A DNA stretch of 48,107 nucleotides, from the NCBI GenBank assembly GCA_012719395.1, contig JAAYAL010000073.1, positions 1-48,107 of the forward strand, in the 5' to 3' direction. The stretch comes from Gaiellales bacterium. GTDB taxonomy: Bacteria; Actinomycetota; Thermoleophilia; RBG-16-64-13. Position 1 is the first letter of the stretch. Every line of letters starts with the position of its first letter. A program made the position numbers and the translations under genes. Positions 1-48,107 of this stretch are shown here, piece by piece. The notes beneath the pieces are model-generated. The model made no database searches and had not been told where the DNA came from. It worked only from the letters and a program-made list of their open reading frames with translations.

Positions 1-180
1 CTGGTTCTGGATGCGGATGCCCTCTACAGTGAAGGCGCGGAGGGACGCGACAAAGACCCCGAGGATGGCGCTGGTAAGCACTCCGGCAACAAGGATCACC
101 ACCAGCAGCTCAATGAGCGTGAAGCCGCCCTCCGTGGCCAGCAGGGCTTTCCGCCTATGGACAAGACGAGACGCTATCAT
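1..180 (-). CDS. Type IV prepilin-like protein, N-terminal part (runs off the left edge)
   Basis: Only the first 60 codons lie in the window. The ATG at 180-178 overlaps the TGA of the upstream prepilin gene (ATGA overlap), so the two are translationally coupled. The protein has a short basic leader, a GGFTLIELLV prepilin peptidase site with the glutamate at mature position 5, and a hydrophobic helix of about 20 residues. These are the class III signal and membrane helix of type IV pilins or pseudopilins. It would be cut and N-methylated by PilD-type peptidase and inserted in the membrane before assembly. The C-terminal globular part is outside the window, so a major versus minor pilin role cannot be decided. 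Confidence 0.85.
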   Translation of the reverse strand, partial: MIASRLVHRRKALLATEGGFTLIELLVVILVAGVLTSAILGVFVASLRAFTVEGIRIQNQ

Positions 181-1532
181 TTTCTCGTAATGTAGATGAT
201 CTCCGGGGCGTTGTCGCCTGTTATCGTCACTTCGCCAATATATTCGTCGAAGCCTGTCTTGCGCACGACGAGAGGGTAGGTGCCGAGAGGTAGGTCACTG
301 AAGGTGGTCCTGCCCCGGTCGTTCGTTCTCTGTTCAGGGTAGTCGCCCAATTTCACGAAGGCGCCGCTTTGGTTGTGATCCCACCCCCACCAATCGGTGC
401 TCCGCACGATCACCAAGAGGCTTCCGAGCGGTGCGGTGGTAGTGGTTGTGCTGCTGGGGGAGACGGTGGTGGTTGTGCTGGCGGGATCCGTGGTGGTTGT
501 GGTCAGCGGGTTCGCGACCAGATCTACATGCAGTGTGGTTCCGGATGGCAGATCGACGTTTTGTGAAGCCGGCTCGTATCCCTGGCCGGACTCCAGAGCA
601 ACATTGTACAGGTTTGCGGAGGGTGAGTAGGGGATGTTGCTGAATGTCAGAGTGCCGTCTTCTACAGTGACCCCCTGCTGATTGAAGTTCCAGGGGCCGG
701 TGATGGTCAAGATCTTGCCCGCAATGGGCATTGCGGCCGGATCGATGAGGTGGATGACGAGGGAGGAGAGCGGTTCAAGGATCAAAGTGACGGACGCGTA
801 AGGGACTCCGTCGTTGACGACGACGTCGGGGTCGGTCCAATCAAGGTTGTATCCGGATTTGCTCGCAATCACGTGATAGCTCTGGGTGGCGTCGGGAGTG
901 AGCCCCGGAATGACGAGTCTCCCATTCGAGTCGGTCCTCATGGCGGACGAAGAGATGTTGACATTTGGGCTGAGATGCGTGTTGGTCACCGTGATCTGTG
1001 CATCAGGGATGGGGTCTCCGTTGGCGCGAGTCACGAGTATGTCCAATGTCCCCCCCGGCGCGCCGCCGGCGACGAAAGAGCTCACAACCACGGGTGCCAG
1101 CTCAGGGTGTTGCGACGAGCTTGCGGTGACCGTGACCCGGCGGTAGTTAGCGGGGTACGGCCCCGAGTAGCTTGAGTCGGTGACGTAGATCACCTCACGC
1201 GTGATCTGTACCTGGACGCCGTCTTCGTCCCGGGTTGCAGTGGGGGAAAGGACCCCTAGGGGATTTCCATCGGTCGTGCCCACATCCTCGTACGGGAGCG
1301 CGCGGATGTCCTCGATCTCTCGGTTGGCCACCTGCATCAGTAGGCTGCGCACGTCGGACTCCGTGATGCGCGACGCGGCCGACGCGAAGAACTGAGCGAT
1401 GGCGATCAGGCCGACCACCAAGACCAGCCCAGCGACCAGGGTCTCTATCAGCGTGAAGCCGCCGGAGGAAGATGCGTACCCACGGATGGGCGATCGGCTC
1501 CGAAATCTCTCGAGAGAAAGAGTGTGCCCCAT
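177..1532 (-). CDS. Modular minor prepilin (PilV-like) with Ig-like/carboxypeptidase-regulatory domains and a Thr-rich stalk
   Basis: 451 residues with ATG at 1532 and an AGGAGG site ten bases upstream. The leader of about 25 residues ends at SSSGG|FTLIETLV, a clear prepilin cleavage site followed by a hydrophobic helix, so the protein should enter a type IV pilus or pseudopilus as a tip or minor subunit. Beyond the usual pilin head (to about residue 155) are at least two stretches resembling carboxypeptidase-regulatory-like beta-sandwich domains (about 158-250 and 255-340). A Thr/Ser-rich linker follows (about 342-370, with runs of five threonines), then a last domain of the same type (about 372-451). 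Such repeats are known from surface proteins and adhesins. An adhesive minor pilin is the likely role; the ligand is unknown. The downstream prepilin overlaps its stop codon. Confidence 0.8.
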   Translation of the reverse strand: MGHTLSLERFRSRSPIRGYASSSGGFTLIETLVAGLVLVVGLIAIAQFFASAASRITESDVRSLLMQVANREIEDIRALPYEDVGTTDGNPLGVLSPTATRDEDGVQVQITREVIYVTDSSYSGPYPANYRRVTVTASSSQHPELAPVVVSSFVAGGAPGGTLDILVTRANGDPIPDAQITVTNTHLSPNVNISSSAMRTDSNGRLVIPGLTPDATQSYHVIASKSGYNLDWTDPDVVVNDGVPYASVTLILEPLSSLVIHLIDPAAMPIAGKILTITGPWNFNQQGVTVEDGTLTFSNIPYSPSANLYNVALESGQGYEPASQNVDLPSGTTLHVDLVANPLTTTTTDPASTTTTVSPSSTTTTTAPLGSLLVIVRSTDWWGWDHNQSGAFVKLGDYPEQRTNDRGRTTFSDLPLGTYPLVVRKTGFDEYIGEVTITGDNAPEIIYITRK

Positions 1533-1765
1533 GCCTGAGTGGCCTCCTCAGCCAGCGCCGGGCCGCGTCTCGCATTGCGTCGGCTCAACTCGACGAGAGC
1601 ATTGGGCGGCTCGTGACTCGCACAGCGCCACCGCAACCTCGAGAAGCATTATCGGCCGGGAGCGAACGCTGCATTAGAAGGTAACGGAAAGTCGCGCCGC
1701 AAGGATACGCGGGCCGACCGTGAGTGTCGAGCTGTTCTCGTCGGTGGCACCGGGGGGCGGCCGCG

Positions 1766-1810
1766 AGGTGCGTGGCGGCGCCGGCCTGGGGCCGGCGCCG
1801 CCACGCACCT
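1766..1810 (-). terminator. GC-rich perfect hairpin at the end of the N-ATPase operon
   Basis: Arms of 21 bp (1766-1786 and 1790-1810) pair perfectly around a 3-nt loop. The outer arm begins inside the atpG stop codon (1809-1811). No T-run follows on the minus strand, so this would be a U-tract-less or Rho-assisted terminator, or an mRNA 3' stabiliser. Confidence 0.75.
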
Positions 1811-2720
1811 ACGCGGGTGCCATCTGTATCTTGCTGCCACCCAGGGCCTCGTAGCCGGCCACAATGTCCAGCAGTTCTTCGGTAATGGAATTCTGGCGTT
1901 GCTGGTTGGCAGTCACGCGCAGTTCCTCCAAGCGATCCTCGATGTTCTTCTCTGCCGTTTGCATGGACAGGAAGCGCGCGGCGTTCTCGCTGGCCAGGGA
2001 TTCCACCTGGGCGCGGTAGAGGGAGAAGAAAAGGTACTGCCGGATGAGGGAGGAAAGCAGCGCCACGGGCTCCTGCCGAAAGGTGGGAAGAACGCGCTTG
2101 TTGGGCCAGGGTTTCTCCAGGTGGGTGGTGAACCACGCCTTGTCCAGGGGCAGCAGGGGCATATGCGTTGGGCGATAGTAGACGCCGCGCAGCATCTCGT
2201 TGTGCACCACGATCACCCGCGTGATGTCCTTTGCCTGCCACTTCTGCACGGTGAGCACGATCTCTTGGACCACACGGGTGACCCCGGTGGGGAAGCCCGG
2301 CACGGGAAAGGTGTAGTCCACGGCGTGGTAGACGTGTTCCAGGGACAGCGCGGGGCGCAGACCCACGCACAGGATGCCTCGCGGTCTCTCGCCTTCGCAG
2401 GCAACCTCCACCACTTCCTTGGTGTGGTCCACCGCGATTTCGTTGTAGCGCCCGCACAACCCCTGGTCGGTCCCGAAGACCACCAGGCCCAGCCGGCCTT
2501 TGCCGGCGGGGTCCTCCTGCCAGCGTCCCAGGTCATACCTGCCGCTCTGGAGGGCAATCTGCAGGCCCATCTCTATGGTCTTGTAGTAGTCGGCCAGGGC
2601 ATCCACCGCTTCTTGGAAACGCCGGATGTTGGTGACCGCCAGCATCTTCATGGTGCGCACCAGGTCGCGCAGATCCTCTGCGCTGCCTATCTTCTTCTTC
2701 AGTTGCTCGGCGGTTTCCAT
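1809..2720 (-). CDS. atpG: N-type ATPase gamma subunit
   Basis: 303 residues, last gene of the nine-gene ATPase operon, starting at ATG 2720 two bases after the atpA stop. Gamma is the central stalk that turns inside the alpha3beta3 head and links catalysis to the membrane rotor. The N-terminal helix with the RTMKMLAVTNIRRF stretch and the C-terminal helix with NAARFLSMQTAEKN and NQQRQNSITEELLDI are the parts that form the coiled-coil shaft in gamma subunits. The middle (about 75-215) is the variable Rossmann-like part and is divergent from housekeeping gamma subunits, as is usual in N-ATPases. A long hairpin overlaps its stop. Confidence 0.9.
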   Translation of the reverse strand: METAEQLKKKIGSAEDLRDLVRTMKMLAVTNIRRFQEAVDALADYYKTIEMGLQIALQSGRYDLGRWQEDPAGKGRLGLVVFGTDQGLCGRYNEIAVDHTKEVVEVACEGERPRGILCVGLRPALSLEHVYHAVDYTFPVPGFPTGVTRVVQEIVLTVQKWQAKDITRVIVVHNEMLRGVYYRPTHMPLLPLDKAWFTTHLEKPWPNKRVLPTFRQEPVALLSSLIRQYLFFSLYRAQVESLASENAARFLSMQTAEKNIEDRLEELRVTANQQRQNSITEELLDIVAGYEALGGSKIQMAPA

Positions 2721-2722
2721 GA

Positions 2723-4297
<1,575 letters not shown>

Positions 4298-5077
4298 TCA
4301 CCCCCCTTCACGCGCGGAGAGCTCCACCTGCAGCTCCTCTGACAGTTCGGTCCGCAGGCGTTCCAGGTAGTCGCCCAGACTGAAGGCCAAGCGGTATTCG
4401 CTGGCCCTGAGGTCGACTCCGCAGATGACTCCCTCGGATGTCTCATAGGTAATGGCGACGTCGCGTCCCATAAGGCCCTTGAGCGCTTCGTGGATTCCCG
4501 CGCGCTGTGTGTCGTCCAGGCGAAAGGAAGTGGTGATGGTGACGCGATAGTTCGATTTGCGGATAGTATCCATCAGCCGGCTGCGCTGGGATACTTCCAG
4601 GTCCCCGAGCTTGCCCGTGAATACTTCTACGATGTGATGCTCGAGGTCTTCCTCGGCCAGGTCGGCCAGGGCGAGCTGGGCGATGTTGCATATCTTCTCG
4701 CCTGCTCGTTGAGACAAAGCCTGTGAGAAGGCCAGTCGTTCACGCCCAAGGCTTTCCTTCCAACGTGCCTCAAGGGCGGCCACATCGGAGGCCGCCTGCT
4801 GTGTGAGCTCCCGACGGCGATCATCGGCATCCAGGTGCGCTTGAGCCAGGATTTCCTCGCGGTCGGAGGAGATCTGGTTCAGGAGCGTGTCATATTTCTC
4901 CTGCTGCTCCCGACCGAGATCGAGTGCTGCTATCGCTTCCTGCTCACGTGCCGTCATGGTTGACTCACGTTTGGCCATGGCATTCAAGATAGGTTTGTAC
5001 AGGAAGCGCTTCAGGAGCCACAGCAGGATGAGGAAGTTGATGACTTCCGCAACTACTGTGAACCAATCGATGAGCAC
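4298..5077 (-). CDS. atpF: N-type ATPase b subunit with delta-like C-terminal region
   Basis: 259 residues, about 100 longer than a standard b subunit. Residues about 5-27 form the single membrane helix, followed by a long charged coiled coil (about 35-150) that makes the peripheral stalk. The last part (about 170-245) contains beta-strand-rich sequence with GVICGVDLRASEYRLAFSLGDYL, reminiscent of the C-terminal domain of the delta subunit. No separate atpH (delta) gene exists in the operon, so this region probably anchors the stalk to the F1 head. GTG start at 5077 with an AAGGGAAAG site upstream. Its stop abuts the TTG start of atpA. Confidence 0.9.
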   Translation of the reverse strand: MLIDWFTVVAEVINFLILLWLLKRFLYKPILNAMAKRESTMTAREQEAIAALDLGREQQEKYDTLLNQISSDREEILAQAHLDADDRRRELTQQAASDVAALEARWKESLGRERLAFSQALSQRAGEKICNIAQLALADLAEEDLEHHIVEVFTGKLGDLEVSQRSRLMDTIRKSNYRVTITTSFRLDDTQRAGIHEALKGLMGRDVAITYETSEGVICGVDLRASEYRLAFSLGDYLERLRTELSEELQVELSAREGG

Positions 5078-5126
5078 GGCAGCTTTCCCTTGCTAGTGGT
5101 TCAGGGGGCCTCGTGTGGGACCGGCC

Positions 5127-5396
5127 TCAGCCACCTTTCACCGCACTCCAGAAGGGATTCACGAAGATGATGATGATCGAGATCACCAGGCAATAGATTG
5201 CCAGCGACTCGATCATGGCGAGGCCCACGAACAGTGTTCGCGAGATGGTGCCCGCCTCATCCGGCTGCTGGGCGATAGAGGCGACGCTCTGCGCCACCGC
5301 CTTGCCCTGAGACAAGGCCGGTGCGATGCAGCCAACCGCGATGGTGAGGCCTGCTGCGATCAGTGATGCTACGCCAATCCATCCGAGGTTATCCAT
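5127..5396 (-). CDS. atpE: N-type ATPase c subunit (rotor ring) with Na+-type ligand residues
   Basis: 89 residues from ATG 5396, chosen because an AAGGGGG site lies about 11 bases upstream; an in-frame ATG at 5426 would add ten residues but has a poor site. Two membrane helices are joined by a polar loop (QQPDEAG). The ion-binding carboxylate is Glu63. Gln30 in helix 1 and Ser64 and Tyr68 in helix 2 fall at the positions of Gln32, Ser66 and Tyr70 of the Na+-binding Ilyobacter tartaricus c ring; the equivalent of Thr67 is Leu65. This supports, but does not prove, Na+ coupling. The loop and NPF near the C-terminus are typical for c subunits. Confidence 0.95.
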   Translation of the reverse strand: MDNLGWIGVASLIAAGLTIAVGCIAPALSQGKAVAQSVASIAQQPDEAGTISRTLFVGLAMIESLAIYCLVISIIIIFVNPFWSAVKGG

Positions 5397-5456
5397 GAAC
5401 TCTACTTCCCCCTTTCGTTGGGACATTCCTGAACCTGAAGGGTGGTGCCGTGGGTG

Positions 5457-6137
5457 CTAGTGCTCGCCACTGGTTCCCGCCGCGATGAAGACTGTGGTCA
5501 GGGTGGCGAAGATATAGGCCTGGATGGTGCCTGTCAGCAGGCCCAGAACCTCCATCACCATGGGGACGACGAAGGGGACGATGGAGAGCAGAACTCCCAC
5601 CACCATGGTCTCGCTCATGACGTTGCCGAAAAGACGAACGGCGAGCGAGATGGTCCGCGAGATCTCGCTGATGACGTGGAGGGGAGCCATGAAGAAGGCA
5701 GGTTTCACGTAGCTGCCAAAGTAATGGAACCCACGCTTTCTGATCCCAAAATATGGCACTGCGAGAAACACCAGAAGAGCCAGCCCGGCAGTCAGTGACA
5801 GCGATCCCGTGGGAGACTCGTAGATGGGGATGGGGGCCATGATATTGGCGAACAGGATGAAGATGAAGAGCGTGCCCACGAAGGGCAGATACGGCGCTGG
5901 GTCCTGTTCGGCCACCGCCTGGATCTGGCCGCGTACGCCTGTCACGAGGGTCTCCAGCAGGTTCTGCCAGCCAGAGACCTTGGTGCCCGTGCTGAGGCGT
6001 CTGGTGATCAAGTACGATCCAATGACCAGGATGGCCATGACCACCCAGGTCATGACGATGGTGGCGTTCAACTTGAAGAAGCCGCTCTGCCAGTAGACCG
6101 TGAGGTCCGGCGTGATGTGGAGCGATTCCTCGTGCAT
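5457..6137 (-). CDS. atpB: N-type ATPase a subunit (ion channel)
   Basis: 226 residues with five to six predicted membrane helices. The essential stator arginine is visible at Arg168 in SLAVRLFGN, the signature of F-type a subunits, preceded by the amphipathic helix EISRTI. The protein forms the two half-channels that feed ions to the c ring. ATG at 6137 with a GGGGAGG site, three bases after the atpR stop. The order atpB-atpE-atpF follows. Confidence 0.95.
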   Translation of the reverse strand: MHEESLHITPDLTVYWQSGFFKLNATIVMTWVVMAILVIGSYLITRRLSTGTKVSGWQNLLETLVTGVRGQIQAVAEQDPAPYLPFVGTLFIFILFANIMAPIPIYESPTGSLSLTAGLALLVFLAVPYFGIRKRGFHYFGSYVKPAFFMAPLHVISEISRTISLAVRLFGNVMSETMVVGVLLSIVPFVVPMVMEVLGLLTGTIQAYIFATLTTVFIAAGTSGEH

Positions 6138-6140
6138 CTG

Positions 6141-6443
6141 CTAGGCAGCCTCCCCTCTCGACGATCGGGCGCTCCAGAAGTAGGTGACCACCACCCGGCC
6201 CAGGACGAAGCCTACGAGCGCCGCCACCAGATGAACCCAATCCCCCGCCAACGCGATGGCCGCCAAGCCGGCCAGGGTGATGGCCAGCCGCAGGAAGTGG
6301 CTTCCCATGGCCAGAACTGACGGGCGGCTGGAGCGGGGCAGACGCTTGATGGTCAGCCACAGGCCGGTGAACTGGATCCCGGCCAGCAGCATGCCGGCGA
6401 CAAGAGACAGGAGGAGGAAGTGGATCTGCGCGGTGACCGGCAC
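6141..6443 (-). CDS. atpR: AtpR, N-ATPase-specific membrane protein
   Basis: 100 residues with three predicted membrane helices (about 8-30, 45-67 and 70-92). A conserved-looking arginine, Arg52, lies within helix 2 in SHFLRLAI. AtpR occurs only in N-ATPase operons, between atpQ and atpB, exactly as here. For the family, a role in assembly or protection of the c ring by pairing the intramembrane arginine with the c-subunit glutamate has been proposed. GTG start at 6443 with an AGGAG site six bases upstream. Confidence 0.85.
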   Translation of the reverse strand: MPVTAQIHFLLLSLVAGMLLAGIQFTGLWLTIKRLPRSSRPSVLAMGSHFLRLAITLAGLAAIALAGDWVHLVAALVGFVLGRVVVTYFWSARSSRGEAA

Positions 6444-6452
6444 GACCTGCTC

Positions 6453-6949
6453 CTAGGCCCCGTTACCCGAATGGTGGTCCCGCTGCTGCAGTTGCCTTTC
6501 CTGCTCCTCCAGTTCGCGTTCCCGTTCCACGATGGCTCGGCGCTGCCGCTGCACCCAATACCAGGCGTTCAGACTGCCCAGGCAGAGTCCTATCACCATG
6601 AGCGTGAGCGTCCAGGAGATCCTGCCCGGCCAGGCGCGGTCGATCCAGTAGCCCAAACCCACGCCTATCATGGTGGGAATGGCCACCGACCAACCAACCA
6701 CTCCGAACATGCCCAACCCGAACCAGATGCTGTGCTCGCCCTCTTTGCGACGCAGGAGCTTGCGGGCCTGTTTGGCGCCGACGTGCTCCCGGAACCGGTC
6801 ATCCGCAGTCAGCGGTTGCTCCTGCGGTTGGCGCGCCTCGTCGGCTCGTTCCCAGGCCGGCGTTGGGACGCCGCCGCCGACGGGCTGCTCTGTCGCGTCC
6901 GGAAGGCCGGAGGGAGGCGGTGAACCGCCCCCCCGCGGATCGTCAGCCA

Positions 6950-6950
<1 letters not shown>
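6453..6950 (-). CDS. atpQ: AtpQ, AtpZ/AtpI-like membrane protein of the N-ATPase
   Basis: 165 residues. The N-terminal 60 residues are Gly/Pro-rich and probably disordered. Two membrane helices (about 75-100 and 107-130) enclose a DRAWP turn, the two-helix AtpZ/AtpI pattern, followed by a charged Glu/Gln/Arg-rich C-terminal tail. The position between atpC and atpR is that of atpQ in N-ATPase operons. AtpI/AtpZ proteins help c-ring assembly or cation supply; the exact function of AtpQ is not settled. The ATG shares one base with the atpC stop. The long N-terminal extension is unusual. Confidence 0.8.
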
Positions 6951-8827
<1,877 letters not shown>

Positions 8828-8841
8828 GCAATTGTCTTCTT

Positions 8842-8863
8842 GCATGTTCATATGTGAACATGC
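8842..8863. promoter_or_regulatory. Perfect inverted repeat, candidate operator of the N-ATPase operon
   Basis: GCATGTTCA (8842-8850) and TGAACATGC (8855-8863) are perfect complements around TATG. The repeat ends 14 bp upstream of the -35 box of the atpD promoter. The TTCA-N4-TGAA core resembles sites of small winged-helix regulators such as the ArsR/SmtB family; the actual protein is unknown. Confidence 0.6.
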
Positions 8864-8930
8864 TCCACATCCATACCGTATCATTTCTACAAATAATCTA
8901 GTCGCTGCACTTCGCGGTGGCACGGAGCAT

Positions 8931-9000
8931 GCGGCGGCGCCGGTTTCCGGCTCGACGACGGCGGTTTCGGCCTGGCGGCGGCAGTTTCCGGTTCGGCGGC
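8931..9000. repeat. Short imperfect tandem repeat
   Basis: Three copies of a GGTTTCCGG-like core start at 8942, 8963 and 8983, spaced 20-21 bp, embedded in GGCGGC-rich sequence just after the stop of the GNAT-like gene. Purpose unknown. Confidence 0.4.
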
Positions 9001-10211
9001 TAGACCGGCATGTCGTAGATGCGCCAGGTCTTGTAGCGGTGCCCGCCCATGAACTCGCAGGCCCGGATGATCATGTGGTTGTCCTCCAGCAGGAGCGACA
9101 TATCGCACCAGCGGATGTTGCGGGACTGAGCGTATTGCTTCACCGTGTGATACAGCAACGCGTCTATGCCCAGACGGCGGTAGGGCGGCCTGATGCCGAA
9201 GAATATGAGCCGCATGCGGGGTATGTGCCGGCGCATGCGCAGCAGGCGGGCGGTGCGTATGGCGTCCGAATCCCCGTACCATCGCCACCGGGGGCGCAAG
9301 GCCCAGTTGGGGTCCGGGAAGGCGCCGAAGACGGCCGCCGGCTCTCCGTTCACGCAGGCGAACTGGGTGAGGCCGGGGTCAAGGATGGGCTTGAGCGTCG
9401 CGGCCAGAGCGTCTGCCTCGCCCTCAGTGATGGGGAGGAAGCCCCAGTTCTGCGACCAAGCCTCGTTGTAGATGCTGATGACGAGCCGGATCTCCTCCTG
9501 AAGCCGGCGCGGATCAATGGGACGGACGTCGATGCCTCGCCGTGTGGCGGCCAGGTGCGCTATCTGGGGCAGCCGTGGATCCGAGGGTGCGCAGACGTCC
9601 GTGATGTACGCGTGGTAGTCCTTGCTCTTGTGGAGGCCGTATCTCTCCAGCAGTTCCCCGTAGTACGGGTAGTTGTGAGTCTGCTCCACGCACGGCTCGC
9701 TCTGAAACCCGTCTATCAGCACACCCTGCCGCTCGTGTGTGGCATTGCTGTACTCTCCAGGTCCGCGCATGATGCGCGCGCCCTTGGCGGCCATCCACTC
9801 GCGGGCCGCGTCGAGCAGCGCGCGGGTGACATCGAAGTCATTGATGGTGTCGAAGAAGCCGAAGAAGCCGAAGCGGTCCTTGTACCAGTCGTTGAAGCGG
9901 TGGTTGATGGCCGCCGACACCCGACCCACCACCTCGTCACCCCGCCAAGCCAGGAAGTGAGTGACCATGGCCGTGCGGTGGTAGTCGTTCTGCAGGGTCA
10001 GCATCCCGGTCATGCCCAGTGCCTTGCTGCCCAAGAGATCGGCCCGCAGGGGGGGACTCCAGAAGCGGTCTCCCCGATACAGACGCCAGGGGAACTCAAC
10101 GAAATCCCGCAGACGCGAGCTTCCTAGCGGGATTTGCTCGACGCGCAGGGGTGCCACAAGGCGACCGCTAGGCAGCGGCGCTGCTGGGGGGTTGAAGGGC
10201 GGAGCACGCAC
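9000..10211 (-). CDS. GNAT-fold acetyltransferase-like protein (YghO-type)
   Basis: 403 residues. It resembles the group of large uncharacterised proteins that carry a C-terminal GNAT-like domain and end in a conserved SLLLEDNHMIIRACEFMG-type segment. The stretch FFGIRPPYRRLGIDALLY (about 330-347) fits the acetyl-CoA pyrophosphate loop (R-x-x-G-x-G/A) of GNAT enzymes. The N-terminal half contains FGFFGFFDTINDF and RGPGEYSNATHERQG, often seen in the same group. No substrate is known. The GTG start at 10211 has no strong ribosome site and a later GTG at about 10157 is possible. The gene stands alone between the ATPase operon and the divergent korA. Confidence 0.65.
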   Translation of the reverse strand: MRAPPFNPPAAPLPSGRLVAPLRVEQIPLGSSRLRDFVEFPWRLYRGDRFWSPPLRADLLGSKALGMTGMLTLQNDYHRTAMVTHFLAWRGDEVVGRVSAAINHRFNDWYKDRFGFFGFFDTINDFDVTRALLDAAREWMAAKGARIMRGPGEYSNATHERQGVLIDGFQSEPCVEQTHNYPYYGELLERYGLHKSKDYHAYITDVCAPSDPRLPQIAHLAATRRGIDVRPIDPRRLQEEIRLVISIYNEAWSQNWGFLPITEGEADALAATLKPILDPGLTQFACVNGEPAAVFGAFPDPNWALRPRWRWYGDSDAIRTARLLRMRRHIPRMRLIFFGIRPPYRRLGIDALLYHTVKQYAQSRNIRWCDMSLLLEDNHMIIRACEFMGGHRYKTWRIYDMPV

Positions 10212-10487
10212 GAATCATGCCGGCATGCTACCAGGAAAGGGCCTGCAGATGTTTCAATAGGGGGCGGCGTCTGCGTGCCGGGCTGCGGTCGTGGTGCGCC
10301 GCGCGAGACGTACACCAATGCCGCATGGGGTTGCATAGGCGGAACCCCGTTCGGAAAAGTGCGTGTGTCTCCGTACTGCCGTACGGGATGCCGTGGGGGT
10401 CAGGCCGAGCGAGTTCCCACTACTGTCTGGGGTCTCTGTCTCCCCGCTGGTCTGGAGACCGCTGCACGATGCAACAGGAGAGACGGA

Positions 10488-11612
10488 ATGATCGAGTTCA
10501 TCGAGGGCAATGACGCCGTGGTGCGCGGTGCCATTGACGCCGGCTGCCGCTTCTTTGCCGGCTACCCCATCACCCCGGCCAGTTCAATCCTGGTGTCCAT
10601 GATGAGGGAACTGCCGAAAGTGGGTGGAGTGGCAGTGCAGGGCGAGGATGAGATCGCCTCCATCGGCATGTGCATCGGCGCGGCCATGACCGGCTACAAG
10701 GCCATGACCGCCACCTCGGGGCCCGGTATCAGCCTCTACTCCGAGAACGTGGGGCTGGCCATCATGGGGGAGACGCCACTCGTTATCGTCAATGTGCAGC
10801 GCCAAGGCCCGGCCACCGGTTCGGCCACCAAGGGGGCCGACGGTGACATTGAGTTCATGCGCTGGGTGACCTCCGGCGGCCTGCCCATGATCATCTTGGC
10901 TCCGGAGAACGTGCAGGACTGCTATACGCTGACGGTGGCCGCTTTCAACTTCGCGGAGCGTTACCGTGCGCCGGTGTTCCTCGCCTCCCAGAAAGAAGTG
11001 GCCATGATCCGCGAGGTCTTCGACTACGATCGGGCCAGAGCCGAGGCGCCACCTGCCTTCGCCCGCCCGGTGGCGGCGGTGGATTGCGTCTACGAACCCC
11101 ACGCCTGTTCGGCGCCGGACCAGGTGCCGCTCATGAGTCCCATCGGCGGCCCGCACTTGGTGCGTTACACCACCTCCACCCACGACCAGCGTGCCTATCT
11201 CACCGGTGACCCGGAGATCATCGGGGCCATGGTGGAGCACTACCAACGCAAGATCGAGGCTCATGCCGAGGAGATGGGTCTGTACGATGAGGAGTTGGAG
11301 CCGGGGGCCGAGACGCTCATTCTGGCCTACGGCGTTTCTGCGCGTTCCGCCCGGGCTGCGGTGAAGAAGGCCCGTGCTGCCGGCAGGCGGGTATCGCTGT
11401 TGGTTCTCAAGACCATATTCCCGGTGCAGGAGAAGGCCATCCTGCGGGCTCTGGAGGGCGTCAGCCGGGTGATTGTCCCGGAGATGAACCTGGGACAGTA
11501 CGTGGAAGAGATTCGCTGCCTGGCCGCCGGCAGGGAGATAATCCCCATCAACAGAATGAATACCACGCTGGTGACACCCTCTGAGATCCTGGAGAGAGGG
11601 GGCCTGCTGTGA
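10488..11612 (+). CDS. korA: 2-oxoacid:ferredoxin oxidoreductase, alpha subunit (2-oxoglutarate type)
   Basis: 374 residues from ATG 10488, which has AGGAG eight to ten bases upstream; the open frame extends further 5' but without a start of comparable quality. The protein begins directly with the pyrimidine-binding domain (FFAGYPITPASSI, then QGEDEIASIGMCIGAAMTG). RQGPATGSATKGADGD fits the RQGPSTG-type motif of KorA rather than pyruvate enzymes. The second domain (about 245-374) is the transketolase-C-like part. With KorB it oxidises a 2-oxo acid and CoA to acyl-CoA and CO2, reducing ferredoxin. Its stop overlaps the next GTG by four bases. The substrate is inferred only from motifs and from the isocitrate-like genes downstream. 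Confidence 0.85.
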   Translation: MIEFIEGNDAVVRGAIDAGCRFFAGYPITPASSILVSMMRELPKVGGVAVQGEDEIASIGMCIGAAMTGYKAMTATSGPGISLYSENVGLAIMGETPLVIVNVQRQGPATGSATKGADGDIEFMRWVTSGGLPMIILAPENVQDCYTLTVAAFNFAERYRAPVFLASQKEVAMIREVFDYDRARAEAPPAFARPVAAVDCVYEPHACSAPDQVPLMSPIGGPHLVRYTTSTHDQRAYLTGDPEIIGAMVEHYQRKIEAHAEEMGLYDEELEPGAETLILAYGVSARSARAAVKKARAAGRRVSLLVLKTIFPVQEKAILRALEGVSRVIVPEMNLGQYVEEIRCLAAGREIIPINRMNTTLVTPSEILERGGLL

Positions 11613-12985
11613 GCCCGGAACCGCTCGAGGATCTGCGCGAAGAAGAACAGGCTCCAGAGGCCTGCCCCTCCTACGTGCTGCCGGAGATGCTGCCCTACGG
11701 CTTCTGCCCCGGCTGCGGCCACATCAAGATCGCCGGGTACCTGGACGAAGCCCTGCGCCGCCTCAACCTGCCCAAGAATAGGGTGGTGCTGGTTACCGAC
11801 ATCGGCTGCATCGGCATCATCGACAAGTACTACGATATGAACGCCTTTCACGGCCTCCACGGTCGGGTCATCACCTATGCCTCCGGGATCAAGCTGGCCG
11901 ATCCCGACCTCACCGTGATCGCCATCATGGGGGACGGCGGCGCCGGTATCGGTGGTGCGCACCTGCTGTCCGTAGCGCGGCGCAACCTGGGTATCACGCT
12001 GATCGTGGCCAACAACTTCAATTACGGCATGACCGGCGGCCAGCACTCCTGTACCACGCCGCTCGAGGCCGTCACCGCCACCACGTCCAAGGGCAACCTG
12101 GAGGTGCCGCTGGATCTCCTGGAGACGCTCCGGCCCTCCAAACCCTCCTTCCTTGCCCGCACCAGTGTCTTTGGCGAGGGGCAGGTAGACCTTTTGGTGG
12201 AGGCCATACAGACGCCGGGCTTTGCACTGGTGGACATCTGGGACTTCTGCATTGCCTACGTCGGTGGGCGAATGGCCCTCAACAAGCGGGCCATCGAGAA
12301 TATGATGGAGGAACTGGAGATGCCTGCCGGCGTGCTCTACCGAGGCACCCGGCCGGAGTACGCTCGGGCCTGGCGTGATCTCTATCTTACGGACACTCCT
12401 GCCGCGCCCGCCCCCCCCAAGGGGCTGCAAGTGGTGGGCAAGAGCGAACTGGACCACAAGGTAGGCATTCTGATGGCCGGAGGTGCCGGGCAGAAGATAC
12501 GCTCCGCCGCCACGCTGGTGGGTGCTGCCGCCATCATGAGCGGCCTGAACGCCACCCAGAAGGATGACTACCCCATCACCGTGCGTACCGGCCACTCGGT
12601 CTCGGAGGTGATCATCTCGCCCCACGAGATCAACTACACCGGCATCGATGACCCGGACATCGTGCTGCTGCTGGCCCGGGAAGGCCTTACCCAGGTGGCG
12701 CGCAAGCTCAAGAAGTGCTCGCCCACCGCACGGATCTACGTGGACGAGTCCCTGGCGCCTGCCGTGGACAGCCCGGGACAGATTATCGCCCTGCCGCTGA
12801 ATGCCACGGCCAAGGAGGTGGGCAAGCTGGCCATCGGCCCCGTCGCCTTCGGTGCGGCGCTGGCCCGGGAGAACCTCTTCCCGGTGGAGGTGTTCGAAAT
12901 GGCTGCCCGCGCCTTGCAGAAGCGGGCGGTGGCGGAAGGCAATATCGCCGGTCTGCGGGCGGGGTTGACGCTCGGGAAGGCGTGA
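11609..12985 (+). CDS. korB: 2-oxoacid:ferredoxin oxidoreductase, fused beta-gamma subunit
   Basis: 458 residues. Residues about 1-265 are the beta subunit: FCPGCGH with two Fe-S cysteines, and the thiamine diphosphate motif GDGGAGIGGAHLL followed by NNFNYGMTGGQ. Residues about 290-458 are a gamma subunit (VGILMAGGAGQKIRSAATLVGAAA, SVSEVIISPHEI). In many organisms these are separate genes; here they are one chain joined by an Ala/Pro-rich linker (TPAAPAPPKG). No ferredoxin-like 2x[4Fe-4S] domain or delta subunit gene is next to it, so an external ferredoxin must accept electrons. GTG start overlaps the korA TGA. Confidence 0.87.
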   Translation: MSPEPLEDLREEEQAPEACPSYVLPEMLPYGFCPGCGHIKIAGYLDEALRRLNLPKNRVVLVTDIGCIGIIDKYYDMNAFHGLHGRVITYASGIKLADPDLTVIAIMGDGGAGIGGAHLLSVARRNLGITLIVANNFNYGMTGGQHSCTTPLEAVTATTSKGNLEVPLDLLETLRPSKPSFLARTSVFGEGQVDLLVEAIQTPGFALVDIWDFCIAYVGGRMALNKRAIENMMEELEMPAGVLYRGTRPEYARAWRDLYLTDTPAAPAPPKGLQVVGKSELDHKVGILMAGGAGQKIRSAATLVGAAAIMSGLNATQKDDYPITVRTGHSVSEVIISPHEINYTGIDDPDIVLLLAREGLTQVARKLKKCSPTARIYVDESLAPAVDSPGQIIALPLNATAKEVGKLAIGPVAFGAALARENLFPVEVFEMAARALQKRAVAEGNIAGLRAGLTLGKA

Positions 12986-13246
12986 GCGGGAAGGTCAGCG
13001 CTACAGAGCCGCGTGGCCGGTCCGGCCGCTGGCGATGGTGGCGGCGTTGGGGTGGTGGCTGGGGGTGCCGCCAATCCCGATGGCCGAGATGTCGACTCCG
13101 GCGCGGCGCAACCAAGGGACCTGTTCCGCGATCCTGCCCCGCGATCTGCCGGCCGCACGCCCTCGCGGTCTGCGGGCGAATCCCGGCGAATCCGGTTGAG
13201 GTTGCCGAGAGGCCGGTGCAGAGGTGAAGTTGCATCTGCCCTACAC
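12986..13246. other. Intergenic region, no gene recognised
   Basis: Between korB and the promoter region of the next operon. It is GC-rich, with open frames on both strands but no ribosome sites and no recognisable protein. I see no clear terminator after korB. Confidence 0.5.
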
Positions 13247-13266
13247 AATATGCAGCGAATATGCAG
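13247..13266 (+). promoter_or_regulatory. Direct repeat AATATGCAG x2, candidate regulator site
   Basis: AATATGCAG occurs at 13247-13255 and 13258-13266, 11 bp apart, so both copies face the same side of the helix. They end 20 bp upstream of the -35 box of the following operon and stand out as AT-rich in a GC-rich region. Confidence 0.45.
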
Positions 13267-13286
13267 ATTCCCGCGTGGGTGCTCGG

Positions 13287-13315
13287 TTGACGAATCGGCT
13301 GAACTCCGGTACGTT
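13287..13315 (+). promoter_or_regulatory. Promoter of the isocitrate-dehydrogenase/lyase/hydratase operon
   Basis: TTGACG (13287-13292), a 17-bp spacer and TACGTT (13310-13315), about 40 bp before the ATG at 13356. The -10 box is weak, fitting an activator-dependent promoter. Confidence 0.45.
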
Positions 13316-13355
13316 ATCGCGCTAAGCGTCCAGCAGTAACGAGGGAGAGTGGGGC

Positions 13356-14474
13356 ATGTCGAGCTACAAAATCGCTTGGCTTCCCGGCGACGGTATAGGG
13401 CAGGAGGTTCTCGACGCCACCAAAGTCGTCCTGGATTCCATACATTTGAACGCAGACTATATTCACGGCGATATCGGGTGGGACTTCTGGTGCACGGAGG
13501 GCGATGCGTTGCCCATGCGTACCATCGATCTGCTGCGCGCGGCCGACGCAGCCATGTTTGGTGCCATCACCTCCAAGCCGGCCTCGGCGGCGGAGATGGA
13601 GCTGATCCCGGAACTGCGCGGACAGAAGAGAGTGTATCGTTCGCCTATCGTGCGCATGCGGCAGGTGCTCGATCTTTTCATCTGCGAGCGGCCCTGCAAG
13701 GCATATCCCGGTAACCCTCTCAACCACAATGACGCCATCGACATCGTGGTGTTTCGGGAAAACACGGAGGACCTCTACTCCGGCGTCGAGTTCTTCCCGG
13801 TCAATTTCCACGTGGCGGAGGCCCTGGCCGAGTATTCCATCAACTTCTCCCCCTACAAGAACCTGCCGGGGGATCAGTATGCAGTCTCGTGCAAGATAAA
13901 CACAAGAAGGGGCTGTGAGCGCATTGCCCGCGCCGCCTTCAAGTTCGCCATCAAGAACAAGCGCAAGAAGGTCACCATCGTTCACAAGGCCAACGTGGTG
14001 CGCTTCACTGACGGCATGTTTTTGGAGACCTGCCGGGATGTGGCCAATGAATTCCCGGAGATCCAGGTGGATGACGCCAACATCGATGCCATGTGCATGT
14101 GGCTGCTCAAGAACCCCCTCAATTACGACGTGCTGGTGGCCCCCAACCTGTACGGGGACATCATCAGTGACCTCTGCGCGCAGATGGTGGGGGGCCTGGG
14201 CTTCGGTTGCTCGGGCAACATCGGTGAGGACATGGCCGTCTTTGAGCCCACGCATGGGTCCGCGCCCAAATACGCCGGCCAGAACAAAGTCAACCCCATT
14301 GCCTCCATCTTGGCGGCCAAGATGATGCTGGAGTGGCTGGGGGAGACGCAGGCGGCCGCAGCCGTGGAGGGCGCCGTGGCTGAGGTCATCGCCGAGGGCG
14401 AGGTGCGTACCTATGACATGGGCGGGGATGACTCGACCATGGACATGGCCCGCGCTATCGCCGCGAAACTCTGA
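13356..14474 (+). CDS. Isocitrate/isopropylmalate dehydrogenase family enzyme (beta-decarboxylating)
   Basis: 372 residues, ATG after GAGGGAGAG. The family converts 2-substituted malates to 2-oxo acids with NAD(P). Visible signatures are LPGDGIGQEV, ENTEDLYSGVE, HKANVVRFTDG and NLYGDIISD. In isocitrate-dehydrogenase terms Ser96, Arg102 and Arg112 occupy the places of E. coli Ser113, Arg119 and Arg129, favouring an isocitrate-like substrate, but the Asn115 place holds Ile98. HGSAPKYAGQNKVNP has the Lys-Tyr pair that binds the NADP phosphate in E. coli Icd, whereas RTYDMGG lacks the second arginine and looks NAD-type. Isocitrate, homoisocitrate or methylisocitrate are possible substrates. It is the first gene of an operon with a lyase and an aconitase-like enzyme. 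Confidence 0.85.
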   Translation: MSSYKIAWLPGDGIGQEVLDATKVVLDSIHLNADYIHGDIGWDFWCTEGDALPMRTIDLLRAADAAMFGAITSKPASAAEMELIPELRGQKRVYRSPIVRMRQVLDLFICERPCKAYPGNPLNHNDAIDIVVFRENTEDLYSGVEFFPVNFHVAEALAEYSINFSPYKNLPGDQYAVSCKINTRRGCERIARAAFKFAIKNKRKKVTIVHKANVVRFTDGMFLETCRDVANEFPEIQVDDANIDAMCMWLLKNPLNYDVLVAPNLYGDIISDLCAQMVGGLGFGCSGNIGEDMAVFEPTHGSAPKYAGQNKVNPIASILAAKMMLEWLGETQAAAAVEGAVAEVIAEGEVRTYDMGGDDSTMDMARAIAAKL

Positions 14475-14532
14475 GCCGCGCCAACGACACGCAAGCGGAC
14501 ACCATCGAGATTGTGGGAAGCAAGGAGAGGAC

Positions 14533-15465
14533 ATGAAGAGGACCACCGTCCTGAGGAAGGCCATCATGGATCGCCGTGCGGTGGCGGTTCCCGGCGCGCA
14601 CGATGCGCTGAGCGCGAAGGCTATTGAGCAGTGTGGTTTCGAAGCCATCCAGGTCTCCGGCTACGGGCTGGCCGGCTCCTTCCTGGCCAAGCCGGATGTG
14701 GGCTTGCTGCAGATGAAAGACGTGTTGGATATCACCTGGAACATCGCCCAAGCGGTGAAGATCCCGGTGATGGCGGACGTGGACACCGGGGGCGGCAATG
14801 CCGTCAACGCCGCCTACATCACGGAGCGCCTCATCCAGATGGGCGTGGCCGGCATGAACATCGAGGACCAGATCTTCCCCAAGCGCTGTGGTCACATGGC
14901 GGGCAAGGAGGTCATCGACGCCGAGGAGATGGCGGGCAAGGTCAAGGCCTGCGCCGAGGTTCGTGACGCTCTGGACCCCGACTTCATCATCAACGCCCGC
15001 ACCGACGTCTTTGCCGTGGCCGGCTTGGAGGAGGCCATCCGTCGCTGCAACCTGTACCTGGCGGCGGGGGCAGACCTGGGCTTCATCGATGGCATCAGGG
15101 CCCGCGCGGACGTGGAGACTGCAGTCACGTCCCTCAACGGGCCGCTGTCCGTCAATCTGATGGACGCCATCTCCGGCATGAAGACCGAGCTGATCCCCAT
15201 CCCGGACCTGGCTGCCATGGGCGTGGGTCGCGTGTCCATCCCCGTGGCCTCCATCATGGTGACGCAGAAGGCGCTGATGGACTTCTTCACCGCCCTCAAA
15301 GCTTCTCCCACCGGCACGCTGCCCGGCCAGACGCAGTGGGTGGCCTCCTTTGAGGAGTACACCGACTTTGTGGGTCTCAAGGACTACAAGGCGCTGGAGG
15401 ACAGGTACCTGCCCGAGCAGCGCATCGCCAGCAAGTACGGGGATACCAGCAAGATCGTAGGTTAG
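14533..15465 (+). CDS. Isocitrate lyase/PEP mutase superfamily lyase
   Basis: 310 residues from ATG 14533, with AAGGAGAGG just upstream; the longer open frame is ignored. The fold is an alpha8beta8 barrel. DVDTGGGN (Mg2+ ligands Asp82 and Asp84) and EDQIFPKRCGH (Cys119 as proton donor) are the marks of the C-C lyase branch (methylisocitrate, isocitrate or 2,3-dimethylmalate lyase), not of phosphonate-forming mutases. At about 300 residues it is of methylisocitrate/dimethylmalate lyase size, much shorter than classical isocitrate lyase. The products would be pyruvate or glyoxylate plus succinate or propionate. Nine bases separate it from the hydratase large subunit. Confidence 0.85.
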   Translation: MKRTTVLRKAIMDRRAVAVPGAHDALSAKAIEQCGFEAIQVSGYGLAGSFLAKPDVGLLQMKDVLDITWNIAQAVKIPVMADVDTGGGNAVNAAYITERLIQMGVAGMNIEDQIFPKRCGHMAGKEVIDAEEMAGKVKACAEVRDALDPDFIINARTDVFAVAGLEEAIRRCNLYLAAGADLGFIDGIRARADVETAVTSLNGPLSVNLMDAISGMKTELIPIPDLAAMGVGRVSIPVASIMVTQKALMDFFTALKASPTGTLPGQTQWVASFEEYTDFVGLKDYKALEDRYLPEQRIASKYGDTSKIVG

Positions 15466-15474
15466 GAGGCGGCC

Positions 15475-16767
15475 GTGGGTATGACCGTCGTTGAGAAGAT
15501 TCTGGCCCGGGCCACCGGCCAGGCCCAGGTGCGGGTGGGCGATGTGGTGGAGCCCGCCGTGGATCTGGCCATGTCGCACGAGAACGCGGCTCTGGTCATC
15601 AACCAGTTCCAGGAGATCTTCGAGGGTACCGGGTTAGAGCCCACGGTGTGGGATCCCTCCAAGATCGCCATCATCTTCGACCACCGGGTCCCGGCGGAGA
15701 GCTCGAAGACCGCCACCAACCAGAAGAGGATCCGCGATTTCGTGGCGGCGCAGGGTATCAGCAAGTTCCACGATGTCCGCGCGGACCAGGGCGGCATCTG
15801 CCACCAGATCCTCCCCGAGTACGGCTACGTCCGCCCGGGCTACGTGGTGGTGGGAACGGACAGCCATACCACCAGTCACGGGGCGGTGGGCGCCTTTGCC
15901 TTTGGGCTGGGCGCCACGGAGATGGCGGCGGTGTGGGCGCTGGGCAAGGTGCTGAACGTGGAAGTTCCAGCTACCATCAAGGTGGTGGCCAACGGCTCCT
16001 TCGGGCAGTGGGTATCGCCCAAGGACCTGATCCTGTATCTGATCGGGAAGATCTCAGCGGAAGGCGCCAACTTCCGGGTGCTGGAGTATCACGGGAGCGC
16101 CATCCGCAACATGCCGGTCTCCGGCCGCCTCACCGTGTCCAACATGTCCATGGAGGCGGGCGCCACCGCCGGCATTATCCCGGCGGACGAGGAGACCGAG
16201 CTCTACCTGCGCCGGGAAGCGGGCGTCACCGACGATCTGGACGTGGTGCAGCCGGACGCAGACGCGGTGTACGAGCAGGTGGTGGAGATCGATGTCGCGG
16301 AGTTGGGGCCCCAGATCGCCAAGCCTCACACGGTGGACAATGTCTGCGGCGTGGGTGAGGTGGAGGGGCTGAAGGTGCAGCAGATCGTCATCGGCTCCTG
16401 CACCAACGGTCGCCTGGACGACCTGGAGATAGCGGCCCGCCTGCTGCGCGGCAAGACGGTGGCCAAGGGCACACGCATGCTGGTCTTCCCGGCCTCCTGG
16501 AAGATCTACAAGCAGGCGCTGCGCTCGGGCGTGCTGGCCGACCTGGCGGACGCCGGCGCCGTCATCATGAACTCGGGTTGCGGTTGCTGCCTGGGCGTGC
16601 ACCAGGGCGCCCTGGGCGACGGGGAAGTGGCGCTGGCCACCACCAACCGCAACTTCAAGGGCCGCATGGGCAATCCCAAGGGCGAGGTCTATCTGTGCTC
16701 GCCGGCCACCGCGGCCGCGAGCGCCGTCACCGGTGTGATCACCGATCCGCGGAAGGTGGGTGCCTGA
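15475..16767 (+). CDS. Aconitase-family hydro-lyase, large subunit (LeuC/HacA/DmdA-like)
   Basis: 430 residues. The [4Fe-4S] cluster ligands are in IGSCTNGRLDDL and the NSGCGCCLG pair. DSHTTSHGAVGAFAFGLGATEMA is the conserved substrate and cluster loop. With the next gene it forms a two-subunit hydratase/isomerase of the isopropylmalate isomerase, homoaconitase or dimethylmaleate hydratase type. GTG 15475 follows AGGAGG by five bases; an ATG at 15481 is equally possible. Co-location with an isocitrate-dehydrogenase-like enzyme and a C-C lyase, and no leuA or leuB-type partner set, argues against leucine biosynthesis. Confidence 0.85.
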   Translation: MGMTVVEKILARATGQAQVRVGDVVEPAVDLAMSHENAALVINQFQEIFEGTGLEPTVWDPSKIAIIFDHRVPAESSKTATNQKRIRDFVAAQGISKFHDVRADQGGICHQILPEYGYVRPGYVVVGTDSHTTSHGAVGAFAFGLGATEMAAVWALGKVLNVEVPATIKVVANGSFGQWVSPKDLILYLIGKISAEGANFRVLEYHGSAIRNMPVSGRLTVSNMSMEAGATAGIIPADEETELYLRREAGVTDDLDVVQPDADAVYEQVVEIDVAELGPQIAKPHTVDNVCGVGEVEGLKVQQIVIGSCTNGRLDDLEIAARLLRGKTVAKGTRMLVFPASWKIYKQALRSGVLADLADAGAVIMNSGCGCCLGVHQGALGDGEVALATTNRNFKGRMGNPKGEVYLCSPATAAASAVTGVITDPRKVGA

Positions 16768-16768
16768 C

Positions 16769-17290
16769 ATGGCCAAGGTAGTGTTCAAGCTTGGTGACGA
16801 CATCTCCACTGACATCATCTACCCTGGCCGTTTCATGGCCACCGTGCTGCCCACGGAAACGCCGCAGTACGCTTTCGCGGATGAGGTGGAGATCAACGCC
16901 AAGCTGAAGAGCGGCGAGATTGAGCCGGGGAGCTGCATCGTGGCGGCCAAGAACTTCGGTTGCGGCAGCTCCCGTGAGCAGGCGGCCTCCTGTCTCAAGG
17001 GCTACGACCTCATCGTGGTGGCCAACAACTTCTCCCGCATCTTCTTGCAGAACTCCATCAACCTGGGACTGCGCACCGTGATCGCTCCGGGCCTGGAGGC
17101 CGCGGAAGGTGACGAACTAGAGTTTCTGGGGGACAAGATAGTCAACGAGACCAGCGGCAAGGAGTTCACCATCGAGCCCCTGCCGGCGGCGCGGCAGGCC
17201 ATCGTGGACGCCGGTGGCCTGATCCCCTACGCGCGCCAGAAGCTGGCGGAGATGCGGACGCTGCCGCCGGGGGTGGCGCATAGCAGATAG
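16769..17290 (+). CDS. Aconitase-family hydro-lyase, small subunit (LeuD/HacB/DmdB-like)
   Basis: 173 residues from ATG 16769, one base after the large-subunit stop. It is the swivel domain of the enzyme. KLGDDISTDIIYPGRF and NFGCGSSREQA are the family's conserved segments. The loop after the Asp-rich motif, which reads YLRx in homoaconitases and YLVY-like in isopropylmalate isomerases, reads RFMATV here, so the substrate probably differs from both. An excellent pair of GC-rich hairpins follows the stop. Confidence 0.85.
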   Translation: MAKVVFKLGDDISTDIIYPGRFMATVLPTETPQYAFADEVEINAKLKSGEIEPGSCIVAAKNFGCGSSREQAASCLKGYDLIVVANNFSRIFLQNSINLGLRTVIAPGLEAAEGDELEFLGDKIVNETSGKEFTIEPLPAARQAIVDAGGLIPYARQKLAEMRTLPPGVAHSR

Positions 17291-17343
17291 GGCGTGATGG
17301 AGGCCGCTGGTGGCGGCCCCACGTGGACTGGAGTGAGGAGGTG

Positions 17344-17378
17344 CCGGGGGGCGCCGGGGTCACCCCGGCGCCCCCCGG
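17344..17378 (+). terminator. Perfect GC hairpin terminating the hydratase operon
   Basis: Arms of 16 bp (17344-17359 and 17363-17378) around TCA, followed by TTGTTGTGG. A smaller hairpin (17302-17307 with 17313-17318) precedes it. The tail is short, as with other hairpins in this window. Confidence 0.75.
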
Positions 17379-17436
17379 TTGTTGTGGCAAGGATCGGGTG
17401 CAGCGCATGCATCCGTGTAGGGGGTGGGATAGAAAC

Positions 17437-18087
17437 GTGAATACTCCGCGGGGTTCATCGGTGGAGACCCATCAGCGCATCCTGGAGGCGGCGCGCGGCC
17501 TCTTTGCGCAGCATGGGGTGGCCGGGGTCAGCGTGCGCGACATCGCGAGTGCAGCCGGGGTGACGCATCCTCTGGTGCACCGCTACTTCGGCACCAAGCA
17601 GCAGATGGTGGCGGAGATCCTGCGGCGGGAGATGGAGATCGTGGGCCCCGTGCGCGGAGTCGGCCCCGCTGCTCCTCTTGCCCCCTCTCTGGAGTCGCTG
17701 CGTGGCGCGATCGACTACGTGCTGCAGGAGAGCCGCACCACGATACTCCTGCTCCTGCGGGCGCAGATGGACGGTCTGGGGTCCGAGAGCGTACAGGAAG
17801 AGGTGGCTTCTCCGCTCATCATCCTCATGGGTTGGCTCAGGCGGCAGGAGACGTTGCTGAGCGAGGACGAGCTGAAGATGCTGGCCGTGGGTATGGGCGC
17901 CGCCGTGTTCGGCTACGTGGCGGCCGCGCCATGGTTGCTGCAGGAAGTGGGCCTGCAGGACCGGGGTGACGACGCCAATCGCGCAGGCTTTGTCGACGTG
18001 CTGGTGCAGGTCATGGCCGCAGTGACGGGCCTGTCGGCCGAGGGGGAGCTGGGCGACCGGGGAGCGGAGGGAACCGGGGGAGAGTAG
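17437..18087 (+). CDS. TetR family transcriptional regulator
   Basis: 216 residues from GTG 17437; an in-frame ATG at 17407 would add ten residues. Residues about 10-57 form the TetR DNA-binding domain (THQRILEAARGLFAQHG, VRDIASAAGVTHPLVHRYFGTK). The C-terminal helices are divergent, as expected for ligand-binding domains, and the tail is Gly/Glu-rich. It lies 60 bp after the operon terminator and could control the preceding hydratase/lyase genes or the divergent YedE operon; no matching operator was identified. Confidence 0.85.
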   Translation: MNTPRGSSVETHQRILEAARGLFAQHGVAGVSVRDIASAAGVTHPLVHRYFGTKQQMVAEILRREMEIVGPVRGVGPAAPLAPSLESLRGAIDYVLQESRTTILLLLRAQMDGLGSESVQEEVASPLIILMGWLRRQETLLSEDELKMLAVGMGAAVFGYVAAAPWLLQEVGLQDRGDDANRAGFVDVLVQVMAAVTGLSAEGELGDRGAEGTGGE

Positions 18088-18234
18088 ACCGGCGGCATGG
18101 TCCCCGAAGATGCGAGCGCCTCATGGGAGAGTCGATCGGATGGGTGTTCCGTGCTCCACGTGCACTTCCTTGCCTCCGGCATGGCACCATCACACCACTG
18201 CGGTGCGGGTGACGCCGGGATGGCCGGCCAGGCG

Positions 18235-18399
18235 CTATTGGCCCGCCAGGCCGCGGATCTGGGTGATGAGGACGAAGTAGAAGGAGACGCGGCGCGATTC
18301 CTCGATCTGGTGTGTGATGCCGTTGGCGGAGAAGCGGAAGTGGCGGGTGGGCTCGCGGAAGGCGGCGGCCCGAGCGGGCCGCCGCCTCAGCAGTGTCAC
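18235..18399 (-). CDS. Small hypothetical protein after tusA (54 residues)
   Basis: The GTG at 18399-18397 overlaps the tusA TGA by four bases. The frame runs 54 codons to TAG. Nearly all third positions are G or C, as in the neighbouring genes, which argues for real coding. The protein is basic at the N-terminus (about 5-22), then has HFRFSANGITHQIEESRR and a hydrophobic, aromatic stretch SFYFVLITQI. I do not recognise it. A perfect 11-bp hairpin (18361-18371 with 18376-18386, loop GAGC) lies within codons 5-13; it may act as a terminator or attenuator after tusA, in which case the frame would be a remnant. Confidence 0.4.
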   Translation of the reverse strand: MTLLRRRPARAAAFREPTRHFRFSANGITHQIEESRRVSFYFVLITQIRGLAGQ

Positions 18400-18650
18400 T
18401 TCTTCAACATCATGTGAAAGGTGCCCTCGGCGTCCTCCGTGGCTTCGCATTGCCAGCTCCGGTTGTCAGCGGCGAGCATGACGTTGTTGCGGGAGGTGGC
18501 CGTGTCAACCAGTATCTCGATGGAGGTACCGGCCCCGGCGGACTTCATGGCCTCCATGGTCATGATGACGGGCTCCGGGCAGGACAAGCCACGGGCGTCC
18601 ACTGTCACGTGGTCCGCCGTGGTGCTTTCGGTCGGGACTTCGTTTCCCAT
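18396..18650 (-). CDS. tusA: TusA/SirA-like sulfur carrier protein
   Basis: 84 residues from ATG 18650, with AGGAGG seven bases upstream. The motif GLSCPEPV carries the conserved persulfide cysteine of TusA proteins; the beta-alpha-beta-alpha-beta-beta fold length fits. TusA relays sulfur (or selenium) from a desulfurase or transporter to acceptors. It follows the YedE permease by 14 bases, the common YedE-TusA pairing, and the next small gene overlaps its stop. The DsrE-like C-terminal domain of the related YedF protein is absent. Confidence 0.88.
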   Translation of the reverse strand: MGNEVPTESTTADHVTVDARGLSCPEPVIMTMEAMKSAGAGTSIEILVDTATSRNNVMLAADNRSWQCEATEDAEGTFHMMLKK

Positions 18651-18664
18651 AGTTGTTCCTCCTC

Positions 18665-19771
18665 TCAGGGCTTGAGGGCGCGCTCGCGCATGGTCAGACC
18701 GATGGCGATGCAGATCACCAATCCTACGATGACCGCCCAGGGCCCGAACGCGGCCACTCCCTTTGCCGAACTGGCCGTGCTGAAAGTGTGGGCTACGAAG
18801 GCTCCGGCCAGCATGCCCAGCACGAAGATGCCGGAGTCGCCATCGCCCTCGCCCGACATGATCAACTGCCTGCCCGGGCACCCCCCAGCCAGGGTGAAGG
18901 CCAGCCCGGCCAGCACCATGCCTAGCGTGTTCCAGAGCTGGTTGGTGTGCGCCACCGGTTGCCCGGAGAAACCGGCGTGGAACTGCCCCAGGATGAGATT
19001 GGTGACGAAAGCGGCCACGATGAGCGCCACGATGCCGTTGAAGAGGTGGAAGCTCTTGGTCAGCATGAGATCCCGGATGGCTCCCACGGTACAGAAGCGG
19101 CTGCGTTGTGCCAGGACCCCGATCACCAGACCCACGGCCAGCGCCAGTATGATGGGCGCCGCTTGGCTGCCGGGGCCTTCGGCCGAGAAGAAGATGGGGC
19201 CCACGGCCTTGCCTTCCGCATCCCGTCCGAAGAGCGGAGCGGCCAACAGCAGGATGAGGAGCACCACCATCAGCACCGGCATGACCCAGCCCATAGCCTT
19301 GGGGGCAGGCCGGCTCCGGCCGAGGCTGAATCCCCTATTCAGGAAGAAGACGCCCACGGCGATACCCGCGGCCAGCCCCAGGATGCCGAAGAGGGCGTTG
19401 CCGTCGCCCCCTGCCAAACGCAGATATGCACGCCAGGGACAACCCAGGAAGACCAGCGCGCCGATCATGGCGAACATTCCCAGGAAGAAGCGCACGATAG
19501 TCCCGGAACCGGTGCGCGGCCGGAATTCGCGGAAGGCCAGGGCTGAGCCGAACGATCCTATGACGATGCCGATGATCTCCGGGCGGATGTATTGCACCAC
19601 CCCCGCGCGGTGCAGCCCCAAGGCACCCGCGATGTCCCTGGTGAAGCAGGCCACGCAGACGCCCATGTTCCCCGGGTTACCGGCGAACACCAGTATGGGG
19701 GCCAGCACTCCTACCACGAGGCCGGTGATGATGGGCCCCCAGCGACTTGTCAGGAATCCTTTCAGCTTCAC
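18665..19771 (-). CDS. yedE: YedE-family sulfur/selenium compound permease
   Basis: 368 residues, about ten membrane helices in two similar halves. GNPGNMGVCVACFTRDIAG near the N-terminus, FLGCPWRAYLRLAGGD in the middle and AGGCPGRQLIMSGEGD near the C-terminus carry the cysteines of the YeeE/YedE fold. The first two match the form annotated as a putative selenium transporter. It probably imports thiosulfate-like or selenium compounds and hands them to the adjacent TusA. GTG 19771 follows GGGAGGTG. Whether sulfur or selenium is carried cannot be read from the sequence. Confidence 0.82.
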   Translation of the reverse strand: MKLKGFLTSRWGPIITGLVVGVLAPILVFAGNPGNMGVCVACFTRDIAGALGLHRAGVVQYIRPEIIGIVIGSFGSALAFREFRPRTGSGTIVRFFLGMFAMIGALVFLGCPWRAYLRLAGGDGNALFGILGLAAGIAVGVFFLNRGFSLGRSRPAPKAMGWVMPVLMVVLLILLLAAPLFGRDAEGKAVGPIFFSAEGPGSQAAPIILALAVGLVIGVLAQRSRFCTVGAIRDLMLTKSFHLFNGIVALIVAAFVTNLILGQFHAGFSGQPVAHTNQLWNTLGMVLAGLAFTLAGGCPGRQLIMSGEGDGDSGIFVLGMLAGAFVAHTFSTASSAKGVAAFGPWAVIVGLVICIAIGLTMRERALKP

Positions 19772-19811
19772 GTGTGCGCACCTCCCGTGCAGGTGGTTGT
19801 GCCTTCTAATG

Positions 19812-19840
19812 ACAATAGATCATGGCTCACAATACAACAA
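19812..19840 (-). promoter_or_regulatory. Promoter of the yedE-tusA operon
   Basis: TTGTTG (19840-19835), a 17-bp spacer and TATTGT (19817-19812) on the minus strand, about 40 bp before the yedE GTG. Confidence 0.5.
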
Positions 19841-19876
19841 GTGATACTGGGCCGGATGTGCCGTGACCGGGATGGG

Positions 19877-19906
19877 TTGCCCGGTTCCAGCCTTTGCTCG
19901 TATACT
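19877..19906 (+). promoter_or_regulatory. Promoter of the ABC exporter operon
   Basis: TTGCCC (19877-19882), an 18-bp spacer and TATACT (19901-19906, five of six consensus bases), 31 bp before the GTG at 19938. It faces away from the yedE promoter. Confidence 0.55.
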
Positions 19907-19937
19907 CGCCCAAGGCAAATGGACAGGAGGTTTCGGG

Positions 19938-21057
<1,120 letters not shown>

Positions 21058-21068
<11 letters not shown>

Positions 21069-22251
21069 CAGGCTGTGGCTGGTCGCGCGCTATGAGTACC
21101 TGAAGGCCGTCAGACGGCGCACTTTCCTACTTATGACTCTGGGGCTGCCCGTGCTGATCGTAGGCGTGATGGCCATCGCCATCGCCACCACCGAGAGGGC
21201 GGGCGCGGAGGGCGATGTGGGGTACGTGGACCTGGCCGGGATCGTCTCCACTCCCTCGCCCGTGGCCGGCCTCCTACCGTACCCGAGCGACGACGGGGCC
21301 CGGAGCGCCCTTGAAGCGGGTGGCATCGAGGGCTACTACGTCATACCGGAGGACTACTTGGTCGGTGGCAAGGTTGAGCTCTTCTTCCTGTCCCGATCAC
21401 CGTCGGATCGGATGCAGCAGGCGTTCGCCGATTTCCTGTCTCAGCAGCTGGTGGCGGGTCTGAGCCCCGAGGAGCAGGAGCGCGTGCTGGGAGGGCCGGG
21501 CCAGGTGGTGTCGCAGCAGTTGGGCAAGGAGGCCCAGAGCGAACCGGCCAGCGTGGTCCGCTTCCTTCTGCCGGTGGCGGTTGGCTTCCTGTTTGTGTTT
21601 GCGGTGATGAGCTCGGCCGGGTACCTGCTGCAGGCGGTGACTGATGAGAAGGAGAACCGCACCATTGAGGTGATGGCCACTTCACTCACCGCCAGACAGC
21701 TCATGGTGGGCAAGTCGCTGGGTCTGATCGGGATCGCGCTCACCCAGGTGCTTGTTTGGGCGGTCATGGCCGTTGCCGCCCTGGTCATTGCCGGGAACTA
21801 CTTCGAGCCGCTGCGCAACCTGTCTGTTCCCTGGGCGTTCCTGGGAGTCACCGCCCTGTTCTTCATTCCGGCCTTCGTGCTGGAGGGCGGGATCATGGTG
21901 GCAATCGGTGCCGCCGTGGCCGATCTGCGCCAAGGGCAGCAAATCTCCGGCTTCCTCCAGTTCCTTTTCCTGCTCCCGGTGTTCTTCTTCGCCTTGGTGC
22001 TCACCAACCCGGACAGCGTGCTCTTGGTGCTTCTGACCCTGTTCCCGCCCACATCCTTCTTCACCATTGCGCTGCGTTGGGGCGCCACCGCTATCCCATG
22101 GTGGCAGGTTGCATTGGCTTGGGCCCTGTTGGTCGCTTCGGCGGTGGCGGTGCTACAGGTGGCCCCCCGCGTCTTCCGGCGCGGCATGCTCCGGTACGGT
22201 CAGCACATGAGGTTGAGCGGGCTGCTGGAGGCGGCCCGCTCACGGGGATGA
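21058..22251 (+). CDS. ABC-2 type permease 1 (NatB-like)
   Basis: 397 residues from GTG 21058, which overlaps the end of the ATPase gene; the longer open frame upstream is out of register with any ribosome site. One N-terminal membrane helix (about 20-40) is followed by a large extracytoplasmic domain (about 45-170) and five to six helices in the C-terminal half. EKENRTIEVMATSLTARQLMVGKSLG is the coupling segment that contacts the ATPase, shared with the next permease. Together they make a heterodimeric membrane part. Confidence 0.85.
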
Positions 22252-22263
22252 GGGGGTAGCCAC

Positions 22264-23514
22264 ATGCGCAAGATGCTGTTGGTCTTCCGCAACGAGATCG
22301 CCTCCACCATCTCCAAGAAGTCCTTCTGGCTGAGCACGTTCCTTTTCCCCGCACTGGTGCTGGCTCTGACCTTCGGCTTGCAGCTGCTGGCCGGTGACAC
22401 GCTGAGCGTGGGGGAGCAGTTGCTGCCCGATCCGTCGTCTGAACGCCCGGTGGGCTACGTGGACCAGAGCGGCCTGGTGGAGGAGTTGCCTCCCCAGGTG
22501 ACTGAGGCCATGCTGCTCTCCTTGCCGGATGAGCCATCGGCGCAGGAGGCCATCGGCTCGGGGCGGATCGAACGCTATGTGGTTATCCCCGCGGACTACC
22601 TGCAGGGTGGCACGGTGCGCATCGTGTCCGAGCGCTACCGCCCGCTCGACCCCGCCGCCCTCCCCACAGTGTTGTTGTACGCTCTCGACTACAATCTGCT
22701 GGGCCGCGACGCCGACAGGGCCCGGTTGATCTTCAACCCCCTACCTGACTTGGAATCCACCTCCTTGGCCGAAGGCGGCGCCGGCGCCGGCGCCGGCGCC
22801 GCGGACGACAATCCACTTGCCTTCTACGTGCCGTACGCGGCGCTGCTCATCTTCTACTTCGTGCTCATCATGAGCGGAACGTACATGCTGCAGAGCATGG
22901 CGAAGGAGAAGGAGAACCGCACGGCGGAGGTGCTGTTGCTCAGCGTGCGGCCGCGCGAGCTCATGACCGGCAAGATCCTGGGCCTGTGCGCCATCTCGCT
23001 GTTCCAGGTGGCTCTCTGGGTGGGGGGTGGCCTGCTTGCGCTATCGGCCTACGGGGACTCGTTGGCCGCGGCGGGTACGCCTGTCCGCCTTCCCGCGTCA
23101 TTCGCCGCGTGGGCGGCGGGCTACTTCGTCTTCGGCTTCATTCTCTATGCATCGGTGCTGGGAGCCCTGGGTGCTCTGGCGCCGGGTGCCCGCGAAGGCA
23201 ATCAGTTCGTGATGGTGGCCATACTGCCGCTTCTGGTACCCCTTTTCATGAGCAACGCGCTCATACGGGATCCCAACGGCTCCCTGACCACCTTCCTCAG
23301 CCTCTTCCCCCTCACCTCGCCGGTGAGTATGCCCACCCGGTTGGCGGCAACGCCGGTTCCCCTTCTGCAGCTTTTGGGGGGTCTGGCGGCGCTGGCGGTG
23401 ACCGCCTACCTGTTCGTTCTCCTGGCCGGGAGGCTGGTGAGGACGGACACCCTGCTCACCTACAAGGCGCTTGGGCTGAAAAGGATCGGGGCGGAGCTGA
23501 AAGGGGCGAAGTAA
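22264..23514 (+). CDS. ABC-2 type permease 2 (NatB-like)
   Basis: 416 residues, ATG after a GGGGG-containing site. Topology and the KEKENRTAEVLLLSVRPRELMTGKILG coupling segment match the previous permease, so the pair arose by duplication. The end of the extracytoplasmic domain contains an alternating Gly-Ala linker encoded by repeated GGCGCC units (about 22770-22800), a likely slippage-prone microsatellite. Confidence 0.85.
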   Translation: MRKMLLVFRNEIASTISKKSFWLSTFLFPALVLALTFGLQLLAGDTLSVGEQLLPDPSSERPVGYVDQSGLVEELPPQVTEAMLLSLPDEPSAQEAIGSGRIERYVVIPADYLQGGTVRIVSERYRPLDPAALPTVLLYALDYNLLGRDADRARLIFNPLPDLESTSLAEGGAGAGAGAADDNPLAFYVPYAALLIFYFVLIMSGTYMLQSMAKEKENRTAEVLLLSVRPRELMTGKILGLCAISLFQVALWVGGGLLALSAYGDSLAAAGTPVRLPASFAAWAAGYFVFGFILYASVLGALGALAPGAREGNQFVMVAILPLLVPLFMSNALIRDPNGSLTTFLSLFPLTSPVSMPTRLAATPVPLLQLLGGLAALAVTAYLFVLLAGRLVRTDTLLTYKALGLKRIGAELKGAK

Positions 23515-23566
23515 GGGCTTGGCCGGCTGTTCCACCCGTGAGGCTCGGGAAATGTAGACTCAGGGT

Positions 23567-24316
23567 ATGGAACCGCGAGATTTCCTCAAGGCCGACAAGG
23601 AGATGCTTTTTTCGGAGTGGGATCGCAGCACGATCCCGCTGCCACCGCCGACAGCGCGCTCTGCGCCGGCCGTCTCGCGCGTGGGGGGCATGCTTCTGGG
23701 CCTGGCCGTCGGCGATGCCTTGGGCAACGGCTTGGAGGGCATCCGCCCCGAGTGGCGGCGCAGTCTCTATGGAGAAATCCGCAGCTATCTGCCCAGCTTG
23801 AGTGCCGGCAACCGTGGGGTGGGCATGCCCTCGGACGAGACGCAACTGGCCTTCTGGACGCTGGAATCCTTGCTGCGCTTCCTGCCTCGAGCATGACGAT
23901 GATGTGGAGGTCGACGATCTGGGTGCCCGGCGTCTCGGAGGGCGGGGGCTGTGCCGCATGGTTCAGCGGGTCATCCCCGTGGTGTTGCAGAGGATGCCGG
24001 TTGCGGAGCAGGCCTGCCACTGGTGGGGATCGGGGTCGGATCTACGGGAGACCATCCTCTCGGTCTTGTACATCCTGTGGCGGCACGGGGGGATCCGGGG
24101 GAAGCGATTGTGCGGGCGGTCAACGATTGTGAGGACAATGACTCGGTGGCAGCGCTGGTGGATGCGGTTGTGGGTGCACTTCACGGGGAACGCAGTCTCC
24201 CGGAGAGATGGAGGAAAGGGTTGCTGGGGAGGACACGCAGTCGGGATGACGGTCACGTGCACGAGTTGATCGTGGACGCGCTGGGGGAGTTCGTCATGGG
24301 TGAGGTGCGCCCGTGA
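23567..24316 (+). pseudogene. ADP-ribosylglycohydrolase family gene, broken by frameshifts
   Basis: The first frame (23567-23896, 109 residues) has the family N-terminus, GGMLLGLAVGDALGNGLEG and SDETQLAFWTLESLL with the metal-binding acidic residues, then stops early. Homologous sequence continues in other frames: RETILSVLYILWRHGG around 24046-24096 in one frame, then GDPGEAIVRAVNDCEDNDSVAALVDAVVGALHG and GLLGRTRSRDDGHV to 24316 in another. At least two frameshifts, and probably an internal deletion, are needed to explain this; the joined length (about 250) is below the usual 300 or more. Assembly error is the alternative. The last frame ends with a TGA overlapping the GTG of the next gene, which marks it as the original frame. 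Confidence 0.75.
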
Positions 24317-26124
24317 GCGGCGTGGCGAGGGCGGGGGGCAGCGGCCGGACCGCCGTGCCCGTTCCTCAAGCGTCGGAGCCACCCGGGCCGGCGGTTCCGG
24401 CTGAGACCGACCCCCGCTTGATTCCCTCCATGATGACTCCGGGCTTCTACCCGGAGGCGGCGGCGTCGGTCGAACTGATCCAGACCCACATCTCCTACAT
24501 ATTCCTGGCGGGAGACTACGTCTACAAGGTGAAAAAGCCTGTGGATTTCGGTTTCTTGGACTTTGCCAGCCTAGCGAGGCGCCGCTTCTACTGCTTGGAG
24601 GAGATGCGGCTCAACCGCCGGTTGGCCCCGCACGCCTATCTGGCCGTGCTGCCCATCCTGGAGACTGAGCCGACCAACGCCGGCCGCGCCCCGGCCGGGG
24701 CCGGTCCGCCGGTCCGTGGCGGCGCCCCGGTTGTGGAAGGCCTCAGGTTGGGAGACGCGCATTCGTTGGGGGCGACATTTCCGGCGGTGGCTGGGACAGC
24801 GGTAGCTGAAGGCCGGGTGGTTGAGTATGTTCTGAAGATGGCCCGTCTGCCCGAGGAGCGCATGCTCAAGAACCTTCTGCCGAGAGGACAGGTGGGGCCG
24901 GAGGTTATGGAGGCCATCGCACGCAAGGTCGCCGCCTTCCATGCTGAAGCGGATACGGGGGGAGAGGTAGACGAGATAGGCGGCCCCGCCTCAGTGCGCC
25001 ACAACAGCCGGGAGAACTTCGAGCAGACAGAGCGCTACGTCGGGGTTACCATCCCTGCCTGGCAGCGCCGGTTCCTCTCTCTGTACGACGAGCAGTTTTT
25101 TGAGGCCAACAGGTCTCTGTTGGAGCGTCGCGTGAAGGAGCACCGCATACGTGACTGCCACGGAGATCTGCACTTGGAGCACATCTGCCTGACTGGGACC
25201 GGCCCCACCGTGGCGGCCGATGACATCACTATCTTCGACTGCATCGAGTTCAACAAGCGTTTTCGCTACGGCGATGTGGGGCTGGAGGTGGCCTTCCTGG
25301 CCATGGACCTGGAGTTCAACGGCTACGAGGAGTTGGCGCGGAGGTTCGTGCTCGCTTACGTCGATGCCTCGGGTGATGGGGAACTTCCGCGCCTCCTCAA
25401 CTTCTTCGCCTGCTATCGGGCCTACGTGAGGGGGAAGGTTGTCAGCTTCCGGTTGGACGATCCTGCCATCTCCGCGGCCGACCGCGCCGCTGCCGCCGGC
25501 ACTGCCACCCGCTACTTTGCTCTGGCCTTCCGCTACGCTGCCCGCCTCGAAAGGCCCACCTTGCTGCTGGTGGGCGGCCTGATGGGCACGGGGAAGAGCG
25601 TTCTCTCCCGCCGCATTGCCCAGTCCCTGGGAGCGGAAGTGCTGCAGATGGATGTCATCCGAAAGGAGTTGGCGGGCGTGCCCCCGGACGAGCACCATTT
25701 CGAGGAGTTCGGAGCAGGGCTCTACTCCGCGGAGACCACCGCCCGCACGTATGCCGAGGCTGTCCGCCGGGCCGTGGCCATGCTGCAGGCCGGGCGCTCC
25801 GTTATCATCGACGCCTCTTGGAGCCGCCGCGCCGACCGCCTGCACACGATCGACGCGGCGCGGCGGACAGGTGTCGAGACCGTGTTCATAGAGGCCAGGG
25901 CCGCAGAGCAGGTGGTGAGGCGGCGGTTGGAGCAGAGGCTGGAGCAGGAGGGCGAGCCGTCGGACGGGCGCTGGGAGATCTACGCGGCACAGAGGGCGGC
26001 CTTCGAGCCGCCCCAGGAGGACGAGGGCGCCAGGTTGGTGGCCGTGGATTGCGGCGCGCCGCCGGACAGGTGTGCCGCGCTGGCGGTCTGCATGGTGCGG
26101 GTCCCCGGGTACCATGAGCCGTGA
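24313..26124 (+). CDS. Bifunctional aminoglycoside-phosphotransferase-like/P-loop kinase fusion protein
   Basis: 603 residues. The N-terminal domain (about 35-390) is a choline/aminoglycoside kinase-like fold: IRDCHGDLHLEHI (catalytic Asp in HGDLH, 283-287) and IFDCIEF (metal-binding Asp, 308-313). The C-terminal domain (about 415-590) is a small P-loop kinase: GGLMGTGKS at 421-429, then VIIDASWSRRADR and an Arg-rich lid (RRRLEQRLEQ). This AAA/zeta-like plus APH combination is a known but uncharacterised family. Its substrates are unknown; it need not confer resistance. GTG start is coupled to the end of the broken ADP-ribosylglycohydrolase gene. Confidence 0.82.
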   Translation: MSGVARAGGSGRTAVPVPQASEPPGPAVPAETDPRLIPSMMTPGFYPEAAASVELIQTHISYIFLAGDYVYKVKKPVDFGFLDFASLARRRFYCLEEMRLNRRLAPHAYLAVLPILETEPTNAGRAPAGAGPPVRGGAPVVEGLRLGDAHSLGATFPAVAGTAVAEGRVVEYVLKMARLPEERMLKNLLPRGQVGPEVMEAIARKVAAFHAEADTGGEVDEIGGPASVRHNSRENFEQTERYVGVTIPAWQRRFLSLYDEQFFEANRSLLERRVKEHRIRDCHGDLHLEHICLTGTGPTVAADDITIFDCIEFNKRFRYGDVGLEVAFLAMDLEFNGYEELARRFVLAYVDASGDGELPRLLNFFACYRAYVRGKVVSFRLDDPAISAADRAAAAGTATRYFALAFRYAARLERPTLLLVGGLMGTGKSVLSRRIAQSLGAEVLQMDVIRKELAGVPPDEHHFEEFGAGLYSAETTARTYAEAVRRAVAMLQAGRSVIIDASWSRRADRLHTIDAARRTGVETVFIEARAAEQVVRRRLEQRLEQEGEPSDGRWEIYAAQRAAFEPPQEDEGARLVAVDCGAPPDRCAALAVCMVRVPGYHEP

Positions 26125-26311
26125 TCTGCCGGCCATCACCCGCCACGTGGCGGAGGCCCTGGTCCGGCATCTGGTGCTCCCGGGGGGTGTGACCGGCTTG
26201 GCTGAGGTGATGGCCTTTCTGGCCGGCGACATGCGGGAACGGCTTCTTCTGAGGCGGTGCAGTTTGGGATGGACGGACATCGCGGTAGATATGGAGAAAG
26301 AGTGGGACTGA
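26114..26311 (+). CDS. Small hypothetical protein (65 residues)
   Basis: ATG 26114 overlaps the end of the kinase gene by 11 bases, suggesting translational coupling. The protein is helical in character (RHVAEALVRHLVLPGG, LAEVMAFLAGDMRERLLLRR) with a WTDIAVDMEKEWD end. I do not recognise it. The overlap and continuing GC-rich third positions favour a real gene. Confidence 0.5.
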   Translation: MSRDLPAITRHVAEALVRHLVLPGGVTGLAEVMAFLAGDMRERLLLRRCSLGWTDIAVDMEKEWD

Positions 26312-26318
26312 TTGCTCA

Positions 26319-26344
26319 AGTATCGGCGCGAGAAGGCCGATACT
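26319..26344 (+). terminator. Inverted repeat after the 65-residue ORF
   Basis: AGTATCGGC (26319-26327) and GCCGATACT (26336-26344) pair perfectly around eight bases, seven bases after the stop. No T-run follows. Confidence 0.4.
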
Positions 26345-26415
26345 CCATGACAGGGGAGCGGCCCCGTTCAGGAAGCTCAGACTACCTGTCCCTCAGCCCC
26401 CTCCCTTTCTCCTTG

Positions 26416-26445
26416 CGCCCTCTGGAGCCCATCCCCCAGAGGGCG
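26416..26445 (+). terminator. Hairpin terminator candidate
   Basis: CGCCCTCTGG (26416-26425) and CCAGAGGGCG (26436-26445) pair perfectly around ten bases, followed by the T-rich stretch TCTCAATCTCTGTACTT. Confidence 0.55.
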
Positions 26446-26520
26446 TCTCAATCTCTGTACTTCCTTGCGTTGCGTATTCCTGCGTGTGGAGTTGAATTCG
26501 TAGCAGCAGCCACCCGTGCC

Positions 26521-26548
26521 TTGTTCGGTGACGGGCTTGTGATATACA
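26521..26548 (+). promoter_or_regulatory. Promoter of the repeat-protein gene
   Basis: TTGTTC (26521-26526), a 16-bp spacer and TATACA (26543-26548), about 80 bp before the ATG at 26630. Confidence 0.4.
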
Positions 26549-26629
26549 CCTGCGAGCAGACTACGTCCAGGGGCTGGGCAATCGGGCGGCATGGCCGAGA
26601 ACCAGCGGTAGGCGGGAGGTGGGTATCCG

Positions 26630-27148
26630 ATGATGAGTACGAGCTCCAAAGGGGTCAGCCTGGCCGGGTTGGTGCACGCGGACGAGGTGAGCGTGGCCAA
26701 CGGCGTCATGGGCTTGGTTCGAGGCGGCAATATCAGCTTGAAGAACGGGGGAGCGGTGGCTCTACTGGCGAGCGAGGACGCCTCTCTGGCCAACGGGTAC
26801 TGCCGGTGGTCTCTGGCGGGCGAAAACGCCTCGCTGCGGCGGGTGGGCGCCGGCGTGGTGGCCACCGGGAACGATATGACGGTGGAACAGGGTGGAGGGG
26901 TCTTGGTAGCCGCTGGGAATAGGTTGAATCTCACCACGGGGGGTGGTGTGGCGTTGCTGACCGGCAAAGCGGAGGTGAGGCACAGCCACCTGGGGTTGCT
27001 GGTGGCCGGCAAGGCCACACTGGGAGAGGGAGCTCGCGTGCTGCTTGGCACCAAGGAAGCCATCGTACTGGGCGTCACCGTGGCGCTGGTTCTGAGAATG
27101 CTGGGCCTGGCCGGGAGAGGCGGGCGCCGCCGGCCGGCCAAAGCCTAG
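26630..27148 (+). CDS. Membrane-anchored 16-residue-repeat (beta-solenoid-like) protein, unrecognised
   Basis: 172 residues; ATG 26630 (or the adjacent ATG 26633) follows GGGAGGTGGG. Residues about 8-140 divide into about eight units of 15-17 residues with the pattern G-V-x-L-L-x-G-(x)4-L-x-x-G-G, for example GGAVALLASEDASLANG, AGVVATGNDMTVEQGG and GGVLVAAGNRLNLTTGG. Such short, Gly-punctuated, alternating hydrophobic repeats are typical of beta-helices. A hydrophobic helix (IVLGVTVALVLRML, about 145-160) and a basic tail (RGGRRRP) follow, so the solenoid is probably tethered to the membrane. No signal peptide is seen, so the solenoid may be cytoplasmic, as in bactofilin-like scaffolds, to which it shows no obvious sequence motif. 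Function unknown. It has its own candidate promoter. Confidence 0.7.
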   Translation: MMSTSSKGVSLAGLVHADEVSVANGVMGLVRGGNISLKNGGAVALLASEDASLANGYCRWSLAGENASLRRVGAGVVATGNDMTVEQGGGVLVAAGNRLNLTTGGGVALLTGKAEVRHSHLGLLVAGKATLGEGARVLLGTKEAIVLGVTVALVLRMLGLAGRGGRRRPAKA

Positions 27149-27217
27149 CGGCCATAGGCGTCCGCTGCCGGGGAGGGTCGGCTATCATAACGCGGACCTC
27201 AGAAAGGCTGGTCCGTC

Positions 27218-28192
27218 ATGAAAGTAGCGCTCACCGGAGCGGGAGGGTTCATTGGGTCGCATCTGGCCCAGCGCTTGGTCCGTGAAGGCCATGATGTCGT
27301 AGCTCTGGTCCGCTATACGTCGAGTGGCGCTTGGGGCCTACTCGATGAGCTGGCGCCGGGCATCCTCCAACACATCAGAGTGGTAGCCGGTGACCTCCGC
27401 GATGGGGAAGCGGTGAGAGAGGTGGTGCGGGGTGTGGATCTGGTATTCCACCTGGCGGCCCTCATCGCCATTCCCTATAGCTATCTGCACCCGCGGGAAG
27501 TGGTGGAGACAAATGTCATGGGCACCTACAATGTCTTGTCCGCGGTGCGCGAGTTCCAGGTGGAGCGCATGGTGCACACCTCCACCAGCGAGGTGTACGG
27601 AACGGCCCGCATCGCTCCCATCCCGGAGACGCATCCTCTGCAGGGTCAGTCGCCCTATTCGGCTTCCAAGATTGGGGCGGACAAGATAGCCGAGAGCTTT
27701 TTCTTAGCCTTCGGCACTCCGGTGGCCACCATTCGACCTTTCAACACGTATGGCCCACGTCAGTCCGCGCGCGCGGTCATCCCCACCATCATCACCCAGG
27801 CTCTGAGGGAGGGCCCGGTTCACTTGGGCAGCCTCCATCCCAGGCGGGATCTCACATTCGTGGAGGACACCGTGTCCGGCTTCCTGGCCGTGGCCGGATG
27901 TGACGCCTGCCTGGGCCAGGTTACCAACGTGGGGTCGGGAGCAGAGATCAGCATCGGGGATCTGGCGCGAACCATCCTGCGTGTCATGGGCCGGGAGGAT
28001 CTGCCCATCGTGAGCGAGGAGGCGCGTACCCGGCCGGCCGGCTCCGAGGTCGAGCGCCTCCTATGCGACAACAGCTTGGCCCGCGAGCGCATGGGGTGGC
28101 GCCCCCAGGTGCCTCTGGAGGAAGGGCTGCGTTGCACGGTGGATTGGATTCGTGAGCATCAGGATCGCTACCGGGAGGGATACCAGGTATGA
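27218..28192 (+). CDS. NAD-dependent nucleotide-sugar 4,6-dehydratase (LegB-like SDR)
   Basis: 324 residues, ATG after AAAGG. It is an extended short-chain dehydrogenase: GAGGFIGSH (7-15) binds NAD, and STSEVYG and SPYSASKIGAD hold the catalytic Ser/Thr, Tyr and Lys. FHLAALIAIPYSY and RPFNTYGPRQSARAVIPTI closely resemble LegB-type UDP/GDP-GlcNAc 4,6-dehydratases of legionaminic acid synthesis. The product would be a 4-keto-6-deoxy sugar nucleotide. The two following genes overlap by four bases each and supply a nucleotidyltransferase and an aminotransferase. Other legionaminate genes are not in the window, so the final sugar is uncertain. Confidence 0.82.
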   Translation: MKVALTGAGGFIGSHLAQRLVREGHDVVALVRYTSSGAWGLLDELAPGILQHIRVVAGDLRDGEAVREVVRGVDLVFHLAALIAIPYSYLHPREVVETNVMGTYNVLSAVREFQVERMVHTSTSEVYGTARIAPIPETHPLQGQSPYSASKIGADKIAESFFLAFGTPVATIRPFNTYGPRQSARAVIPTIITQALREGPVHLGSLHPRRDLTFVEDTVSGFLAVAGCDACLGQVTNVGSGAEISIGDLARTILRVMGREDLPIVSEEARTRPAGSEVERLLCDNSLARERMGWRPQVPLEEGLRCTVDWIREHQDRYREGYQV

Positions 28193-28929
28193 GCACCCCG
28201 GCAGTGCGGGGGTCCCGGCTGGCCGTGGTGCTGGCGGGAGGGCGTGGGACTCGCCTGGCTCCCTATACGGTGGTTATGCCCAAGCCGCTCATGCCGCTGG
28301 GGGACATGCCCATACTGGAGTTGGTCCTGCGGCAACTGCGGCGGTACGGGTTCCGGCAGGTGGTGCTGGCTGTTGGCCACCTGTCCCAACTCATCGAGGC
28401 CTACTTTGGTGACGGAAGCTCATTGGGCGTGGAGTTGGTCTACGCGCGCGAACGTGAGCCCTTGGGCACCGCCGGGCCGCTGGCGCTGATCTCCGGGTTG
28501 GACCGGGATTTCCTGGTCATGAACGGGGATGTGCTCACCTCCCTGGACCTTGGCGCCTTTCTTGACGCGCACAGCGTGGCCGGCGCGCCGGCCTCCATCG
28601 CTACCTATGAACGCACCAACCAGGTGGACTTTGGGGTGGTGCAGTCCAACGAGGCGGGATACGTCACCGGGTACGCGGAGAAGCCCGTTCACCGCTACCT
28701 GGTCAGTATGGGGGTATATGCCTTCTCGCCGGATGTGCTGACCTTCATTACGCCGGGAGAGCGCCTTGACTTCCCAGACCTGGTGCTCCGCCTGCTGGCG
28801 GCGGGCAGCCGGGTGCGGTCCGTGCCGTTCAGCGGATACTGGCTGGACATCGGTCGCCACGATGATCTGGCCCGCGCACAGGAGGAACTGGAGGCCCACC
28901 GGGCCGATTTCCTGGGAGAGGACGCATGA
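28189..28929 (+). CDS. Sugar-1-phosphate nucleotidyltransferase
   Basis: 246 residues. The N-terminal signature LAGGRGTRLAPYT followed by PKPLMPLGDMP is the nucleotide- and phosphate-binding loop of RmlA/GlmU-type enzymes, and VMNGDVLTS is the metal-binding segment. It activates a sugar phosphate to NDP-sugar, probably the substrate of the neighbouring dehydratase. ATG overlaps the dehydratase stop (ATGA), and its own stop overlaps the next gene. Length fits the single-domain class without an acyltransferase tail. Base specificity cannot be read. Confidence 0.82.
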   Translation: MSTPAVRGSRLAVVLAGGRGTRLAPYTVVMPKPLMPLGDMPILELVLRQLRRYGFRQVVLAVGHLSQLIEAYFGDGSSLGVELVYAREREPLGTAGPLALISGLDRDFLVMNGDVLTSLDLGAFLDAHSVAGAPASIATYERTNQVDFGVVQSNEAGYVTGYAEKPVHRYLVSMGVYAFSPDVLTFITPGERLDFPDLVLRLLAAGSRVRSVPFSGYWLDIGRHDDLARAQEELEAHRADFLGEDA

Positions 28930-30092
28930 TGTGGGATATTCCGCTATCCGAACTGGAGTACGGACCGGAGGAGGAGAGGGCGGTGCTGGAGGTGTTGCAC
29001 TCCCGCTGGTTGACCATGGGAGAGCGCACCGCCACCTTCGAAGAGGCTTTTGCTGAGCTGGCCGGCACCCGTCACGCGGTGGCGGTGGCCAACTGCACGG
29101 TGGCCCTGCACCTGGCTCTGCTGGGCGTGGGCGTGGGACCGGGGGATGAGGTCATCGTTCCGGACCTCACGTTCATCGCCGGAGTCAATGCCGTGCGCTA
29201 CACGGGGGCGGTCCCTGTGCTGGCAGACGTGACCTCCCCGCAGGATCTCACCATCTCCCCGGCCGACGTGGAGGCCAAGATTACGCCGCGCACCAAAGCC
29301 GTCATGGTCATGCATTACGGTGGCTACCCCTGCAACATGGATGCCGTGCACCGCATCGCGCAGGCGCATGGGCTGGCCGTAGTAGAGGACGGGGCCCACG
29401 CCCCGGGGGCGGAGTACCGGGGCCGGCCGGCCGGCAGCCTGGGGGACGTGGCTGCGTTCAGCTTCTTCTCCAACAAGAACATGGCCAGTGGCGAAGGAGG
29501 CATGCTGACCACCAATGATGAGGAGATCGCCCGCGCCGCCCGGCTTATGCGGTCGCACGGGATGACGGCGCAGACGCTGGATCGGCACAAAGGGCACGCC
29601 CATTCCTATGACGTGGTGTTGTTGGGGTACAACTACCGTCTGACCGAGATCGAGGCGGCTTTGGCGGCGGTCCAACTCCGGAAACTGGCGGAGTTCAATC
29701 AGGCTCGGGCGCAGCTGGTGGAGTACTATCGGGCCTTCCTGGCCGGTGTGCCCGGAGTAGAGATCCCCTTCAGTGGCTTCGGAGAGCCGGACCAGTGGCC
29801 TTTTCCGGCCCGCTCTTCGCATCACCTCATGGTGATCCTGCTTCCTGACGATGAGGTTCGTGGCCGGGTGATAGAGGGATTGCGCGAGCATCGGATCCAG
29901 TCATCGATCCACTATCCTCCGGCGCACTCCTTCAGCAACATACAGGAGGAGGCTCGCTCCGGGCGCGTGAGGATAGACGGTCTGGAGACAGTGGAGTCTG
30001 TGGCACCGCGTATTCTGACGTTGCCCCTCTCCCCCAGTTACGGGCAACCGGTGGCGGAGCGGGTGGCAGAGGTCATACAGGCATCTCTGTAG
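28926..30092 (+). CDS. DegT/DnrJ/EryC1/StrS-family sugar aminotransferase
   Basis: 388 residues. FSFFSNKNMASGEGGM contains the PLP-binding lysine; VVEDGAHAPGAEYRG contains the aspartate that contacts the PLP ring nitrogen, and GYNYRLTEIEAALA is the usual C-terminal segment. It would aminate the 4-keto sugar made by the dehydratase. ATG 28926 overlaps the preceding stop. Product position (C3 or C4) is not decided by the sequence; the LegB-like partner suggests C4. Confidence 0.87.
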   Translation: MMWDIPLSELEYGPEEERAVLEVLHSRWLTMGERTATFEEAFAELAGTRHAVAVANCTVALHLALLGVGVGPGDEVIVPDLTFIAGVNAVRYTGAVPVLADVTSPQDLTISPADVEAKITPRTKAVMVMHYGGYPCNMDAVHRIAQAHGLAVVEDGAHAPGAEYRGRPAGSLGDVAAFSFFSNKNMASGEGGMLTTNDEEIARAARLMRSHGMTAQTLDRHKGHAHSYDVVLLGYNYRLTEIEAALAAVQLRKLAEFNQARAQLVEYYRAFLAGVPGVEIPFSGFGEPDQWPFPARSSHHLMVILLPDDEVRGRVIEGLREHRIQSSIHYPPAHSFSNIQEEARSGRVRIDGLETVESVAPRILTLPLSPSYGQPVAERVAEVIQASL

Positions 30093-30196
30093 CGTGCTGA
30101 GGGGCTCTGTGAACCAGGAGACGGCGGGCGAGGAGATGGTGGCGGCGTCGGCTGGGTGCAGTAGGATGCCTCAAGTTCGTTGAGTATCGACTAGTT

Positions 30197-30218
30197 CAGG
30201 TAGTGCTAGCTTGACCTG
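30197..30218. promoter_or_regulatory. Interrupted palindrome, candidate MarR operator
   Basis: CAGGT-N3-GCTAGC-N3-ACCTG is symmetric about 30207.5 and covers the -35 box (30211-30216) of the marR promoter. MarR proteins commonly repress their own genes from such sites. Confidence 0.5.
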
Positions 30219-30240
30219 GAGAGACTAGGTTGTCTATAGT
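30211..30240 (+). promoter_or_regulatory. Promoter of the marR-family gene
   Basis: TTGACC (30211-30216), an 18-bp spacer and TATAGT (30235-30240), each five of six consensus bases, 40 bp before the ATG at 30280. Confidence 0.65.
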
Positions 30241-30279
30241 GACGGGAAGTCAGAGACTGCTTCCCAGGTGGCCTGCATC

Positions 30280-30771
30280 ATGGCGGAAATGGAAGTACCC
30301 GGCTATCAAGCTGAGGACCCGTCCGATTCGGAAGACATCGTAGGCCAGGCCTGCCGGGCCTATGTTGAGTTGACCAGAGCCGGCAGTGACGTGCAGGCGC
30401 GTGTCAACGAGGACCTGGTGGCCGTGGGCCTCACCTTCAGCCAGTTTGCCGCGCTTGAGGTGCTCTACAACAGGGGGCCCAGTTGCCAGCGTGACATCGC
30501 TCAGCGCATTCTGGCGCACAGCAGCGGCAACATGACACTGGTCATCGACCACCTGGAGCAGCGTGGGCTGGTGGAGCGCATACCGGGTCGCGTGGATCGT
30601 CGTATGATCGAGGTCCGGCTCACACTGACCGGGGAGGCTCTCATCAGCAACTTCCTTCCCCGGCACATGAATCACATCGCGGAAGAGCTCTGCGCGCTCA
30701 CCTTGGATGAGATCCAAACGCTGAGTGAACTGTGCCGGAAGCTGCGACGCGGTCGCCCGGGTGACATGTGA
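30280..30771 (+). CDS. MarR family transcriptional regulator
   Basis: 163 residues from ATG 30280, which has AGGTGG nine bases upstream; a GTG at 30268 is possible. The winged helix spans about 45-115: FSQFAALEVLYNRGP, RDIAQRILAHSSGNMTLVIDHLEQRGLVER and the wing PGRVDRRMIEVRLTLTGEAL. The recognition helix follows the MarR pattern of binding a palindromic site as a dimer. A palindrome over its own promoter suggests autorepression. Targets could include nearby genes; an octamer in its promoter (TCTATAGT) also occurs at the first molybdenum hydroxylase promoter. Confidence 0.85.
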   Translation: MAEMEVPGYQAEDPSDSEDIVGQACRAYVELTRAGSDVQARVNEDLVAVGLTFSQFAALEVLYNRGPSCQRDIAQRILAHSSGNMTLVIDHLEQRGLVERIPGRVDRRMIEVRLTLTGEALISNFLPRHMNHIAEELCALTLDEIQTLSELCRKLRRGRPGDM

Positions 30772-30774
30772 GCA

Positions 30775-31190
30775 TCCTGGGCCAGGTCGGCGATCTGCTG
30801 CAACTCCTCCGGCGAGAACACGTGACCGGAAGGGTTGGAGGGGTTGCAGAGCGCCAGGGCCTTGGGTCGCTGCTGGAAGGCGCGCCGTAGCTCATCCGGG
30901 TCAAAACGGAAGTCCGGGGGGCGCAACTCCACAGAGAGGGGCACCGCTCCGCTCAGGATGCTGTCGGCCCCGTGGTTCTCGTAGAAGGGCGAGAACACAA
31001 TGACGCGGTCTCCAGGCGCGCAGGCCGTGAGCAGCGCGCTCATCATGGCCTCAGTGCTGCCGCAGGTCACCACCAGGTGCACCAGGTGCGCCTCCGCATC
31101 CAAGTCCAGGCCCATGAACCGCGACTGCTTGGCGGCCAGTGCCCGGCGGAAGTTGGGCTGCCGGTGCTGCCGGCTTGATGGCTCCCCGAG
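30775..31190 (-). pseudogene. Remnant of a class I/II (PLP fold type I) aminotransferase
   Basis: One frame on the minus strand encodes an internal piece of an aspartate-aminotransferase-like protein: PNFRRALAAK, VTCGSTEAMMSALL, VIVFSPFYENHGADSI, RPPDFRFDPDELRRAF and LCNPSNPSGHVFSPEEL (the substrate-contacting NPxNP segment). The N-terminal part and everything after LQQIADLA, including the PLP lysine, are missing. The frame then runs into the antisense of marR. It lies exactly between marR and glgX, so an earlier gene was truncated on both sides by rearrangement. Confidence 0.75.
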
Positions 31191-31193
31191 TGG

Positions 31194-33257
31194 CTACCGG
31201 GGCCGGCGCAGGACCACCACGGAACGAGGTGCCGTCTGCAGGGTGGGCGCAGCCAGGCGGCGTTCGCTGCCCGCTTCGGTGATGTCCTCCGGCGACGGCT
31301 GCGCCGTGTCCACCACCCGCAGCCATTCTTGGGGTGTTCCCTGGTGGAGGGGGAAGGCCAGTGGTTCGCTCCAGCCGTTGACGATGACGTAGAGATCGTC
31401 GTCGTGGTGGGAAGTGCCGTCCAGGTAGAAGGCAAAGCTGTGCGAGTCCCAACTCAGATCGGGTTCCGGAGCCACTCCGTGCCAATGGACGTCCTCGCGC
31501 CAGAATCTGTTGCGTCCCAGGGAGGGATGGGCTTTGCGGAAGGCGATCATGAGTCGGGCAAAGCGAAAGAAATCGGCCTCGGTCTGCAGGCGACCCCAAT
31601 CTAGCCAGGACGTCTCGTTGTCCTGGTTGAAGGGGTTGTTGTTGCCGTGTTGCGTGCGCAGGAACTCATCGCCGGCCACGAACATGGGAGTGCCCGCCGC
31701 CAGCATGAGCAGCGCGAAGAGATTGCGTGCCTGCCTCCGACGTAGAGTGGCCACAGCGGGCGGAACATCCTCGTTGCCTTCCCAGCCGCAGTTCCAGCTC
31801 AGGTTGTCCTCCCGCCCATCGCTGTTGCCCAGGCCGTTGGCTTCATTGTGCCTGCGGTTGTAGGAGACGAGATCGTATAGCGTGAAGCCGTCGTGAGACG
31901 TGACGTAGTTGATGCTCTGGAAGGGGTGGAAACAGTCCTGCAGGGTGTCGGGGAAAAGGTCATCGCTGCCGTAGAGACGGCGCATGACGTTGGGTACCTG
32001 CCCCGGATCCCCGCGGACGAAGGCCCGCACGTCGTCTTGGAAGCGCCCGTTCCACTGACGCCAGCTGAAACCGGGGAAGCCGCGTCCCAGTTGGTATGCC
32101 TCCAGGTCCCAGGCTTCGGCCACCATGACCAAGTCCCTATGGTAGCCGAGCGTGCTGAGTTCCGCGATGATGGCAGGATCGTCCGATTCCACATCCCCCT
32201 TGAGGTCGCGGGTGAAGACCGAGGCCAGGTCAAAGCGGAAGCCGTCCACGCGCATGTCCCGCGCCCAGTGGCGGACGCTCTGCTCCACCAAGCCGCGTAC
32301 CACAGGGTGAGCTGTGCGCAGCACGTTGCCGCACCCGGCGAAGTCACGGTACTCGCCGGTGGCGGGATCCATGAGGTAGTAGCTCTTGTTGTCCAAGCCG
32401 CGGTAGCAGTACGTGGGGCCGGCCTCGCCAAACTCGGACGTGTGGTTGTAGACCACGTCCAACCAGACCTCAATGCCGGCCTCGTGGAGCGCGCGAACCA
32501 TCTGCTTGAACTCGGGCACCGGATCTCCGGCGGCGTAGCCGGCGTGGGGTGCGAAGAAGTTGAGGGTCATATAGCCCCAGTAGTTGCCTTCCTGCGGGTC
32601 ATACTGTTGAACAGGCAGCAACTCCACCACCGTGATGCCTAGGTGCTGTAAGTAGGGGATCTTCTCGATAACCCCCAGGTAGGTTCCGCGTAGGCTCGCG
32701 GGCAACTCAGAGGTGGGCGAAGCGGTGAAGCCCTTGACGTGCATCTCGTAGACGATGGCATCGTGACCGTGCCGCGGGCAGGGGGTGGCTCCCCAGTCAA
32801 AGCGTTCGTCCGGCTCGGGAAGCCGGCCGAGGGGCGCCTTCCCCGCGGTGGGACCCGGCCGGGCGCAGGCCCGGCGGTCGTAGTTGGGCGGGAAGAAGAC
32901 GCTGCGCGCGAAAGGGTCCAGTAGCACCTTCTCCCGGTCGAAACGATGACCTGCCGTCGGTGTCCAGGGGCCGCTGACCGCGTAGGCGTAGAGTGTGGCG
33001 CCTTGCACGTCCTCCAGTGGCAACCGGCAGTGCCAGATGCGGCCGCTTTTGTGGCGGGCGGGATCCAGCTGGAAGGTGAGGCAAGGGTGGACGGGGTCGG
33101 ACTCCCGGTAGAGTAGCAGCGTGACCCCGTGGGCGAACTTGGAGTAGAGGGCGAAGTTGATGGCCTGTTCTTGCTCCAGGTACGCGGCACCCAGCGGGGT
33201 GGGGCTTCCCTCTCCCCGGTGCCAGCGATCGGTATGAGTCCATCCCCGCGTGGTCAC
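31194..33257 (-). CDS. glgX: Glycogen debranching enzyme (isoamylase type)
   Basis: 687 residues from GTG 33257, which has AAGG seven bases upstream and starts 32 bases after the preceding stop; the frame extends further but overlaps the upstream gene. An N-terminal CBM48-like domain ([16 protein letters not shown], about 28-125) precedes the GH13 barrel. Catalytic residues are in DGFRFDLAS (nucleophile Asp), MVAEAWD (acid Glu) and [12 protein letters not shown] (Asp). The enzyme cuts alpha-1,6 branches of glycogen or limit dextrin. It is next to a DUF711 gene and near GalT-, TreT- and OtsA-type genes, consistent with glycogen-trehalose turnover. Confidence 0.92.
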
Positions 33258-33289
33258 TCGCGTGCCTTGACCTTTCTCTTGGTGGGAGA

Positions 33290-34324
33290 TCAGAGTGGCC
33301 GGATTACCACGTTCGCCAGGTACTGGTTTCGGAAATCCGTCGTCTGCCCAATCCCTGCGGAGCCGTCTGACACCAAGCGCACCGAAAGGGGCTTGCCGTG
33401 CCGGTGAGACAGCCCTTGGACCAGGCGCAGCACCTGGGCCACGCGTTCCGGGTCCTCGTCCACGCCCACGGGGTAGGTGTCCACCCCCAGCCCACAATGC
33501 ATGGAGAGAAACAGGTTGCGCTCCAGGGGGAACCGCCCGGCTTGGTACTCGTCGGCCAACTCGAAGTCCTCCAAGCAGGGCAACATGAGCCCGCAGAGCC
33601 CCACGGGGCGGGGGTTGCGCCGGCGCAGGAAATCGGTGATGCGCAGGTAGAAGTCCGAGGTGACGGAGCGGTCGAAGCTGCCCTCCAGGCGGCGGGCGAG
33701 CCCTATCAGGCTGCCTGCGCCTCGGAACAGCGGGGCTACCGAGGAGTCGAGCCCCAAGTAGCCGGGCTCATCCTTCAGCAACGACTCCACTTCCCACCAG
33801 GCCTTTTCCACATTCTGCAGCCATCCCTCCAGCGTGCTCTGGCCGGCGGCCAGGTTGGTGGGCTGGAGGCCCACGGCGAAGCCCTCGCGTTCGAAGCGGG
33901 CGGAGGGGAAGTAAGGGCTGGAGGGTGGATTGTTGAAGGTATAGGCGAAGCGGAAGGTGTTGCCCGGGTAATCCTCTATGATCCGGAAGAGGACACGGGC
34001 GTGGTCCAGGGTAACCGGCGTGTTCCCCAGATCCAGGTTGAAGGAAACGCGATCCGTGAGGAGGAAGTGGGGCAGGATCTCCAGTGCGGCTGCGAAGTCC
34101 AGAGTCCCCGCTCCCAGCATGACGCACGGGTCGCCCACCGCCTTCTGCAGGGAGGTGACGTCTTTGCCGGGTGAGCAGATGCGCAGCGTTTGTACCTGGT
34201 AACCGGCTTCCACCAAGCGTTGGGAGACGCGCTGCAGCTTGGACACCGTATCCGGCCCCGGGTGTCGCGCGAAGGCACAGACGGTTCGAACCACCTTTGG
34301 GGTATCAGGGGCTGTCGGCTCCAT
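33290..34324 (-). CDS. DUF711 (UPF0210)-like protein
   Basis: 344 residues from ATG 34324. GYLGLDSSVAPLF and MHCGLGVDTYPVGVDEDPERV match the conserved GLD-S-xAP and G-D-x-P segments of the DUF711/UPF0210 family, whose biochemical role is unknown. The chain is shorter than the 440-450 residue bacterial UPF0210 proteins. It starts 106 bases from the divergent GalT-like gene and precedes glgX, perhaps in the same transcript. No function is assigned. Confidence 0.65.
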   Translation of the reverse strand: MEPTAPDTPKVVRTVCAFARHPGPDTVSKLQRVSQRLVEAGYQVQTLRICSPGKDVTSLQKAVGDPCVMLGAGTLDFAAALEILPHFLLTDRVSFNLDLGNTPVTLDHARVLFRIIEDYPGNTFRFAYTFNNPPSSPYFPSARFEREGFAVGLQPTNLAAGQSTLEGWLQNVEKAWWEVESLLKDEPGYLGLDSSVAPLFRGAGSLIGLARRLEGSFDRSVTSDFYLRITDFLRRRNPRPVGLCGLMLPCLEDFELADEYQAGRFPLERNLFLSMHCGLGVDTYPVGVDEDPERVAQVLRLVQGLSHRHGKPLSVRLVSDGSAGIGQTTDFRNQYLANVVIRPL

Positions 34325-34430
34325 GACACCCAGTCTACCTCTTCGGCAGGTGCCTGAGCCCACCGGGGAAATGGCGTAGAGTGGGCACGAAACGTGTGGT
34401 TGTAGTCTGTCGAAAGGGGTCGAGGGGTCC

Positions 34431-35441
34431 ATGCGCCGGGATTACTTCTTCGATCGGTGGTCGCTCATCGCTTCCCGCCGCAATAGCCGCGGCCACGATG
34501 TGGCCGGTGCAGAGGCTTCGGCCGGCGTGACGCCGGGCAGGTGGTCAGAAGCCTGCGACTTCTGTCCCGGCAACGAGGATCGTACGCCCCCCTCCCTGCT
34601 GGAATTCGGCGGGGCCGACCCGCACGCCCCCGCGGGTGGATCCTCTTGGAGGTTGCGAGTCTTTCGCAACCGCTTCCCCATCCTGCCCGGTGATGCGGAT
34701 GCCGCGGCGGCTGAGGCCGCCGCGGCGCCGCCGCTCTACCGGGTGCGACCTTCCCGGGGCGGCCACGAGGTGGTGGTGGAGTCGGCCCGGCACGACCTCA
34801 CCCCTGGGAGTTTCAGCACGGCGGAGTGGGCGGATGCCTTCCGAGCCTACCGCGCGCGCATCGCCGCGCTGGAGGCGGAGCCGGGAACGGCATGGGTGGA
34901 GGTGTTCAAGAACCAGGGCGCTCTGGCGGGCGCGTCGCGGGAGCATAGCCATTCGCAGATAGTTGCGCTGCCGTTGGTGCCGGCGCCGATGAAGGTGAAG
35001 TGCAGGCAGACGGCTGCCGCGGAGTGCGGTTTCTGCCGGGTGGTGGCAAGTGAGATGGCAGGGCCGCGCATGGTGGCGGTCAACGATCATTTCGTGGCCT
35101 TCTGCCCCTTCGCTCCGCAATGGGAGAACGAGGTGTGGATCCTTGCCCTGCGGCACGTCGCCCGTCTCGATGCGCTGGGCGAAGCCGCCGGCCGCTCGCT
35201 GGCCCGGATGGTGCGAGACGTGGCCTCTGCAGTGGAGCAGCTCACCCCCTGCTACAACCTCATGCTGTTCAGCGGGCCTCCCGGCCGGGACTTCCATCTC
35301 CACCTGGAGATAGCGCCTCATTCCTCGGGGGCGGTGAAAGCGGGGTTCGAGCTGGCCACGGGTTTCTCCGTGCTCCGCATCTCCCCCGAGGAATCGGCCG
35401 CCCGCTACCGTTCGCTCATCTCGGGCACGGGCCCGAACTGA
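34431..35441 (+). CDS. galT: Galactose-1-phosphate uridylyltransferase-like enzyme (HIT superfamily)
   Basis: 336 residues, ATG after an AAAGGGGTCGAGGGG region. CDFCPGNED and CGFCRVV provide the cysteine pairs that bind the structural metal. The active-site motif reads EHSHSQI (nucleophilic His in H-x-H-x-Q), and DFHLHLEI is the late HIT-like segment. GalT-like proteins exchange UMP or AMP between hexose 1-phosphates; relatives that lack galactose partners often work as ADP-glucose or ADP-hexose phosphorylases, which would fit the glycogen/trehalose surroundings. Its 3' end overlaps the convergent otsA by 37 bases. Confidence 0.82.
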   Translation: MRRDYFFDRWSLIASRRNSRGHDVAGAEASAGVTPGRWSEACDFCPGNEDRTPPSLLEFGGADPHAPAGGSSWRLRVFRNRFPILPGDADAAAAEAAAAPPLYRVRPSRGGHEVVVESARHDLTPGSFSTAEWADAFRAYRARIAALEAEPGTAWVEVFKNQGALAGASREHSHSQIVALPLVPAPMKVKCRQTAAAECGFCRVVASEMAGPRMVAVNDHFVAFCPFAPQWENEVWILALRHVARLDALGEAAGRSLARMVRDVASAVEQLTPCYNLMLFSGPPGRDFHLHLEIAPHSSGAVKAGFELATGFSVLRISPEESAARYRSLISGTGPN

Positions 35442-36955
35442 TCGGGGGAGATCCCCCCCCACGCATCGTTGCCCGTGTCCTCCAACTCCGGGATGTAGTC
35501 GTCCAGCACGGGGAAGTCATGCAACTGTCGGTCGATGGCCGCGCGCATGAAGGAATCCACCCACCAGAAGATGTCGTGGGTGCGGATCACCCGTCTCATG
35601 CGCCGCATGCGCTCGTGCCGCTCGTCTTCCGGCATGGTGATGGCCTGCCAGATCGCATCGGCGGTTTGCTGCACGTCGTTGGGGTTGACCACCAGGCTCT
35701 GGCGACCCAGCTCGGCCGACACTCCGGCGAATTGGCTGAGGATGAGTACGCCGCGGGCCTTTTCGTTGCAGGTGCAGTACTCCTTAGCCACCAGGTTCAT
35801 CCCGTCCTTGAGGGGCGTGACCAGAGCGGCGTGGCTGGCGCGGTAGTAGGCCAGGAGGTCGGTGGCGGGGAGGCCGCGGAACATGTAGTGCACCGGCACC
35901 CAGCCGCAGCGCGTGAACTCGCCGTTGATGCGGCCCACCAAGCGCTCGATCTCCTCCTTGAGCGCGTCGTATGTGGGGATACCCGTGCGACTGGGCACAA
36001 CCACCTGGATGAGATTGACCTTGCCGTGTATCTCGGGGTGCTGTATCAGGAAGCGATGGAAGGCTTCCAGGCGATGGGGGATGCCCTTGGTCGTGTCCAG
36101 ACGGTCAACTCCCAGGATGATGTGGCGTCCGGCCAGGTTCTGGCGAATCTTGGCGGCCTCGCGTCGCGTGTCGCGCTCGCTGGCGCGGCGGCTGAACCAA
36201 GCGTAGTCAATGCTGATGGGGAAAGCCCCCAGGTGCACTTCCCGTTCGTCCAGCCACACCCGGTGCAGGGAGCCCACAGCGCGCACTTTCGTTCCCCGGA
36301 TGAGCTGGCGCACGCACTGGATGAAGTTGCGGCGGTCCCGCTGGGTCTGGAAGCCGAGCAGATCGAATTCCAGCAGGCCGCGCAAGAGAGTCAGCCGTTC
36401 CGGGAGCTTCATGAAGATGTCGGGTGCTGGGAAGGGTATGTGCAGGAAGAAGGCCAGCGTCTGGAAGCGGCCGAGGCGACGCAGTTCTGCACCCACCATC
36501 ATCAGTTGGTAGTCGTGGACCCAAATGAAATCGTCGGGAGAGGCGATGCGGGCTGTCTGCTCGGCGAAGCGACGGTTGACCTCACCGTAGGCCTGCCAAT
36601 ACGGGGGGTCAAAGCGGCACTGCGAAGGCAGATCATGGAACAGGGGCCAGATGCTCTCGTTGGAATACCCCAGGTAGTACTGCTCGTACTCGCTCCGGGA
36701 GATGGTGATGGGCACGAAGGTGCAACCCAAGTCCCGGCTGGCTCTCGCCACTGCCGTGCGCAGCCGCGGGATCTCCTCCGAGGTTCCCGGCCAGCCCAGC
36801 CAGGTTCCACCCCGGTTGCGCAATACAGGCAGCAGAGCCGTGACCAGCCCCCCGGAGCCGGGTCTGACGCTGGGGCTTCCGTCGGGCGAGTGGCTGAGCG
36901 CGAAGGGCAGCCGGTTGGAGACTACGATGAGCCTGTTTCGCCGGGTACTGGTCAC
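35405..36955 (-). CDS. otsA: Trehalose-6-phosphate synthase
   Basis: 516 residues, GTG 36955 with AGGAGA upstream. It is a GT20 glycosyltransferase making trehalose 6-phosphate from NDP-glucose and glucose 6-phosphate. VVSNRLPF, GSGGLVTALLPVL, WVHDYQLM, LGVDRLDTTKGIP and TPLKDGMNLVAKEY are all present in order. The C-terminal 50 residues extend a little beyond the core. No trehalose-6-phosphate phosphatase (otsB) lies in the window. It is the last gene of the operon that begins with the SPFH protein, 63 bases after treT. Confidence 0.93.
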   Translation of the reverse strand: MTSTRRNRLIVVSNRLPFALSHSPDGSPSVRPGSGGLVTALLPVLRNRGGTWLGWPGTSEEIPRLRTAVARASRDLGCTFVPITISRSEYEQYYLGYSNESIWPLFHDLPSQCRFDPPYWQAYGEVNRRFAEQTARIASPDDFIWVHDYQLMMVGAELRRLGRFQTLAFFLHIPFPAPDIFMKLPERLTLLRGLLEFDLLGFQTQRDRRNFIQCVRQLIRGTKVRAVGSLHRVWLDEREVHLGAFPISIDYAWFSRRASERDTRREAAKIRQNLAGRHIILGVDRLDTTKGIPHRLEAFHRFLIQHPEIHGKVNLIQVVVPSRTGIPTYDALKEEIERLVGRINGEFTRCGWVPVHYMFRGLPATDLLAYYRASHAALVTPLKDGMNLVAKEYCTCNEKARGVLILSQFAGVSAELGRQSLVVNPNDVQQTADAIWQAITMPEDERHERMRRMRRVIRTHDIFWWVDSFMRAAIDRQLHDFPVLDDYIPELEDTGNDAWGGISPDQFGPVPEMSER

Positions 36956-37018
36956 GTTCTCTCCTTTTGGATTCCCCTGAGGGGAGAGCTTGGCAGTGGG
37001 CGAGTGGGCGAGCGGTTG

Positions 37019-38266
37019 CTACAACTCAATACGCCCTTGAACCGTCTTATGATGAAGCGCGACCATCAGCGTGAGGTACTCTCGCAGGTGACGGGTTATC
37101 AAGAAGTTCTCCCTTACGAATTCCCGAGCGCGTTCGCCCATTCGCAGGCGCTCCTCCTCGTTGAACAGCAGGTAGCGGATGCGCAGGGCCGCCCCTTCCG
37201 GGGTATCCACCAAGAACCCGGTCTGATGGTTGACGACCTGCAGCCGGATACCACCGGCGTTGCCGCCGATGACCGGTCGTCCTTTCCACATGCCTTCGGT
37301 GACGGTGAGGCCGAAGCCCTCTCGCAGCGACTTCTGCATGATGATGTCCGCAGCCCGCTGCAGTGCGTTCACGATCCGGGGCGATGTTTCGGTGGTGGGG
37401 AGAGGCAGGACGCAGACTCCCGGTAGGTCCGCGGCGGTGCGATTCACCTCCTCCAGCACGGTCTCACCCTCCGGGTCGTCACTGGCCCCGCCTCCGGCCA
37501 GCACCAGCTGCAGTTCCGGGGCGAAGCGACTCGCCAGCAGATACGAGTTGATGACCCCCAGCGGGTCCTTGAAACGGTCGAAGCGCGAGATCTGCACCAC
37601 CAGCGGCCGATCGGGGTTGATGCCCACACCGGCCACCGTGGCCCGGACCTCCTCCTGGGAGAGCTCAATGTTCTTCTCGCTCAGGGGATCGATACTGGGT
37701 GGGATGATGAATACCGGGTGCGGCAGCACCTGAGCGAAGTCCGGCAAGGAGAAGACGCTGGCGTCGTAGCCGGCCACCTGCCCGCGCAGGTACTTCCACA
37801 CGGGACGGGAGGGATGGCTGAGATCGATGTGGCAGCGCCATATCCATCGTCCGCGGCGATCGGGGAACCGGCTGAGCAGGGCGGCGGGTTGTGGATCGTG
37901 GATGAAGACGAAGTCGGCCTGGCGCAGGGTGGTGCCCAGTCTTTGGGCGTTGGCGGCATTCATGTCCTCGTAGTGCTGCAACTCCCGGTTCACGGGAGCC
38001 ACCGGCTCACCCTGCAGCGCGTTGTGGAAGGTCTTGGTGGTAGCGTAGAAAGTCTGGTCGCCTTCGATCACCTCCCACGAGGCCTCCATGCCCAACTCAT
38101 TCATGAAGGGGACCATCTTCTCCAGGATCTCGGCCACCCCGCCTCCCACCCGGGTGCTATTGACATGGACCACGCGCGCGCCGTGCAGCGGGCGGGCCAA
38201 CTGCTCCAGCTGGTCGATCACGGACCGACCCACCACGGGCACGTAGGACTCCAGCCGGGGGCTCAC
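37019..38266 (-). CDS. treT: Trehalose glycosyltransferring synthase (TreT-like, GT4)
   Basis: 415 residues. TreT joins NDP-glucose and glucose directly to trehalose. Family features are VNSTRVGGGVAEILEKMVPFMNELG near the N-terminus, VVQISRFDRFKDPLGVI (donor-binding), and QKSLREGFGLTVTEGMWKGRPVIGG with the E-x7-E motif that holds the nucleotide. GTG 38266 overlaps the DUF5752 stop by four bases; that partner is typical for TreT genes. A second trehalose enzyme, OtsA, follows in the same operon. Confidence 0.88.
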   Translation of the reverse strand: MSPRLESYVPVVGRSVIDQLEQLARPLHGARVVHVNSTRVGGGVAEILEKMVPFMNELGMEASWEVIEGDQTFYATTKTFHNALQGEPVAPVNRELQHYEDMNAANAQRLGTTLRQADFVFIHDPQPAALLSRFPDRRGRWIWRCHIDLSHPSRPVWKYLRGQVAGYDASVFSLPDFAQVLPHPVFIIPPSIDPLSEKNIELSQEEVRATVAGVGINPDRPLVVQISRFDRFKDPLGVINSYLLASRFAPELQLVLAGGGASDDPEGETVLEEVNRTAADLPGVCVLPLPTTETSPRIVNALQRAADIIMQKSLREGFGLTVTEGMWKGRPVIGGNAGGIRLQVVNHQTGFLVDTPEGAALRIRYLLFNEEERLRMGERAREFVRENFLITRHLREYLTLMVALHHKTVQGRIEL

Positions 38267-38934
38267 GGGTGCACCACGGTGGTCGGGACCTGGAAGTACT
38301 GTGCGAAGAGCCGGGTGAGGCGGGTGCGCAGTGAGGCGAGCGAGCCGAAGTAGGGATCGAGAGAAGCCAACCGGGACTGCAACTCCTCGTGGGGGTCTTC
38401 AAGGCAGGTCAGCCAGGCGCGGAAGTCATCCACGCCGGCCTCCGTTCGTCCGCGGGCGTCGATGAAGTGGTAGAAGATGCTGGCGGTCGACATCTGCGCC
38501 GCAGCGGCCGGGAGTTCCTCCGGAGCGGCCAGCCGCCGGTGGGTGTCGAAGACCACCAGAAGCCCGCGCAGGAAATAGAGCTGCTCTGTCAGCGCCGCCG
38601 TGGGGATAACCGTGCATTCGTCCAGGCACTCTTCCAGCTCCTCCACCAGAGCCGCCCGCAGTGCCTCGATGTCCGGGAAGCCCGTGGGATCGATCACGGC
38701 CAGCCGCTCCGCCAGTTGCTGATCGTGGAGGGAGCGCTTTGCCCAGGCGGCGAAGTCGTTGTTGTACTCTCTCTCCGAGTAGCTGGGACGGAGCAGTGTT
38801 CCCCAGAAGTGGTGGTAGATGGAATCCGCGGGGACATCGCGCACGGCGTTGCGAAGCTCCCGCAGGGTCTGGACCCGGCGCCCCACGGAAATGGTGGCCA
38901 AGGCGCAGTCCTTGATGACGAATTCTCCAGCCAC
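38263..38934 (-). CDS. DUF5752 family protein
   Basis: 223 residues from GTG 38934 with AAAGGTGG six bases upstream; the longer frame is ignored. FVIKDCALATISVGRR, LRELRNAVRDVPADSIYHHFWG and YNNDFAAWA are the conserved parts of this family, found next to TreT in many genomes. The function is unknown; the tight coupling suggests a role in control of, or binding to, the trehalose enzyme. The second half repeats the YHF-DFRAWL pattern of the first, pointing to an internal duplication. Confidence 0.75.
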   Translation of the reverse strand: MAGEFVIKDCALATISVGRRVQTLRELRNAVRDVPADSIYHHFWGTLLRPSYSEREYNNDFAAWAKRSLHDQQLAERLAVIDPTGFPDIEALRAALVEELEECLDECTVIPTAALTEQLYFLRGLLVVFDTHRRLAAPEELPAAAAQMSTASIFYHFIDARGRTEAGVDDFRAWLTCLEDPHEELQSRLASLDPYFGSLASLRTRLTRLFAQYFQVPTTVVHP

Positions 38935-38950
38935 TAGCTGCCACCTTTCC

Positions 38951-39169
38951 TCAGGCGCTGCCGTTGCGTTTCCGCGTGGTCCGCGGTTCCGGCGCCTGAA
39001 CGGCCCCGGAACCTGACGGCGTGCAGCGGGAGCGACGTTTCTTGACCGCCTCGCGCAGGATGTATTCAATCTGGCCGTTGACGCTACGCAACTCGTCCTG
39101 CGCCCACGCCTCCAACTCGTCCCACAACGTGGGGTCAATGCGCAGCGCGAAATGCTTCCGGCCTGCCAC
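38951..39169 (-). CDS. Ribbon-helix-helix (Arc/CopG-like) DNA-binding protein
   Basis: 72 residues, GTG 39169, two bases after the SPFH stop. [40 protein letters not shown] is one beta strand and two helices, the complete Arc-type domain; the remaining 30 residues are basic and probably disordered. Such dimers bind short operator repeats, often at their own promoter, and serve as antitoxins in some systems. No toxin-like partner is visible here. It probably autoregulates the SPFH-trehalose operon. Confidence 0.75.
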
Positions 39170-39171
39170 GG

Positions 39172-40203
39172 TTACGCGTACAGAGTACCCGTGTTCACGA
39201 CCGGGTGAACCTCAGACTCCCCGCAGAGCACCACCATGAGGTTGCTGACCATGGAAGCCTTGCGTTCGTCGTCCAGTTCCACCACAGAGCGCTCGGACAA
39301 TTCGCGCAGGGCCATGTCCACCATGCTGACCGCGCCGTGCACGATCTTCTGCCGGGCCGCTATCACCGCTTCCGCCTGTTGCCGGCGCAGCATGGCCTGT
39401 GCTATCTCCGGTGAGTAGGCCAGGTGAGTGAGGCGTGCCTCCTCCACGATCACGCCTGCCTTGGCCAGCCTGTCCTGCAGCTCGTGCCGCAGTGCCACGG
39501 AGACCTCTTCCAGATCGCTGCGCAGAGTGATCTCATGCGCGCCCTCCGTCTCCTCCCCGTGGTCATACGCGTAGTTGCCGGCCAAATGGCGCAGCGCGGT
39601 CTCGCTCTGTGTGGCCACGTAGTTCTCGTAGTCGTCCACATCAAACATGGCTTGGGCCGTATCGCCGACCCTCCACACCACCACGGCCGCTATCTCGATG
39701 GGGTTCCCCCGCTTGTCGTTGACCTTGATCTTCTCCATGTTGAGCGTGCGTGCCCGCAGGGAGATCTTGTAGCGTCTGGGTCCCTGCCGCTGTGCGCGTG
39801 GTGCCTGCTTGCCGGATGCTCCCGGGATGCCGCTCATCTGTCGGGCCTTTGCCGCCGCCTCCTCACCCTGTGTGCCGGCCGGCCCGTTGGAGTAGAAGGG
39901 GTTGGCGAAGTGGAAGCCGTGCTCCCGCACTGTCCCCTTGTACTCGCCGAAGAGGAGGAGCACGCGCGCCTCATTCGGCTGCAGGGTGAAGTAACCTCCA
40001 AAACTGATGAACCCCAGGATCATTCCCACCATGCCCACGGCGAGCATCCACCAGACAATATCCTCGGCCGTGCCCGTCACAAAGGCCAGGATGCCCAGCG
40101 CCAGGCCGCCGAGGAGCAGCACGAGGGTCAGCGGCAGGGCCAGCCATCCGCTCAGTGTCTTCCGCGGGACCTCTCTGTTGGGCTGTGTACCATTCTCGGC
40201 CAT
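39172..40203 (-). CDS. SPFH/band 7 domain membrane protein
   Basis: 343 residues, ATG 40203 after AGGAGG. Two N-terminal membrane helices (about 20-42 and 48-70) precede an SPFH domain: [33 protein letters not shown], then [11 protein letters not shown] and the coiled-coil region [23 protein letters not shown]. An insert of about 40 residues after the first strands (Gly/Ala/Gln-rich) is unusual. Stomatin-like proteins form ring scaffolds in membrane microdomains. It heads the operon with the ribbon-helix-helix protein, DUF5752, TreT and OtsA, a possible link of membrane state to trehalose making. Confidence 0.87.
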
Positions 40204-40256
40204 GTGGCTTCCTCCTTCTTCGTGCGGTTCCTCGGGCTCACAGCTACTCGTATGAT

Positions 40257-40285
40257 ATCACAATAATATCGAAACCCGGTGTCAA
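40257..40285 (-). promoter_or_regulatory. Promoter candidate of the SPFH-trehalose operon
   Basis: On the minus strand a consensus TTGACA (40285-40280) is followed after 17 bases by TGTGAT (40262-40257). The -10 box is weak, but the spacer contains GATAT-N7-ATATC, a short inverted repeat that could be an operator for the ribbon-helix-helix protein. Confidence 0.4.
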
Positions 40286-40344
40286 CAGTGGAGACCTTCG
40301 CCTCCAGTGGGTGTCACATCTTCGCCTCCGGATGCCCTTTCCTC

Positions 40345-40372
40345 TTGACATGGGGAGGGTGCGCGATTTAGT
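40345..40372 (+). promoter_or_regulatory. Promoter of the first molybdenum hydroxylase operon
   Basis: Consensus TTGACA (40345-40350), a 16-bp spacer and TTTAGT (40367-40372), about 115 bp before the GTG at 40489. It is divergent from the SPFH promoter. Confidence 0.45.
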
Positions 40373-40377
40373 CTGTA

Positions 40378-40392
40378 TATAGATCATCTATA
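40378..40392. promoter_or_regulatory. Palindrome TATAGAT-C-ATCTATA, candidate operator
   Basis: A perfect 7+1+7 palindrome immediately downstream of the -10 box, covering the expected start of transcription. It stands out as AT-rich in a GC-rich region. The half-site TCTATAG recurs at the -10 box of the marR promoter (30234-30240). Confidence 0.5.
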
Positions 40393-40488
40393 GTTCAACG
40401 GTTTGCTGTTGTGTGGGCGGAGGCGCGCCGGGGCCGGCGCGGAAGCGGTGGCATGCTGAGGGGCATTCGTTAGGCGGGAGGTGCGGCG

Positions 40489-41364
40489 GTGACCAGGGGA
40501 TTTGCGCCGGAAGAGTATGCGGCGCCGCAGTCGGTGGAGGAGGCGGTGCGCCTGCTTGTCGACCACGGGCCGGGCGCAGGTGTGATAGCGGGCGGAACCG
40601 ATCTTCTGGTGCGCAGACCGGAAGAGCTGGAGTTGCTGGTGGATGTCTCCCGCCTGGGCCTCGATGGTGTAGAGGAGGAAGAGCGTGGGGGCCTGCGCGT
40701 GGGGGCCTGCGTCACCGCGGCTGCTTTGGAAGAGGACGTGCGCGTGGTGGGACGTGGGTGCTGGGGCGTGCTGAGTGAAGCCGCAGCGGCCCTGGGCACG
40801 CCCACGGTGCGGAACCGGGCCACGTTGGGCGGGAACCTCAGCAACGGTTCGCCGGCCGCTGATCTGGCCGTGGCGGTTCTTGCCGCAGAGGGCAAGGTGG
40901 AGACGGCGGGCTCCGGTATCCGTCGCTTCATCCCCATCGAGAAGCTGTTCCGCGGGCCCGGGCAGACGTGTCTCCACCCCGATGAGATCGTGGTTGCCGT
41001 TCACCTGCCGCCACCGCAGGTGGGGGAAGCGGGTGCGTTCCTGAAGCTGCGGCGCCACCAGACCGCCGTGGATATCGCCACGGTGAGCACCGCTGTGGTG
41101 GTCCGGATGGAGGGAGGCGAGTGCCGTCACGCGCGGATTGCGCTGGGAGCGGTGGCGGGTACTCCCATGTTGGCCACGGAAGCGGCCTCCTTCTTGACCG
41201 GCAAGGAACTCACGGCGGACGTGGTGAGGCAGGCGGGGGAGATAGCCGCGCGCGAGGCACGGCCCATTGACGATATCCGCGCCTCTGCCTCCTATCGGCG
41301 GCAGATGGTGGCGGTGCTGGTGCGGCGGGCTCTGGAGACTGCGTGGGGGAGGTGCCGGGCATGA
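40489..41364 (+). CDS. Molybdenum hydroxylase 1, FAD-binding subunit (CoxM/XdhB-like)
   Basis: 291 residues, GTG 40489 after GGGAGGTG. VIAGGTDLLV and ATLGGNLSNGSPAADLA are the two FAD-binding loops of the family, and the C-terminal CODH-C domain ends in DDIRASASYRRQM. It passes electrons from the 2Fe-2S subunit to FAD and then to NAD or another acceptor. It has no extra 4Fe-4S insertion of the 4-hydroxybenzoyl-CoA reductase type. First gene of an operon with overlaps of four bases to the next two. Confidence 0.9.
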   Translation: MTRGFAPEEYAAPQSVEEAVRLLVDHGPGAGVIAGGTDLLVRRPEELELLVDVSRLGLDGVEEEERGGLRVGACVTAAALEEDVRVVGRGCWGVLSEAAAALGTPTVRNRATLGGNLSNGSPAADLAVAVLAAEGKVETAGSGIRRFIPIEKLFRGPGQTCLHPDEIVVAVHLPPPQVGEAGAFLKLRRHQTAVDIATVSTAVVVRMEGGECRHARIALGAVAGTPMLATEAASFLTGKELTADVVRQAGEIAAREARPIDDIRASASYRRQMVAVLVRRALETAWGRCRA

Positions 41365-41843
41365 CGGCGAGCAGGGTGAGCATGGTTGTGAACGGTGCCC
41401 GCAGGGAACTCCTGGTTGAGCCTCACGAGCGCTTGGTTGACATCCTACGCGGGCGTCTGGGGCTGCTGGGTGTGAAGGAGGGCTGCGGCGAAGGGGAGTG
41501 CGGTACCTGCACCGTGCTCCTAGACGGCAAAGCGGTCTCCTCCTGTCTGATGCTGGCGGCACAGGCTGACGGCTGCGAGATCCTTACTATCGAAGGCCTT
41601 TCCGCGGAGGGCACGCTTCACCCACTGCAGGAGGCCTTCATCCGTGAAGCCGCCATCCAATGCGGGTACTGTACTCCCGGCATGATCCTGGCCGCCAAGG
41701 CGTTGCTGGACCGGGAGCTCGATCCCAGTGAAGGAGCGGTGCGACGGGCCATCTCCGGCAACATCTGTCGGTGCACCGGCTACGACAAACCGGTCAAAGC
41801 CATTCTGGCCGCGGCCCGACAGATGCGGGAGGATGCGAGATGA
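41361..41843 (+). CDS. Molybdenum hydroxylase 1, 2x[2Fe-2S] subunit (CoxS/XdhC-like)
   Basis: 160 residues from ATG 41361, chosen because it overlaps the preceding TGA (ATGA). The plant-type 2Fe-2S site is GCGEGECGTCTVLLDG; the second, helical site is CGYCTPGM with CRCTGY. All eight cysteines are present. It carries electrons from the molybdenum site to FAD. Its stop overlaps the large-subunit ATG. Confidence 0.93.
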   Translation: MTASRVSMVVNGARRELLVEPHERLVDILRGRLGLLGVKEGCGEGECGTCTVLLDGKAVSSCLMLAAQADGCEILTIEGLSAEGTLHPLQEAFIREAAIQCGYCTPGMILAAKALLDRELDPSEGAVRRAISGNICRCTGYDKPVKAILAAARQMREDAR

Positions 41844-44170
41844 CCCCCCTGGAAACCACTATCGCCCCTCTCAAGGTCGTCGGCACCCGGGCGGTGCGCA
41901 TTGATGCCGTGGACAAGGCTACCGGCCATGCTCGCTTCGCACCCGATCTGAACCTGGAGGGCATGCTGCACGCTCGAATTCTGCGCAGTCCTCACCCGCA
42001 CGCGCGGGTGATATCCATTGATGCATCTCGAGCCTGGAAGGTACCTGGGGTGCGCGTCATTCTCCCGGCGGGCGAAGTGCCGCGGGTGGTGGGCACCTGG
42101 TTCAACCTGCGCAGCGAGAAAGAGATCAAGAAGCTCTTCATGCAGGATGACAAGGTCCGTTTCGTCGGCGACCCGGTCCTGGCTGTGGCGGCGGAGAACG
42201 AGGAAGCTGCGGCAGAAGCGCTCGACGTGATCAACGTGGAGTACGAGGTGCTGCCGCACGTATTTGACCCGTTCGAGGCCTTGGCACGTGACGATATCAA
42301 GATCCATGCCCGCGGCAACGTGGGGTTCCATGTGCTCAAAGAGTATGGGGACCTTGAGCAGGGTTTCGCGCAGGCGGACGTGGTGGTGGAGCATCGCTAC
42401 GTCACCTCCAAGCAGAAGCATGCCAGCCTGGAGCCCTGTGCCACCTGCATCGCGGACTACAGCAGCGGACGCCTCACCCTGTGGTCGGCGTCGCAGGTAC
42501 CGCACTGGGTGCTGATGTACTTGGGGCTGACGCACAATCTGCCGGTATCCCGCATCCGCGTGATCCGGCCTTACGTGGGGGGCGCTTTCGGTAGCCGCGC
42601 CGGCGTGGTGCCGGGCTCGGAACTGATGTGCACCTTCCTGGCCCGCAAGGCGGGGCGCCCGGTGCGGCTGGCCTTCAGTCGAGAAGAGGACTTCTCCACC
42701 ACGGAATCCCGCCATCCCTTCACCATAGACATGAGATCGGGCGTCACGCGTGACGGCCTTCTGGTGGCAGCGGATGCCCACATCGTCATGGACGTGGGTG
42801 GCTACGGCACGCACTTCGTGAGCGTGCTGGCGGACGCCCTGGGCACCGGCGTGGGTTTCTACCGTGTCCCCAACTACCGTTTCGAGGGCACCTGCGTCTT
42901 CACCAACAAGGTGCTGGGCGGTGCCTTCCGTGGCTATGGCAACCCGCAATTCAACTTCGCGCAGGAACAGCAGATCGATGCTCTGGCCGAAGCAATCGGC
43001 ATGGATCCCATAGAACTGCGCATCAAGAACTATCGGGGTGCGGGAGAAGTGGACCCGGTGTTCGGGGTTCAGGTAGGAAGCGACGGTTTCAAGGAGTGCC
43101 TGTGGCGGGGCGCGGAGGCGATCGGTTGGAAAGGGTGGCGTGAGCGGAAGCCGGCGCCTGCCGCGCTGGAGACGGCCGGTAATGCCACTCCGAGTGGTGT
43201 GTCCGGCATCAAGCGGGGCATAGGGCTGGCCGCCCATCAGCACGGCACGGGTGCCCGCTTTGGGCTGCCGGATCCATCGTCCGCCATTGTCATGGTCAAC
43301 GTGGATGGCTCCATCGATCTCCTCACGGCCTGCGCGGACGACGGTCAGGGCAACCGCACGGTGCTGGCGCAGATAGCGGCCGAGGTGTTGGGCGTTCGCT
43401 TGGAGGACGTCACGGTCTCCGATACTGACACGGCGGTGGCCCCGCTGGATGCCGGTACCCACGGCAGCCGTCAGACCTACTGCGGTGGGGTGGCGGTCAT
43501 GCGGGCCGCGGCCGACGCCCGCGCAAAGGTGCTGGACCTGGCGGCCGAGTATCTGGGGACGTCGGCAAGCCGGTTGACGATCACGGACGGCGCGGTGAGG
43601 GATGCGGAGGCGCCGGACACGTCTGTGGATCTCCCCACGCTCATGCGCCATTTCCAGGTGGGGGACTTCTCGCGGTGCCATCAGGTCATCGGCAGTGAGT
43701 CCGGGGTGACTGAGGCCCAGCCGCCTGTGTTCGGAGCCACCTTCGCTGAAGTCGAGGTGGACACGGAGACGGGGCAGGTGAAAGTGGTGAAGATGGTGGG
43801 GGCCTTTGACATAGGTGCTGCCATCAATCCTGCGCATTGCGAGGGCCAGATCACCGGCGGCCTCACCATGGGAGTGGGGTACGCGTTGACAGAGGGCCTC
43901 ATCATTGAGGAGGGGCGGGTGGTCAATCCCGGCTTCCGAGACTACAAGGTGCTTCGCGCCGATGACGTGCCGGAGTTGATCCCGGTATTGGTGGAGAGCC
44001 ACGAGCCCACGGGTCCTTTCGGGGCCAAGGGCTTGGGGGAAGCCACCATGATCAGCAGTGCCGCTGCCATTGCCAATGCCGTGCACGATGCTATCGGTGT
44101 CCGCATGTGCGAGCTCTGTATCACTCCGGAGCGGATACTCACCGCGCTACAGGAGTCTCAGCAGCGATAA
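41840..44170 (+). CDS. Molybdenum hydroxylase 1, molybdopterin-binding catalytic subunit
   Basis: 776 residues from ATG 41840. Cofactor-binding loops are GGAFGSRAG, GGAFRGYGNPQ and THGSRQTYCGG; the catalytic glutamate lies in GAKGLGEATM near the C-terminus. The AYRCSFR active-site loop of true CO dehydrogenases is absent, so this is a hydroxylase of the xanthine dehydrogenase family acting on an organic, probably aromatic or heterocyclic, substrate. The cofactor is expected to be molybdopterin cytosine dinucleotide. A strong hairpin ends the operon 47 bases downstream. Confidence 0.92.
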   Translation: MTPLETTIAPLKVVGTRAVRIDAVDKATGHARFAPDLNLEGMLHARILRSPHPHARVISIDASRAWKVPGVRVILPAGEVPRVVGTWFNLRSEKEIKKLFMQDDKVRFVGDPVLAVAAENEEAAAEALDVINVEYEVLPHVFDPFEALARDDIKIHARGNVGFHVLKEYGDLEQGFAQADVVVEHRYVTSKQKHASLEPCATCIADYSSGRLTLWSASQVPHWVLMYLGLTHNLPVSRIRVIRPYVGGAFGSRAGVVPGSELMCTFLARKAGRPVRLAFSREEDFSTTESRHPFTIDMRSGVTRDGLLVAADAHIVMDVGGYGTHFVSVLADALGTGVGFYRVPNYRFEGTCVFTNKVLGGAFRGYGNPQFNFAQEQQIDALAEAIGMDPIELRIKNYRGAGEVDPVFGVQVGSDGFKECLWRGAEAIGWKGWRERKPAPAALETAGNATPSGVSGIKRGIGLAAHQHGTGARFGLPDPSSAIVMVNVDGSIDLLTACADDGQGNRTVLAQIAAEVLGVRLEDVTVSDTDTAVAPLDAGTHGSRQTYCGGVAVMRAAADARAKVLDLAAEYLGTSASRLTITDGAVRDAEAPDTSVDLPTLMRHFQVGDFSRCHQVIGSESGVTEAQPPVFGATFAEVEVDTETGQVKVVKMVGAFDIGAAINPAHCEGQITGGLTMGVGYALTEGLIIEEGRVVNPGFRDYKVLRADDVPELIPVLVESHEPTGPFGAKGLGEATMISSAAAIANAVHDAIGVRMCELCITPERILTALQESQQR

Positions 44171-44216
44171 GTGGGGAGGCGCCGGGGGGCGTGGCTTGAC
44201 GGGGGGACGGGGGAAC

Positions 44217-44250
44217 GGGGCGGAACCCGCCGGGGGGCGGGTTCCGCCCC
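44217..44250 (+). terminator. Perfect hairpin terminating the first molybdenum hydroxylase operon
   Basis: Arms of 14 bp (44217-44230 and 44237-44250) around CGGGGG, followed by GAAATCCAAATT. It separates the two hydroxylase operons. Confidence 0.75.
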
Positions 44251-44267
44251 GAAATCCAAATTGGGGC

Positions 44268-44295
44268 TTGACACGCCGCGCAACGAGACTAGAAT
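44268..44295 (+). promoter_or_regulatory. Promoter of the second molybdenum hydroxylase operon
   Basis: TTGACA (44268-44273, consensus), a 16-bp spacer and TAGAAT (44290-44295, five of six), 44 bp before the GTG at 44340. This is the best sigma70-type promoter in the window. Confidence 0.7.
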
Positions 44296-44298
44296 GAG

Positions 44299-44326
44299 CG
44301 AAAAGGTCTGATAACAATACCTTTCG
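44299..44326. promoter_or_regulatory. Inverted repeat at the transcription start, candidate operator
   Basis: CGAAAAGGT (44299-44307) and ACCTTTCG (44319-44326) pair with a single bulged A around 11 bases. The repeat begins a few bases after the -10 box and ends just before the ribosome site GAGGGGAGAG, so it could be an operator or a leader hairpin. Confidence 0.4.
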
Positions 44327-44339
44327 AGGGGAGAGCGGC

Positions 44340-44945
44340 GTGAAGGTCCCCATCTCGCTCACAGTCAACGGCGACACGTACGATTTGGCGGTGGATCCCT
44401 GGCGGACGCTCGCGGAGGTGCTGCGGGAAGACCTTGGGCTCACCGGGACCAAGGTGGGCTGCGGGCACGGGGATTGTGGTGCCTGCACCGTCATCCTGGA
44501 CGGCCGTCCCGTGGTCTCCTGCCTCACCATGGCCATGGATGCCAACGGGCGGCAGGTGCTCACTGTGGAGGGCCTGGCTCCGGCCGGCGATGAGCTCCAT
44601 CCCATCCAGAAGGCATTTGTGGAAGGGGCCGCCATCCAGTGCGGTTTCTGCACCCCGGGCATGGAGATGTCCGCCTACGCGCTGCTGCAGGCCAACCCCC
44701 AACCTTCCGAGGAAGAGATCCGTAGGGGGCTGAGCGGAAACCTCTGCCGCTGCACGGGCTACAACAAGATCATCGAAGCGGTGAATACGGCTGCGGGCTG
44801 GATGGTGGAAGGGGCCGGGGGGCCGGGGGGCCGAGGTACTGGTTCGTCCGCGGGGGAAGGCGCGGGCGGCAGGGGGGCGGTGCCTCTGGGGAACGCACCG
44901 GGATGCAAGGATGGACCGGCCGATGCGGGCGAGGGGGGCGCGTGA
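44340..44945 (+). CDS. Molybdenum hydroxylase 2, 2x[2Fe-2S] subunit with C-terminal extension
   Basis: 201 residues, GTG 44340 after GAGGGGAGAG. The 2Fe-2S sites are GCGHGDCGACTVILDG and CGFCTPGM with CRCTGY. The fold ends near residue 155 (NTAAGWMVEG); the last 45 residues are a Gly/Ala-rich, low-complexity tail absent from the paralogue at 41361. This operon has the order FeS-FAD-Mo, unlike the first. Its stop shares one base with the next ATG. Confidence 0.92.
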   Translation: MKVPISLTVNGDTYDLAVDPWRTLAEVLREDLGLTGTKVGCGHGDCGACTVILDGRPVVSCLTMAMDANGRQVLTVEGLAPAGDELHPIQKAFVEGAAIQCGFCTPGMEMSAYALLQANPQPSEEEIRRGLSGNLCRCTGYNKIIEAVNTAAGWMVEGAGGPGGRGTGSSAGEGAGGRGAVPLGNAPGCKDGPADAGEGGA

Positions 44946-45832
44946 TGCTGCCGCACATCGAATACCTGCTGCCGGAGACCCTGGAGGAGGCCTGCCGCCT
45001 GCTGGCCGAGGCGGGTGACGGTGGAGTGGTCATGGCCGGGGGTACCGACCTGCTGGTGAAGATGAAGGCCGGAGGGGTGGTACCCAGATTGGTGGTGGCG
45101 CTGGGTCGGGTGCCGGGCTTGGACCGGATCGCATTCTCGGAGCAGGGAGACGTGTCCATCGGGGCAACAACCCGCCTGGCCGACGTGGCCGGCAACGAGC
45201 GCATCGCGTACGAGTTGCCGGCGGTGGCGGAGGCCGCAGCCGACACGGCCACTCCTCAGATACGCAACATGGGCACCGTGGTGGGCAACCTCTGCAACGC
45301 GGCACCTTCGGCAGACAATGCGCCCTGCCTCCTGGCACTGGAGGGCAGTGTCTCCATTCAGGGACCTTCCTCCTTGCGCGAACTCCCCTTGGCCGAGTTC
45401 TTCAAAGGCCCGGGGCTGACGGCACTGAGCTGCGGAGAAATCGTAACGCGGGTGGTGGTGCCCAAGGTCGGCCGGGCAAGCGGGCTCTCCTATCGCAGCC
45501 TTTCTGCGCGGGGGAGGGTGGACATCGCGGCGGCGGGCGCGGCGGCGCTGGTGGAACTGGCCGATGGGGTCTGCTGCAAAGTCAGAGTGGTGCTGGGAGG
45601 TGTGGCGCCGGTGCCGTTGCCGGTGCCGGAGGCGGCCCAGGTGCTGGAAGGCACGGAGCCTGCTGCGGACCGCATTGTGGCGGCGGCCGCCCGGGCGGCC
45701 GCCGCCTGCACTCCCATTTCTGACGTGCGGGCCTCCGCGGAGTATCGGCGCCACGTGGTGGAAGTCCTGACGCGGCGGGCGCTGGCCCAGGCGCTGGAGC
45801 GAGCACAGGCGAATGCGGGGAGGGCATCGTGA
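44945..45832 (+). CDS. Molybdenum hydroxylase 2, FAD-binding subunit
   Basis: 295 residues from ATG 44945, which overlaps the preceding TGA (TGATG). VMAGGTDLLVKMK and GTVVGNLCNAAPSADNAP are the FAD loops, and the C-terminus has SDVRASAEYRRHVVEVL. Compared with the first FAD subunit the loops differ (NLCNAAPSAD versus NLSNGSPAAD), so the two operons are distant paralogues, not a recent copy. The 4Fe-4S insertion of HcrB is missing. GTG of the large subunit overlaps its stop. Confidence 0.92.
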   Translation: MLPHIEYLLPETLEEACRLLAEAGDGGVVMAGGTDLLVKMKAGGVVPRLVVALGRVPGLDRIAFSEQGDVSIGATTRLADVAGNERIAYELPAVAEAAADTATPQIRNMGTVVGNLCNAAPSADNAPCLLALEGSVSIQGPSSLRELPLAEFFKGPGLTALSCGEIVTRVVVPKVGRASGLSYRSLSARGRVDIAAAGAAALVELADGVCCKVRVVLGGVAPVPLPVPEAAQVLEGTEPAADRIVAAAARAAAACTPISDVRASAEYRRHVVEVLTRRALAQALERAQANAGRAS

Positions 45833-48107
45833 GCGACCTGATCGGCACCAGCGTTTCTCACCCGGGGGCCGCAGCCAAGGCCCGCGGAGCGGCACTCTTC
45901 ACAGATGACATGACGCTGCCCGGGATGCTTCATGGGCGCCTCTTGCTCAGCCCTCTTCCGCATGCGCGCATCTTGAGTATCGATACCTCGAAGGCCTCTC
46001 GTCTCCCCGGTGTGAAAGCAGTCATCACCGGCAGTGATCTGCCGCGCGTCTCCTACGGCAACTGGCGCCTGTTCCCCGAGACGCAGGACGAGTACGGGCT
46101 CGCCCTTGACCGGGTCAGGTTCGTAGGCGATGAGGTGGCGGCGGTGGCGGCCATCGATCGCGACACGGCGGTGGAGGCGGCGACGCTGATCCAGGTGGAG
46201 TACGAGGAACTGCCTGCCGTGTTCGACGTGGACGCGGCCATGGCGGAAGGGGCTCCTCTGCTTCACGACTGCGCCGGCAACGTCAGCGTGGAGCGACGCA
46301 TTGACTACGGCGAGGTGGATAAGGGCCTGGCCGCAGCGGACTACGTTCGCGAGGACACCTTCACCGTTCAGGCGCAACTGCACGGATACATGGAGCCATG
46401 CTCGGCTCTGGCTCGCTGGGAGCCGGATGGGCGTCTCACCGTGTGGACCTCCACGCAGACCCCGTACATAGTGCAGTGCCATCTGGCCTCCACGCTGGGG
46501 CTGCGGGAGAATGATGTCCGCGTCATCAAACCGGCGGTGGGCGGGGGCTTCGGCGGCAAGATGGAGCTGCGCTCCTGGGAACTATGCGCCGCTTTCCTTT
46601 CCCGCCTCACCGGCCGCCCCGTGAAGTTCACGCTGACCCGGGAGGAGGAGTTCATCCTTGCCCGCCGTCGCCACCCCATGAAGCTGCGTTCCAAAGTGGG
46701 ATTCCGCAAGGACGGCACGCTCGTGGCCAAGGACCTGCAGATCCTGCTGGACGGCGGCGCCTACAACGCCATGGGTCCCACGGCCACGTTTCTGTGCGGC
46801 AACTTCGGGGCCATGCTCTACCGCTACCCGGCCTACCGTTTCTGGGGTCGGCACGTCTACACCAACAAGCCCCCGGCCAGCGCTATGCGCGGCTTCGGGG
46901 CGCCGCAATCGCTGTTCGTCTCCGAGTCGCAGATGAACATGGCGGCAGGAGAACTGGGGATCGATCCTATCGAGTTGCGCATCAAGAACGCCATGCGCAC
47001 CGGCGACGTGATCCCGGACGTGGCCACCATATCCAGCTGTGGCTTCATCGAGTCGCTGGAGAAGGTGGCGGAGATGAGCAGGTGGAAGGAGAAACAGGCC
47101 AACTGTCGGCCCGGACGTGGCATCGGCGTGGGCTGCTACAGCTTCATAAGCGGGGGTGTCTTCAACTGGTTCAACACGCAGTACCCTTTCACGGCGGTGG
47201 AGGTGCGTGCCTTCGCCGACGGGACCGTCCACCTGCTTACCATGGCCTCTGACATAGGGCAGGGGTCGGACGGGGTGCTGGCCCAGATCCTGGCCGGCGA
47301 GCTGGGGCTGCGCATGGAAGATGTGCGCGTGACGGCGGCCGACACCGCCATCACCCCTCAGGCCGATCTGGGCACGTGGGGCAGCCGGGTCACCCTCATG
47401 GCGGGGAACGCCACCCTGGATGCCGCGCGGCAGATCAAGGAGGAGCTGTTCGGCGCCCTATCGGCACGTTACGATCTCAACGTCATCTACGATCTGGAAT
47501 GCCGCGGCGGCCGCGTGCAGATCAAGGGCGGCAAGAAGGACAAGAGCCTCAGCTTTGGCGAGGCTGTGGCGCTGGTACAGCGCGCCAACCGCGGCAAGCC
47601 GCTCGTTGCCCGGGGCTACTACACGCCGCGCGGCAAGGGTCTGGTGACGCCGGCCTTCAGCTTCGGCGCCCAAGTGGCGGAAGTCGAAGTGGACACGGAC
47701 ACGGGCGTGGCAAAGGTGGAGCGCATGTGGACCGCGCACGACTGTGGCGTGCCGATCAACCCGGCCGGCGTGGAGGGACAGCTGGAAGGATCCATCCACA
47801 TGGGGTTGGGCTACGCGCTCTCGGAGGAAGTGGTGACCGTCAACGGTCGCATGGCCAACGCCTCCTTCCTAGACTACAAGCTGCCCAGCACGTTGGACAT
47901 GCCTCCGGGTGAGTCGGTCACCATCGAAACCTACGAGCCGGAAGGCCCCTTCGGGGCCAAGGAGGCGGGCGAAGGCCTCGTCTCTCCCACGGCCCCGGCT
48001 ATCGCAGACGCCGTGTGTCAGGCCACGGGGTACCGTTGCCAGGATTTGCCCATCACCCCGGAGAAGATCCTGCGCGGTTCCTCTGGGATGGCGTTCGGCC
48101 CGTCTGC
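45829..48107 (+). CDS. Molybdenum hydroxylase 2, molybdopterin-binding catalytic subunit (runs off the right edge)
   Basis: An open frame of 759 codons from GTG 45829, without a stop before the window ends. Cofactor loops are GGGFGGKMEL, SAMRGFGAPQS and LGTWGSRVTLMAGNA; the catalytic glutamate is in FGAKEAGEGLVSP. AHDCGVPINPAGVEGQLEGSIHMGLGYALSEE and NASFLDYKLPSTLDMP recall the aromatic-compound branch (4-hydroxybenzoyl-CoA reductase, large subunit). CO dehydrogenase loop AYRCSFR is absent. ITPEKIL close to the window end suggests that only a few residues are missing. Confidence 0.92.
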   Translation, partial: MSDLIGTSVSHPGAAAKARGAALFTDDMTLPGMLHGRLLLSPLPHARILSIDTSKASRLPGVKAVITGSDLPRVSYGNWRLFPETQDEYGLALDRVRFVGDEVAAVAAIDRDTAVEAATLIQVEYEELPAVFDVDAAMAEGAPLLHDCAGNVSVERRIDYGEVDKGLAAADYVREDTFTVQAQLHGYMEPCSALARWEPDGRLTVWTSTQTPYIVQCHLASTLGLRENDVRVIKPAVGGGFGGKMELRSWELCAAFLSRLTGRPVKFTLTREEEFILARRRHPMKLRSKVGFRKDGTLVAKDLQILLDGGAYNAMGPTATFLCGNFGAMLYRYPAYRFWGRHVYTNKPPASAMRGFGAPQSLFVSESQMNMAAGELGIDPIELRIKNAMRTGDVIPDVATISSCGFIESLEKVAEMSRWKEKQANCRPGRGIGVGCYSFISGGVFNWFNTQYPFTAVEVRAFADGTVHLLTMASDIGQGSDGVLAQILAGELGLRMEDVRVTAADTAITPQADLGTWGSRVTLMAGNATLDAARQIKEELFGALSARYDLNVIYDLECRGGRVQIKGGKKDKSLSFGEAVALVQRANRGKPLVARGYYTPRGKGLVTPAFSFGAQVAEVEVDTDTGVAKVERMWTAHDCGVPINPAGVEGQLEGSIHMGLGYALSEEVVTVNGRMANASFLDYKLPSTLDMPPGESVTIETYEPEGPFGAKEAGEGLVSPTAPAIADAVCQATGYRCQDLPITPEKILRGSSGMAFGPS

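Follow-up and report, generated by a model that had tools for sequence, protein, structure and literature searches.

A predicted family of tail-anchored beta-solenoid proteins in Actinomycetota

The gene at positions 26630-27148 on the plus strand of the window, by which we mean the whole stretch of 48,107 nucleotides of Gaiellales DNA analysed here, encodes a protein of 172 amino acids (stop codon included in the coordinates), and our data are best read as placing it in a new family of beta-solenoids that are tail-anchored and face the cytoplasm. Sequence and structure prediction together make a solenoid tethered to the membrane very likely, and we infer with at best even confidence that such solenoids self-assemble into a membrane scaffold. 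Searches in the host class, the phylum and other groups yielded 28 full-length members, the window protein counted, and the family, unnamed and undescribed, is scattered through several Actinomycetota lineages.

The reading frame is preceded by a Shine-Dalgarno-like sequence (GGGAGGTGG, 26614-26622, plus strand), read directly upstream of the ATG at 26630, and a whole-genome search identified an orthologue with 46% identity and nearly equal length in G002, a genome of the host's family. The codon differences between the two genes amount to 72, 53 and 111 at positions 1, 2 and 3, with a dN of 0.53, a dS of 1.98 and a dN/dS of about 0.27, and this codon comparison shows the window ORF to be a coding gene under purifying selection. 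Further upstream, an intergenic block of roughly 62 nt (26385-26447) is nearly identical in G002, and its flanks have diverged. The block contains a perfect inverted repeat (26416-26445, plus strand; fold z = -4.0), a hairpin that is linked to the gene by position only. With three mismatches allowed, the block was detected, in single copy, in none of the 21 genomes searched other than the two of the family that carry the gene, and the conserved hairpin block may possibly be a regulatory site. No RNA family was detected in the window, and the vicinity of the gene showed neither a promoter nor a terminator consensus.

A first-pass annotation, made from the letters of the window alone, had described about eight Gly-punctuated repeats that are followed by a membrane helix and a basic tail, and the repeat statistics bear this count out. 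With the window protein left out, 13 relatives were used to train a repeat profile of 16 columns, which chains eight repeats of 15-16 residues at residues 17-141 (26678-27052, plus strand; spacings 15, 16, 16, 16, 16, 15 and 15). The chain scores 77.0, compared with a mean of 0.6, a standard deviation of 3.4 and a maximum of 14.3 in 1000 composition-preserving shuffles. BLOSUM self-similarity, computed over residues 10-139, is highest at a lag of 16 (z = 5.0) and shows secondary peaks at 15, 31 and 32; at lag 16 it reaches 0.39, and none of 500 shuffles exceeds 0.19 at its best lag. The repeat consensus is [GA]-G-[DN]-V-[ST]-[IVL]-x-Q-G-G-[AVC]-G-[hydrophobic x3]-A.

AlphaFold2 places strands in the same region. 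The model of the window protein (seven sequences) has a mean pLDDT of 81 and a pTM of 0.67, its repeat blocks mostly reach 86-93 and are almost all strand, and its sole helix spans residues 141-162. The relative L016 (twenty sequences) was modelled with a mean pLDDT of 91.8 and a pTM of 0.77; its repeats reach 96-98, short strands alternate with turns at rung spacing, and a helix follows at residues 128-153. Both models combine an all-beta repeat domain with a terminal helix, as a predicted beta-solenoid should look, and a beta-solenoid fold class is likely. Each repeat of 15-16 residues is predicted to form one rung, with the helix after the last rung, with strands at V.[VIL] and [VLI][VLI][VLI], and with turns at GG[DN] and [QN]GG between them. 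The beta-solenoid that had been proposed from the repeats is compatible with both models, neither of which is a confident non-solenoid prediction. Foldseek returned no PDB or viral structure at an E-value of 0.001 or better; the top matches were mixed solenoids with low TM-scores, and the weak PDB matches of the L016 model were mostly parallel beta-helices, including antifreeze proteins, passenger domains, tailspikes, bactofilin and left-handed beta-helices. As these matches are weak and mixed, the exact solenoid geometry is unconfirmed.

The helix at residues 141-162 (27050-27115, plus strand) is the predicted membrane anchor, as evidenced by the model, by hydropathy, with the top hydrophobic 19-residue window beginning at residue 144 (Kyte-Doolittle 2.17), and by the hydrophobic moment, and it is followed by a basic tail at residues 163-172 (RGGRRRPAKA region; 27116-27145, plus strand), so that the chain ends with RMLGLAGRGGRRRPAKA. 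The membrane helix and basic tail of the first-pass annotation are thereby recovered. All 28 members combine repeats of 15 or 16 residues with a C-terminal hydrophobic helix, as determined by profile and hydropathy, and by hydropathy all 28 have a single C-terminal helix of the transmembrane type without an N-terminal signal, the helix being present in both models; none of the 28 carries an N-terminal segment with transmembrane-like hydropathy, and in 26 the segment that follows the hydrophobic run carries a net positive charge. The low median helical moment (0.11) and the high median hydrophobicity (0.67) of the anchors across the family suggest that the anchor inserts rather than lies flat. 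In the window protein, the uncharged core of the anchor comprises just 12 residues before Arg156, compared with a family median of 16, and the window protein and its G002 orthologue, with an arginine after 12 apolar residues, have the weakest anchors of the family.

Conservation within the family falls almost wholly on structural Gly, Ala and Val residues, with G89 invariant and G122 and A144 nearly invariant. Whole rungs have been gained or lost between members, as seen from alignment indels of 16 and about 14 columns and from rung counts, and since such changes are expected of a solenoid, they favour the solenoid reading. Eight f38 proteins (L055-L058 and L060-L063) form a well-supported clade with a strict 15-residue repeat, the others having 16; a solenoid can absorb one residue in a turn. 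Several members contain cysteines within the solenoid, four of them in L016, and in L015-L017 cysteines occur at a recurrent repeat position (GGCGP, AGCGP, GGCQS), so that a solenoid fold would align them into a cysteine ladder.

The distribution of the family is patchy. The gene is present in 2 of 18 genomes of the host's family, and matches were found in 9 of 396 genomes of a phylum-wide sample and in 16 of 247 genomes of the class of G560. In the host class, 10 of 399 genomes match at an E-value of 1e-4, three of which are spurious MurB-like matches. Such MurB-like proteins (L006-L008 and L011-L013) are a trap for single-sequence searches; by eye they look like UDP-MurNAc dehydrogenases, and they were rejected as weak Gly/Ala/Val composition matches without repeats or a tail anchor. 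When genome contigs were scanned, a single-protein query found nothing, an alignment mixing 11 members proved too heterogeneous to serve as a query, and a subfamily alignment recovered five named loci. The named records of members are Actinomycetota metagenome-assembled genomes, one of them from Acidimicrobiia (L026), and because this locus has neighbours common to several f38 loci, the class of G560 is probably Acidimicrobiia as well. In G476, a copy of the family gene (L040, about 8975-9357) is broken into two frames and is thus either a frameshifted copy or an assembly error. An origin from plasmids or phages was rejected, as tblastn gave no match to the window protein among plasmids and none to L016 among phages.

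The genomic context was compared between lineages. In both the window and G002, two ABC-2-permease-like genes and a kinase-like gene (PF13671) precede the solenoid gene, with one extra ORF between kinase and solenoid gene in G002, and a GDP-mannose-dehydratase-type epimerase, a nucleotidyltransferase-like gene, a DegT aminotransferase and a regulator-like gene follow it; kinase, epimerase and aminotransferase were assigned by Pfam, the remaining genes by visual inspection and from their resemblance between the two loci. No neighbour is common to all lineages: sugar-nucleotide genes are found in f1, MttB and GAF-SpoIIE in f3, and exonuclease VII and 5'-nucleotidase, or MerR-TipAS and LppM-like genes, in the class of G560. 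A conserved operon partner was thus rejected, and as the neighbours differ between lineages, the context gives no consistent function. In f19, the family gene lies beside one that encodes an exported bactofilin-like protein of about four transmembrane helices (L034, L035, L036, L038, L040). At loci with enough flank the pair is mostly convergent and once on the same strand; it is not an operon, but the adjacency hints at a related role at the membrane. The bactofilin-like proteins at L034, L035, L038 and L040 share beta-solenoid-type repeats and membrane segments with the family but differ by a signal peptide, exported N-terminal repeats and a multi-pass anchor; two of the four have a weak PF04519 match (E 2e-4, below the cut-off).

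The window protein matches no Pfam, NCBIfam or PHROGs family below an E-value of 0.05, the best hit of a PDB sequence search (the VgrG/gp5 needle) reached only E 0.004, and a literature search for bacterial tail-anchored beta-solenoids found nothing relevant; the earlier statement that no named family shows this pattern holds, and no described family was matched significantly. Scattered weak profile matches of the 28 members include many beta-solenoid families at sub-threshold level, such as FapA, the VgrG/gp5 needle, DUF2345, OstA, Hexapep (one member, E 0.07) and an ice-binding-like adhesin. The VgrG/gp5 needle, FapA, OstA/LptD and hexapeptide solenoids resemble the family in fold class and in these weak HMM matches, but they have other repeat patterns, lack a tail anchor and show no significant similarity, and the rungs of the hexapeptide left-handed beta-helix acyltransferases are near 18 residues, compared with 15-16 here. 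The cytoplasmic part of ElaB and YqjD is not known to be a beta-solenoid, and no member of the family matches the DUF883 profile of these proteins at E 0.1, but the anchors are alike: DUF883 proteins also lack an N-terminal signal and have a C-terminal Gly-rich transmembrane helix with an Arg-terminated basic patch behind it. In ElaB and YqjD, the glycine-rich helix precedes a positive patch that ends in di-arginine (PMC5525287).

This type of anchor also nourishes the main rival of the scaffold reading, a non-polymerising adaptor in which a rigid solenoid at the inner membrane docks a client, as is thought of YqjD with ribosomes. The members are small and vary in rung number, and a transmembrane anchor at the C-terminus would impede end-to-end stacking there, all of which would suit an adaptor. 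There is, however, no evident client site, as the conserved positions G89, G122 and A144 are structural, nor are there neighbours common across lineages, and we regard an adaptor as possible but rather doubtful. A different topology, with the basic tail inside and the repeats facing outward as a surface or adhesin-like module, would satisfy the positive-inside rule, and many beta-solenoids in the Foldseek lists are extracellular adhesins or ice-binding proteins. Against such an export stand the lack of a signal peptide-like segment in all 28 members and the cysteines of several members, and it is unusual for an N-terminal domain of 140 residues to be translocated without a signal; we consider an exported solenoid improbable. 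That the ORF is a low-complexity or chance frame within GC-rich DNA might be suspected from its Gly-, Ala- and Val-rich product and from an overlapping antisense ORF of 254 amino acids (26377-27141), but purifying selection, the orthologue, the family and the repeat statistics all contradict this. The family and the codon statistics already refute a chance ORF, the probability of which is negligible, and the antisense ORF, for which there is no support, is most likely a GC artefact.

Bactofilins (PF04519; BacA, CcmA, ThBac) are the closest analogue, as they are small Gly-punctuated beta-solenoids linked to the inner membrane, as is predicted for the family, and the analogy that we propose would be that of a nucleotide-free polymer. 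A highly diverged bactofilin was therefore weighed, also in view of the bactofilin-like gene next door in the f19 lineage and of bactofilin structures among the Foldseek matches, none of which is significant. However, not one of the 28 members matches PF04519 at E 0.1, hhalign of the family against 13 Actinomycetota bactofilins gave probabilities of just 5.6% and 9%, no bactofilin was found in the host genome at E 1, and true bactofilins occur together with the tail-anchored family in f19 genomes, which indicates that the two are separate. Bactofilins attach by an N-terminal peptide, with an N-terminal transmembrane helix in about 3% (PMC12448750), whereas the family has its hydrophobic helix at the C-terminus and by hydropathy no hydrophobic segment at the N-terminus, and its repeats of 15-16 residues follow a QGG/GGD pattern that sets them apart. 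A diverged bactofilin is thus already disfavoured, and we rate it as even less probable than an exported solenoid. In sampled genomes, PF04519 was matched in 0 of 99 of the host class at E 1e-10 and in 35 of 198 across the phylum at E 1e-6.

The preferred reading remains a tail-anchored cytoplasmic solenoid that self-associates into a membrane scaffold, and for this explanation as a whole the chances appear evenly balanced. As in ElaB and YqjD, the C-terminal helix would enter the cytoplasmic membrane post-translationally and leave the solenoid in the cytoplasm, an orientation suggested by the lack of a signal and by the free cysteines of several members, which fit a reducing compartment. Copies would associate through their regular rung faces or their free N-terminal edges, either laterally or with their N-terminal ends together, and would build patches or short polymers on the membrane by which other proteins are organised. 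Such a scaffold would work like a bactofilin, with the anchor at the C-terminal end hindering C-to-C stacking. Several observations speak against the scaffold explanation: the positive-inside rule would favour a basic tail inside the cell and thereby a solenoid on its outer side, the apolar stretch of the window anchor meets an arginine after 12 residues, and the family is patchy with neighbours that differ between lineages. The bolder idea of a cytoskeleton-like polymer unrelated to bactofilins, in which membrane-inserted solenoids would form patches or filaments in Actinomycetota, including the host class, in whose sampled genomes no bactofilin was found, is in our estimation unlikely, slightly more so than an adaptor.

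Bactofilins are the best-known bacterial polymers built from beta-solenoids. Even without polymerisation, the family described here is unnamed, has a clean architecture and escapes the current profile libraries. If the scaffold explanation is true, the family would provide a small regular scaffold in poorly studied Actinomycetota, and the existence of another solenoid family, unrelated to bactofilins and attached to the membrane by its opposite end, would point to more than one origin of this design.
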